Part shown: positions 1 through 64,000 of the stretch, piece by piece
Layout: every line of letters starts with the position of its first letter
Position numbering within the stretch: the stretch's first letter is position 1
NCBI GenBank assembly: GCA_032164295.1
Contig: JAJHTX010000001.1
Coordinates: 62,001 to 126,000, forward strand
Reading direction: 5' to 3'
DNA: 64,000 bases
DNA from: Inonotus obliquus
Lineage: Eukaryota > Basidiomycota > Agaricomycetes > Hymenochaetales > Hymenochaetaceae
The notes under the pieces: generated by a model
What the model was told of the DNA's origin: nothing
Databases searched by the model: none
What the model saw: only the letters and a program-made list of their open reading frames with translations
Position numbers and translations under genes: made by a program

Positions 1-2435
1 CACCTGCACGCTGAACGACATCTCGCCCGACCAGTCTTACGAGAATAACCAGCACTCGTGCTGCATCAATCTCCAATCGACGTCTCGTTAGGCGTCGTGA
101 AACCGAATCAAGTGCGTAGTCGAAGTTCGAGAGTAAGAGATTTCCAGGTGTTGCGCTCCCCACTGCGCGAGTTGTGTATTGAAGAGCAGCGTAGGCGCTG
201 CTAGCGAGGTGCTCGGATGATTGGACTAGGGAATGGAGGATCGGATAAAGAGCATGCATAAGCAGGGTAGAAAATCGCGATTGTAAGATGGAGCCAGACA
301 ATGCAAGAAGTTGGAGTGCGAAGGATTTGAGGAGAATAGGTTCGCATCTTCGCTTGGATGTAGTGGAGGATCTATTTGACGACAAAACATCGAACTTCGT
401 TTCGAGAGGTGTAAGACCCTTGACGAATTCTATGGATGGTACTTCAGCGTCACCGTCTATTTCCATGGCATCTTGGGTCGCGCTTTCAGTTTCCGCTTCA
501 TCTTCCTCTTTGTCCCATAACTCAGAGATCGCCTTCGCTAACCATCTGGCAAACTTTTCGATTCTCCGACTCCGCGCGCCTCGTTCGTTGACATTAAGTG
601 TACTTCCTTCGTCATCCATCCATACCCCTGCTACACCTTCCAGTATTCTACACGCGCACCAAAGAGCACCTACCGCGCTGACATCTCCACTGCGCGCAAT
701 TCCAACACGTACAAACCACTCAACCGCAAATAGGCAAGTCTCTCCACCCGCGGAACCAAGTACACGTAACATTCGTTCCAATGCGATGTGAGTATCTCGG
801 GTTGCAATGTTGTCCAATGTAGCCGTCGGAAAGACGATCCGCTCCTCTGGTGCTCCTTCTAGTAGACCAATCGCGCCAGCACCTGTGATCGTCGGCGGAG
901 GAGGCGCAAAGTCGAGAACAACAAGCAAGCGCCACCCCCATTTCTCAATATGGCCCGTCGGACCCAACAGACGGCCAACTCCAGCTCCAGCGGGACCAAG
1001 ACGACAGGCGGCCTCGATCTGACGTGCGATGTGTATTATTCGCGCGTCCGCTCTAGTTGGGAGCAGCTGCGGTAGTGCGGATAGGTTGTCTGCTGTATGT
1101 TGTAGTAAAGCCTGAAGAAGAGTATGACTACCTTTCGTGGAAGGAGAGAGCAGTGAAGAAAGGGATTCACTAGCATGCTCGGAAACGGAGGGAAAATGAG
1201 AGATTGAGAGTGAAAGAAGGTATGATAAAAGTAGTGGCCTACAATCTGTAAGAGTGAGATGTGCGTTTAACAGAAGAGAACGTGAAATGGATGAAAGGGC
1301 GAGCAGTGCGGCAGGGGTCGGATGCGATATGAGGGATGATAAGGAGTTAAACGCGATCAAAAGCTGAGATGACGTTGCGCGCAACCAGGATAGTGAACGA
1401 GTCGTCTCGTAGGCCCTGTTGGTCGAGGAGTCCGCCTGAGATGAGGAAGCAGCCGCTTCCCCAGTAACGAGCTCGGTGAGGTCTTCAAGTCCGTTTATCT
1501 CCTTCACGAGTTTCGCAGAGAGGCATGGCTCATCGCCAATAGCCCGTATAATTGCTACATCCATGACACGAAAAGCAGCAGCGACAACGGAACCATTCAC
1601 CCAGCCTTTGACCTTTGGCTCATTAGCCGTCCGTCCGAGTGTAATCCGCGTTGCCGAGCTGACGATACCAGGTAGGACGGAGGGAATGACGGATTCGGGG
1701 ACGTACAGCCTAATGATGACCTCCACGGCACTCAAGGAATGCACCTGTAGAGGTAGATGATGCGACATTGCAGTGAGTAGCAGCGAATTCAACGTTTGCC
1801 CAAGCACAGGAACGAGCTTCTCTTCCTGAGCATGCGTCTGCAAGTCAGATATTCGCATACTTGCGCTGTCCGCGTTTCGAGGGTCGCTGGGATCTTCCTC
1901 CATTGAGTGAACCTCGGACGTACGATCTTGGAGTAGACACAGAATAAGTCTAACAGCGGCATCCTTCGTCTCGTCATCTCTTTCTCTTCCTTTCCCTTTC
2001 GGACTAAGACCACCAACAACTGCTCCCGCAAGCATGAGTACTTGTCCCCAAACACCTTCCTCACACGTCCACCACCACCACCGGAACAACAGCTCCAGGA
2101 CATCGAAGATCTTCTCCAACACTTGGTCCGGAATGCTCGAACTATCATTGCGGCTTAGGATGGTCTGCAACGGGAAGAACGCATATGAAACCAATGCAGG
2201 CTTTACCCAAAGACGGGCATCATGGAGCCTCCGTAGGACGTCAGAAAGATTGGACAAGAATGACAGCACTTGGGGAATGTTCTTGTTGCTCAGACGGGAT
2301 TGTGAGAGCAGCGGAACACATATACTTTTCAACTGTAATGTAGCGAATCAGCTCATCGCTTGCTCTAACCTATTTCCTACTGACCTCTAGGAACAGCTTC
2401 TGTGAGCTGGGGTCAATTGCATCACGAGCCTGCAT
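1..2435 (-). CDS. TTI1: TTI1-like TELO2-interacting HEAT-repeat protein, 5' part
   Basis: The TTI1 family forms the TTT complex with TEL2 and TTI2 and, with Hsp90, supports folding of PIKK kinases such as TOR, ATM and ATR in cytoplasm and nucleus (family knowledge). Exon 1 is 2385-2435 (ATG at 2435, 17 codons); a GT-AG intron of 52 bases follows at 2333-2384. Exon 2 is then open without a stop from 2332 to base 2, so about 794 residues are visible and the C-terminal end lies outside the window. Seen: the N-terminal pattern KSICVPLL, then VSYAFFPLQTILSRND, then LFRWWWWTCEEGVWGQ; a C-terminal part with NFDYALDSVSRRL; and an acidic insert near residues 625-660. Exon 2 has no ATG close to its 5' end, so simple ORF finding misses it. 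The family call rests on remembered motifs, not on a search. Confidence 0.82.
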
Positions 2436-3429
2436 CTTTCATGCATGCATTCCAAAAGTTGTCAACACAACGCGCAGAATATAGAATGATGATAAAGCTG
2501 TTATGTAATAGAGCTCGGCTGTTGCCGATATAGGTATAATTGATGCACGGCAAGTGCCGCAAGTCGCGACTCTTGTCACAATCAATTATTCTGAATCTGC
2601 CGGGCCGTCAGGCTCGTTCCATGGTCCATTGAAATCACAGTTTTTAATTAACTCGCATACATACCAGCGGTCGCACTCCATTTCCATTAAAGATATAACT
2701 CGATGAAGTCCTGATTCACAAGTTTTTGTGCAACTCTGGGCAAGCTCATTGACCCTGGGCTTCTTTACTTGTGATTTCTGTTTCGTCCCTATACATCTTG
2801 CCAGTGAGTTTTGTTGACGGTGTAGAAAGAGCAATAAAGTTGGAACTGGCAGTACCAAGAGCTTTATCTCTCGCTTTCGTGTAGTCAAGTCGATCGGGCC
2901 GATTTGTTTGGCATTCAGAGTGGGTAATTCGTTGAGGGGTTGTCCGTTTCATGAGTACTCAGCAACGCTCCGCTTAGATCAGGTCTCAAAGTAACTCACT
3001 CGATGGATCGTTATTCAGCTCGAGGAGGGCATAGCTTTGTTGTATTGCTCACAGCTTAGGCAAGATTATTTGAGTGCGTGGCATCAATATAATGCATTTC
3101 CAAAGAATAGGGAAACGTAGGGGTGAGAACATAGTCCAGTCTACCAAGCAGTGCTGCCGTTGACAAGAACCATTGTGCATATAGGCTCTGATTCGAAACC
3201 GAATACCGCAAACATATTCCAAATTCTTGAGCATTCATGGTAGTTGTCCTGGTTTGTGTCGGCAAGCTGTATATATTCACTACGGTAAAGATCTCGGGAA
3301 GCAACTCAGGATGTCCATTGACAGGGGCGTTGGGTAGACGCGGCTCTCCGCCTTCACCTTCGAGGATTCCTTGTAGAGAAAGAACTCCACGATCTCGCGC
3401 TCAGTCACTTCGAGTACCGCATTGAGAAC
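2436..3429. other. No supported gene
   Basis: This interval separates the TTI1-like start from a protease fragment. Only short open frames without recognisable motifs are present. It probably contains the TTI1 promoter next to 2435, but I see no clear TATA box. Confidence 0.4.
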
Positions 3430-3835
3430 GCGGATTTGACTTTGCGGCGTACCGTTCCTTCGGATCCGCATTCCGGTTTATGCATGGAAAAGCTAAGCCA
3501 CCTCAGGATTCTCATCACGGTGAAGCAGCCTGATTGCCTTCGCACAGCTCTCCCAAACGCATGTTCGCAGAGTGAGCTCCGGAGTCGAGTTTTTGAAACC
3601 GGTGTAGAGGGACAGCAGGTCATCCGTCATCAATCGTTCCCGTTCCATCTTTCTCTGCGTCTGAGCTGGCTGGGGAAGTTCACTGACACCATAAAGCATA
3701 TACCATGGTCCGTGTTGGCCCTCGTTGATGAAAGGCAACAGCTTGTCGTATCTTATGGGGATGAAGCTTCCGGCCCATCAGTGTGAAGCGTTTCAGATGT
3801 ACAGCCCGAACAACAGCCTGAGGGGTACTTCGTGT
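3430..3835 (-). pseudogene. Ubiquitin-specific protease (USP/UBP) catalytic-domain fragment
   Basis: On the minus strand one frame reads VVRAVHLKRFTLMGRKLHPHK, which fits the USP box with the [IV]xLKRF core that precedes the catalytic histidine. After a change of frame the sequence continues with GPWYMLYGV, matching the Y-x-LYGV strand of the same domain. The histidine box (GHYY) that should follow is not seen. A second, diverged and inverted copy of the same piece lies at 60885-61250. The two parts are in different frames and I see no convincing intron between them, so this looks like a decayed fragment. What follows at its 3' side down to about 3050 is not recognisable. Confidence 0.55.
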
Positions 3836-3867
3836 ACTGTGAATTGTTTTTCCACATTTACGGGGCG

Positions 3868-4273
3868 CTCACACTAGGGCTCCGCGCGTATCTTATCCGG
3901 GAAATAGCGGATCCGCGCGGATATTTTCTTAAAAAATTCGTACTGAGACCATTTTATACCATATACAGTATATTAGGGGTTGTAAAATCGTCTAAAATAG
4001 CAATCTTTCGATTTGACATAGTTTTATCATGTGACCCCAAAAATTGATGTCAGCACAACCGATTTAATGATTTAGCTTATCCGGTTTTGGCGCTGCTTAT
4101 AAGGACACGTTTAACTCCATACCTCGCTGGCATCTTGTTTCTACTTCTCCAAAATTGCATGGTAAGTAACCCATAGGAAGGTCTATCTGATGCTGCCATA
4201 AAAGTTAATTAAAGTGTTTTACTTTCCGAGGAACCTTAAACCACCGGATCCGCGTGCGGAGCCCTAGCTCACA
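3868..4273. mobile_element. MITE-like inverted-repeat element with 6-base target duplication
   Basis: The left end CTAGGGCTCCGCGCG (3874-3888) is matched by the reverse complement of the right end (4253-4267) at 14 of 15 positions. The direct repeat CTCACA flanks it at 3868-3873 and 4268-4273. The 394-base interior is AT-rich with no coding capacity. Size, termini and flanking duplication fit a non-autonomous DNA transposon. I cannot assign it to a superfamily. Confidence 0.7.
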
Positions 4274-4557
4274 CCAGCTTGTTCAGATGGAGTCAGAGAA
4301 GAAAGATCGTGGAGAATGACCCATTTATTCATCCTCTGGTAGTCTATTGTCGTGAATGAATACATACTGGACGCAGTACTCGCCACAAATAATACATATT
4401 TCCTGCAACCAAGAGCCTTGACAGTTGACACCAGACACCGTTATGTTTGTGTTTTCTTCAGCTCGCACGGCGGGCAAATCAAGATGGAGGTGAGGTCGGA
4501 ATTTAAAATGTTTTCTTCTTTGTCATTTTAAATATCAATAAGGATATCCGACGGGTC

Positions 4558-5053
4558 CACGGCGGGCAAAATAGGATATCAGTGGGGATCGTATTTTAAA
4601 TATTTTTCGAGCATTTATTTTAAGTATCAGTAAGCATGCCGGCTGAGCCGATATTTAAAGTATCTTTCACGTGACGCAATTCTAAATATCGATAAGGATA
4701 TCGGTCTAAGGTTATTTTAAATATCGGTCGGATTATAATATGTAAATCGATATTTTAAATATCGCTTTACTGATATTTTAAATATAGGTCAAGATATCAA
4801 ACTTGCCGAAATTTCAAATATAGATAAGGATATCGTCAAAGTCAATATTCTAAATATCATTCGAAGACATATTGAGCGGGCAATAAGCAGGCAATGGGAG
4901 GGCGACGAGAGGGCGATGGGCAGGTGATGAGCGGGTGACGGAAGGGCGACAGGAGGGTGACGAGAGGGCAATGAGCGGGCGACGGGCGGGCAATGAGAGG
5001 ACAATGGGCGGGCAATGAGCGGGTGCGCAGTTGAAGCCTGTATGTGGTCAGTA
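4558..5053 (+). repeat. Left inverted arm: AT palindromes plus GCGGGCAAT minisatellite
   Basis: From 4600 to 4860 degenerate copies of a palindrome-like unit (ATATTTAAAATATC, often followed by GATAAGGATATC) repeat. From about 4870 to 5030 a GC-rich irregular tandem repeat of GCGGGCAATGA / GGGCGATGA follows, then GTTGAAGCCTGTATGTGGTCAG. The same blocks recur in reverse order and opposite orientation at 19517-19947, so this is an inverted arm and not a local repeat only. Confidence 0.75.
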
Positions 5054-6222
5054 AGGGCAAATACAGCATCAAGGTCCTATACCAAGTCGTAACTCAGTCC
5101 CGTCAAAGAGTCTGTCAATAATGGACCACTAGTACATGTATAAATGGCAATTGAGATTTCAAAGGGCGATGGCAGGGCGATGAGTGGGTGTGTAGATAGA
5201 GTGTAGGGAGTTGTCCAACATCTTCGATTCCATTCCATCATTACACACCTACATTAATACCATACCACATAATGTACCCGATAGACTTTGAGAAACATAG
5301 AACACTCGCCTTTCTCTACCTTGCAAAGCTAAGCAAACAGGATGCAATTCTCCTGTCCACCATCACGAGCGCAAGGCATTCAGGGCATTTGGGCAGACTT
5401 GACTCGCAATGTGAATGTAAGTGTTCTATTTGAAGAACCTATTCGCAACAATGGTACTCACCAGGGTCGTGCAGAAAATGGCAAGCAACCTTACTGACCA
5501 AGTGTGTTCGATTTTGAATGTCACGAAGGCTGTCATGCACGGAAACTTGTCCAAGGTTGTCGACGTAGATGTGCAGGGTGAATTGTTAGGAAACCGTGAA
5601 CAGCATGGTTGCCCAAGTTTCGCCACTTGCAAACGAAGTTGTTTGCGTGTCAATCGAAGTCATTACTGAAGGTAGACTCGGTGGACAAGCTGTTGTCCCT
5701 GACATGAAATGGGTGTGAAGGTTGGTTGTAGGTCCGACTGTAAGGTAGGGAAAGTATAAACTCGACTAGGTGTGACGCGCGGCATGCGACCCTGACTTGG
5801 CCTGACTTGCCTCATCCGGTGACTCTGGACCCTTTCTAAACTGCAACTTCCACACAACACAAACTCGAATTTGGTTCCCATAGATCTCTTCTAATAATAA
5901 TTACAATCATATGTATGTTTTTAAAATTAAAAAATATGGACCCCTGACCTTTCAATAATAGAATAAACCTTTTTTGTGCCAAATGGCTCAGAATTCATTT
6001 TCCAGCATTCTGGTAAGGTTTTCAGAAATTTTGAAAATTTTGACCTCAGAATTTTTGCCACTCTTGGCAGACACAGCATGACAAATGCAGTCCAGATATA
6101 GTAATTTACTTATGACTAACACTTATTACTAATACATGACTAATATGCATTTATAATCTATCTTCCTACTACCAAGAGAGAGCCAGGGGAGCTAATTCAT
6201 GGTAGGATAAGCCTTACTTTGG
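5054..6222. other. Interior of the outer element, no supported gene
   Basis: One open frame of 82 codons (5421-5669, plus) shows no known motif. From 5900 to 6200 the sequence is strongly AT-rich. I see no transposase remnant here. Confidence 0.4.
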
Positions 6223-6319
6223 TGTTCTGTCAAGGTTTAAATGAGATTCTGCGAGCCTAACTGAAAGGATTGTGCTGAAATTTTGATTCGATTAGGAACG
6301 CCGATCGAAACTACCCCGG

Positions 6320-7096
6320 ATGGGACCGGTTAATTTCACTGGCCGGAGACGATCAGGATCGACAGCGAGAAGCGAAGAACACGCACGGCTAATACAATCC
6401 GAAGCCGACGATCAAGAAGCATCGGCTAGCAACGCTAATCCCGACGATCACACTAAACCTTCGCAAACGATGCAGCAAGTACAGCAACCTCCAACGGCTT
6501 GCTATAAATGCAGAAGAGTGCGACAGATCATCGAAGACCTACACAAGATAATACTACGGGAGGCAACGGGCATGTCGACATATCATGTGTCCAGCGAACG
6601 AGGAACAGCTTATCGAGAATACCACAATCCCCCGGAGGTCGTTCGAAATCGCACGAGGTCAACAATAGCAATGGATACGGCAATAGGCATGCAACCAAAG
6701 ACGCACTGGACAATAGTAGGAATCCACGACATATTAGCACTCGAGTGCCCAAGCACATTCGTGGAGATCAGTGCAGACTATGTTACGAACCGCCGCTCAC
6801 CGATAACAGCGGCATGGGTTGCAAACACACTCAGGGAACTATGGGCATACTGCAAAGCTATTCGACTACAAGGAGACCTATACCTAGGCTGGAGAATACC
6901 TTCAAACGATACTCGACGAAGTGTACGGCTACTCATCGCCATAGGCACCTACGTTAAACCACCTTGGTTTCCCCACGATGATATCCGATGTCGAATCACA
7001 CTTGACGGCCCCGAACAAGAGTCCCGAGGCGACAAGCAAATCACAGCCTTCATAGCCCCAGATGCTATACAATGGAACCCCGACGGAATTCCTTAA
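6320..7096 (+). CDS. LTR-encoded CxxCR protein of the second element
   Basis: A 258-residue frame starting at ATG 6320. Around residues 61-83 it has C-x2-C-R-x8-L-x5-R-E-x-T. The same spacing occurs in the 253-residue protein encoded in both LTRs of the adjacent complete element. Further weak similarity follows in order: an H-x-x-IVGI strand, an ISADYV / VDVDIAY patch and a C-terminal basic stretch ending in a Pro-rich turn. No cellular protein family is recognised. Two cysteines alone do not make a complete zinc site, so metal binding is only a guess. Position upstream of a TATA box places it in a U3-like region. Whether it is expressed cannot be seen. Confidence 0.55.
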   Translation: MGPVNFTGRRRSGSTARSEEHARLIQSEADDQEASASNANPDDHTKPSQTMQQVQQPPTACYKCRRVRQIIEDLHKIILREATGMSTYHVSSERGTAYREYHNPPEVVRNRTRSTIAMDTAIGMQPKTHWTIVGIHDILALECPSTFVEISADYVTNRRSPITAAWVANTLRELWAYCKAIRLQGDLYLGWRIPSNDTRRSVRLLIAIGTYVKPPWFPHDDIRCRITLDGPEQESRGDKQITAFIAPDAIQWNPDGIP

Positions 7097-7426
7097 ATGC
7101 ACAAGCAACTGCGGACGAGCGAACTTTAACTACGGCGCAGCTATGCAAAACCAATGGCATACGAACACGCATTCAATGACTCACTCACTGACTCACTCTA
7201 TGCACAGGGCGCAGCACAAGACCGACCCCGAGCATAGGTTTCAATTCAGTTCAAGTCAAGATGAGTCAACGCCGAGTCATCGCCTTGCACAGGGCGCAGT
7301 CGATGAGTCAATCCGCAGCAGAACAATGGGAATACCAGACGAGTTTGGAAGCTAGAATAACGAATCAGATCGAGAGTAGGAACTATGGAGCGTAGGAAGT
7401 GGTCCGTCCACAACATGAGGAAAAGG

Positions 7427-7435
7427 TATAAATAG
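7427..7435 (+). promoter_or_regulatory. TATA box of the LTR-like remnant
   Basis: TATAAATAG lies 330 bases after the end of the LTR-encoded frame. The following 450 bases contain no ATG on this strand, as expected if transcription starts just downstream. Confidence 0.5.
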
Positions 7436-7977
7436 TTGTAGACTTAGACCGTAGCTCCCTATCTTTCTTTCGATTGTCTTGTACATCGAGTCCTCTTAGG
7501 CATCTAGCTTCTAATCTGAAGACCACCTAATCTGCTTAACCTCTCTTACTCTACGGCGTGGAACGATTGATCAGTCGTCCACCGACTAGAGAAGCTTGCG
7601 AACGGCAACCTACCTGAGTTTAGCTGGGTACTTGTCCTACTAGCCTGTCAACGAGGTTGAGGCCCGACTTGATCAGTTAAACGAGAGCGTCTGAGGCAAC
7701 GCCTAGTATACTTGGGAATCTGCCCTGCTTGTGAAAACCGAGTAGGCTCCGGAAACTCTTAGAAAAGCATCGCCGAACCCGTAACACTGCGGACCGTCCT
7801 ACTGTGGTTACTGTATAGTCCCTTTAGGGCGAGCGTTTTCTAACACATCCCTCCGGTGCTCTCTTTGGATCGGCAAAGTACAGACACATGGATACAGAAT
7901 CGTTCGGTGGCATGTTTGAGTTACCGAAGAGATATAAAAGTATTTGCCTAGTAAGATGTTCAGGTACCGGTGAAAGG

Positions 7978-9431
7978 TGTTTATCTCCGTGGAGGGTTCG
8001 TTGATTCTTGATCGACGGACCAATCTGGCTAATTCCTCGGTTTGAGGGGTTAATCCAAATTCTACAATACTGGTTATGGAATTGCTAATCACCTTAGTGG
8101 ACTGTGTAGCTGATCCGATCTGAAACAACTAGCAACTAACTAATATTGCAGTTGAACCTGATACTATAATCGTACAGTATTAAGTTGGCGGGAATACGCG
8201 ATTGTTATACTGATTGTTATTCACGATAAGGGAATATCGGGAATCGCACTACGTTGTGAGTAGCTCGTACCGTGCAGACAATAGGGAGAACAATCTAGTT
8301 GCAATCCGTATTTTAGCTTTACTTCGATTTCACACAATCGGTTCAGTTCAGCCGTGTCGCTACTGGTAATTTACTGGCTCGCAAGTAATTGATGTTACGA
8401 TTTAACTTAGGGACTTATGGTAGGGTCCCTTGACTTGGATTAAACTGCTAGGTCGGCTCTACGATGGCCTCCTGATATACTAATTTACATGTGTGACGTT
8501 ACTACCTTGTTACTTACTGTTTATGGTATTTATCTGTTTCTTCCTCCATGATACCTGGTCCGTGCTTTCTCTTTACTTCCTTCCTTATTTCACTACCTCT
8601 GTATTACTAGCCTCTCTTTGATTAGTTTAGTGCAGTGGGCGGTACCATCTCGCAGATAGGTTTGATTCTTGTATAGGTAACGGCACTTGATCTAATTCAG
8701 CTATTCTAGGTAATTGCTGAGTCATCTGTCCTTGTATTTCGGGTCTCGTTGGTATCGGTCGTGGTACAGTCAGCCAGTTTCGAATAGTTTGCACTCGTGT
8801 ATATCCTAGCGTTGTCCTGGCACGTTGTAGGTTTACCCCTTGTACTCCTTGTAGGTGTATTACTCCGCCGTACTGTTCTACCTTTATTTCCATTATGGTA
8901 TATCCATAAGGTAATCCTCGACTTATGTAATTCATTATCCAATGCCCCCAAGCATATGCAGTTCTCTCATTCGTTCCGGCTTGGTCTCGCTTGTAGGCAA
9001 TGTCGACATCTACTATAGCTGCGTCGCATTGTTCGTGTCTTCCTTCCTGTGCTACGTTTCGTATTCCGATCATCATTACAAAGTGTCTGGCGTCGTAGGA
9101 TAATACTCGTATCTCCCTTTCATAAGCTTTTTGTATTTGTTGGTTAGGGTCGTAGGTTAGTTCTACAAATCGACGTCGTATCATTATATCGGCTTGTCCG
9201 TTCATTATGTCCCCGTACGTGATCTCTCTGATTAATTCTCGCATTAGCCCTCCAGCTAGTTCTTTAGCTGGGCGGCACGTGTTGCAACATCGTAGTATAT
9301 TGCTTCGCGGTGTCGGTGGAACGATAGGCTGTTCTAGTACTTGTATTACTGCCGCTAACCGCTCTTGTATCCAACGTAGGACGCTCATAGTTATTGGCTT
9401 ATTAATGATGGATAATACTACCTTTTTAACA
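7978..9431 (-). repeat. 3' LTR
   Basis: Same length and, by eye, same sequence as the 5' LTR. It is preceded on the minus strand by the polypurine tract at 9432-9445. The terminal CA end borders AAAGG at 7973-7977. Confidence 0.95.
8627..9388 (-). CDS. LTR-encoded CxxCR protein (3' LTR copy)
   Basis: Identical in translation to the 5' LTR copy, with ATG at 9388. This copy is downstream of all internal genes and could be read from a full-length or spliced element transcript up to the poly(A) site only if that site lies beyond 8627. An upstream in-frame ATG at 9511, outside the LTR, would extend it by 41 residues. The LTR-internal start is preferred because it is the only one shared by both copies. 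Confidence 0.7.
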   Translation of the reverse strand: MSVLRWIQERLAAVIQVLEQPIVPPTPRSNILRCCNTCRPAKELAGGLMRELIREITYGDIMNGQADIMIRRRFVELTYDPNQQIQKAYEREIRVLSYDARHFVMMIGIRNVAQEGRHEQCDAAIVDVDIAYKRDQAGTNERTAYAWGHWIMNYISRGLPYGYTIMEIKVEQYGGVIHLQGVQGVNLQRARTTLGYTRVQTIRNWLTVPRPIPTRPEIQGQMTQQLPRIAELDQVPLPIQESNLSARWYRPLH

Positions 9432-9445
9432 CTCCCCCTTCTAGG
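9432..9445 (-). other. Polypurine tract
   Basis: On the minus strand TAGAAGGGGGAGTG sits immediately before the 3' LTR start. This is the expected place and composition for plus-strand DNA priming during reverse transcription. Confidence 0.85.
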
Positions 9446-9517
9446 AATGCATCTGACATAATCATAAGGAATGCATGACACATATTCTTTATTCATAATT
9501 CTTAAGCCCATTTTGAG

Positions 9518-9877
9518 CTAAAATTCCTCTACATTTGACGACCACAACTGAATGTCCACCCATATTTCGTCGTCTGCGTTCTGTTCTTCTTCTAGCGCTC
9601 TCTCCAGTGCTGCTCGATTCACTAACTCGTTTCTCATTTGTTCTCTCGCGGTCCTTCTTATCTCGTAGATTTCGTTTAATTGTTCCGGCGTCCAGTTGTC
9701 CCAAATAAACTCGTCGTCCGTCCAGAACGTTTCGTGATCTGGGTCGTTCGTTGCTGACCAGCTTGCTCCCCACGTAGAGATGTCTCCCCAATCTTCATTT
9801 GAGGGCGCTGTTACGTTTGCCCATAGTTCTTCTTGTTGCGCCATTTGTTGCTCGGCTGGCCAGGGGATGAACGGCAT
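9518..9877 (-). CDS. Acidic tryptophan-rich protein between pol and the 3' LTR
   Basis: 119 residues from ATG 9877; the same frame is open without ATG back to about 10008 and there contains a (Glu-Asp) repeat encoded by a GAAGAT microsatellite at about 9892-9927. The chain is rich in Trp, Asp and Glu (EDWGDISTWGASW, DEIWVDIQLW) with a helical Arg/Glu segment in the middle. No family is recognised. It might be expressed as a frameshift extension of the preceding membrane peptide, which would repeat the layout of the pre-gag frame: a membrane segment followed by an acidic part. Confidence 0.45.
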   Translation of the reverse strand: MPFIPWPAEQQMAQQEELWANVTAPSNEDWGDISTWGASWSATNDPDHETFWTDDEFIWDNWTPEQLNEIYEIRRTAREQMRNELVNRAALERALEEEQNADDEIWVDIQLWSSNVEEF

Positions 9878-9965
9878 CGGGATGTAATCGTCATCTTCAT
9901 CTTCATCTTCATCTTCATCTTCATTTCCGTGCGCGAACGCTATCGGGTTTTGGTCTACGCCTTCT

Positions 9966-10139
9966 TCAGGCGGGTGATTTAATTCCTGATAGCTGGTTAA
10001 CGGTTGCTACCTCTCTATTGTAATGACTGCGCACCTGTCTCCATATCCAAAATTGCAGTCTCCATTGTATTATCAGACTCATCATGATTACCAATCCAAA
10101 TGCTACTATCGCGAGTATGAGTTCTACGGTTTTTGACAT
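9966..10139 (-). CDS. 57-residue single-pass membrane peptide after pol
   Basis: ATG at 10139, TGA at 9966-9968. After a short polar start the chain has a hydrophobic run (LILAIVAFGLVIMMSLII), then an aromatic-basic border (QWRLQFWIWRQVR) and a polar tail. This looks like a single membrane-spanning peptide. It lies directly after pol, where envelope genes sit in some gypsy elements, but it is far too small to be an envelope protein. Its end overlaps by about 45 bases the open frame of the next acidic protein. Confidence 0.5.
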   Translation of the reverse strand: MSKTVELILAIVAFGLVIMMSLIIQWRLQFWIWRQVRSHYNREVATVNQLSGIKSPA

Positions 10140-10233
10140 TGCTGTTCGGCGTTGGTATTCGTGTTTAGGGTTTTGATGGCGGTGGTGAAAGGAATTGATA
10201 AGGATACTGGTATCTCGTCGGCGACTCTTTTCT

Positions 10234-13200
10234 TTATATACCCTGTTCCTCGTGTGAACCCGTAGGTTTTCGCTTCGTTAACCGTCTACTTCTTTGCCGG
10301 ATGCGGCCTCCGTTCTCATCCCTTTTTATGGCATGATCAGGATTCCTCCTGATGTTGTCGTCGTCTTCCTCCCAATGTTGTTCCTTGGATAGTGGACTTT
10401 TGACTCTCTGGTATGTTTCTTCTAGATTATCCGTTCTCGATGAACCACTAGGATTGGTGTGTAATGGGTTATTTTCGTCATACGCGAAATCCTTTATTTT
10501 TATCGGGTTCCTGGTATTTATCATCCTTCTCTTGGCTGTTCGCTTTCCTTTCTCTTCGTTTTCGTTATTCCTTCTAATCCATCCGTCGATGTAATTTGGT
10601 TTCTCCGCTTGTGGGTGTTTCTGATAGTATTCCTCGATCTTTTCCGTGGCGTTTCCTAGGTTCCCTAATGGCTCCCATGAATCGTGTTCTGCCCCGTATC
10701 CCTTCCAATTTATTAAGAAGTAATATTTCCGTCCTGTTTTCCTTGAATTTAGTACCCTTTCTACTTCGTATTCGTCATCCTCTACAATGACTGGATTCGA
10801 AGGTACTTCTTGGTCTTCCGTGGTGTTATCTACTATTCTATCTTGGTATTTAATAAGATTACCTGCATATAATACTGGATGTATGCGCATCTTCTTTGGT
10901 AATTCTAGTTCGTAATTCAATGGCCCATGTTGTTTGATTATTCTATATGGTCCTAAATTCTTCGGCCCTATCTTTCGGCTGGGTACTACTATATTGTAGT
11001 TTCTAGCATCTATCATTACCTTATCTCCTACCTTGAATTCTAATTCTGCCCTCCTATGTTTATCGGTGTATCTCTTCATCTGTTCATTTGACGCCATCAG
11101 CGCTTGTTCTGCTTGTTTCTGTATCTCCCATACCTTTTTAATATATTCCTGTGCGTCTGGTGCGTTCGCTTGCCCCATGGGCAATATTTCCAATTTTCTT
11201 CCATAAAGGAGTTCAAATGGTGACTTCTTTATTGCTGCGTGTACTCTATTATTATAAGCAAACTCTGCCATGTGGATGTACTGCGCCCAGTTATCTTGCG
11301 CTGTGTTTACGTAATGCCTTAGGTATTGTTCTAGTTCCTGGTTTACTCTTTCGCTTTGCCCATCTGTTTGTGGGTGATGTGCCGTGCTAAGCGCATTGTC
11401 AATGTTCATGGCTTTATATACTTCTTGTGTAAAGTTGCTTGTAAACTGTGGGCCTCTGTCGCTAGTAATTCTTTCTGGTAGTCCGTGTTTCGTGAATACG
11501 TGGTCCAATAGCATCTTCGCTGTTTTCTTACTGTCTGTTTCTTTAGTACAGGGAATAAACGTTGCTATTTTTGAAAACCGGTCTACTACCACTAGTACCG
11601 CATCATAGCCCTCACTTTCTGGAAGTCCTGTGATGAAATCCATGGTGATATGTTTCCATGGTCCCGTTGGTATTTCCAATGGTTTCAGCGGTGGTTGTGT
11701 TCGTCCCCTCCTAGGTTTGTTCTTTTGACAAATGTGGCATGAGGCAACGTATTCCCTAATTTCTTCTTTCATATCCGGCCACCAATAGATTTCTTCTATT
11801 GCCGCTATCGTCTTGTCTGTTCCTGGATGTCCGCTCATTGGTGAGTCGTGGAAGGTATATAATACATCTCTTTTCCGGTCCTGTCCGGGTATTAATTTAT
11901 CGTTTGGTGGTACCATTCCTTCGCTTGCGCTGTTTCTAGCTTGTCGATCAAATATTTTTGGGTTGACGAATCTCTCGCTCGGTAATACGATCACGTCCTT
12001 GTTATCATTCTTTCCTTCGTCATATCCTGATCTCCTGGATAGCGCATCGGCCCTCGTGTTCTTGCTTCCTGGTCGATAATCGATTTTAAATTGATATCTA
12101 CTTAGTACGTCCGTGACCCATCGGGCCTGTTTTCGTCCGACTCGTTGCGCTTTCATGAAGGTCTTCAGGTTCAACGCGTCGCATAGTACTAAAATAGTAT
12201 GTTTCGCTCCTTCTAAATGGTGTCTCCAAGTAGTTAGGGCGATCACAATTGCGTACAGCTCCTTTTCGGATACTGGCCAGTTCCTTTCAGTTGTTGTAAA
12301 GGATCTCGTGAGATAGGCAATAGGATGTAGTTTTCCTTCGTGTTCTTGTGATAATACTGCTCCCATGCCATAGTCTGACGCATCTGTTTCTACTACGAAG
12401 GCTTTGTCATAGTCTGGTCTTCTTAATATTGGTCCTGTGATTACGGCCTTTTTCAGGGCTTCAAACGACCTTTGTTGCTCTTCTCCCCATACAAAGGCTT
12501 GTTTCTTGGATTCTAGTTTCTTCATCGGCCTTGCTATTGCTGCATAGTCCTTGACGAATTTCCTATAGAAATTACAAAATCCTGTAAATTTCTTTATATC
12601 CCGTTTGTTTTGCGGTACTGGCCATTCTTCTATTGCTTTGAGTTTGTACGGGTCCATTTTTAATCCGTCCTTGTTTACTATGAATCCCAGGTAGTCTAAT
12701 TCTTGCTTGTTAAAGAAGCATTTTTCCGGTTTCAGATAGAAGTCTGCTCTTCGTATCCGAGCTAGTACCTTCCTCGTTTTTTGTAACAGTTCTTCCTTTG
12801 TTTCGGCATAGATAATGATGTCATCTAGATAAATCATCACTCCATGGTTCAACATGTCTCCAAATAGTTCGTTCATAGCTCGTTGAAAGACTGCTGGCGA
12901 ATTCATCATTCCGAATTGCATTACCAATGGTTCAAATACTCCTTTATGTGTTCGGAATGCGGCTTTATGTTCGTCTCCTTCTTGGATTCGTATATTATTG
13001 TATCCTGACCGAAGGTCTAGCGTGGTGAACCATTTGGCCTTTCCCAAATTGTCGGGTAGCGTGTGCATAATGGGTATCGGGTATTGATCTACTTCACAAA
13101 CTGCATTTACTGGTCGGTAATCTATTACCATTCTTGCCCCTGCATCCTTCTTTCCGACGAAGAATACCGGCATTGCGTACTTTGAAGTGGATCTCCTGAT

Positions 13201-14799
13201 CCATCCTTTTGTCAAATTGTCTTCTATGAATTCTTCCACTGCTTTTTGTTCTAGTGGCGTTAGCGGATAAATGGTTCGTTTCGCTGTTGGTTCCTGTCCT
13301 TCTTTAAACACTATTTTCATATCCCATTGATTGTGCTTCGGTAGTCGTTTTGAATTGTTCTCGCTAAATATCTCCCCGAAACCCCATAGCTCCTTAGGCA
13401 CCAAGGATTTCCAATGCTTAGTCGTTCCTATTTGTGATCGTCCTTGTTCCCTTGCTTTTTCTTGGGAGTACTTTTGTGCCATACTGCTATACTTATTTAA
13501 TTTCTTAATTGCGGTTGTTTCCTGCTCGGTCCTTTCCTTTTTCATCCTGCTGTTTCGGCTATAATCTCGGTTTTGGGGTTTTTGATCGTTTACTTGTACA
13601 GTTATTCTCATGTTTCGGTCGTATACCACTTCTTCTGGTTTAGTTTTGTTTTCCCGGGCCTTTTGGTAACTCGTTTTCCTCTCTCTAGTTATTCTACTTC
13701 CGCCTTGCCCTACTTGGTGCATCTTTGGCGGTGGTTGCGGTGGTAATCTCTTACTCGGTGTTTCCCCGGATATTATTTGTTCTATGCTTGGGAGTGCTAT
13801 TTCCGTTCTTTCTGGTGATCTCGGCGGGTCTTCGAGATTTGTTTCCTCTAGTCTTTGCAGTTCTTCAGCTAATTTCCCAAAGTTTCTCAAGATTTGTTCT
13901 TGGAATTCGTCCCTTTCTTCCGTAGTTTCTTCTATTTCTTCGACTTCCTCTGGGTCGGATTCGATTCCTTCTTGCGACTCCCTATACTGCATTACTGGTG
14001 CTGGCAATACTGTGACGTCCTTAGGCGTTAGTGTGGTTGGCCGTATTCCTTCTGGAGGCACCACAATCACCGCGGTTTGTACGGACCTTGGTGGTGGTGT
14101 CGGTAGATTCCCTAAGCTTGCCTTTCCCATGGTATTCCACCTTATTGTTAATCCCGTGTCTCCTTCGGATTCGGACCCTTCTTCGGAGTCTCTTCGCCGT
14201 GGAGATCTAATTCTACGGGATTTTCTTCTTCTTTTCTGTTGATATCGAGCCATTCTCTCCATCGTTATCATATTCCGAGTTCCTAACAATTTGGCTTCCC
14301 CAAACCTAGTTGTTACCTTACCCGTTTCCCAGTTTATGACTGGCTTATAATTAGCTATCCAATCATTTCCTAATAAAAATTTGTCTCCTGTAGTTTCTAC
14401 TACTGCGAGTTCCATATTTCCTTTTGATGCTCCGGTATCCACCCATGCTCTAACGCTTTCCTTCCACCCGTTATTCGTTAGCGTTCCATCTGCATTTCTA
14501 ATTTGGGCAGGATTCTGTTTCTTTATTGTATCTAGTCCATATCGTTTGACGGTATTAGGACTAATCGTTGTTAATACTGATCCTGAGTCGATCATTGCTG
14601 TTATTGGCAGGTTTCTCTTTCCCCCCTGACTGAGGTATATCCTCAGTTTTGGATGATCGGTATTTGGTTTTACCGGGGTCGTCCATCGGCGTTTCCATTT
14701 CGCTTTTACCCGCGACCATCTTCCTTCTGGTTTCGTTATGGTCCCTTTCCTTGCGCGCTGATCAGCCGATTCGATCAGTCGCTTTCTTGAAAATCCTCT
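10234..14799 (-). CDS. pol: Pol: protease, reverse transcriptase, RNase H, integrase, chromodomain
   Basis: Numbering from an internal ATG at 14595 (1453 residues to the stop at 10234); the open frame starts about 68 codons earlier. Protease: IDSGS at the start of that numbering. Reverse transcriptase: YLDDIIIYA near residue 588 with the catalytic DD. RNase H: VETDASDYGMGAVLS near 737. Integrase: the zinc region around HICQKN near 957, then MDFITG, DRGPQF and QTDGQSERVNQ, which supply the D-D-E residues. Chromodomain near residues 1270-1325: YEVERVL, INWKGYG and SWEPLGNL. A chromodomain marks this as a chromovirus, a lineage whose integrase can be guided to particular chromatin. No stop or frameshift is seen, so the element looks able to move. 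A long basic tail follows the chromodomain. Confidence 0.95.
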   Translation of the reverse strand, partial: RGFSRKRLIESADQRARKGTITKPEGRWSRVKAKWKRRWTTPVKPNTDHPKLRIYLSQGGKRNLPITAMIDSGSVLTTISPNTVKRYGLDTIKKQNPAQIRNADGTLTNNGWKESVRAWVDTGASKGNMELAVVETTGDKFLLGNDWIANYKPVINWETGKVTTRFGEAKLLGTRNMITMERMARYQQKRRRKSRRIRSPRRRDSEEGSESEGDTGLTIRWNTMGKASLGNLPTPPPRSVQTAVIVVPPEGIRPTTLTPKDVTVLPAPVMQYRESQEGIESDPEEVEEIEETTEERDEFQEQILRNFGKLAEELQRLEETNLEDPPRSPERTEIALPSIEQIISGETPSKRLPPQPPPKMHQVGQGGSRITRERKTSYQKARENKTKPEEVVYDRNMRITVQVNDQKPQNRDYSRNSRMKKERTEQETTAIKKLNKYSSMAQKYSQEKAREQGRSQIGTTKHWKSLVPKELWGFGEIFSENNSKRLPKHNQWDMKIVFKEGQEPTAKRTIYPLTPLEQKAVEEFIEDNLTKGWIRRSTSKYAMPVFFVGKKDAGARMVIDYRPVNAVCEVDQYPIPIMHTLPDNLGKAKWFTTLDLRSGYNNIRIQEGDEHKAAFRTHKGVFEPLVMQFGMMNSPAVFQRAMNELFGDMLNHGVMIYLDDIIIYAETKEELLQKTRKVLARIRRADFYLKPEKCFFNKQELDYLGFIVNKDGLKMDPYKLKAIEEWPVPQNKRDIKKFTGFCNFYRKFVKDYAAIARPMKKLESKKQAFVWGEEQQRSFEALKKAVITGPILRRPDYDKAFVVETDASDYGMGAVLSQEHEGKLHPIAYLTRSFTTTERNWPVSEKELYAIVIALTTWRHHLEGAKHTILVLCDALNLKTFMKAQRVGRKQARWVTDVLSRYQFKIDYRPGSKNTRADALSRRSGYDEGKNDNKDVIVLPSERFVNPKIFDRQARNSASEGMVPPNDKLIPGQDRKRDVLYTFHDSPMSGHPGTDKTIAAIEEIYWWPDMKEEIREYVASCHICQKNKPRRGRTQPPLKPLEIPTGPWKHITMDFITGLPESEGYDAVLVVVDRFSKIATFIPCTKETDSKKTAKMLLDHVFTKHGLPERITSDRGPQFTSNFTQEVYKAMNIDNALSTAHHPQTDGQSERVNQELEQYLRHYVNTAQDNWAQYIHMAEFAYNNRVHAAIKKSPFELLYGRKLEILPMGQANAPDAQEYIKKVWEIQKQAEQALMASNEQMKRYTDKHRRAELEFKVGDKVMIDARNYNIVVPSRKIGPKNLGPYRIIKQHGPLNYELELPKKMRIHPVLYAGNLIKYQDRIVDNTTEDQEVPSNPVIVEDDEYEVERVLNSRKTGRKYYFLINWKGYGAEHDSWEPLGNLGNATEKIEEYYQKHPQAEKPNYIDGWIRRNNENEEKGKRTAKRRMINTRNPIKIKDFAYDENNPLHTNPSGSSRTDNLEETYQRVKSPLSKEQHWEEDDDNIRRNPDHAIKRDENGGRIRQRSRRLTKRKPTGSHEEQGI

Positions 14800-15713
14800 T
14801 TAGGTTCTCTTTCTTTCTCATTATCGCTAGCCTCGTTGGAGCCTTCATATTCCGATTCTTCTCCTATCAATCTTCTCTTGAATTTTTGATAGCCCGGTCT
14901 ACTCGGAGGTTTTCCTTCTCGTGGTTTCACTCTGCATTCTCTGGCAATGTGACCTGGTTTACCACATCTGTAACAACCCGTCGTATTCTTCGGTTTTTGG
15001 TTACTCCGGTACCTGGGTTTTCCTTTATTAGTCCTCTTTCTGAATTTTCGTACGTCTACGTCCATTGGGACTACATCGTCTTTTCTCCTCTGGGGTTTTT
15101 CCCAGTTGCTCGTGAAGGTCTTAGTCCTTGCCTTGGCGCCATATCTTGCGCCTTCTAGTGCTACTGCTCGGCTCATCCAGTTTGCTAGTGTCCATTTCGC
15201 GCTTTCCGTTTGTCCTGCTAACTGCGCATAAATATAATCTTTCATCCCTCTTCTGTATAATACTGTAAGTGCCTTATCCGGCCATACTGCCTTATCTAAT
15301 TCTGATACTATCTTTCCGAAATCACTATTGTACTGCAATATGGAGCCTTCTTGTACAATATTTACTAATTTATTCGTTGCGTCTTCTACAGGGTCATAGT
15401 ATTGTTTGTGGTTGCTCCTTATGTAGGTTAAGAATTCTTCAAACGTTTCCCATACTTGCCCTTTTCCTATCATATCTAGCGGATTTGTTTTTAACGCTGT
15501 GCTTACCCACGTGGCAGCCTTCTCTTCCATGCATTGGCACATGATGTAGGCTTTGTTACTATCTGTTAGTGCCGCTTGTTTGTTGCTCTGATTTTGCGCA
15601 TCCATCCATGCAAAATTACTAATCATCTTATTTATAAATACATCCACGTTCTCCTTATCTCTTCCTCTAAACTTCGGTGGTTTCTGCGACATACTCATTT
15701 GTAGGCTCGTCAT
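14775..15713 (-). CDS. gag: Gag polyprotein with CCHC zinc knuckle
   Basis: 312 residues from ATG 15713, the first ATG after the long leader. The structural protein packages element RNA into particles. Residues 20-170 have the helical capsid-like pattern of Ty3/gypsy Gag (for example the WETFEEFL..IRSNH stretch). Residues about 246-259 give CYRCGKPGHIAREC, a C-x2-C-x4-H-x4-C nucleic-acid-binding knuckle, followed by a basic segment and an acidic end. Its end overlaps the pol frame by 25 bases, with pol in the -1 frame. Confidence 0.92.
   Translation of the reverse strand: MTSLQMSMSQKPPKFRGRDKENVDVFINKMISNFAWMDAQNQSNKQAALTDSNKAYIMCQCMEEKAATWVSTALKTNPLDMIGKGQVWETFEEFLTYIRSNHKQYYDPVEDATNKLVNIVQEGSILQYNSDFGKIVSELDKAVWPDKALTVLYRRGMKDYIYAQLAGQTESAKWTLANWMSRAVALEGARYGAKARTKTFTSNWEKPQRRKDDVVPMDVDVRKFRKRTNKGKPRYRSNQKPKNTTGCYRCGKPGHIARECRVKPREGKPPSRPGYQKFKRRLIGEESEYEGSNEASDNEKEREPKEDFQESD
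14778..14799 (-). promoter_or_regulatory. Probable -1 frameshift window between gag and pol
   Basis: The pol frame is open from 14799, just after a TAA at 14800-14802, and gag ends at 14775. A run of four T (GATTTTC) lies in the overlap and would let a TTT codon slip back by one base. It is not a classical X-XXY-YYZ heptamer. No ATG for pol is found before the protease motif. Confidence 0.5.
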
Positions 15714-17271
15714 CTTCGCTTGAATCCCAAGTCAATCGGTCTCTCAGTTCTTGTTCCGAGATTTCGAGTTCTGCCGGGTCGAATTCTAGTAACGCTAAAT
15801 GCCTTCGATAATTGTCTTCTAGGTATTCGTCTTCTGTGGTATTGCTACTGTGGGCTTGACTAACGTTGCTGAATGGGCTGGAGAATTCTTCTGAATTGCC
15901 ACTGGTCGTGGATCCTGGGGAATAATACAATACCAACCTTCCTCTCGTTTCTACCTCTTCAATGATCCCCTGTTCTCGTTCGGTTTGGACTTCTCTGGTT
16001 TCTTCTTTCCTATTGTTTGCTTCCCTTTGTTCTCGGATTCGACCTATGATTCCTTTAGCTATTCTGTCCTGATCTGCTTTTCGATGATATTTGCGACTAA
16101 TGGTTATTGTTGGGATTTGTTCGTTTGTCGGTTTTAGTTCTTCTTGTAGCTCTGTAATTACTTCCTCGACTATCTCGTTTATGTTTAACCTAGCCAATCC
16201 TCGCAGGTCTATGCGGACGTTCCCTGCCTGATCTCGAGTAACGTTAATGCCGCTTGGTAGTCTTCTCCCGTTATCAAATGTAATCCCGGAGGTACTACTT
16301 TCTTGGTTAATGCCTTCTTCTTCTTCCGTGATGGTAGTTAGGTTCTCACTTTCGTTCTGGGCCCTGAAGTCGACTACGTGTAATTGTATCTCTCCTTCTT
16401 CCGGTTCCTCGTCTGGAATAGTGGGAATTGGCGAGTCTGGGTGCCTGTAACTTTCGTCTCCGTTGAAGTCCCTAAACCCGTTTGGTTCTGAATTTGCCCA
16501 ACGGCTCCCTGTTCCCCACTCTCCTCCGTTCTGCTCCGATTCGTTCGGTGATTCCCAACTGGCTTCGGACTGAGTTAGTTCCGGCGTTGGTTGATCTTGA
16601 TCGTCTCCTAATAACGATCCGACGGTGTTCCAGTCTTGTTGGATTTCCGCTTCCTCTCGCTGTCTTTCTTCTCCTTCCCACGCGGCGAGTGCGACTCTGA
16701 TATCCGACACTTGATTCCTTAGGCGTAGGAAGTTTGTCTCGATGCGGCTTACTTTATCTAATAATTCGCGCTGAAATTCGGCGTCTCGGTGTTCTCGGGC
16801 AGTCCACCGCTCTATGTGCTCTTCTTGTCTTCGCTGTAGCGTCTCGAAGGTGTGTTGTACTTCTCTCGTTATAGTCCGGAGGATGCCTAGCTCTGTCTGG
16901 TTGTACCTTACTAACGTTCTGGTGATATGGTGTGCCTCGTCGTTACTCCTGTGCCAGCGGCTATGTTTCTCGATATGTTGATTGAACTGATGGTCTAGGT
17001 ACACTCCCAACGCTTGATCCTTTTCAGCCTGTGTGTTGAGGATTAGTTCGATCCTTCCGGCCAATCGGTCCACTTGCGTTCCAATGGCAGTTGAGTAGTG
17101 ATATATCCCCCACTGCGTTGCGTAGGGTTCGTAAATAGACAGGTATTGAAGTAGTCTTGTTCCTCGTCTGAGCGCACTTGCGATCGCTGTCCTATAGTAG
17201 ATCGTACCAAATATGAATACTGTAACCAGCCCCGCGTATATTCCTTCGTAAGCCACTATAGTTATATTTAA
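15667..17271 (-). CDS. Leader open frame 2, no ATG: membrane segment, coiled coil, acidic tail
   Basis: Open for about 530 codons from after a TAA at 17272-17274 to a stop at 15667, overlapping the gag start by 47 bases in another frame. It contains no methionine at all. Counting from a GTG at 17256, residues about 7-21 are hydrophobic (YAGLVTVFIFGTIYY). Residues about 60-215 are rich in heptad-like Leu/Glu/Arg/Gln. The rest is a Glu/Ser/Asn-rich acidic region. Such a long frame would not stay open without selection for coding. gag lies in the +1 frame relative to it. Start codon and expression are unknown: GTG or another non-AUG codon, or splicing from an upstream ATG. No homologous family is recognised. 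Confidence 0.55.
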   Translation of the reverse strand, partial: LNITIVAYEGIYAGLVTVFIFGTIYYRTAIASALRRGTRLLQYLSIYEPYATQWGIYHYSTAIGTQVDRLAGRIELILNTQAEKDQALGVYLDHQFNQHIEKHSRWHRSNDEAHHITRTLVRYNQTELGILRTITREVQHTFETLQRRQEEHIERWTAREHRDAEFQRELLDKVSRIETNFLRLRNQVSDIRVALAAWEGEERQREEAEIQQDWNTVGSLLGDDQDQPTPELTQSEASWESPNESEQNGGEWGTGSRWANSEPNGFRDFNGDESYRHPDSPIPTIPDEEPEEGEIQLHVVDFRAQNESENLTTITEEEEGINQESSTSGITFDNGRRLPSGINVTRDQAGNVRIDLRGLARLNINEIVEEVITELQEELKPTNEQIPTITISRKYHRKADQDRIAKGIIGRIREQREANNRKEETREVQTEREQGIIEEVETRGRLVLYYSPGSTTSGNSEEFSSPFSNVSQAHSSNTTEDEYLEDNYRRHLALLEFDPAELEISEQELRDRLTWDSSEDDEPTNEYVAETTEV

Positions 17272-17298
17272 TTATGTATTCGGTTTTTTTTTTTGCGC

Positions 17299-17688
17299 TT
17301 ATACTTTACTTGCTTTTGCTTTCTCTTTCTTTCCGTTGAGTAGGGCTAGTAGTATTCGGTGTAATAGGTTGGCGTGTGCTTGCGCGGAGTACAACGTTCC
17401 TCCTCCGTTTTCTAGTGCTTTCTTAAATACCCTCTCGTGCGGTGTAGGTGATACTTTGCCTATAACCCTTCCTGTCTTGAAATGATCCCAGTAGAGATCT
17501 TGCCAAATTGGTTGCCTCGCTATTAGCTTCCACGCGTCTATATCTTTCGGCGCTCCTTGTTCTCGTTCCTGCGTTTGTTTTACACGCTCCAATGTTAACC
17601 CGACCTGTGGTTCTAGGTTTCGGTGGTTGTTACTGATGTCTATTTGCCGTTCCAGGTGGCCTACTGATTGGATAAGGGAATTATTCAA
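17299..17688 (-). CDS. Leader open frame 1, no ATG (129 codons)
   Basis: This frame is open between a TGA just upstream of 17688 and a stop at 17299. It has no methionine codon, so an AUG start is impossible in it. The predicted chain is polar, with a Glu/Gln-rich N-terminal part and a basic end (LLNGKKEKAKASKV). No family is recognised. It could be a coding exon reached by splicing or non-AUG initiation, or a chance frame helped by ATG avoidance. Confidence 0.35.
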   Translation of the reverse strand: MNNSLIQSVGHLERQIDISNNHRNLEPQVGLTLERVKQTQEREQGAPKDIDAWKLIARQPIWQDLYWDHFKTGRVIGKVSPTPHERVFKKALENGGGTLYSAQAHANLLHRILLALLNGKKEKAKASKV

Positions 17689-17770
17689 TCAGTCTATTTG
17701 AATGACTAGTTCGTGCTATCACAATTACCTTTATTGGCAATAGTCTGCGCTTGTTCCTTTAAGCTTGCCA

Positions 17771-17788
17771 AGAAGGGAGTTTAATCCA
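17771..17788 (-). other. Primer-binding-site candidate
   Basis: Two bases after the 5' LTR end the minus strand reads TGGATTAAACTCCCTTCT. TGG is the complement of a tRNA CCA end. I cannot name the tRNA; matching against the host tRNA set would decide. Confidence 0.55.
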
Positions 17789-18339
17789 GATGTTTATCTC
17801 CGTGGAGGGTTCGTTGATTCTTGATCGACGGACCAATCTGGCTAATTCCTCGGTTTGAGGGGTTAATCCAAATTCTACAATACTGGTTATGGAATTGCTA
17901 ATCACCTTAGTGGACTGTGTAGCTGATCCGATCTGAAACAACTAGCAACTAACTAATATTGCAGTTGAACCTGATACTATAATCGTACAGTATTAAGTTG
18001 GCGGGAATACGCGATTGTTATACTGATTGTTATTCACGATAAGGGAATATCGGGAATCGCACTACGTTGTGAGTAGCTCGTACCGTGCAGACAATAGGGA
18101 GAACAATCTAGTTGCAATCCGTATTTTAGCTTTACTTCGATTTCACACAATCGGTTCAGTTCAGCCGTGTCGCTACTGGTAATTTACTGGCTCGCAAGTA
18201 ATTGATGTTACGATTTAACTTAGGGACTTATGGTAGGGTCCCTTGACTTGGATTAAACTGCTAGGTCGGCTCTACGATGGCCTCCTGATATACTAATTTA
18301 CATGTGTGACGTTACTACCTTGTTACTTACTGTTTATGG

Positions 18340-18346
18340 TATTTAT
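18340..18346 (-). promoter_or_regulatory. TATA-like box in the 5' LTR
   Basis: ATAAATA on the minus strand, about 40 bases before the start of the ATG-free tract at 18300. The same site in the 3' LTR is 8527-8533. A start of transcription near 18310 would make everything up to gag an ATG-free leader. This is inferred from position only. Confidence 0.35.
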
Positions 18347-18439
18347 CTGTTTCTTCCTCCATGATACCTGGTCCGTGCTTTCTCTTTACTTCCTTCCTTA
18401 TTTCACTACCTCTGTATTACTAGCCTCTCTTTGATTAGT

Positions 18440-19201
18440 TTAGTGCAGTGGGCGGTACCATCTCGCAGATAGGTTTGATTCTTGTATAGGTAACGGCACT
18501 TGATCTAATTCAGCTATTCTAGGTAATTGCTGAGTCATCTGTCCTTGTATTTCGGGTCTCGTTGGTATCGGTCGTGGTACAGTCAGCCAGTTTCGAATAG
18601 TTTGCACTCGTGTATATCCTAGCGTTGTCCTGGCACGTTGTAGGTTTACCCCTTGTACTCCTTGTAGGTGTATTACTCCGCCGTACTGTTCTACCTTTAT
18701 TTCCATTATGGTATATCCATAAGGTAATCCTCGACTTATGTAATTCATTATCCAATGCCCCCAAGCATATGCAGTTCTCTCATTCGTTCCGGCTTGGTCT
18801 CGCTTGTAGGCAATGTCGACATCTACTATAGCTGCGTCGCATTGTTCGTGTCTTCCTTCCTGTGCTACGTTTCGTATTCCGATCATCATTACAAAGTGTC
18901 TGGCGTCGTAGGATAATACTCGTATCTCCCTTTCATAAGCTTTTTGTATTTGTTGGTTAGGGTCGTAGGTTAGTTCTACAAATCGACGTCGTATCATTAT
19001 ATCGGCTTGTCCGTTCATTATGTCCCCGTACGTGATCTCTCTGATTAATTCTCGCATTAGCCCTCCAGCTAGTTCTTTAGCTGGGCGGCACGTGTTGCAA
19101 CATCGTAGTATATTGCTTCGCGGTGTCGGTGGAACGATAGGCTGTTCTAGTACTTGTATTACTGCCGCTAACCGCTCTTGTATCCAACGTAGGACGCTCA
19201 T
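18440..19201 (-). CDS. LTR-encoded CxxCR protein (5' LTR copy)
   Basis: 253 residues from ATG at 19201, 43 bases inside the LTR. Residues about 33-55 give C-x2-C-R-x8-L-x5-R-E-I-T, followed by an RRRFVEL patch, an MMIGIRNV strand, IVDVDIAYKRD and a C-terminal region rich in Pro, Gln and Arg. No known family is recognised. A homologous frame sits in the older LTR-like remnant at 6320-7096, so this is a shared property of at least two related elements. Proteins encoded within an LTR are rare; mouse mammary tumour virus sag is the classic case. The frame lies upstream of the likely transcription start in this copy, so expression would more plausibly come from the 3' copy. Confidence 0.7.
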   Translation of the reverse strand: MSVLRWIQERLAAVIQVLEQPIVPPTPRSNILRCCNTCRPAKELAGGLMRELIREITYGDIMNGQADIMIRRRFVELTYDPNQQIQKAYEREIRVLSYDARHFVMMIGIRNVAQEGRHEQCDAAIVDVDIAYKRDQAGTNERTAYAWGHWIMNYISRGLPYGYTIMEIKVEQYGGVIHLQGVQGVNLQRARTTLGYTRVQTIRNWLTVPRPIPTRPEIQGQMTQQLPRIAELDQVPLPIQESNLSARWYRPLH

Positions 19202-19516
19202 AGTTATTGGCTTATTAATGATGGATAATACTACCTTTTTAACAAAAGGTAAGAACGTACCAACAATGTCCCCCACACTCAAGCTCCGGACTGCATCTTC
19301 TTCTTTATTTTCTTCAATTTGTCAGCCTCCAATGGTAAACAGCAAAATCTTTAACTTCATGCCCTAGATCTGGCATGTTCTTCGCTACAAACACCGTATC
19401 TATAATTCAGAATGAACGAAATTCAGAATGAACGAGTAAGTTTATCTGTGCATATAGGCTTGTCTCCATTGTAGCAACTAGAACAGCGGCTCAATATCTC
19501 TCATGGACACAGGTTC

Positions 19517-19947
19517 ATCTTCGCCCTTACTGACCGCATACAAGCTTCAACTGCACACCTGCTCATTGCCTGCCTGTCGCCCTCTCATCGCCTGCCCATC
19601 GCCCGCCGGTCGCCCATTCATCGCCTGCTTTATATCTACCCGACCAATATTTATAATATCCGGTCTAATGATACCCTTATTGATTCTTAAAATATCACCC
19701 AAGTAGATATCTTGATTGATATTTAAAATATACGCCAAGTCAATATCTTAAATATTGATAAAAATATCAGTAAGAGGATTTTTTAAATATCTCGCGGATG
19801 GGGATATCCTTATTTATATTTAAAATATCGACACGTGAAATATATTATAAGTATCGGCGCAGCCGGGACGCTTATCGATATTTAAAATATCGGCAAAAAA
19901 ATAATTTGAAATAGTGCCCCCTCCGATATTCTATTTTGCCCGCCGTG
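19517..19947 (-). repeat. Right inverted arm, counterpart of 4558-5053
   Basis: Reading inward to outward it holds the complement of GGTCAGTAAGGGC, then the minisatellite in opposite orientation (TCGCCCGCC, TCATCGCC units, about 19555-19630), then the AT palindromic units to 19920, then the inverted terminus. The arm is somewhat shorter than the left one, with fewer minisatellite units. Confidence 0.72.
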
Positions 19948-20633
19948 GTCGGCTGCTATTACCAAAATCACGTGTCCAATTTTTCTGCAAGATTTTTCCA
20001 GTGTACTATTGGGGAGTGGCAATCCCTAAGTGCCGTGTGAGACAAGTTTTTTCGAGCGGAGCTTGAAAACTTACCATGTATGGTATACCAAGACAATCTG
20101 TACTTCCCGTCTCACTTCCAACATGTCATATTACTCTGAACATAACTTACTGCTTATTTCTTGCGTCTCATTCCCGCAAACATGGTATTTCGGCAAGATT
20201 CAATGGAGTAGCGCGTATATCTCGTGAAAAAAAGCGCATATACAATACTTACACGTTAAGATTGGTGTGTGGTTGGACTCAATCGTGGTTACGTGGTCTC
20301 AATGAACACTTCAGCAAAGGACGTTGTTCTCGCTGACGTCAAGTCTGTCACCATCTTCGATGCAGGACCCATGGCGTTACAGGACCTGAGCTCACAGGTA
20401 TCATCCCACCGTTTTGTCGCCTTGCAAACACTGAGGCTGACTGATCTCCGCAGTCTCCGCAGCCCTGCTCAGAGAGGAAGATGTCAGTAAATCTCGAGCT
20501 TGAAGCGACTGTGCCTTGTCTAGCAGAGTTGAATGCATATGTTCGCATACGTCATGTTTCGATGTGTAAGTTGTAATACTCATGAACAATTGCGCATACA
20601 TGGTATTTACAAGTTGCTACTAGTGGCGACCTA

Positions 20634-23600
20634 CTATAAACAATAAGCACTGTACCGGGGCACAACATCAAGCAATTCGGCCATTCTTTCCTCCCTGGTA
20701 TGGCCAATTTTGCTATCCTGGCGCACGTTGAGTACATTTCCATTCAATTCGCGAAGCGCATCGAGCTGATCTTTCATCCTATAGGATGTAAGTGTTCTCA
20801 CCTTCGTGGGATTGGCCACGATGGCCAGTTCACGAAGGTATTTCGTACGGGCAGCCTTCCAACTGGCTGTTTTCTCGGTGCGTTCCTGCCTTTCACCAGC
20901 CTCTACCATGCGCTCGTCACTCATTTCGCGCCGACGCTTCCTATCAAGTCCCATCTCGTCTTCTTCGCGTGCTTGTTTTCGGAGGAAGGTTTGATGGTCC
21001 TCATCTGTAAGTGTCTTCTCAATAAATGTTTCGGTGTCATTCTTTCGGTATCTGAATAGCGAATTGAATAGTTTAGTGGTGCCGCTGGGATTCCGCCGGG
21101 CGAACACCCTGAATGAGCCAAGAGCTCCCTCGTTCGCATCATTCGTAGCTGGCATCCATGCCAGCTGACGTTCCTCATCTGTAAGTCCTGCTATTATTCC
21201 GTCTTCTGCGAATTCTGATGAGAACCTCTCCCAGGTCTCCAAGGCTCCTATAAGAAAGGCCCTCATTAGGTCCATAATCTTTGGGAGCCTCGATTCAGCA
21301 ATGAGTACATGAATCGCGTTGATTGTATCAGCCCGGTTCCAGGACTCATTTCCACCCAAGGTCGCCTCTTGCGAAACGGACTTGGCTGAAAGAATTACTT
21401 CCGGTGAGTCGATTAATTTTCTGATGTGTTCGCGGACTTGCTGAAGTAGGGGACCAAGAGTGAGTGCGTTTACGTCCTCAAGGCCAGTACTGCGAATGGC
21501 AGAGATGAATGGGATGGACACGGCCTCTCGGTACAGGGCAAGACAGGCCAATTCTGTCAATGTTGGTGGGTCCTCCAGTCCTTCCTTTACATTGCTTTCA
21601 AGGTGATTGAGCCCCGGTTTTTCCTTTGAAAAGCGAATGAGTTGCATATAGTCGATGTAGAAATCGAGTCGGGCCAGTATCTCCGCCGCAGCATCAAGAT
21701 ATGATGAATAGTGTGTGTTCGATGTGTCGGGGAAGGTAATTGGCTGGCCTATCTTGTGGATAGCGTGGTCACGAAACGCATGGTGCTGTCCTGGACACAA
21801 GACTCGAGTAAGTACCTATAGAATAGATCCTAGCTGAGTATAGACTCACCTTTCTTGTCATCCTTGTGATTTAGGAGTGCCCCTATCAGGCTTGCAAGCT
21901 TCACACCCCCTGACCTCGAGACCATTGTCATCGTCGTCTTCCAATTCTAACTCGGCTAGGTGGATGGTGGCGGCATTGTCTCTGTTGGCAAGCAGACGAG
22001 GTGAGATCGCATGTTTCTTCCACTCCTCATGCATAGCTGAGTCGCCACCCTTTACTGCATTCAGATCCTTATGCATTCCACAGCCGCTCCAAGCGAATAA
22101 GAGGAATTGCTGTCTCTCCTGTTCCGGAAGCTCGCGTATCGCCACATCTCCAAGTAGCTGGGCCACTCGATTCATAACAGACAAGTCCAATTTTTTCTTT
22201 TCTTCTTCGCTCAGTGCAGCCCAAACTAATTCTCCACCAGTCTCCAGTATCATTTTCTTGCGTTCCTCAAAAAAAACCGCATTTCTTTGTTCCTCAGGCA
22301 ACGAAATGAGATGCTGTGCACCCAGGCCACGCAGAGACATTTCTGACTTCCAGGAAGCCAAAAGCCGATGCTTGGCTTTCTGGTCTTCCGCGTGGTCTCC
22401 GTGTGAGCCGTGGTACTTCACAGCCAGTGTACTGATGGTATAGGGTACGGACGCTGCATCGGCGGCCCTTTCCAGAGGGCTGGCTTTGTAGAGATCGACG
22501 AGCTCTTGCATCAGGTGAGTGTCCCCCTTCATTTGTGTTTCTGCACGGTGATTTGCTGACAATCGGACTTCGCCAAACCGAACCACAGGCCCAGCACCTA
22601 TCGACAAGTCGCTCTCAGAAAGACTTGGGAAAAGCTTGTCTTCGAAATACATACCAAAGTTCTGGTTCTTATTGGTGGTACCATCACCGCCTGTTGTGAA
22701 TCCTGTGGTACAAAGGTAAGTCGTGTATTATTTAGATAACTGGAATCGAACTGACTTACCTTTTGTCGTTTTCAGTTCATGGGCGAGCTGAAGCTTCGAG
22801 GCGATGTTCCCCTCACCTATTATCCTGCTGATAGTTCGGGTACTCGGTAAGTGGATTTTCTTCTTTCGGCGGGTAGGGCTGACACCGATCATTTTGCTTA
22901 GGAACTTGAGGACTTCCGCAAATATGGATCGACACTTTGTAATGGAGCATCCAAGTGATGCAATGCGACGGATTAACGTACGGACAGGAGGCCTGTAGAC
23001 ACCAGACTGTGTAAGTCGAATATTTTCGATTACTTTCTTTTTGAATGTCTGGAGCTGACGATTCCTCTTCTTTAATCGGGAAAGCTTCACATGAAGGCGA
23101 TGGTTTGATAGGGCGTGTCGAACTCGTAGGTGCATCATTTTTTTTGTGTACTGACTGTTGCTGTGTTGCAGCTCCTGCTTTAGACAAGCGGCTTGCTGAA
23201 TGGCAAGCTGCTTGTCTAAATCAGCAGCAGTCCGAGCAGAAAATTCACAGCTGGCCATTCGATTGGCCAGCTCGAGGGCAGACAGGCACGATTGCAGCTG
23301 TGATTGCAGCGCATGGGCCTGTGTATCAAGACCGGTAAGTTCACTTTCTCTTGATTCCATCTGATCCGTTAGTTGATTTCTTGCATTGCGTAGTCGTCCG
23401 ATTGCCTTGCGTGCATCGCGTGTCTTTTGGCGTGAAGTCGCTGAGAGTTTGCGCGCCTTGACAAGTCGATCCGCTGTGAGAGATAGGGAGTGTTGTGCTT
23501 CTTCCAGGTGCGTGCGCAAGCTCTCATTTTTCGATGTAAGTGACTCAACAGCCGCTTCTAGGGCTTCGTTCGCAGCTTCATGGTCCGCGACCGCCTGTCG

Positions 23601-23786
23601 AATCTCGAGGACGCGGCTCTCTGACCTCTGCAATGCAGTAGTGAGCTTGGTAATCTTTCGTTTTGAAGCCCTGGTCCCATTTTTTGACCCATTTTCTTTC
23701 CCTGTAGTTCGAATCTTTGCCAGTCGTTTGATTCGAGCAGTCTCAAGTATGAGTTTCTGCTTTGCTGAACGTTCAACACGTGCCAT
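20634..23786 (-). pseudogene. Candidate transposase, CGMHKDLN / NHKDDKKGQ family, one frameshift
   Basis: Exons: 22760-23786, 21850-22702, 20634-21790, joined by GT-AG introns of 57 and 59 bases. The N-terminal third is basic and coiled-coil. Then come GGDGT, DHAEDQK, SGCGMHKDLNAVKGG, LLANRDNA and, after a frame change, GGVKLASLIGALLNHKDDKKGQ, then FPDTSNTHYSSYLDAA and a helical C-terminal part. I recall this motif set from a large multi-copy family of basidiomycete proteins without assigned function. Its location inside perfect inverted termini argues that it is a transposase. The conserved D residues in the motifs could be catalytic, but no DDE triad is proven. Exon lengths add up to 3037, not a multiple of three, and the frame changes near 21910-21925 with no room for an intron, so this copy is probably dead. 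Confidence 0.7.
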
Positions 23787-23949
23787 CTACTCGAAAATAT
23801 GTATATTATCACTCAAGTGCATCAATAAAAAGTATTTTACATACATTTTGTTTTCTTGATGATTTTGCGTTGTGTCTTTGCTCAGTTTGGGGGTCAGTCC
23901 AAAGTTCAACCAAAGCTTCTATCAGTCACGTGCCCGCTAAAGAGTAATA

Positions 23950-25620
23950 CCGGAGGCTACGATCGATATGGGCTTAATTCTGCGATTCTACCGCTTCTTC
24001 CAATCTTCTCTTCGGACCACGGTACTTCTGCCGTCCTATCTACGCCTGCGGTTCCAACAGAGTACGAGGCTTCTGCGATTCGACAAGGCTGAGAGCGATT
24101 GAGAACTGGTCCACTTCTGCGCCAATACCGAATCACCAATCCCTACGCCCGTCTTCCATCATAGTACCGAACCACCAGACTTCGATACCGATGATACCGA
24201 TACCGTACCGTCCACCCGTCCTGATACCGACGCTTAATACTCCACACCTAGTCGATACTACGCCCTCGACAGCCCATACCATAGAAAAAGGCTCACAAAG
24301 CTGCACTCGGTCTGCCATACGTTGCTGCGAAGAGTTGGATCATGGTCGAGGCTCCAAGCCCGACGGTATGCCCTTCCGAACCGCCACGCATCGATACCGA
24401 CGATACCGGTGTTGATACCGATGGTCCGCTCCGGTACCGGAGTTCGTTACGTGTGCTAGGTCGAGACCACGCCATCGGAGATCTACGTCGAGAGGAAGGT
24501 TGGGAAATGAATCAAGTCCACCGTACGCTGCTTCGATCTCGGAGGAGGCCATCGATCCGACTCGGAGGGGAAGCCAAGCAATGCCCAGTCGAGTCAGGCG
24601 ACGCGTACCGGTCGATATCGAGGGGCTAGAGCGATGCTCAGGGACGATCCCAGGGTACTGATTGGTACCGAACGGTAGAGTACCCCATTGCCAAGGTTGG
24701 GTTGTACCGACACGTCAACATCGGAGCACGCCGTCCGATCGATCGGTAGACGCCCAGACTGACGCCGCACGGATCATGATACCGGAACAAAGGTAAATCA
24801 GGATGACGTGCTTCTCCTATGACAGGGACATCGCCAGGAGCGCCCATGCGGTAGCTTGAGACACGTCCTTAATTTAGCGCTGGTCGACGTCAGTATCGCC
24901 GCCCTACCTCGGTATCACTCGTCGTGAGTTTTCATTGGGTTCTTGTCTCGTCCCACCCTATTCTTAGCTACCCCCTGATAAAACTTCTTATTCATTCATC
25001 ACCTTATGTTTCCCCTGATTGTAATTTTACATTCAATTCGACCTTATGTTCCATTTCTTGTACCGGATTACGGTACGATTCGACTTGTAAAAACCCCCCA
25101 TTTGGTATCTTGAATGGCTACGGTATTATGGTATTTATAGCCTGCATGTTCTACTGTAGCAAACCAGCTAATCTGAGAGGAACTTCCAGAGTGAAGGTCC
25201 GGGTTTTGCTCATCTCGTTCAAGTCCCCGTTCGTTCGTCTCGTCTCGTAGTCCCCGGTACCGATACCGGTAGTCGTCGTTCTCGTCTTCGTCGCCCCCGT
25301 CTCTCTTCTCACGACCAGTCCCATCAGAAATGCTTCCTCAGCTCGCCTCCTCTACTGCTTTGTTCTCTCTACCGTAATACCGGACACCAGACGACTCGGT
25401 ATCGACGGATTTGTCTCGGTATTGATCGTCTCCTGATACCTCTCCTCTTGAGTGGTCACCTATAGTCTCCCGTCCTCATCAATCCAGCCAGGCCCTACTA
25501 TTCTCTCTTGACGACTTGTCTGTGACTGTACGACTTAGTACCGCCACGTACCGGCCCTCCCAACGCATCTAAATCGTACCCCCCTCGTCCGGTATTTCTG
25601 ATACCGGCCGCGTTCTCGCA
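23950..25620. repeat. Dense TACCG/CGGTA motif region
   Basis: By eye more than thirty TACCG or CGGTA pentamers, often as GATACCG, occur here, for example in clusters around 24182-24212, 24395-24440 and 25245-25275. They are rare in neighbouring sequence. The region lies between the candidate transposase start and the right inverted terminus. No gene is recognised in it. Spacing is irregular, so this is not a simple tandem array. Confidence 0.65.
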
Positions 25621-26095
25621 CATTCACCGCTTTATTCCTTATCCTGTCAAGAAGCGAATCCACTACTTCAAATCTCAGAACTCAACGAATTCTTCAACAA
25701 CAGCCATGAAAATGCACAGGTGGTATTTTCTAATGAATATCTAAATTTTGTTAAGAAAAAATTCTTAAGGATTTGCTTAGTTCCTTAGATATGGCCTTAC
25801 TATAGACCATATCTCAATGAATTTTTGTAGGAAACTGATTTTTTTTACAGAAACACATTCCTTGATATTGAAAACATAGTATACACCCTTTGTTCAAGTA
25901 ATTTCTGCATTGTGGAAGTGGGGACACGAAATCGAATTTGTTTCTCATTGAATCTCAAAAACCGGGAAGCGCTTAAGCATAAGCGAACGCCGGCATGGCT
26001 CGGCATGGACCGTGAGAAGTCTCGCTTTTCAAACGGGGATTGCCACTCCCCAGTACTATGTACGACTATCATCTTCAATGCTTCATGTAGGTGAG

Positions 26096-26160
26096 CAAAG
26101 GATACGGGAAAGGCGTATACGGCAATACGATCGTAGTACGGTACGAAAAAGAACTGACAT
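26096..26160 (-). repeat. Dispersed repeat with GTATTGCCGTATAC core, copy 1
   Basis: Read on the minus strand it runs CGTACCGTACTACGATCGTATTGCCGTATAC and on to CCCGTATCC. Similar sequence occurs at 60633-60690 (plus) and, weaker, at 29846-29910. Probably a remnant of a small transposable element; ends not defined. Confidence 0.45.
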
Positions 26161-26463
26161 GAAGCAATGACGAGTACAAAGAAAGATTCTTCAAGAACCA
26201 TGTAACTCGTCGTTTGAGCGGCGAGCGCATCCGCTCAGCACTAGTACTGATCCACTCACGAAATCCGTGATGGTCTCCGGGATTTTTTCAGAACCGTCCT
26301 CCAGATCAGATGGAACATCAAAGAAGCTTGATGATTTATCTTGCATGCCCAGGTCCTGTTTCTCCATACTAATCTTCACTTTGAGTTCGATACCCCACCC
26401 TTCCCTACGACTCGGAGCGACCTCACGCATTTTTCTTCACTCTGCCAACTAGCTAATCGAGCG

Positions 26464-26975
26464 ATGCTCCTGAAACTATATTTTCTTATTTCGTCTTTCG
26501 TTTTCTCTCTTTGGCGTGGTGTTCGGGTGCGAGCGCAGGGGAATTAGACGACAACGCCCTTCAACCCACCATCGATGCCCCTAGGCTCTTTATCTTTGGG
26601 CTTTGATACGATTAATTCAGGCGCTTTGAATCGAGTTTGACCTCGTACATTCACAACAGGACGTGTAAGTACTATCTGCATGTTCCTTGTCTGCGAAAGG
26701 CTGGTATGCGTCTATACGCGTCGACGGAGAAGCGTACAGTCTATCAGGCAATGATCAGGGACCCGCTCAACCTGCGATCCAACAGTCATTAATCTTCACT
26801 CCGACTAGATTTTGAGGGCTGGTCCAGTCAATGTGAACATAACCTTTTTGTCTCCTGTTGAAGTGCGTGTGCTGTTATTGGCATCCGAATCCGTTCCTGC
26901 ACTAATTTTCTGTGGACCAACAGGGCGACACGGGACATGGATATACTTCTGAGTGAGCTCGAAGAGCCTGCCAAA
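26464..26975 (+). pseudogene. GtaA-type glutaminase remnant
   Basis: Starts with a signal-like segment (FSLWRGVRVRAQG) nearly identical to the two complete genes downstream. It continues with weaker matches to the IRVDGEAY region and to RAGPVNVNITFLSPVEVRVLLL. Stop codons interrupt it early (after RVRAQGN) and again later. The stretch around 26740 is closer to the gene at 56699-60323 than to the one at 49966-53581. It is in opposite orientation to both. A decayed duplicate. Confidence 0.7.
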
Positions 26976-27022
26976 TGCTCTTCGTCTTCCGTTGCTACCC
27001 AGGGGGAAAGATAGGCAGACAG

Positions 27023-27220
27023 CGACAACGACATGGAAAGGTCAAGACGGACTATGTCCGGATTCAGTTCAGGGGTGCTATCGATTCTGGATCCCTGCGT
27101 AGTAGAGCAGAAGATATCAAACCTGATAGTCTAGAGGACGACCACCGTAAAGAAGAGGACGAGGATGAAATGATCTGGTGGTCGTGGGACGGGAGGCTTG
27201 AGGGCTTCACGGATATTTGA
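27023..27220 (+). pseudogene. Duplicate of the C-terminal WWSWDG region
   Basis: Encodes VKTDYVRIQFRG, an acidic stretch and EMIWWSWDGRLEGFTDI before a stop at 27218-27220. This corresponds to the last 60 residues of the gene at 27944-29334. The 3' flank after the stop is also similar in both places. The upstream part of the protein is missing, so this appears to be a partial tandem copy that now abuts the glutaminase remnant. Confidence 0.6.
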
Positions 27221-27943
27221 ATGGGAGGGAAGATGATGCCACCCAACTCTCTTTGTCTGCATCGGCAATATCTTCTCTTTTAGGACCACCGCACGTACTC
27301 TTTGAATCCGACTCGGATAATGTATCACTTCACACCACGCACATCATCCGCAACTTGCTACATCGGGTTCGTTCTCATACTATTTCTTTTCATGATTTAT
27401 GATTGTTTTCCCTGCCTCTGTAATCTCTTTCTACCATCGCATGTATCGCTTTTTTCGTTCTATTGCTTTGTAGCGGATCAACCCGTAAACCGCGACTTGC
27501 TATGTATCCCAAATGCTTTCCTGACGCAATGTCTTCCCAGAATGTATACCCGATCTTATATGCATATAGGCTATTCCCTTTCCAATCCCTAATATTCACC
27601 TCTCTCCAAGCCTCATAAAACAACCCGGACAGTGACGTTCTTTTATCTGCTTCTCCGAGTCGGATTCGTTGTCTCGCAAGCCAACCTCATTCGATTGGAT
27701 ATCAGACCCAGTTATATTCCATTTAACCTTGCTTTTTTTAATTCTATACAGGTATTCAGGAGACTGAAGGATTTATCGGAGGACCATGCACAAGCCACGG
27801 AATCGCGTCCACGCAGTGACCCTTCTGATCGTGGCTCGGAAACGCGTGCTATATATAAAAATCAGGAGATCCGCGCCCATTGCTTCAGCTTCGTATTTCA
27901 TCCTCTGCCACTTTGTTTCGTCCTCCTAAATCTATCTCTACCA

Positions 27944-29334
27944 ATGGAAGAGGAAAGTTCGCCGCTTGGACCGGTGCTTGCGTCCCCTGATCGCACTCCA
28001 TCGTGCATCGATAGTACAACGTTAGCTGAGAAGCTCGAGTCTTCACCCCCTTGGGAAGACGAGGTGGACGAATGGGAAAAGGAGACGAAGCCACGCTTCC
28101 CCAGTACCACGGTAGATGCATATAGCATTGGCAATGTCATGGCTACCCGGCTGGCAATCTGTTTGCTCGGATTCGTGCTCTTCCTGAAGAGTCAGGTCCC
28201 CGTGTAAGTCACCAGTTGAACCGACCTCCGTGGCTTGAAGAATACTAACTAGTACCCGTTAGTCCGGTTTCTCAACTTGTCAAAATGCGTTCCGGCGACT
28301 CATCCAACAATAAGAGATCCGAGAAGTTACTCGCTAGCCTCGACGTTCTCTCCGAACACCTCGGTTCTACATTCACTGCTCTCGCCGTGGCTTTTTCACG
28401 GGCAACTGATGCTAGTCGCGCCAGTCACAACCCGGACTTGGCGAAAGCACATTTGGCAATTGTCCTAGGTCCCTCCCTGACGAGCTTTAATGCCGCTCGA
28501 GCACGCATCATATTAGAACTTGACGGTGTTCGCGTGCCGTATGGTCCTGGACCTAGGTTCGGAGTAGACCCGTGTATGGTGGACACGGCAGATGACACTA
28601 GTGGATATCCTCGTCCTTCACCGTTGATTGGTACATCGGACGGTAACGATTTGGAGGAACTATGTGGCGACGCAGAAACTGAAAGTCAACCTCATTCACA
28701 CGATGAATGGGACCTAGAGGAGTCTGAGATTGACTCTGAGGAAGGGGAGATCACTGATGACGACGATTCCTCTTTCTTCGAGGACACAGAAGCGGATCTC
28801 TGTGATGCCGAGCGTAAGCTCGCGCGCGCTCTGGCAATTACTAATTCGGACCCAGAGACGGGTCTAGCCCTTGATATTCGTGCGTCCGTCCCCATTTTAT
28901 GAGTTTATTCTCTAACATAGACATTCTATCTTGTAGGCCCCACGTATACTCATGTCCTCCTTCGCGCGCCCCGGTCGTTCTCTCATCCGTCTTGGATGCC
29001 TCGTCAAAACCTCGGGAGAGATCTGGATCCGCTGATGTATGGGTTCAGCGAACTCACAGAAGTTGATCAGCCTAGTGCTGAAACTTCCTACAGAAAACTC
29101 AACGACTCAACCGGAGAAGCTCCATCAGGACGGGAGGCTACCGACAAGAAAACCACGAAGGAAAAAGCGTCAGGCGGAGTCAAGACAGACTATGTCCGGG
29201 TCCAGTCTCAAGGTGCTGCAGCCGGTGATCCCTTCAATGTTGCCGCAGCACTAGTAGGCAACGATGAGGGGGACGGGGGCGAGATGATATGGTGGTCTTG
29301 GGACGGGAAGCTCGAGGGCTTCACAGAGATCTAA
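27944..29334 (+). CDS. Acidic protein of unknown function, WWSWDG C-terminus, 424 residues
   Basis: Exons 27944-28203, 28263-28879 and 28937-29334 join in frame to 425 codons. The introns are 59 and 57 bases with CTAAC branch sites. A membrane-like segment may lie near residue 70 (LAICLLGFVLFLK). The centre has two helical stretches followed by an acidic Ser/Glu/Asp region (EESEIDSEEGEITDDDDSS). The C-terminus has VKTDYVRVQ and EMIWWSWDGKLEGFTEI, which is repeated in the partial copy at 27023-27220. I do not recognise the family. The conserved end suggests a functional motif, possibly a protein interaction site. Confidence 0.65.
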
Positions 29335-30928
29335 ATAGGCGGGAGGACGACGCCACCCAACTCTATTCCACTACTCTGCATTCTTTGTCTCGTGCACGAC
29401 TATCATACATGGACTCCTCGTTTGGATTAGACGCGGACTCAATTCTTTATTCCACAGCGCACGACCCACCTTACGTTTATCCAACAGCATTTGTACCTTA
29501 CTTAGAGTTACTTTATTGGATTCGACCTCTTTGTTGCATTTCTATCTTTGTGCTGTCTTTGTATCGCTTCATCATGTATCAATATCTCTTTGTTATCCGA
29601 TCTGCTATCTCAGCTCAATGTCTACCCGGAATATCTACTAGTAGTTGATCTTGCATATAATCTATCCCCTTTCTATTTTCTATGTTTTCTAATACCACTT
29701 AACTTGCTCCCCTTTCCTCGCAGTCGCAGATCTGTGCATGTGCTAGGGTTCCGCAGTGTACGTATACAGGTACGCGCGTAAAGACAATACACAGTACGGG
29801 TTACGATCCGTGCTTTACGCTCCGTATTTTTTATTTTGGGGTGAGCTACGGAAACGCACCGGGAGTATACGGCGATACGCCGTATATACGACACCAAGAA
29901 GGAAGTACACAATATAATAACAAGAAATAAAAAAGATACTTTAAGAAGTGTGTGATTTGTCTTTCGAACGTAGCCATTATTTCACCAGCACAAGGGCTGT
30001 GATGGTCTCTGACCCCAGACGGGCACGACGGAGTGCAATCTATAATAATCCGATCCATCATCGTTGTCGTGTTTCTCTAATGTAAGCGCACACATATGTG
30101 GCCCCCTCACTGGATTGATACCGCCCTGGCAGAGTTACTATCGCGGTGTCCTGACGATCGATCCGAAATCATCCTTTGTAGACCCAGAAATGGAGTAGCT
30201 CCAGTTTGGCGAATAAGGTGCTCAGATTGTCCTGAAAAGGCGTCATTCATGTCCATTACATCGAGTTCTACGAACGAAGGCTGGTTGTGAGACTTTGTAT
30301 GCGCTGGGTCCGGGCGAGATGTTGACAACCTTTGAGGTTCATTTGTGGAATAGGCTTCATCGTGTTAGGGTGTATTCCCGTGCGCACAGCGTTAATTCCC
30401 ATTGGCTCCTACAAATCATCGCGTTTGAAAAATTTAATAGGCACCCTCCTTTGTGTTCAGATCTAGTCGATCATGTCTGTTGTCCGCTGTATGTGCCTGT
30501 TGGTATGAGATATCCAGATTATTCGATAGTGATAAATATCCAATGCCTTTGCCTTATTCGCCACTATGAAACATTTAGTATGCAACAATTGGAGGAGCCG
30601 TTAACAGTGATTGCACACACTTGACACTCTTTCCCGATACTCGTGGACATGAACAAGCACACCCGTAGCGCTCTGTCGAATCTTGGATGGAAATACGGTG
30701 TACGGGCAGAAAATGAATCTGAAGGTCTAGTGTAATCGCTGCGACGTCCTCTGGAGGAGGTTCAGAAGAATCAGTAGTAGTACTCTCCGGCCAGTTAAGT
30801 ATGGTATTCCGTTGGATTGTTGTTTCAGAACTCAAAAGGAAGCTACTGATTGGCTGCCATTTCGGGTTATATTTCGCAGGCTTAGTAATCTTGCCTCATG
30901 TGATCGGTGAATTCGCCAGGTTCAAGAG
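29335..30928. other. Intergenic, repeat fragments only
   Basis: 29350-29700 resembles the flank after 27220. A GTATTGCCGTATAC-like repeat lies at 29846-29910. 30440-30555 matches, inverted, the sequence downstream of the glutaminase genes near 49500-49600 and 56330-56400. Several short open frames carry no recognisable motif. Confidence 0.45.
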
Positions 30929-32479
30929 ATGGCAAATGTCTCAGTCAAAAGATTATCGACAACCGCCATGAAACCAGAGCATATCATCACACTACCTGAT
31001 AGAGACAGCTACAGTGGCGATGCTTGTTTAGCTGAAGGAGATGACACCTCTCCATCCAACGCAGGCAAAGTTACATTGTCTTTTATTCTCCAGGCGCAGC
31101 AACTCCGAACGCAGCCTCAAGACAAGCAGCGGCAAGCGCGTCCCGTCACTGGCAATGAAGATCCTGAAGAGCAGCCCGACGGCGGCGGGCGACTAATTCC
31201 TACACCATTACTATACATTCCGCACAATATCATAATTGAATATACCTTCAAACCACGGAAATGGCTGCTGTTCATAGCAGCTACCATTTGCGGTGCCGAC
31301 GGGAGGCTTCGCTTTATGACGAGAGTCAAGATATCACAGAGCAAGATATGGAGCACGGTGTTAATCCTGGAGACCATTTCGTTTTTTCTCCAGTCGGAGA
31401 GACAGATTTCATTGATGGGTTCTTGAGATTCCGCGGGCACGATCAATCCACAGTAACGAGTCGATCAAGAAATGTACCGGGAGACTTAAGGGCGTTATAT
31501 GGTGGATGTCCTTTTACAAAGATAAACCCAGGTGCTTGTCACGCATGCCACCTTATTTCGCATGTCAAGGGCAATGAAGTAGGTGACAAGTTGGCGTGCT
31601 CGCTATCGAATGCTAAGGTATTGTTCTTTGTTGTGAAGTATCTGCATCGAGTTTTGGCCGCCCGTAATGCGTCTCCTGAAGACATGACCATCGACAGTCA
31701 CCAGAACATGCTCATGATGAACGCACTACTTCATTCCGGCTTTGATAACATCAAGCACGTTGCATTTCTGAAGGTTTGGTAATGTCCAGCATGGTCCACA
31801 TCAGAGATCTCACTGAAATACCGGACATAGACTCCAAACAAATTTCTGAAGACAAATGAGATTAAAGTCAAGGTGAATGCTGACGAGAACGCCGACGAGA
31901 ATACCAACGAGAATGCAGACCCTGAGGAATACCGTGTTACGGTCCATTGTTTCAGTATAGATGAGCGTGAACGTAATGATTTCAGTCACGGCGCATATTC
32001 CGACCTAAGAAGAGGGTCAGGATCAAGACGGTCCCCTCCTGCGACGCAGAACGACGACGTAAGTCATAGACTAAAGGACGTCTTACTTGATCTCGCCTAT
32101 GCCTATGCCCTGCTCGTGCAATGGGCTCCAGGAAGATAGAAAATCTTTTTTTTATCCGAACGGTATGACCAAGCGAAGCGAGTATTTACACGGAGAGCAG
32201 GAAGAGGAGGAGAAACTCCGACGTGAACAACAGAAAAATGAACGGGAGGAGAGACGTAAAAGGCAGAGACTCGACAATGAGGGCGGGGGCGGGGATTCCC
32301 TTTGGAAACGCATCTATGTTATGACTTGCTTGGCAAGGGGCTATCTACCGGAGGAGTTTGAAGCAGAACAAGAGAGACTTCGCAAGGAGATGGAGGAACG
32401 CGATTTTGAAAGAATTGCGAAATGGAGTGAGGCGGTCGAAAGACAGCAACAAAGCGAGTACGATGGTGACATCGCGTGA
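30929..32479 (+). pseudogene. Fungal HNH-endonuclease-domain protein, probable frameshift
   Basis: ATG at 30929. The first part ends with KWLLFIAATICGADGRL. The sequence then continues in another frame with SLYDESQDITEQDM and GDHFVFSP, without an intron that I can place, near 31300. The HNH core follows: CPFTK, ACHACHLISHVKG and, after a probable small intron near 31620, the NMLMMNALLHSGFD segment that supplies the N and last H. The end (to 32479) is highly charged with Glu/Arg heptads. In basidiomycetes these HNH proteins form large families of unknown role. The frame change suggests a broken copy, but a sequencing error or missed intron is possible. Confidence 0.55.
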
Positions 32480-33462
32480 TAATCTTGTTCAAAAGACTCC
32501 GAGGACGAGATATGTACAGGCCAGTTTACAAGAGGCTCTGGATAGGGCACATCCAATCAAGTACCATGACTTCACCGATCCTGACAACGACAACATTGCC
32601 CTGGAACGGTTGATTTTTGGCATCCAGCACTTTGGACACAGGCTTGAGTTTGAGGTGCATCTGGGCGTTAGGATTCAATTTGTGAGGGTGCATGTCGGTA
32701 TGCACGGTAGTAATCCACACTAGTACTAATATTAGCCTTACAAACCATGGACTGACCTTCCACTCCATTCCGCTTGCACCTCGCAATCTTGATGACCATT
32801 CTTCCCAATTGAAAGAAGGAAGAACTACTTGCGCGTGCCCGTTCCAAGGTGATCGTGAACTATGTATGATTGAGCATACCATTAGCTTCGATTCTCATGA
32901 AGATGTAGACATGTGAGCAGACAATACGTAAGTTTTTATGGAATCCCCGCGATTCCCGCTGGGGGTTTATCATGAGACCAAGTACCCGGAGCGCCCGGAG
33001 GCACATTGAGAGATCGAGTCTAATCTTATTTACATCCGGTAAGTGGAGAAGATGAGGTGAGTATTGAGCACGTCGATCTATGCAACTACGGTTGAATCAA
33101 AGCAAGCCAAAGCAGCTGAAGAAAACAAGCTACCAAGTTACTATAATTTGTGACAAACGTATTCCCACATATTATGTAATACAGCCACTGACGTGTCGTG
33201 TTTCCCTCTTGTTCTCGTTGACGACGTTCATCTCGATGTTGCTTTTGAATTATCTCATGACCCATTGCTACGCAGTGCCATTGGAGTCACAAATGAAAGT
33301 TCGCGGAACCTTCGGATCAGCATCTTCCTCTTGCTGAAATCAAGATTCAAAATCTTGGGCGTAACTTCATGTCTTTATTTAACTCGGCAACATGTATATG
33401 TAACCCGAACACTATCAGCCATTGCGCCACTAGAGTCCACTTACGCGTCCTCTCACTCCCTG
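32480..33462. other. No supported gene
   Basis: One plus-strand stretch (about 32520-32700) reads without stops and contains HPIKYHDFTDPDND and HRLEFEVHLGV, but matches nothing I know. It may be a leftover of the HNH locus. The rest shows only short frames. Confidence 0.35.
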
Positions 33463-36201
33463 ATGAAGGCGAACAGCAAGCACACCCATGTTCAACTCGG
33501 TATATGGACAGTCGTCGTGAATAGCAGTCCAGTTGTGCCCGCGTGGGTAACCGATTGTCCACAAGCGCTTGCGCAACTCTGGGCAAGTTTAATATCCCTC
33601 ATTTATCCGTGCGAAGACGTCGGGAAAGGTATGCTGAACTCTTTCCCGCCCCGTGGTATCGTGCTGAGTCCTGCCAACGACAGGTATCAAGAAAATTGGA
33701 ATCGCATGCGCCAAGAGCTTTCCGGGATCTCGCACAATCACTTATTTCTATGCTTTTATGAAAGAGATCTACTCTATCGGGTCGATTTACTTCATTATCG
33801 AACTCTTATTATGTTTCTGGAAGACGACATCTCAGACGCTCGAGTTATACTACTCCAGTCGTCTTCTCAGCGCGGTACAACTGTATTCACTTCTTCAGAG
33901 CCTTTTCTGACTCTATGCCTAGATTACACATAGTTTGCAGAGTGGACAAGTGGAATCCTACCCAATCATGAAGGCTCTGGCATGTAGAATAGCAACAGCT
34001 CTTCTATCTGATTACATATCAGAGGCGGGGTAAGTAAACATACAGCCGACTTCATGCATTAATTGGGCGACTGTATCGTCGGGTGTATTTAGGTTCCGAT
34101 CCACCGCTGTTCTGCACGCACGGGTGAAGTTTCACTTCTTAGAGAAATCCATGCACTGTAAGTGCCGCTTCGAGGTGTTTGCTACCTCAGTCTAGTGAAA
34201 CAGACATCATTAGCCGCTCTGAAGTTCGACCTCTCCACTCTAAGAGGTTGGTTCTTTCGAGGTCATGAAGGATGCTACTAATACTCCGGAGGCTAGATCC
34301 TGAAGTACGCAGTAAAATGGGCAGGATAAAAGTGGACTTGGTACATCAACGTTCTGAGGCCTGGGAAGCATTCTATGAACTCCTAGACACGGCTACCCAT
34401 GTCGCTACCGTTGTTTCGGAGTTATTGGTTATGGTCAGGATAGCGCGCAGTACCTCGACATTCATGTTGGCAGTCTTATCGGGCCTTGTTCACCCGCTCG
34501 TAATACGATTCAGTGGTATGCTATGGAATCTGTGTAGGTCGATATATATTATTCAACTGCCAGCTAGCTAAACAGAGAATACCACAGCGTTTGTTGCTTT
34601 CTGTAGTAACTCCTCTTTCAGACGCATGGCATCCTTGCACCATATCGCCTTCAGTGACGAATTTCAGGAAGATCGTATCAGTAATAACCTCGGAGAATAC
34701 ATCGAAAGAGGTCCTCTGTTATCATCACTGTATATCACTGCCAAAGATTGACTGATGTTTGACAGAATTCAAGAACAATAGGATGTCTCTTGAAGACGTG
34801 GATACAGAATCGCCAATGATACAATGGGGAAGACGTCGTCGCAAGTATATAGACACACTGTCGAAGCTCACTTTGGACACTTCACTTGTATGCCCTAGTT
34901 CACTTTCGAGTGGTTTTCTGATTTACTATCACTCTGCCCTAGATCGTTCTTGCGTTCCGAGTTCTATGGGATCCAAACAGTGTCACCTTGGATGACCTTG
35001 TTTTGATCCAACAAGCCTCCGATGCTGTGCGATTTTCAATGTATCAACTTCTCTTCAACACCCAACGAATCTCGGACCATCTTCGTACCGTGAAGAATAT
35101 ATACTCGCTAGCGGAGGTGGAGAACAAGATCAAGGATGAAGACATACCATATCCGTCGCGCGAGGAGAACAAGGGTAATGGCGGAGCCGAGATCGAGTTT
35201 CGGTTTGTTTGCCTGCCTATAATTTGTCCCTTAATAAGGTTACCGAGATGTTCGTTTGCAGGAATGTCTCGTTTAGATACACAGGAACAGCAAGGAATGC
35301 CCTCGACAACATTTCGTTTACAATCAAGGCCGGTCAAGTGGCTATCATCGTGGGCGTAAACGGGAGCGGGAAGACATCAATGGTCAGGCTTCTCTCGAGG
35401 CTGTCCGACCCAACTGGTGGTAAAATCTTCTTGGACGGCAGACCGATTGCGTCGTATAGGCTAGAGGACATCCGGCGAGCCACAGCGATTCTGCGACAAG
35501 ATCATCCCGTCTTTCCACTTTCTCTTCGTGAAAATATCATGCTTGGTTTTCCTGAGCGCTCTGTTAGCGATGATGAGGTGGAAGAAGCCATGAATCAAGG
35601 CGGAGCCTCAGTTTTCGTACACAAGCTGAAGCAAGGTCTGGAGACGGTATTAAACCCCGTGAAAACCATTACCATGAACTTCACTGGAAGTACGGATGTG
35701 GAGCTCAAATCGGTGGCGGATAATATAGAAGTCAAGACGAATCTTTCTGGGGGAGAGACTCAGAGGCTATCTGCGTAAGCTATGTTTGGACTGACTTGGC
35801 CTCCGCTAGATCCTCACGAGAACTCACAGATCACGCACCTTTATGAGATTAATGGGTGGTAATATACGCCTACTCATTGCAGACGAACCTACTTCGGCGC
35901 TTGACCCTCAAGGAGAGTACAAGCTGTTTAAGAAGCTTCGTGAACAGAGCGGCGGAAAGACGTCTGTTTTCATTACGCATCGTTTCGGCCACCTGACGAG
36001 ACATGCCGATCTGATTTTGTGAGTTCCTCGTCCTTCTCGCCTTGCATCTAACGCGGAATATGGGCTGAACGTGAATGTCGCTCTGATAGGTGTTTAAAAG
36101 ATGGGTGCCTTGTTGAGCAAGGGGACCACGAAACGTTGATGAACTTGGGTGGAGAGTACAAGGAGCTATATGATGTGCAAGCCGGGGCTTTCGGAGCATG
36201 A
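33463..36201 (+). CDS. ABC half-transporter, TMD followed by NBD
   Basis: The start ATG 33463 is chosen because the inverted copy at 61430-63977 begins at the same place; upstream exons are possible. Several short introns split the membrane domain, whose pieces include IYSIGSIYFIIELLL, DPEVRSKMGRIKVDLV and FELLDTATHVA-like helices. The linker before the NBD reads SLAEVENKIKDEDIPYPS. NBD: A-loop strand NVSFRYTG, Walker A GVNGSGKTS, Q-loop ILRQDHPVFP, signature LSGGETQRLSA, then an intron, Walker B LLIADEPTSALDP and H-loop VFITHRF. It ends GEYKELYDVQ and stops at 36199-36201. All nucleotide-binding motifs are intact in this copy. Substrate unknown. Not every membrane-domain exon could be placed. 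Confidence 0.75.
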
Positions 36202-37058
36202 GGGGGGTGCCCAGACCAACACACCGAAAGACTACAAACCATGTATATTGAAAATAAGATGTAGACGTAAATTATAAAGTCATCCGGGTTGGAATATATC
36301 CGTACTAGACAAAATGTGTTAAAGTTACTTGGAGGGCCAGTGATTAAGGTCCGTGCGCCTAATCCAGTCGCGGACAAATCAACTCCTATAGTTTTATAAA
36401 GCTGCCACCTCCTACGGAGACGCTCTCTAATATCACCACCTGAATTGGCTGTGCGTTCGCGTGGAGGTTTATCATTGGCCCTACATAATTACTCACCATT
36501 TTTGTGAATTCCGTTCCTCCAGTACCATATGTACTCCGTTCGAACATAGCAATTATTTTGTCAGTCAGAATATGTTGCCAGGCCAGGAAGACGTGTGTTG
36601 TTGTGGTGTGTGAGAACTGGTTACCAAGATTTTCCCACAGCAGGTACAAAATTGTCAATGGTTGATTTCTTCCTTTGGGTACAAAAACTCATGCTTGTAC
36701 ATAGAGGCATTCGCAAATTCTGATTCCAACATGCACTGGTGTCTTGGGGACTCTTTGCTCTGACTGTCCATCTCTGCGCAACTTTTTCGCTCCCACGGTG
36801 AAAATTTTTGAATATACATCTGTTCATCATTTGATCCCCGTGAATTCGATCTGTTACCTTTCTGCGGATGCTATCTGGCCGACGTATTGAAACGCACGTT
36901 CGTCTAGGATGCCGCCAGTACCGCGGGGGGACTCTCAAGCCGAGAAGAGGTTCCTATACTGAGATTCGGCACGTGTGGTAGCAGGACATAGTACGGCGGA
37001 AGGCTATCAATTGGATAGAGAAGATTTTCCAGAGGTCAGACGACTGGTCCAGGCTTCC
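36202..37058. other. Intergenic, no supported gene
   Basis: Only short overlapping frames without motifs are seen between the ABC transporter end and the sphingomyelinase promoter. Confidence 0.4.
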
Positions 37059-37066
37059 TATATATT
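37059..37066 (+). promoter_or_regulatory. TATA-like box before sphingomyelinase
   Basis: TATATATT lies 49 bases before the ATG at 37115, followed by a CT-rich stretch typical of fungal core promoters. Confidence 0.4.
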
Positions 37067-37114
37067 GTCGGCTCTCTCGCCTCTCCTTTTATCGTCGACA
37101 AGGGAAAGCTAAAG

Positions 37115-40100
37115 ATGATTAGTTCAATCTGGCTTATTCTGCTAGCTACCGCTTTTCAGACAACCGCGCAAAGTGGTGCTCTAGGACCGTCTGCTTTCAC
37201 CGCTCCTGGCCTCTTTCCGACATCCGTTTACAGGCAATACCATAATGATCCGACTCAAACGAGCCAGCAGGTCCAACCAGTCATTTCGGATCCTGTAACG
37301 GTAAGTCTCCCAAGTTAACTGCAAGGATCCTTGTTTGTTCACTGGTCCTTACCTATTAGCACGAGATCTACCCATTTGAATTGACAAACCCTGAAACGAT
37401 CCCTCAAGTAAGCTCGTCTCTCTCTCTGGTCACTCCATTCGTGCCAGGCTAAATCTACCACACAAGAACGATACGACCGATCCGCACCCGCTTCCTCCGA
37501 AGGCGTCTCCATCAAAAATACTTCGCGAGGCTCTCCAGCAAATTCAGCTCATTGTATCCCCGGAGACACCAAACTCGCCATTTCTGAATAATGCGTGTGC
37601 CGCTTGTCAATCTGCACTTGCAATTGTCAAGTTTGTTGCTCTTGCAGCTCCGGAGGAAGGTCCTGCGGCTGTACTGGGCTTGTGCAACATCTTTCCTGGA
37701 CTAGGGATGACACCAGAACAGTGCAACGTAAACGTTGGACCTCTTACCCTTGGAAATGTGATAACGCAGGTTTTGGCAAACGCGAACGTTATGGGCTATG
37801 ATGGCCAGATGATTTGCCAGAATTTTTTTGGCGCGTGCCCTCTCCCGCCGACTTCGCCGTTGAACCTAACCGGGTGGTTTGCGAAGCCAAAACCAGACCC
37901 GCTTCCGGCACCAAAGACACCGAGCGGACGAAAGTTGAAAGTGCTTCATCTTTCCGACTTTCATATTGATCCTCGTAAGCCAGTCTGCTTTCCCTCTGAA
38001 ATGTTATGTCCAATCGAGGTTCAGGTTATACGACCGGAGCGGAGGCAAACTGTACGTCTGGGCTTTGTTGCCGAGAGGGTAATGTCGCGTCCACTAGTCC
38101 AGATCAGCCTATCTTCCCCGCTCCTCGATTCGGTGCCTATCGATGGTATGGTCATTAAGATTGCTAGACACATGCACTTATATTGCTCGCTGTTCCATTA
38201 GTGATACGCCATTTGCTCTAGCACTCACTGCGCTGCAAGCTATCCCGGTACTCGCAGGCACTCAAGATACTGGATTCGAGTTTTCGATTTATACAGGAGA
38301 TCTCGTTTCACACGACCCTCATAATCAACTCTCACAGCAGTATGTCTTGTACACTGAGGTCTGTAATACTTCGACTCGTAAACCAGATGTCTTATTGATG
38401 AGGTATAATGCATTCCTAGACTGTAATTTTCGACCTTTTCAAGCGAACGCTTGGGTCAGGACCTGTCTACCCCGCGCTAGGCAACCATGATACGCATATG
38501 TCGTGAGCTGCGTCTCGTGGATTCATGTTTCTTTTTTACGTATGCGTGTTTAGAGACCATGATGCTCCTCATTCTCTTGGTGGAGAACTGGCTAAGCAAT
38601 TCAGCTGGTGAGCATATTGCGCTTAATTCTCCTTTTATACATTACGCTGACAGACTACTCGTATGTAGGAACTATGAACACGTTGCCGGCCTCTGGGAGT
38701 TTGAAAAGTGGATCCCAGGCCCTTCTGCTGCTCTCGCGCGTGCTCATTATGGGGCGTATATGGTTCGTCGACATGATGGACTGCGTATCATTACGATCAA
38801 TACGGATTTCTGGTATCGGTCAGTGGATGATCTCATTGGTTCTGGAGGCGTCAAGTGCGAATGGGACTGATTTTTGAGTTCAGGGCAAACTGGTTCAACT
38901 ATTTCAATCTTACGACGTCGGATGTATCTGGAATGTTACGGTTCCTTACGGATGAGTTGCAGGATGCCGAGGATGCAGGTGATCGTGGTTAGTGGTGCTT
39001 ACTTGCTCTCTGCATAAGATGCACGCTCAACCTTACTCCTGTCACTAGTTTGGATATTGGGACATGTACTGAGTGGCTGGGCTGGTACAAATGCTCTCAA
39101 GAATCCTTCAAACTTATGTAGGTTCTTCGACTCATTACATTCCCCATACTTATCTTACGATGGACATGATGCAGTCTACCAGATGTAAGTAGTTATCTCT
39201 CGCATAATAGCATACCCGGACCAGACTAAATGATGTCTATTAGAGTTGACCGCTTTTCGCCCCATGTCATTGCCAGTAGGCACATTCACTCATCCACTTC
39301 GATATATACAATTGACCAAGATTTGACTAGACATCTTCTGGGGCCATACGCATGAGGATCAGCTTTCTGTGAGTTCAAATTTTGAATGCGATTTTCTCGT
39401 TCCAATGATAGCGTTTCAAACAGATTTTCTACGCGAATAATGGGACAAACATGACAGCAGAGACTGCGCAGGCCGTTTCCTGGGTATGTCCTATACACTA
39501 GCTGGAGTTGAATCGTTTACTCATACTTTCCGTCTTAGATTGGACCTTCAATTACACCTTTAACCAATCTTAATTCAGGTTTCCGCGTTTATGAAGTTGA
39601 TTCGAACGTGAGCTCGAAACTAATATAGATAGTCAATACCATCTGACTTCTAATATGCTACCGACGCAATAAGACATTCGATATCCTTGATGCCTACACG
39701 TAAGTTCATTTATCTCCACTAAACCAACAAAGAGGCTCAACTGGGGAAATGCTCTAGCTGGCGAAGTGACGTGAACTCTTACAGTACCCTGGACAACCAG
39801 ACGAAGATGGGACCGACGTATTCGTTTGAGTATAGTACGAGGGAAGCTTATGGTCAGAGTATCGAAGGATGGAGCCCTAACGACCCCTTGAATGCTACAT
39901 GGTGGCATCTGGTTACTGAAGGTATGATTATGAGCTCTGTATCTCTACGTCTTTCTAGCACGGATCAGGCTAATGAGTCTTCATCAGCCATGGAAGCCGA
40001 TCCTTCTCTCGTAACAGTACGTAAACCAAAATCATTCTCATCTAATCAATCACCTTTGTTGATTTCTTTGCTCTCTGTCATTTATTCTAGTTATTCAACA

Positions 40101-40237
40101 GTTTTCAGGGTAAAGGTTCAGTACATACTACGGAATGTACTGGCGATTGTATCCCTGCGAGGATTTGTTATATGCGAAGCGGTTCTTCGAGTATCGCTAT
40201 GCAGAATTGTCAGCCGGGATTTGGATCTGTTCAGTAG
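37115..40237 (+). CDS. Acid sphingomyelinase-like phosphodiesterase
   Basis: Family members cleave sphingomyelin to ceramide and phosphocholine outside the cell or in vacuoles. First exons: 37115-37300, 37360-37407, 37467-37974, 38025-38145, and from 38202 on; more introns follow and the stop is at 40235-40237. A signal peptide (SIWLILLATAFQTTAQS) comes first. A saposin-B-like region follows, with CAACQSALAIVKF, LCNIFPG, the paired CNV, and ICQNFFGACP. Then the metallophosphatase motifs: LKVLHLSDFHIDP, EANCTSGLCCREG, YTGDLVSHD, YPALG before the NHD box, WILGHVLSG and FWGHTHEDQ. These supply the usual Asp, His and Asn zinc ligands. No break is seen. The neighbouring genes do not suggest a pathway. 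Confidence 0.88.
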
Positions 40238-40395
40238 ACAATGTCATTTAGTACAGTCGAGAAATTTGGTGACTGGGTAGTACAGATTACAGCATCTATT
40301 GGTATTCTAGCGTCAGATGAGGGTGTGTTTGTCCAAGTGTAAGAACGTAAAGAATGGTGTATTGGTCTTTTCGGCTAGATCTTGGCCTGTCTATG

Positions 40396-43300
40396 CTATT
40401 GGACAAGCTCCGACGAACAAAACGAGTCTGCTTCCAACTCTTGCAGCCGTTTGTCGAGGATAGCGTTGACATGTTCCTAGAAAATAATAAATACAGAGTT
40501 ATGAGTCGACAACGGTGAGGAGATAGTGTCACGTACAATTCTCTCTTTCCCTATTAGGTCTGTAAGTCCTTCCGTGCGCTGTTCCGGAGACATCTCTAGG
40601 AACTCTTCCAGGGTACAGCATTGAAGGATAATGACAGCACAAAACGCGTTCATGCCTTCAAGTTCAGCCAAATCATGCTCTCCCTGAATTCGAGTCGAAA
40701 GTCAGTACTACCTCACCGGGGGAAAGGGTCACTATAATAACATCCATACCTCTTGTTCCTCTTCACCGATATAAGGCGTGAGATCGACTTTGGTATCTTG
40801 TAGAGATAGATCTCCGAAAGCTCTAACAAACATCGCTGCCTGTTCGACATCGTCCGCAAAAGCTAACTCAATCGCACAAGAAGGTCGCTTCTGTCCCGTT
40901 CCTTCGCGCACAGCGATGTTACGTCGAATTCGACGGGCTTCTTTCAAGACCGCAGGGCTATACATCCCAAGTGCGTTCTCGGAACCCCGGACGGGATCTG
41001 TGATACGGAGCATATGAGAACGAGGAAAAGCCACGAACACAATAAGTATCTGGGAGAATCTCCATGAAAGTGACGAGACTGAATCGAGTAATGCGTTGTT
41101 TGCTTTCTCTGAGGGAAGAGCGGAGAGAGGGAAGAAAATGACTCCCGAATCCGGGCTGACAATGATTGAGATTTCTCCCGAGTGCGATTGAGGTATGTCT
41201 GATGAAAGAGACACAAGTGGGCTTATGATATCACGTTCAACAAGTCGAACCGCACAGAGGGGTGATTCTAGGGCGTGAACCAGAGCGCGCTGCTGGACAC
41301 AGTCAACGGAAATAAGGTAAGTGTGTGGTCTCGATGGAATTTGCCACGGTTTTGGAAGAGACAGGGCTCTAGTGACGGTGAGCAGGTCTGAGGGAGCGAA
41401 GCGATAGGAATGTGTAGGACCTTCATCCAGGTTGGCTAAATGGGGGGACGCTCGCCCTTCTCGACCTCGGGCGGTCGGTTCTAGCAGGGCGGGTGTCGTA
41501 TCATGTGTAGTTTTTCCACGAAGCATCAAGAACTCTGATAGTTTGTCTCGCGCAGATAAAGGCTTCGACAGAGACGGATGGTACGGACGTCGGTTCTCGG
41601 TAGGTTCAAAATCACCATCGGCCCTTTGAGAGACAGTTCGAGTAGGTATTGGGAATTTGATGGCTAGCAGTGAATGCGACATCTGGGGGAAAGCTGAGGC
41701 ATCAAGGGATACAGAGCAATCCCGTTCCTTCGGATGTAGATCCAGCTGGTCAGGGACCACTGCGCGGGAATCGGGCTGATACAAATCACAAGGTGTAAGC
41801 ATGTCGAAGGTAGGAGCTATTTCATTCTGATCGTAGGGCGAGATCGGGTCGTCAGAGATGTAGTCGAAAGCGCCACCATCTGCATTAGCAGGAATTCCAT
41901 CTAGAGATGCGTTATCTTCAATCAACGACAAGGATAGAGATTGCGATTGAGAAGATGCAAGGATTATCTGGTGTGTGTTTGTTAAAGTGATCGCCGCTTG
42001 CGCCTGAATACGATCACGAGAATCAGAAGTGTCATCAGAGTGTGGTAATACTAGGTCCTTTGGATTCATGGTTGCCATTGCAGATTGAGACATATTCTCC
42101 ATAGCACAAAGAGCATCCAGTTCGTTAACTGTCAGACGGCGTTTCTTCCTATCGTGGAATGCCTCCAAGTCGTGTTCATGATGACCTTCGTACGCGTAAT
42201 CGTAGTCAGCAGTAGGGATTTCATTGACAATAGCATCTGCGAGAGGTAGCATATACGCATAGGCAGCATCAGCATGTTGAGTGAGCGGAACTTGTTCACC
42301 AAATTCCGGTGTGACTACCGAAGGGAATTCTGATGACTCGTCGGGTTGTAGGTCCTTTAGGGAACGGGAGTCGTCAGCAGAAAGTTCTTTAGCGGGTTTG
42401 TAAATTACTTGAGTTCCAGGGCCATAGCGATCGGAGCGACAGAGCAGGAAGTCATCTTCGTCGAAGTCTCTATCAAGATCGTACTTCACTTTGAGAATCT
42501 CGAAGTCATCGTCAATTCGTACATCATTGAGAATGCGCGCGTCGGTGTTATCATTCGTGTTGGGATCGTTGAGTTCGTCAGGTTCGACAGGGAAAACTAA
42601 TCCACCCAGATACTTTTGAACAGACTCCCGAAGAGGGACTCCCCCTTCCTGCTTATTGGCATCGTCAAACAGAGAGTCTGCGCCTATGAGTTCCGTATGC
42701 GTTGGAATCTTCGATCCAAAGGAAAACGGACTATGGTGTATCTACATCAGTCGCAGAGGAGATGAACACGAAGAACATACCGCCAACTAAGCTCCAGGTT
42801 CAGCGACTTGAGTCCTGTTGCCTTCTTAAAGGTGATGGGAAGTGTAAATGTCGGCATATTCGAAGTCTCCCCAGAGAACCCAGAGATAACTACAGACTTA
42901 GTATCCCCGCTCCCCTGATTTCGTAGATACTCATTTGGAGCGGGTAGTTTGGGTACTTGACAAAGCTCAAGAGTGAGTCCGAATAAGGAAGAGGTACTGA
43001 AATCATACCATCCATAAACATCGTTCCCTCGCCATCTAGGCTTTCATCCATAATGATATCCCGATAAGACTTCAAATCTTCTCCTAAGCTATGGACCTTT
43101 ATGATACGCTGAATATCCCTTTCGAATGTAACGTCCGCCGAATCGTCGGCGGCCATCGTTAATGTACCGGAATCTGAGGGAGGCTGACCCAGCATGGATA
43201 GAGACACAGCAGACATTGAAGCAGCTGGCAAGGCATCCAATCTTGGTTGTATGTCATCCGACTTGGGACTTGTGAGTATGCGGACTGAAGAATCCAACGG

Positions 43301-44740
43301 AATGTGACCGGAGATGAAGCTCGACAAACTACAGAGGACTTAAGAGATGAGCATTGAGGAAACGGAGGATATTTTAGTAGGTACTGTACCTTTTTCCGTG
43401 CTTCTCGTTCGTAAGCTGAGCCTTCCCAGCCCCAGGTCGCTCGCTTCGAGGGAAGATCGGAATATCTGCAGTAGCCAATTAGGATGTATTGACGAAGCGA
43501 TAGAGATATGGCTAACCCATCTTCACTGATTCGAGAGGTTCGACGGCTAGAGGCCGACCCGGTGAAGAGGGTCTCCAGAAACCCGTATCTTCGTTCAGCT
43601 CGTCTACTTCACTGGTTCCCGATGACAGGGATGGAGTGGAGGTACGTGAAGGTAAAATTGCTGTGAAACATGAGGCGACGGTCAAACATATTTATATAAA
43701 ACGCACTCCAGCCTTCTATCACTTTCATGCTCTCTGTAGTGATGTCAAGATCGAGTGTCGGGACCTCCAAAGGGCCAAGTTTCATCGGCCCAGTGATGCT
43801 GATTTCGTTTTCTTTCCTTGAAGGATACGAACGATATTCTCTCGCGAATACGGGAGGCGAAATAGGCATGAATCTCTCTTGGTAGTCAGGTGAACGAGTT
43901 CGAAGGAATTCAATCGCATACAATGGAAGTGGACGCGGCGCGTGTCGAGCAAGAAGGTGTATTTGCTTCTGAAGATCCACCACGTTTGCATGAGTCGAAG
44001 CATCAATCATTAGCCTAAGATCGCTGTGTTCTTATCATCAGCGCCCGGAGAAACTGTCGTGACATTGTAGCAATGACTCACAGGTGATCCTCGAGCTTCA
44101 TGGGTTTCTCCTTAGGGAGCTGTTCATCTGTAATGGGCCTTATTCCTCGTGCAGACAGATCGCTCGCCAGACACCTCGTCTTAGTATCATCCCGCGAGTG
44201 TTTCGCGATCAAAGGTGTCTTCGTTCGCGAAGACCGTGATAATACTGGGGTAATCGGACGATGAGGCATGTTTTCAAAGTCGACTGAGACTGGTGATGAG
44301 GAAGGAAGCAGCTGGTAAAGACAAGAAACTCACAATCATCTTCCTCCGCCCAGATGGTCTCAGTTTTGGGTCTCGTTCTCGGAGTCAAGTACGTCCCTTT
44401 CAGAAGTTGAACTGCTTCTGGGCTCGGCTTCCATACTTCATCATATGGGGTCAAGGAATCAAACTTCAACTTCGTCTTTAGCGATTCAAATGGGTCAATA
44501 GGAAGCGCGATTTCTCCGGATCCATGAAAAGGTATTGGTCTCAGTATTCTTGAGAGGATCTGTCATGGTAGGTTCTCCGAGTAAGTGATCAGTGCACAGA
44601 CTCGAGAATTGCAAGCTCACTTCTGAGACGCTAGCGTCAGAGTATTGCACATAGTCGGTCGCCAGATGCGTGTATATGTACTCTGCAAGGAGATTGCGCA
44701 CGTGTTCTCTTAGAGCGAGCTCATTGTCATCATTATACAT
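40396..44740 (-). CDS. XPF-like plus HhH protein, probable Zip2/SHOC1-type meiotic factor
   Basis: Start ATG 44740 (MYNDDNELALREHV). Many exons; the largest runs from about 42500 to 40750 and the last two are 40537-40683 and 40396-40476, joined by GT-AG introns. The N-terminal half is weakly conserved and acidic. The C-terminal half has LSEFLMLRG, TYLISVDCVQQRALVHAL, CAVRLVERD, IIVSPDSGVIFFPLSAL, ILIVFVAF and CAIELAFADDVEQAAMFV: alternating strands and helices like the XPF nuclease fold but without the ERKxxxD active site. The last exons give LAELEGMNAFCAVIIL and LEEFLEMSPEQR, a helix-hairpin-helix pattern. XPF-like fold plus HhH without catalytic residues fits Zip2/SHOC1, which binds branched DNA and promotes meiotic crossovers with Spo16. 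The name is an inference from pattern. Confidence 0.55.
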
Positions 44741-45084
44741 GATTACTTTAGAGAAGATGGTGATAGTCAGAACGAGAGAAGAAGTGTCACAGGTGCGTGA
44801 CACAAGTGACGCGACGCGATAGGACGAACTTCGATCTCCGCCTAAAGCGGGATTGTCAATGATCAGCTCTTCTTGCGATCAGAGCGGATGAAATCCTACT
44901 ATAAGTTTGCCAGCAGCCAAAGTGAGTTTTGTTGCTCTGAAGGCAAGTATCATTCAATTATTCTATTAGTCTAATATAACCCGCCGAGGACTGACCACTG
45001 TGATGACTCAGCCGTCGAGTCGAGTCATTTCGATGGGATGATAAAGTCTCGCACGTCTTGATTTTGTTTTCCCATCTGATTCAG

Positions 45085-46063
45085 ATGTCTCCTCAGCAGT
45101 CGTTCCACTTCTCCATAGCCAATGCTTTCACTGGATCTAATTTTGGAGGGAATCCGGCGGCTGTTCACTTCCTCGACGCACCTTTCTCAGATGCGTCCCT
45201 CTACCTCAAGATCGCGCAGAATTTCAATCAGCCCATATCGTGTTTTGTCTACCCTGTAAATAACGGGGAGAAAGAGCCAGACAATACCACGAAGACATTT
45301 CAGATACGATGGTTCACTGTATCCCGGGAGACAGGGATTTGCGGACATGGCACAATCGCGGCCGTTCATGCACTGCTCACTCGTGCAGAGCTCGTCCCAT
45401 CGAACGTGCGCGTGATACGCTTCCAGTCGATGCACGGATATATTTGTGCGCGTCGTATTCAAACGCCGAATTCTCCCGAGCGCATTGAAATTGAGCTCCC
45501 TGCGTTCGACGCGAAGCCTGTTGAGGATGAAGAACTTGGTCGAATTCGAAGAGTAGTTAGCAAAGCTTTTCGTCGCGATGTCGAATTGAACTACGTTGGA
45601 ATCGCGGGTAGTGGAGAGGGTGGATCCGAGGCGTATCTACTTATCGAGCTAAAGGAAAACGAAGCTCTCGAGGGTGTGGATGTAGACATATCCGCTTTCG
45701 TAAGTTCCTGCGTCTGTTTTCTTGCATTAGCAAGAATCTGAATTGTGTTGTGGCACTTAGGTAGAAACAAACTATGAAGTCAACATCATTACTGTGAGGT
45801 CACAAAAACCTGGTGTTGTATACGAGACGCGAATGTTCGCGCCTATTTCGGGTGTGCCAGAAGATCCTGTATGCGGATCGGCGAACTGCTTGATGGCTCC
45901 ATATTGGGCGAACAAGCTCGGGATCGCGTCCAAAGGAGAAATGGTTGCTAAACAGGTCAGTCCTAGGGGTGGCGATCTTTGGTTGTTTGTAGATCGAGAA
46001 AGGAGGAAAGTCTATCTTCAAGGAGAGGCAAAGTTGACAATGACTGGACAGTTTTATTTCTGA
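45085..46063 (+). CDS. PhzF-family isomerase-like protein, 305 residues
   Basis: Exons 45085-45699 and 45761-46063 join in frame (615 and 303 bases) across a 61-base intron. The ATG at 45085 is preferred over one at 45058 because family members start just before the F-x(4)-AF-x-G pattern, here FHFSIANAFTGSNFGGNPAAV. Also seen: RWFTVSRETGICGHGTIAAVHAL (split over the family's ...E.-.CGH.T block), the second-half counterpart PEDPVCGSANCLMAPYW and the end LQGEAKLTMTGQFYF. PhzF-fold enzymes are diaminopimelate-epimerase-like isomerases. Most fungal members have unknown substrates. Length is normal and no defect is seen. Confidence 0.9.
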
Positions 46064-46418
46064 CTCGCCATCTTTACATGTCGTAGCTGACTCTTGTTAT
46101 CGCGGGCTGGGCAAAGACGTTCATGATATTCCACCCTTAAACTATTCCAAATCATGAAGATTTGGGGTTTGGTCTAAGAATTCGCAAATTAGAATAGGTT
46201 TCTAGTTAAACACGTAAACGTGAACAAAGTATTAAGTTAGGCATTATCATGGCAAATGGCGAAAAGAAACGTGCAGAGCGGGGAGTTGTTGCGAAGGTAA
46301 CAATAGCAGGTCAAAACCTTAGACAAACATGCGAAAGATGTACATAACAGTGACATGAACCAACGTAGAAGTCATCAAGAAGCGTGAAAAGGAACATGGC
46401 TGGAAACAGCGCTTAAGG

Positions 46419-48002
46419 TTAAACGGCATCCTCGAGCCCATCAGCATCAAGCACTTTCACCTTATATGGTGCAAGTAAGCGACGCCACGCCCACATCTCC
46501 CCTTGAAATCCTGTTTCTCGCGCAGTAGCAGATATAGTGCGTTTCGCCCAGCGGACGTCGCGCGCACGTACCTCGCGGAGGTTTGGTATAGAACTGATGA
46601 TGCGCATAATTTCCTCTCGTAGCCCAGATGTCGGGCGAGATATCCATAGGGAAGACAGAGGATGTTGATGCATTCGTGTGCAAGGCGGCGCATCGAGGGC
46701 GAGACCGGATGTTTCCAGTGATAACTCAGTCAGGTTAGGGAGGAGATGTAGAAGAGCGCGTGGCGGCGGGAAACGCGAGGTGGGCCATGTCTTTGGAGTA
46801 TGTAGAACGAGCGTACGGATAGAACTACCATGTGCAGCGAGAAAATCTGGAATACACGACTGTGGTCGCTGGAGGTCCCCATAAGGAGTGATTATAACCG
46901 TCTGCAGCGAGGGAAGAGGGCTTTGAATGACACGCAGGAGGAGGGGTGATGTGGGTGTCGCAAGGATGGTAAGGGTATGTAAATGGGATAAATGAAGCGA
47001 TGATAATGGTTTGTCCAGCGGTTCGGAGGTGGGCCGAGTCACATCAATGTCATCAACCCCAACTCCGACAACCTCAAGTTCCTCAAGACCGGTACAAGAT
47101 GCGATTAGCTCAGTCAGGGGATCTTCTCCCGAAAGAACTGTTGTTGCATCATACTTCACGCCATTCAGACATCGCAGGTTCTGCGCGCCATCTCTAAGTC
47201 CCAAAGACATCATCGCACGGCGGCTTAGCTGCATGGATAGACTGAGTTCCAGTCGTGATAGGAAGGGTAGCAGTGGAAATAGCGTGGTCAATAGTCCATC
47301 CGCGTGACAGAACATCGAGCGTGTGTTAACTTCGAGTTCCGATAAGTCTAACGAGTGAACCCATCTTCCTGGTGCCGAATAGGGTATTCGACGAATAGAG
47401 TCCCATTTCTGATCCGACGTGTGGAGATGATGTGTGAACTTCTCGAGTGCACGAATGGCCTTGATTCTAACTTCAGAGTAAAGCAAAGGCAACGCGACGT
47501 CCTATCAAAAACGTATTAATGAGTGAAACGTAGTGTACAAGCATAACCGTAGTGCCCCATTACTTTGCTTTCTCAGACTTACAAAGCGCTCAATCGGAGA
47601 ACTGACCCGTCCTCGCTTCAACGAAAGCAAAGAACGAAGCACTACAGTCATGTAGAAGTAAGCTGGAATTAAGAGGGCAGTACTACGTACCTTCAAGTTC
47701 TTACAGATGAGCGCTAGATCCCACTTCCACGAGTAAACTGAGTTCTCTTGAGTCTGGGACGGGCTCTTCAGTATCCAGTCCTTACTGCCTCCGGAACCAT
47801 CATCCATCGCTAGTGCCAGTACCTTGCTCCATATCTCGGTAGGAAGAGGTGGAAGCGGAGCGCGTTTTGGGAGGAGAGGAAGAAGGATAAGGTATCCACC
47901 ATAACGTTCGTATGGTCGCGGTCGCAGTAATACTCTGTCTGTGTCGATGTAAGTGGAGCTTAGGTATGCCTTTGTCGGATTTGCCACTGTTTGCTGTGCC
48001 AT
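46419..48002 (-). CDS. F-box-like protein with leucine-rich repeats, 464 residues
   Basis: Exons 47691-48002 and 46419-47501 join in phase 0 (104 and 361 codons). ATG 48002 (MAQQTVANP) is the first ATG of the frame. The N-terminal part has LPPLPTEIWSKVLALAM, an F-box-like helix pattern, then KWDLALICKNLK joined to DVALPLLYSEVRI, a block seen in many basidiomycete F-box proteins. WDSIRRIPYSAPGRWVHSLDL follows, and then irregular leucine-rich repeats to the end. F-box proteins choose substrates for SCF ubiquitin ligases; the substrate here is unknown. The 189-base intron (47502-47690) is longer than others in the window and might hide an alternative exon. Confidence 0.75.
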
Positions 48003-48230
48003 CAAGCACGGTGGTGGAAGTAGGAAGAGAAGTTCATGGAGTGATTCGACTGACGGACCAAACAAAGATAAAGTTTAGAACGTGAAGAGGCAAATCTGCG
48101 CACGTGATGTCTGCTGACTAGCTTGTGATTACGTTATAATTTGTGGCAGGTGCCAGTGAGCGGCATAAGTAAAATCCTACGTTACTCTGCACTTTCTCTG
48201 GAGTCTTCGTAACGTCCACCTTCGTTAAGA

Positions 48231-49254
48231 ATGGGCAAGGATAAGAAAATCGAGATTGATGATACAAGTCATCAATGGACATTATGCGGGCAAAACTCGT
48301 TGTGTACGGACAGAAGAAAGAGAGAGCGGCGTCGCTTCAACTGTCTTCCGTGCGCGGCTATCTGGCGAAACTGGGTGCTGGATATCTATCAAGTCATCTC
48401 CAGCGACGCGAAAGTTCTCACCCGAGCCGCACGACATCATCAAGGAGTAATATTCAAATATTTCCTATATCAACGTCGGTGTCTCCTTCTATCCCTCTAT
48501 TGACGGTCACAATGAACTTACTAGGTAGTTGAAATCGTTGGATCCCATCGTTCTGGTGCAATAATCGAGTTGTGTACATCATGGATCACTTATAGTCTCG
48601 AAGCGCTCCTTGTACCGACATTCTCTCCGAACCAGATTCCCTCGCAAGCGAGACACCTCTTCCGTAGCTCTGCCTTCTCAGGCGGGGAATATTCTAGGGA
48701 ACAAGTATTCAATGTGGTTACCAAGTCACTCGTCTATCAAATAATTTGCGCGTTGGAGTTTCTGCACGGTCTAGAAGAGCCCGTGGGGCATCGGAATATC
48801 AAACCGAGGAACGTCCTTATTGATGAAACTAGATGCGTCAAGCTTATTGACTTCGGAATCGAGTAACAACCGTCTACTAGTGTGTCATCCGAGAACCTGT
48901 GACCGGAAACGAAAGGAAACATGTACAGCGACATCGCGACTGGGTTAGTATACTTCACTCACTCGAGAATTGCTGTCTTATTGAACCAGCCTTATTCAGG
49001 CCGCTTCGCACACCAGAGCTACTCTTTGGTCCAACGACTTATGGTGCTTGCGCGACAGATATCTGGAGACTCGGATGTACCACTGCACATTTCTTCACGC
49101 CCTTCCTGCGTATTGCCTTCTGAGGGACGTTGAAGCAATTGCCTTCCACCCGGCAAATTGGCTGCGCCAGGCGTTGATTGAGTGTAAACGAGGCAGTATC
49201 GGACTTGCGCGGAGCAACTTCACACTTCGAGGAACCCCGGATGTAGAAATATGA
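48231..49254 (+). pseudogene. Decayed CAK1/Csk1-type protein kinase, unit 1
   Basis: Fragments in several frames correspond to a kinase domain: PEPHDIIKE (N-lobe), VYQIICALEFLHGLE, HRNIKPRNVLIDE, VKLIDFGIE, then APEL-like RTPELLFGPTTYGACATDIWRLGCT and RGSIGLARSNFTLRGTP. The last block is typical of monomeric CDK-activating kinases. The catalytic HRD is HRN here, which would abolish normal catalysis. Stops and frame changes separate the blocks, and the C-lobe end found in the second unit (LLVYPPEDRLRAMDALNHPWF) is missing. Confidence 0.65.
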
Positions 49255-49965
49255 CCCATACGTTCATTTTAACCAGACGTACCATTTGGCATGCTCTTAT
49301 GTATTCGTGTTGTATTTGTATTCGGAAGGCGACCTCTCCAGGACCAGGAGGGCAATCAGGAACTCACTAAACCTGGAGTGTTTCATTACCCTTTGGCGTG
49401 CGAAATAAGGTGGCATGCGTGAAAAGCACCCGGACTTACCTTTGTAAAAGGACGCCGAATATCGCCCTTATATAATCAAATGCATTGTGTATATATTCAT
49501 TACAATCGAATGATCTGGACATTCCATGCCAATCGACACATAGAGCGGACAAGATAGACTAGATCTGAACACAAAGGAGGGTGGCTAAAAACAGATAGAT
49601 TCGAAAGAGATGGACTTAGCATGAAGGCGTGTTCATCACACAAAGGGTCTTTCGGTCTGCGGGATCTAAAGAGATTAAGCAACGACCAGCTCGTTGGAGT
49701 TGATTCAAATATGACGTTGTTGATCAAACTCGATGAACTGACAAGTCGCACATGGGATATTTCAGTTACCTAGTTGGAGAAAGAGGTCGGAGACTCAGAG
49801 CTATGCAGGAACTGATGAACGGAGTGGAATGGTGTATTGTTGAGAAATAAATATTTCAGGTGCATAAACAACAATGAGGGCAATATGTCGCGAAACACGG
49901 GTCAGAAGAGAATATAAAGCCATGATAACGGTCCAATAAAACCAAAAGAGTGTGTATCCAAATCG

Positions 49966-52900
49966 TCACCTTTCTGAAGCTGCGCTCAAAGAGTTGGCAA
50001 GCTCCTCATAAGAAGGCGGCGCTTCTCCGTGAGCTGCTCGTTCCTCCCTCATCCTCTCAATCTCTCTTCGAAGGTTATCCATTTCCGAGCGCCACTCCTC
50101 TCGGCGGGCCGTACTAGTTGCCGTAGGATGCGGAGGCTCTGGCATAGGATGGGAGCTCATATCGGCGGTCCCGGAGGCGTTACTACCCGGCAATGTCGAC
50201 TCTCCGTCGCGGGATCCAGCCAATTTACTTTCACCCGATTCTCGCTCATGGAAAGGAGCAGGAGGTGCAATGTTGGTAGCGATGAACGGCAGAACGGAAT
50301 CACTCGCGTAATTTATCGGTCTTACGTGATCTGTGTGATCTGCTGCTGACTCTCGGTTCTGTTGCTGCCGACGTCGCACGAAGAAAAAGATTAAGCCTGC
50401 AATTATCCCAATTCCTATGAGGCCTCCCATTGTCGCACCAACGACGACTCCGACGTTGGATGAGGAACCACCGCTTGGCCCGGACGATGTGCTCGGCCCG
50501 GACAGTGAGACGGTCTGTATGGGGACGCTGGCGAAGCAATAAGAATCTCGCCAGACTCACAAGAAGGACTGAACTCACTTCAGTGCAAGAGGGGCAAATA
50601 CCCCACCTACAGCGGGACTAAACTTGACGATTAGGTGGTGAATGTCCTACAGACTACAATAACGCCTCACCTGTTCCTTCCGACAGACCGAGTCCCAATG
50701 TCTGCAAGGTACGCTACTGAGAATGGGCTAACCGCGTCGTTAACTGACGCGTATCTCCAAACTTGTGTGATCATGTCGTTGCGGACGGAATCATCCGATG
50801 CACTGGCGGCAGCGAACATCATCCAATCTAAGCTCAAGTAAGTCAAGGGCAACAAAAAGTAAAACAAGCAACTGGCCTGAACGGGTGATTGAAGTTGCGT
50901 TTGAGCTATCCAGAGGGATGCCGTATTTCCGCAGTGCTGTTGTGCTGCGTCAGTTTCAAAACATAAGAACGGTCAAAGGATACGCACAGGTCTGCGCTCG
51001 ATAGAAGGATGTTTGCAGATCGTATATCTTCGAGTCCGATGTGTCACAACTCCAGCAGCAATGAAAACGGAAACTACAGAGAACATACCGACTTGTCTAC
51101 GAGATTTAATCTCAGCAACTTATCCGCGTAAAGATTGTAGATGAGACCAGATGAACCAGATCCAAAACTCAAGTCCACTTGGCTGGACGATGCGGCTAGA
51201 GTCGTCCACTGCGCTATATATTGGCTTGCAATCTCCTGTAGCCAAATGAATACCCAGACCGCATGAGCCTGAGGAAAGAATGGTAGAAACTCACGTTGTA
51301 ACGGGTCTGGTCGTCCGAACGTTTAGTGTACTCGCTTATCTTGGCCATAGAACCTATACCAATAATTCCCTTCAAAACGAGGTTCGACTGGTTGCTCGAT
51401 CTGATGCCGTCCGAGGTCGACGTCGTTCTACATACATCCCACGTCAGATGAGACTTCAGCAAATGTAGCCATGCGACTCACTCAGTTCCGGGATCCATGG
51501 TGTTATTCACAAGATAGGACGCCCATTGATTTAGGAGATCATACTATATTCGAGAACAAACATCATAACATATCAAACGGATGTGTCTGAAGCGTTACTC
51601 ACGTGTTGCACAAGAAGACTGCCATCTCCGGAAGCCTGAGCATGCGCAAGGCTCATGATAATCATACTCGCCGAATCTGCGTCGGAGAATGATTACGACT
51701 TCATCAATAATGGAACGATTCTTCGAGGGACTTACGTTCGATCTTCTGATCATGTCCATCCCGATTGCCAGGAGCGGTTGGGTAAGGACCACCTGTAGGA
51801 AGGGACTTGGTTAGCATTTGGTTCGCGAGTGAGCCTCAAGAAGAAGTAACCGAGATTTTCTGCAGCATAAGAATTATTATATTGCGTGCTTTCCTGATAC
51901 TCCAGCAGCGGAACCAGAAGGAATCCAAGGATGTCAGGATTTAGGTACAGGTATATGGGCATGGAAGCGTATAAGACGTCTACGGCATTCACCCTGAACT
52001 CGACTGAGTTTCTGGTATAGATTTAGACGGTGACGATGACTTACCCGCTAGAACCGACTTCGCCCATATTCTTCATGAACACCTTTACGTCAGAAGTATT
52101 GAATGTTCCATCGGCATGCTTGACTATTGTGTAGTCGAGTGCGCCCATCGCTTGTCGAGTAGACAGTGATAGTATATCCGCATACTGGTTAGAGACATCC
52201 CCCGCAAGTCCGAGGATATTGTTGTCAAACTCAATCGCCCCAGATAAGGCTTCGCTGAAGTGATCTAAAACATCTTTGATCTAGAGTGCATGCAAATGAG
52301 TACACAGGAATCTTGTCCAGGAAAAGCACTGACAACGTCATGGATATTCGCGAACTCAGACCAATAGTACGCGCTCCGTTGCTCGATCTGCCCCGACCTG
52401 TTGACGTATTGGATAACTGGATCACGGACGACACCGATAGCATACACGACTGGCTTATCGGTCGAGCTTATAGTACCGAGGTCGACTGCGATACCCAAGG
52501 CAGTGGAGACACTATGGAAACACGTCAATACTAGAGTCATGATAACAGCGAAAACGACAATACGGGGGAGATCGTCCACTCTCTGCTTGATTATTCAGGC
52601 CTGTGCCATTCGCGAACAACGTCCTAGTATCGCCAGCGGGCGCTATCTGCCATGTTGTGTTTCCCTACAAGATGACGAAGCAATGTTACTATCGAGCCAT
52701 GCCTTTTAGTCCGAATACTCTAGACTTTCTTTTTTCACACAGTAGTACACCGTCGAGTCCTGCGCCCTACCGGAAATTTCTTGGAATGGACTTGGGGTCG
52801 TCAGTTGCATCTGCGGGTACACGAAGTTGTTCGACTCGTTGATTTTTCCTGAAATTGTCAGACCATTGTTTCCAGTGATAAATTCTAATTGAATATACAT

Positions 52901-53581
52901 CAGGGCATTTGCAAAACAGTCCGTCAATACTAGAAAAAATTGACATACCTCCGGTGATGTCAGAGTAGAATTGGATACTATGGGGGCTCCCATCCGTTGA
53001 CTCGACGTCAAAATACAAGTAAGAAAAAGGCATCGACTGGCGGACAATGTCTTTCGCCTTGTTGATGCACAGCAGATTAGCCCAGTGACGGGCTCGGGGA
53101 ACAATAACAGCACACGCACTTCAACAGGAGATAAAAAAGTTATGTTGACATTTACTGGACCAGCTCGCATGATGTACGAGGATCTAGTCGGAGTGAAGTT
53201 GAATGCAATTTGAGTCGCATGCAGAATTGGTGAGGTAGATCCGCTCATTAAAAGGTACGCTTCTCCGTCAACACGTATAGACGCAAACCAGCCTAAGGTG
53301 AATATCTGCGGCACACGCTTCGTTGAACACCCGCAGACAAGAAATATGTAGGTGGTACTTACAACCTTCGTTGTGAATACACAGGGCCAAGCTCGGTTCA
53401 AAGCAGGCGAAGAGGTAATAGAGCCCAACGGAGCCCACACGTTAAGATAAGGAGACTTCACCGCCAGGGGCATTGCCGGTGGGTTAAAGGGCGTTGTCGT
53501 CCAATTCCCCTGAGCTCGCACCCGAGCTCCGCGCCATAGAGAGAATACGAGAAATAAAAGAAGAGCTGGGTTGAGGAGCAT
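49966..53581 (-). CDS. gtaA-like: Membrane-anchored GtaA-type glutaminase, copy 1
   Basis: Fungal GtaA hydrolyses glutamine to glutamate outside the cell (family knowledge). First exons: 53363-53581, 53120-53305, 52949-53057, and from 52884 on; the introns are 57, 62 and 64 bases. Signal peptide LLNPALLLFLVFSLW; then MPLAVKSPYLNVW, GWFASIRVDGEAY, TPTRSSYIMRAGPVNVNITF, VRQSMPFSYLYFDVESTDG, RAQDSTVYY, YAIGVVRDPVIQY, LSTRQAMGALDYT, VDVLYASMPIYLYLNPD, LVLKGIIGIGSMAKIS and SGLIYNLYADKLL. After the catalytic region a helix (GLIGIGIIAGLIFFFV) crosses the membrane, then an RRRQQQ stop-transfer. A cytoplasmic coiled-coil tail ends with PPSYEEL, a PPxY motif. The join at residue about 110-125 differs from copy 2 by a local frame change that leaves both open. 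Confidence 0.82.
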
Positions 53582-53960
53582 TGCTGTGCGTAGCTCGGCT
53601 TGCTAGTTGGTAGAGTGAAGAAAGATACGTGAGGTCGCTCTGAGTCGTGGTGGGGTATCGAACTCAAACGGAAGGCTGGCATGGAGAGAGTAACAAGACC
53701 CTGCATAGAGGACCGAACCATCGAACTGCTTTGATGTCCTATCTGATAGTTCTGAAAAAATCCCAGACCATCACAGATCTCGTGTCAGTGAAGCGGAGCT
53801 GAGCGAGGACAGGTTAGACCATTCCTGATTATAGAATCTTTCTTATGGTCGACGTCGCTTCTGAATGAGGATGGTGTCCAGTACGCCGTAAAGAATCAAT
53901 CTTACAGAAAAAAATCTCAATAAATTGGGCACGTGATTCTGCTATTTCCGGCTGCTGAAA

Positions 53961-54764
53961 AGGCACGAAGAATATTTCATATGCTCACTTTCTGAAATTC
54001 CTTGATTACGATTCCACTAAGGAATCGTCCGTCCTGAGGGCGAGCGAGAAGAATGAAACATGGCACGGATCGATAGCATTAAATTTTGGATTACAAGTGT
54101 TACAATTGAGGCCATCACTGATTACAAGGAAGGAATTTGTAGTCACAGGGGACGATGGCGCTCAGCTATGGCACAGCTCCGTGTCAATGCCACCATCTCT
54201 GCCACTTCACTGCACTGTAGTATCACCACTTCCTTAGATGCATGCAGCAGTAAATACCGAATAGTGTGGATACAACGATTCTGGTGATGGCCTCTGGCAA
54301 ACATGAGCGACATGGTAGACCTCCGACACCCCTTTCACATCATTATCCATCGGCATCCTGAATAAAATCCATTTCATACTCAGCGTATTATGTGAGCGTA
54401 TGGATTATGCGTCAATACTATACAAACTAAGCACAAGTCTTTTCTATTCATCAAAAGGCCAATGTAAGGCCTGCAAGCCGCGCAGAGTCGTGCCACGCGC
54501 TACCCACAACATACCAATGGTGCCTGTGCGTTGAAACGCACAGGACCAGGCCTTCACACAAGACGAAGTCCTAGCAGAGCTTAGAGTGAACCCCATCCTC
54601 CAGCATGTCCATTTTGCGACGCCACCATACTACTCCACCAGACCAGAGTGCCTAGCAGAGAGAGGTGAGCGCACCGTTCTTACATGCCCCATCACTATTA
54701 CCTTCGACGACCCTAAAGGGGACGTTCGCGATCGACTTATGAACAAACCCCTCATGGCATAATC
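53961..54764. other. Spacer between the duplicated units
   Basis: No clear gene. Around 54440-54770 a plus-strand frame reads CKPRRV, then LAELRVNPILQHV and ERTVLTCPITITFDDPKGDVRDRL, which may be a piece of a retrotransposon or virus-like Gag domain, but I cannot place it. Confidence 0.35.
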
Positions 54765-54836
54765 CATCCTACGTTACTCTGCACTTTCTCATTGAATTGA
54801 CTGTGAGATGTTCGCAACGTCCATCTCCGTTAAGAA

Positions 54837-55870
54837 TGGGCAGGGATATGAAAATTGAGATTGATGATACAAGTCATCACTGGTCATTATGCGGGCTAAA
54901 CTTCTCAAAACTCGTTGTGTAGACCACGACAGAAGAAAGAGAGAGCGGCGTTGCTTCAACTGTCTTCCGTGCGCGGATATCTGGCGAAACTGGGTGCTGG
55001 ATATCCATCAAGTCATCTCCAGCGACGCGAAAGTTATCACCCGAGCCGCACGACATCATCAAGGAGATAGAAGTACCATTCAAAAATTTCCCATATCAAC
55101 GTCGGTGTCTCCTTCTCTCTATTGACGGTCGCAATGAACTTACTAGGTAGTTGATATCGTTGGATCCCATCGTTCTGGTGCAACAATCGAGTTGTATACA
55201 CCATGGATCACTTATAGTCTCGAAGCGCTCCTGGATGTACCGACATTCTTTCCGAACCCGATTCAATGTGGTTACCAAGTCACTCGTCTATCAAATAATT
55301 TGCGCGTTGGAGTTTCTGCACGGTCTAGAAGAGCCCGTGGGGCATCGGAATATCAAACCGAGGAACGTCCTTATTGATGAAACTAGATGCGTCAAGCTTA
55401 TTGACTTCGGAATCGAGTAACAACCGTCTACTAGTGCGTCATCCGAGAACCTGTGACCATAAACAAAAGGAAACATGTACAGCGACGTCGCGACTGCGTT
55501 AGTATACTTCACTCATTCGAGAATTGCTGTTTTATTGAACTAGCCTTATTCAGGCCGCTTCGCACACCAGAGTTACTCTTTGGTCCAGCGACTTATGGTG
55601 CTTGCGCGACAGATATCTGGAGACTCGGATGTACCATTGCACATTGCGACAACATTGGACCTTATCCATCGTCTACTCGTATATCCGCCAGAGGACCGGC
55701 TAAGAGCTATGGATGCACTTAATCATCCCTGGTTCACGAGACTCGGGAAAAAGGATACGCCATTGGTTCTTCCGATTGGGAAGACTGGTTATGAAGAGTG
55801 CGAGGCACATATTGAATGTAAGGGGAAGGGCTCGGTACACTGGTTGGATGTTGCATACGAAGGAAAGTGA
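54837..55870 (+). pseudogene. Decayed CAK1/Csk1-type protein kinase, unit 2
   Basis: Same blocks as in unit 1: VYQIICALEFLHGLE, HRNIKPRNVLIDE and VKLIDFGIE, a stop, then ELLFGPATYGACATDIWRLGCT in a new frame. Unlike unit 1 it keeps the C-lobe end DLIHRLLVYPPEDRLRAMDAL and HPWFTRLG, stopping at 55868-55870. It lacks the RGSIGLA block. So each unit kept a different part of one ancestral kinase gene. HRN replaces HRD here too, so the change came before the duplication. Confidence 0.65.
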
Positions 55871-56698
55871 TGAGCAATGCAAGGACTTTATATATTCATT
55901 GCTGTCACGATATGCACACCTCATACCAATCAGTATGTACTTTGAACAGATAGCGGATTTTATCGTCTCATTTAAACACAAAGGAGCGTGCTTATGAAAC
56001 CAGCAAGCAACAGTTTGTAAAGACTAATTTTAAAGCGAGTATGCACGCAAGATGAAGCCTAACACCCAGATGCACCTGAGTTCGTCAACATCTCACCTGC
56101 TCCCTGAGTATAAGGACCGTGTCCGTTGTATTCGCGTTGTATTTGTATCCGGAAGGCGAGCGACCTCTCCAGGACCAGGAGGGCAAAGCACTCACTAAAC
56201 CTTGAGTATTCTGACGTGCGAAATAAGGTGGCATGTGTGAAAAGCATCTGGACTTACCTTTGTAAAAGGGCATCCACAGTATCGACCTTATGTAATCAAA
56301 TGCATTGGATATTTATTCATTACTATCGAATAATCTGGACAAGTCATGCCAATCGACACATAGAGCGTCCAAGACAAACTAAATCTGAACACAAAGGAGG
56401 GTGGCGAAAAACAGAAATTCGAAAGAGATGGACTTGGCATGAAGGCGTGTTTATCATACGAAGGGTCTTTCGGTCTGCGGGTGGATCTAAAGAGATTAAG
56501 CCACGACCAGCTCGTTGGAGTTGATTCAAATAGGACGTTGTTGATGAAACTCGATGAACCGACAATTCGCACATGGGAGAAAGAGGTCGGAACTATGCAG
56601 GAACTATGGACGGAGTGGAAGGGTGTATAGTTGATAAATAAATGTATCAGGTGCATGGATAACGATGAGGCCAATATGTCGCGAAACTATCCAAATCG

Positions 56699-59600
56699 TC
56701 ACCTTTCCGAAGCTGCTCTCAAAGAGTTGGCAAGCTCCTCATAAGTAGGCGGCGCTTCTACGTGAGCTGCTCGTTCCTCCCTCATCCTCTCAATCTCTCT
56801 TCGAAGGTTATCCACTTCCGAGCGCCACTCCTCTCGATGGGCCGTATTATTTGCAGTAGGATTCGGCGGCGCTGGCATAGGATGGGAGCTCATATCGGCG
56901 GTCCCGGAGGCGTTACTGCTCGGCAATGTCGACCCTCCATCGTGGGCTCCAGCCACTTTACCTTCACCCAATTTTCGCTCATGGAAAGGAGCGGGAAGGG
57001 GAGGCACGGCAATGTTGGTAGCGACGAACGGCTCAAGAACGGAAGCACTCGCGAAGATCATCGGTCTTACGTGATCTGTGCGATCTGCTGCTGACTCTCG
57101 GTTCCGTTGCTGCTGTCGTCGCACGAAGAAAAAGAGTAGACCTGCGATTACCCCAAGTCCTACGAGGACTCCTATTGTGGCACCTGCGATGACTCCGACG
57201 TTGGATGAGGAATCACTGCTTGGTCCGGACGGTGAAATGGGTTGTATGGGGACGCTGGCGAAGCAATAAGAATCTCGCCTGACTCACGAGAAAGAGTTGA
57301 CTCACTTCAGTGCAAGGGGGGCGAACACTCCACCTACAGCGGGACTAAACTCGACGATTAGATGGTGAACGTCCTACAGATTACTAATAACGCCTCACCT
57401 GTTCATTCCGTCAGTCCAAGACCCATTGTCTGGATAGTATGATACTGGGAATGGTCTATTATCGCGGTTCACTGATGCATATTGCCAAACTTGGGCGATC
57501 ATGTCGTTGCGGACGGAATCATCGGATGCACTGGCGGCAGCGAACATCATCCAGTCTAAGCTCAAGTAAGTCAGAGATAACAAAAAGTAAAACAAAAAAC
57601 CGACCTGAACGGGTGATAGAAGTCGCGTTTGAACTATCCAGGGGGATGCCGTATCTCCGTAGTGCTGTTTTGCCTTATTAGTTTTAAAACCTGAAGACGG
57701 TCAAAGGATACGCACAGGTCTGCGCTCGATAGAAGGATGTTTGCAGATCGTATATCTATCAAGTCCGATGTGTGTCAGAACTCCAACAGGAATGACAACA
57801 GGAATGACAGAGAACATACCGAGTTGTTGATGAGATTTAACTGCAGCAACTTATCCGCGTAAAGATTGTAGATGAGACCAGATGAACCAGATCCAAAACT
57901 CAAGTCCACTTGGCTGGACGATGCGGCTAGAGTCGTCCACCGCGCTATATATTGGCTTGCCACCTCCTGTAACCATAAACATGAACCTGGGGCACATGAG
58001 CTGAGGAAAGAACGATAGAAACTCACATTGTAACGGTTCTGGTCGTCCGAATGTTTAGTGTACTCGCTTATCTTAGACATCGAACCTATACCAATAATCC
58101 CCTTCAAGACGAGGTTCGCCTGGTTGCTCGATCTGATGCCATCCGAGGTTGAGGTCGTTCTACATAAATCCCAGGTCAAATGAGATTTCAAAGAATACAG
58201 CCATACTACTCACTCATCACCAGGATTCATGGTGTTGTTCACAAGATAGGACGCCCATTGATTTAAGATATCATACTATATCCAAGAACAAACATCAGAA
58301 CATATCAAACGGATGCGTCTCAAGCGTTATTCACGTGTTGCACAAGAAGACTGCCATCTCCAGAAGCCTGAGCATGCGCAAGGCTCATGATTATCATACT
58401 CGCCGAATCTGCGTCGTAGAACGATTACGACTTCATTAATATTGGTTCGTTTCTCTGAGGCACTTACGTTCGATCTTCTGATCATGTCCATCCGGATTGC
58501 CGGTAGCATTCGGGTAAGGACCACCTGCACGAAGGGAAGTACTTAGCATTTAGTTGCCAGTGGTCCCTGAAAAGAGGTTACCGAGATTCGCTGCAGCATA
58601 CGGATTCCTATACTGTGTGCTTTCTTGATACTCCAGCAATGGACTCAGAAGATATCCAAGGATGTCAGGATTTAGGTACAGGTACACGGGCATGGAAGCG
58701 TATAAAACGTCCACAGGATTCACCCTGGATTCGACTGAGTTGGTATAGATTCAGACGTAGACGATGACTTACGTGGCAGAACCGATACCGCCGAAATCCA
58801 TCATGAACGCCTTTACGTCGGAAGAATTGAATGTTCCATCGGCATGCTTGACTATTGTGTAATCGAGTGTGCCCATCGCTTGTCGAGTGGAAAGTGATAG
58901 TATATCCGCATACCGGCTGGAGATATCCCCTGCAAGTCCGAGGATACTGTTGTCAAACTCAATCGCCCCAGATAGGGCATCACTGAAATGATCTAAAACG
59001 TCTTTGATCTAGAATACGTGCAAGTGAGTACACAGGAGCATTGTCCAGGAGAATACTGACAGCGTCATGGATGTTCGTAAACTCAGACCAGTAGAACGCG
59101 CTCCGCTGCTCGATCTGTACCAACCTGTTGGCGTATTGGACGACTGGATCACGGACGACACCAACAGCATATACGACTGGCTTATCGGTCGAGCTTACAA
59201 TACCAAGGTCGACTGCGATACCCAAATTAGAGGAGGGACTATGGAAACACGTCAATACCAGTGTCACAATAACACGAAAAACGACATACTGATTGATGGG
59301 GAGAGGTGGTCCGCTCATTGCCTGATCATTCAAGCCTGTGCCTTTCGCGAAGGCCCTTCTTATATCACCAGCGGACGCTATCTGCCATGTTAAGTTTCCC
59401 TACAAGATGGCGAAGTAATGTCACTATCGAGCCATGCCTTTTAGTTCGAATACTCTAGACATACTTTCTCCGCACAGTAATACACCGTTGAGTCCTGAGC
59501 CCTACTGGAAATCACTTGGAATGGACTTGGGGTTGTCAGTTGCATCTGCAAGTAGACGAAATTGCTCGACTCGTTGATTTGCCATGAAGATGTCAGATCA

Positions 59601-60323
59601 TCGTCTCCGGAGATAAATTCTAATTGAATACACATCAGGCATTGGCAAAACAGTCCGTCAATACCAGAAAAGATTGACATACCTCCAGTGACGTCAGAAT
59701 AGAGCTGGATGCTATGCGGGCTCCCATCCGTTGACTCGACGTCAAAATACAAGTAAGAAAAAGGCATCGACTGGCGGACAATGTCTTTCGCCTTATTGAT
59801 GCACAGCAAATATCCTAATTAGCACAGTAACTGGTTCGGGGAAGAATAGCAGCACACGCACTTCAACAGGAGACAAAAAAGTTACGTTCACATTGACTGG
59901 ACCAGCTCGCATGATGTACGAGGATCTAGTCGGAGTGAAGATGAATGACTGTTGGACCGCAGGCTGAGCGGCTCCCTGATCATTGCCCATTAGACTGTAC
60001 GCTTCTCCGTCGACACGTATAGACGCATACCAGCCTAACGTGAATATCTACAACGCACACTTCGTTGAACACCCGCAGACAAGCATGTAGATGGTACTTA
60101 CATCTTCCGTTGTGAACACACTAGGCCAAGCTTGGTTAAAGGGAGCCGAAGAAATAAGAGAGCCCAAAGGAGCCCACACGTTAAGATAAGGGGACTTCAC
60201 CGCCAGGGGCAATGCCGGTGGGTTGAAGGGCGTTGTCGTCCAATTCCCCTGCGCTCGCACCCGAACACAGTGCCATAGAGAGAGAACGAGAAATGAATTA
60301 GGAAGGTATAGTTTCAGGAGCAT
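56699..60323 (-). CDS. gtaA-like: Membrane-anchored GtaA-type glutaminase, copy 2
   Basis: Same exon layout as copy 1. ATG 60323 (MLLKLYLPNSFLVLSLW) begins the signal peptide. Seen: MPLAVKSPYLNVW, SIRVDGEAY (with QGAAQPAVQQSFIF before TPTRSSYIM), GPVNVNVTFLSPVE, QSMPFSYLYFDVESTDG, RAQDSTVYY, YAVGVVRDPVVQY, LVLKGIIGIGSMSKIS and WMMFAAASASDDSVRND. The C-terminus after the membrane helix again has an RRQQQRNRESAADRTDHV basic start, a coiled coil (NLRREIERMREERA) and PPTYEEL. The PPxY is therefore conserved although the surrounding tail has diverged. No stop interrupts the recognisable exons. Confidence 0.8.
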
Positions 60324-60632
60324 CAAAGTGCGTGAATCGACTAGCTAGTCGGCAGAGTGAAGAAAAATGCGTGAGGTCGCTCTGAGTCGTGGTGGCCCTG
60401 GTGGGGTATCGAAATGAAACTGGAGGCTAGCATGTAGCAACAGGACCCGGCATACAAGATTGAAGCATCGAACTGCTTTGATGTCCTAACTGATAGTAGT
60501 AAACCTAGAGACCATCTCAAATCCCGTGTCAGTACTTGAAGTGAGTTGCTTGGGGTCAAAGTACAGGTTGGACCATTCCTGATTGTAGAATTTTTCTTAC
60601 CTTATATTCATCATTGCTTCTTGTCAGTTCTT

Positions 60633-60690
60633 CTTGGTACCGCACTACGGACGTATTGCCGTATACACTTGTCCCGTATCCGTTGCTCGT
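60633..60690 (+). repeat. Dispersed repeat with GTATTGCCGTATAC core, copy 3
   Basis: GGTACCGCACTACGGACG, GTATTGCCGTATACAC and CCCGTATCC occur in the same order as on the minus strand of 26096-26160. It lies inside the glutaminase upstream region and is absent from the matching place in unit 1, so it entered after duplication or was lost there. Confidence 0.45.
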
Positions 60691-60884
60691 CTAAAGGTCC
60701 AAGGAAGCTTCTCGTAAGTAGTACGCCGTAAAAATCTTACAGAAAATTTCAGTAAATTCGACACGTGACTCAGAGCTTCTATTTTCGGCAGCCGAAAAAG
60801 GCAGAATCATGTGTGCAATTTTTGAAATTAACTTGACCCGCGTACCGTAACGAATGAACAACAAATAGCGCGGACGTCCACAAG

Positions 60885-61250
60885 GTGTCCAGTGTCCAGA
60901 ATACATCAAAGAGACTCACGGCAAAAGACTACCTTCGAGGAGCAGACAAATACATACATAGGTACTTCTCCACGATCAGCTTCTCTGATGTTGACTGCGT
61001 CTCAGGCTGTACAAAGATGTGGGCTCCAAGTAAATGCGGAAAAACGCATCACAATTCGCGAAGAGCCTGTTGTTCAGGCTGTACATCTGAAACGCTTCAC
61101 ACTGGCGGCCCGGAAACCTTAACATATACAGTACGACTCGGGCTTTCATCAGCGAGGGCTAACACGGACCATGGGTATATGCTTTATGGTGTCAGGCCTG
61201 GGGTGAACCTCCCAGTCACTTCAGACGCAGAGACAGATGGAACGATTGAT
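60885..61250 (+). pseudogene. Ubiquitin-specific protease fragment, second copy
   Basis: Contains AEKRITIREEPVVQAVHLKRFTL in one frame (the KR-TI-x3-P-VL-x-LKRF pattern of USP domains) and then DHGYMLYGV in another. It is homologous to 3430-3835 but extends further to the N-terminal side. No histidine box follows. It is directly followed by the end of the inverted ABC transporter copy. Confidence 0.55.
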
Positions 61251-61429
61251 GACGCATCGTTTCTTCCGTCCCGCTGGCAACTTCCCGAGGAGTCGAACAT
61301 GTCCAATGGGCGGACTCAGTTTGGAGGGGCAATGCTCCATACATAGTACGGTTATATTCCAATTTGCATGACTCTATATTTCCGTCTACATGGCTTGCAG
61401 TTTTCGTTGTTGGTCTAGGCATACCCTCA

Positions 61430-63977
61430 TGCTCCGAAAGCCCCGGCTTGCACGTCATATAGTTCCTTGTAGTCTCCACCCAAGTTCATCAACGTTTCGT
61501 GGTCCCCTTGCTCAACAAGGCATCCATCTTTCAAACACCTAGCATAGAGACGATCACCATCAACCCATACTCCGCGTCAGATGCAAGGAGAGAAGGATCA
61601 GGAACTCACAAAATCAAACCAGCATATATTGTCAGATGACCGAAACGATGAGTGATGAAAACGACCGTCTTTCCTCCGCTCTGGCGTACCCATTAGTCTC
61701 GAAAGGTGCGTGATCTGTGAGTTCTCGTGAGGAACTAGCGGAGGCCAAGTTAGTCCAAACATAGCTTACGCAGATAGCCTCTGAGTCTCTCCCCCAGAAA
61801 GATTCGTCTTGACTTCTATATCATCCACCACCGATTTGAGCTCCGCATCCGTACTTCCAGCGAGGTTCATGGTAACTGTTTTCACGGGGTTTAATACCGT
61901 CTCCAGGCCCTGTTTCAGCTTGTGTACTAAAACTCCTTGATTCATGGCTTCTTCCACCTCATCATCGCTAACAGTGCGCTCAGGAAAACCAAGTATGACA
62001 TTTTCACGAAGAGAAAGTGGAAAGACGCCGGATGTCCTCTAGCCTATACGAGGCAATCGGTCTGCCGTCCAAGAGGATTTCACCACTAGTTGGGTCGGAC
62101 AACCTCGAGAGGAACCGGACCATTGACGTCTTCCCGCTACCGTTGACTCCGACAATGACAATCAGTTGACCAGCCTTTATTGAGAGCGTTCCTTACTGTC
62201 CCTGAGTATCTAAACGAGACATTCCCGCAGACGAACAGCTCAGCGACCTTATCAAGGGAAAGGTTACAGGCAGGCAGACGCACCGAAACTCGATCTCAGC
62301 TCCGCGATGACTCTTGTTCTGATCGTACAGTGGGTATGGCATGTCTCCATCCCTGAACTTGTTCTCCACTTTCGCTAGCGAGTATAATTCTTTATGGTCC
62401 GAAGATGGTCCGAGACATGCTGCGCGTTTGAGAGAAGTTGATACATCGAAAATCGAACAGCATCCGAGGTTTTTTGATCAAGACAAGGACATCCAACGTG
62501 ACGCTAGTCGGATTCCATAAAACTCGGGACGCAAGAACGATCTATAGCGAAAAAAAGTAGCGAGTCAGAAAACTAGCTGATGAGTAAAATAGGACATACT
62601 AGGGAAGTGTCCAAATTGAGCTCCGTCAGTGTTTCTGTATACTTGCGACGACGTCTTCCCCATTGTGTCATCGGCGATTCTGTATCCACGTCTCCAAGAA
62701 ATATCCTATTGTTCTTGAATTCTGTTCTAACATTGGTCAATCTTTGATGGCAACATGTTCTAATAGTGGCAAAGGACCTCTTTTGATGTATTGTCCGAAG
62801 TTGTTACTGATACGATCTTCCTGAAACTCGTCACTGAAGGCGATATGGTGCAAGTATGTCATACATCTGAAAGAGGAGTTACTACGGTGTTCCCTGGTTA
62901 GCCAGAGTTGCCGTTGAATAAGATATATTGACCTACGCATATTCCACAGCGTTTCACTGAAACTCTCCAAGAGTGGGTGAACAAGGCCTGACGAGACTGC
63001 TAACACGAATGTAGAACTACTGCGTGCCATCCAACTCCGACACAACGGTAGCGGCATGAGTAGCTGTGTCCAAGAATTCATAGAATGCTTCCCAGGCCTC
63101 AGAACGTTGATATACAAAGTCCACCTTTATCCTACCCATTTTACTGCGCACTTCAGGATCTAGCCTCCGGAGTATTAGTAGCTTCCTTCATGACTTCGAA
63201 AGAACCAACCTTTTAGAGTGGAGAGATCGAACTTTAAAGCGGCTAATGATGTCTGTTCACTGGACTGAGGTAGCAGGCACCTCAAAGCGGCACTTACAGT
63301 ACATGGATTTCTCTAAGAAGTGAAACTTCACCCGTGCGTGCAGAACAGCGGTGGATCGGAACCTAAATACACCCGACGATACAGTCGCCCAATTAATGCA
63401 TGAAGTCGGCTGTAAGTTTACTTACCCCGCCTCTGATATGTAATCAGAAAGAAGAGCTGTCGCTATTCTATATGCTAGAGCCTTCATGATTGGGTAGGAT
63501 CCCACTTGTCCACTCTGCAAACTATGTATACTCTAGGCACAGAGTCAGAAAAGGCTCTGAAGAAGTGAATACAGCTGTACCGCACTGAGAAGACGACTGG
63601 AGTAGTATAACTCGAGCGTCTGAGATGTCGTCTTCCAGAAACATAGATTTTGATAATGAAATAAATCGACCCGATGCGGTAGATCTCCCTCAGAAGTAAC
63701 TCGCGGTGCGAATCCCGGAAAGCTTCTGGCACTTCCGATTCCAGTCTTTTTGTTCTCTGCAGTTGGTACAACTTAGCGCGATAGGACGGGACGGGAAAGA
63801 TTTCAACATACCTTTCCCAACTTCCTCACGCGGATAAAGCAGGGATATTAAACTTGCCCAGAGTTGCGCAAACGCTTGTGGACAATCGCTTACCCACACG
63901 GGCACAACTGGACTCTCATTCACGACTACTGTCCATATACCGAGTTGAACATGGATGCGCTTGCTGTTCGCCTTCAT
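61430..63977 (-). pseudogene. Inverted, broken copy of the ABC transporter
   Basis: Inverted relative to 33463-36201 and similar along most of its length, starting at the same MKANSK motif (63977). It keeps Walker A (GVNGSGKTS) and LSGGETQRLSA. Two deletions break it. About 17 bases are missing between the SFRYSGTVRNAL strand and the Walker A strand (near 62185-62195), which shifts the frame. About 95 bases are missing near 61685-61700, removing the complete Walker B and D-loop (LLIADEPTSALDP in the other copy). Homology may continue beyond the right edge of the window. Confidence 0.75.
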
Positions 63978-64000
63978 CTGGGAGTTGAAAGAGGGGTGGG

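Follow-up and report, generated by a model that had tools for sequence, protein, structure and literature searches.

Long reading frames without internal AUG codons, placed upstream of a main polyprotein, have been described for rice tungro bacilliform virus (RTBV) and the badnaviruses. In RTBV, ORF I begins at AUU and both ORF I and ORF II are free of internal AUGs, so that ribosomes scan across some 900 nt; they avoid the structured leader by shunting, a process that depends on a uORF in these viruses (PMC5902531). As far as the consulted part of that source reaches, this AUG-free leaky scanning is the closest known parallel to the leader analysed here, which precedes gag in a retrotransposon. 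The two share long upstream ORFs without internal AUG before the main polyprotein and, as predicted for the element, non-AUG or weak AUG starts (PMC5902531). The upstream coding ORFs of the element are AUG-free in all frames, with one inherited exception in a diverged relative on contig 6 (hereafter C6). Unlike the RTBV leader as described there, that of the element measures about 2,546 nt instead of about 900 nt and carries no AUG-initiated uORF, there being no leader AUG in the copy under study; it also belongs to a Ty3/gypsy element with a probable intron-made AUG.

Other systems share single features with this locus. The self-primed Ty3/gypsy elements Tf1 and Tj1 of fission yeasts have a primer binding site (PBS) that matches, by complementarity, the 5' end of their RNA, and the same Gag, PR, RT, IN layout, and the part of the source consulted mentions no upstream ORFs for them (PMC4600332). 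Rice Retrosat2, RIRE3 and RIRE8 are LTR elements with an additional ORF, ORF0, ahead of gag-pol, with neither an AUG-free leader nor a splice-made start mentioned in the description consulted (PMC3485330). ORF3a of poleroviruses and luteoviruses is, according to the consulted part of its account, a conserved non-AUG leader ORF that was found by coding constraint, overlaps the start of the next ORF and is followed by ORFs translated by leaky scanning; it differs in spanning 45-48 codons, in belonging to an RNA virus and in lacking an intron (PMC4422679). In Cer1 of C. elegans, splicing separates Gag from the accessory export protein CERV, so that by this description the accessory protein comes from spliced and Gag from unspliced RNA, as would be the case here; CERV, however, shares exons with gag, whereas the ORF0 described below lies upstream of it (PMC10309623, part consulted). 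That ORF0 might act similarly to CERV is speculation by analogy. Among the matches listed in our literature search, which covered titles and abstract openings and left subscription papers mostly outside its coverage, no AUG-free leader with Met-free ORFs was described for an LTR retrotransposon.

The minus strand of the window, i.e. of the whole 64-kb stretch of DNA analysed, carries a Ty3/gypsy chromodomain element of 11.3 kb, recognised by Gag, the PR-RT-RH-IN order, a chromodomain, LTRs and a target duplication. All features of this element named below lie on the minus strand. The 5' LTR (TGTTAA..TAAACA, 1454 bp, 17791..19244) and the 3' LTR (7978..9431) do not differ over their 1454 bp, the 5-bp duplication CCTTT flanks the element, and the insertion is recent. 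The gag gene (14775..15713) has Ty3_capsid and zinc knuckle domain matches, and pol (10234..14595) encodes protease, RT, RNase H, integrase and the chromodomain in a frame open from 14799. The two frames differ and overlap by 25 nt (14775-14799), which suggests programmed frameshifting. A protein search with Gag, in which 421 candidates were scored, returned 2 matches, at 55% and 39% identity, and in a pol search of viral contigs 2 stretches fit the pattern, neither of them a relative.

The 5' end of the element RNA can be predicted from sequence. An 11-nt self-primer (18249..18259) is exactly complementary to the PBS (17778..17788) and, as in the self-primed fission yeast elements, this complementarity places the predicted RNA start at 18259. 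The self-primer of Tf1 is 11 nt long. The same 11 nt stand in the same place in C6, and 13 nt in a further diverged element on contig 13 (C13). The predicted start falls 33 nt downstream of a TATA box (TATATC, 18287..18292; TATAAATA in C6 and C13), which fits the TATA-like box seen in an earlier sequence-only reading of this DNA. If self-primer and TATA box mark the 5' end, the leader is in RNA. Two further observations were made around it. An ORF in U3 of the 5' LTR (18440..19201) evolves under purifying selection (13 N and 26 S shared variants in 14 copies, pN/pS 0.18) and has no Pfam match; its 3' copy (8627-9511) begins some 80 nt before the 3' LTR. Between PBS and the first leader ORF (17662-17730), motifs resembling a donor (AAGGTAAY), a branch site (CTGAY) and an acceptor (YAG|TAGGC) are conserved; noticed by eye in the alignment, they perhaps represent a second intron. 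An upstream intron ending near 17662 at YAG|TAGGC was considered, by eye, as a means of starting that ORF and set aside: splicing there would create no AUG, and the reading frames did not point clearly either way.

The sequence-only reading had reported that no sense-strand ATG occurs between 15714 and 18300, that ATG is frequent on the opposite strand and that the first ATG past the tract is that of gag. Our recount agrees on each point: from 18300 to 15714 there is none, the nearest minus-strand ATGs being at 18303 and at 15713 (the gag start), and 31 lie within the tract on the plus strand. Seen from the plus strand, CAT, the sole trinucleotide absent from the tract, does not occur between the gag ATG at 15711 and position 18301; elsewhere in the window, no minus-strand stretch without ATG exceeds 577 nt. 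The expectation of about 40 ATGs proved too high. The 2,545-nt leader has none, against a mean of 23.3 in 1000 dinucleotide shuffles (range 13-34), and this is far outside chance. Its first 598 nt, comprising U5 and the PBS, likewise hold none against 8.9 expected. U3 has 19 ATGs for 17.0 expected, the last upstream ATG preceding the TATA box; that U3 keeps its ATGs and the leader has none would follow from the self-primer setting the RNA 5' end at 18259. The absence spans coding and non-coding leader alike, from the predicted cap to gag.

The genome carries 14 or more complete copies of the tract, with that of the window included and partial ones left out of the count; the 14 are 97-99% identical. 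ATG is absent from the leader in nine of them, the window copy among these, the other five having one each, at five different places and each private to its copy. Variation within the family is a weak test for avoidance of new ATGs. Shared variants created none on the majority background (3.65 expected, P=0.02), with TAG (0 vs 4.9) and GAT (0 vs 3.7) equally depleted, and one on the window background (3.57 expected, P=0.11). Private changes create ATGs at close to the neutral rate (5 vs 7.2).

The pattern of sequence constraint strongly supports the presence of methionine-free genes in the leader. The longest, ORF0 (15667..17256), runs for 529 codons (17256 to 15670) without Met from a GTG, or from a junction AUG described below, to its stop. 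Shared variants among the 14 copies are 13 N and 38 S (pN/pS 0.13, P=3e-12), the other frames show the expected reversal of this pattern, and private variants number 26 N and 31 S; one 300-nt bin (16499-16200) shows no constraint (4 N, 3 S shared). ORF0 is free of stops in 15 of the 16 window-family genomic matches that cover all or nearly all of it, seven further rows of that search being one fragment and pieces of two diverged elements. Codon shuffles never gave as few ATGs as observed (0/2000, in the window element and in C6 each), and the 3 ATGs observed in the window ORF0 sit in the gag overlap. The C6 homologue has 514 codons, again without Met, is 29% (BLAST) or 34% (alignment) identical and keeps the hydrophobic N-terminus. 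No protein scored E<=0.01 among 7995 candidates searched with the window and C6 sequences, and ORF0 matches no Pfam family. A structure predicted from these 2 sequences consists largely of helix and disorder and, at a mean pLDDT of 43.7, is unreliable and too poor for a fold search.

A second Met-free frame, ORF-a (17302..17688, 129 codons), precedes ORF0. Its conserved part extends from about 17661 to 17305, about 120 codons, with 3 N and 8 S shared variants (P=0.003) and 7 N and 10 S private ones; its C6 counterpart has 140 codons and is Met-free as well. Between 17046 and 17255 the beginning of ORF0 overlaps a second open frame of 70 codons, and sequence comparison shows both frames to be conserved across these 210 nt. 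Identity to C6 is 38/70 residues in the second frame and 33/71 in ORF0 over the same stretch. When both ORF0 proteins were held fixed and synonymous codons randomised, the second frame was open in both elements in none of 5000 simulations, and its score (203) exceeds the simulated maximum of 97. The reverse simulation, with the second frame fixed, reached the score of ORF0 in 0/5000 cases. Variable sites are rare, 3 in 213 nt of the dual-coding stretch against 104 in 1332 nt of the remaining ORF0 (Fisher P=1e-4).

An in-frame TAG immediately precedes the second frame, which consequently needs joining to ORF-a. That TAG coincides with the acceptor of a proposed 49-nt intron (17256..17304, GTATAAG..CTATAG), which is well supported by comparison between copies and subfamilies. 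The candidate intron measures 42-49 nt in the 14 copies and 48 nt in both C6 and C13; its internal A-run varies in length, and GTATAAG and CTATAG are invariant in all 14 copies. In the window element and in C6, removal of this GT..AG segment would fuse ORF-a in frame to the second frame. It would also set A beside UGG (..A joined to TGGCTTAC), forming AUG GCU UAC, with which the conserved part of ORF0 begins. Initiation of ORF0 at the junction AUG appears likely. Random GTR..AG pairs of 40-60 nt create an AUG in 2-5% of cases. The C6 site has a good donor (GTAAGG) and a branch sequence (CTAAT), and the proposed intron ranks first among the 11 AUG-creating GT..AG pairs listed in a scan of the C6 leader. 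The window donor (GTATAA or GTAAAG, no G at +5) is weak and falls below the threshold of the scan, which listed seven other AUG-creating pairs instead, and no typical branch site was seen by eye in the window intron. Such a donor would fit inefficient splicing; it also counts against the proposed intron. With GTATAAG the junction AUG would carry U at -3. The window also offers another donor 5 nt further upstream (GTAAAG at 17309); its use would form the AUG as well, in a better context, and would lead ORF-a into ORF0 instead of the second frame.

We infer from these observations a mechanism that, taken whole, we regard as fairly probable. On full-length unspliced RNA, ribosomes starting at the cap would scan through some 2.5 kb of leader purged of AUG before meeting the start of gag; accessory proteins encoded there would have to do without AUG because the same stretch is purged for scanning. 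Inefficient removal of a small intron between ORF-a and ORF0 would join A to UG, and the resulting upstream AUG would fall exactly on the first conserved codon of ORF0. RNA that keeps the intron would then yield Gag, and spliced RNA ORF0. Splicing would also link ORF-a to the second frame overlapping ORF0, and ORF-a itself may start at a near-cognate codon. The AUG purge for scanning is well supported by sequence, less so by the within-family variant test. For the splicing switch itself we see slightly better than an even chance; here retention or removal of the intron would decide between Gag and the accessory protein, and a gene of 500 codons, otherwise Met-free, would possess its single start codon solely in spliced RNA, within a 2.5-kb AUG-free leader that codes in part in two frames. 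The sequence-only reading, which had AUGs removed so that scanning ribosomes reach gag, holds insofar as selection appears to keep AUG out of the whole stretch between the predicted start of transcription and gag. It overlooked the Met-free coding frames, the dual-coding stretch and the probable small intron creating an AUG, and the exclusion it described is not absolute: the diverged subfamily has one inherited leader AUG, and a second family in the genome has one weak AUG. If the mechanism is correct, about 2.5 kb of RNA under selection for no AUG forms an unusually long natural test of scanning, 500-codon genes can escape ATG-based gene finding and, should the splice-made AUG be real, one small intron separates genomic/Gag RNA from the mRNA of an accessory gene.

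ORF0 could instead start on unspliced RNA, at GUG 17256 or another non-AUG codon, with most ribosomes passing on to gag as in RTBV. This GUG is near-cognate with A at -3 and G at +4, ATAGTGGCTTAC is identical in the window element, C6 and C13, and the AUU start of RTBV ORF I, without internal AUGs, offers a precedent in the consulted part of the source (PMC5902531). We consider such leaky scanning a possible but distinctly tentative explanation, as it accounts neither for a conserved second frame that needs joining to ORF-a nor for the junction AUG at this very codon in both subfamilies. It is improbable, in our judgement, that the leader is never scanned and that the lack of ATG is a side effect of gag being reached by internal entry, by shunting or from a promoter or splice site just upstream. 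A distance of 2.5 kb is indeed very long for scanning and an internal entry site is compatible with the sequence, but the absence of ATG covers coding and non-coding parts, starts at the predicted cap and stops at gag. The AUG-initiated short ORF of shunting is absent from the leader in the window and 8 other full copies. The 186 nt directly preceding gag, moreover, belong to the parts in which the copies vary most (12.4 per 100 nt), unlike a conserved acceptor or promoter. That composition or mutation, with no selection on AUG, would account for the missing ATGs we find scarcely credible: taken by itself, the within-family variant test shows no depletion peculiar to ATG, yet the shuffles (0 vs 23.3), with 31 ATGs on the other strand, contradict it, as do the 8 leader ATGs (27 expected) of the C13 copy, which is decayed, broken in several frames and about 89% identical to C6.

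Returning to the proposed purge of AUG, the diverged subfamily shows where it is incomplete. The C6 leader has 2 ATGs for 24 expected. One is recent, since it is missing from the C6 3' LTR. The other (at 5562) is inherited, being common to C13, and makes the exclusion less than absolute; it results from a GAC to GAT change in a conserved ORF0 motif, opens a 30-codon uORF with G at -3 and occupies the site of the private ATG in one window-family copy.

A second, distant family in the same genome, whose gag is 24% identical to that of the window element, has the same plan, with a TATA box and a 16-nt self-primer. Four copies were compared, two of the four stretches being without the first part of the leader. 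They share only one leader ATG before gag (at 2853 of L058), which lies in a weak context and opens a 293-codon ORF under selection (6 N, 24 S); two more ATGs are each private to a single copy. The gag AUG stands in a strong context (A at -3, G at +4), and by sequence such an arrangement is typical of leaky scanning. No match to the upstream ORF was found at E<=0.001 among 1719 protein candidates. A further gag relative fetched for comparison (L059) has no long ATG-free leader. An LTR-like stretch of this second family lies in the window at 6262-7845 (plus strand), with a 97.9% match to a contig-13 stretch, and has its own ORF (6320-7096) with, by eye, the same start as the U3 ORF. The small-scale ATG gap that the sequence-only reading had noted in this remnant was recovered as the longest of the plus strand (7415-7888, 473 nt), most of it falling inside the LTR-like stretch.
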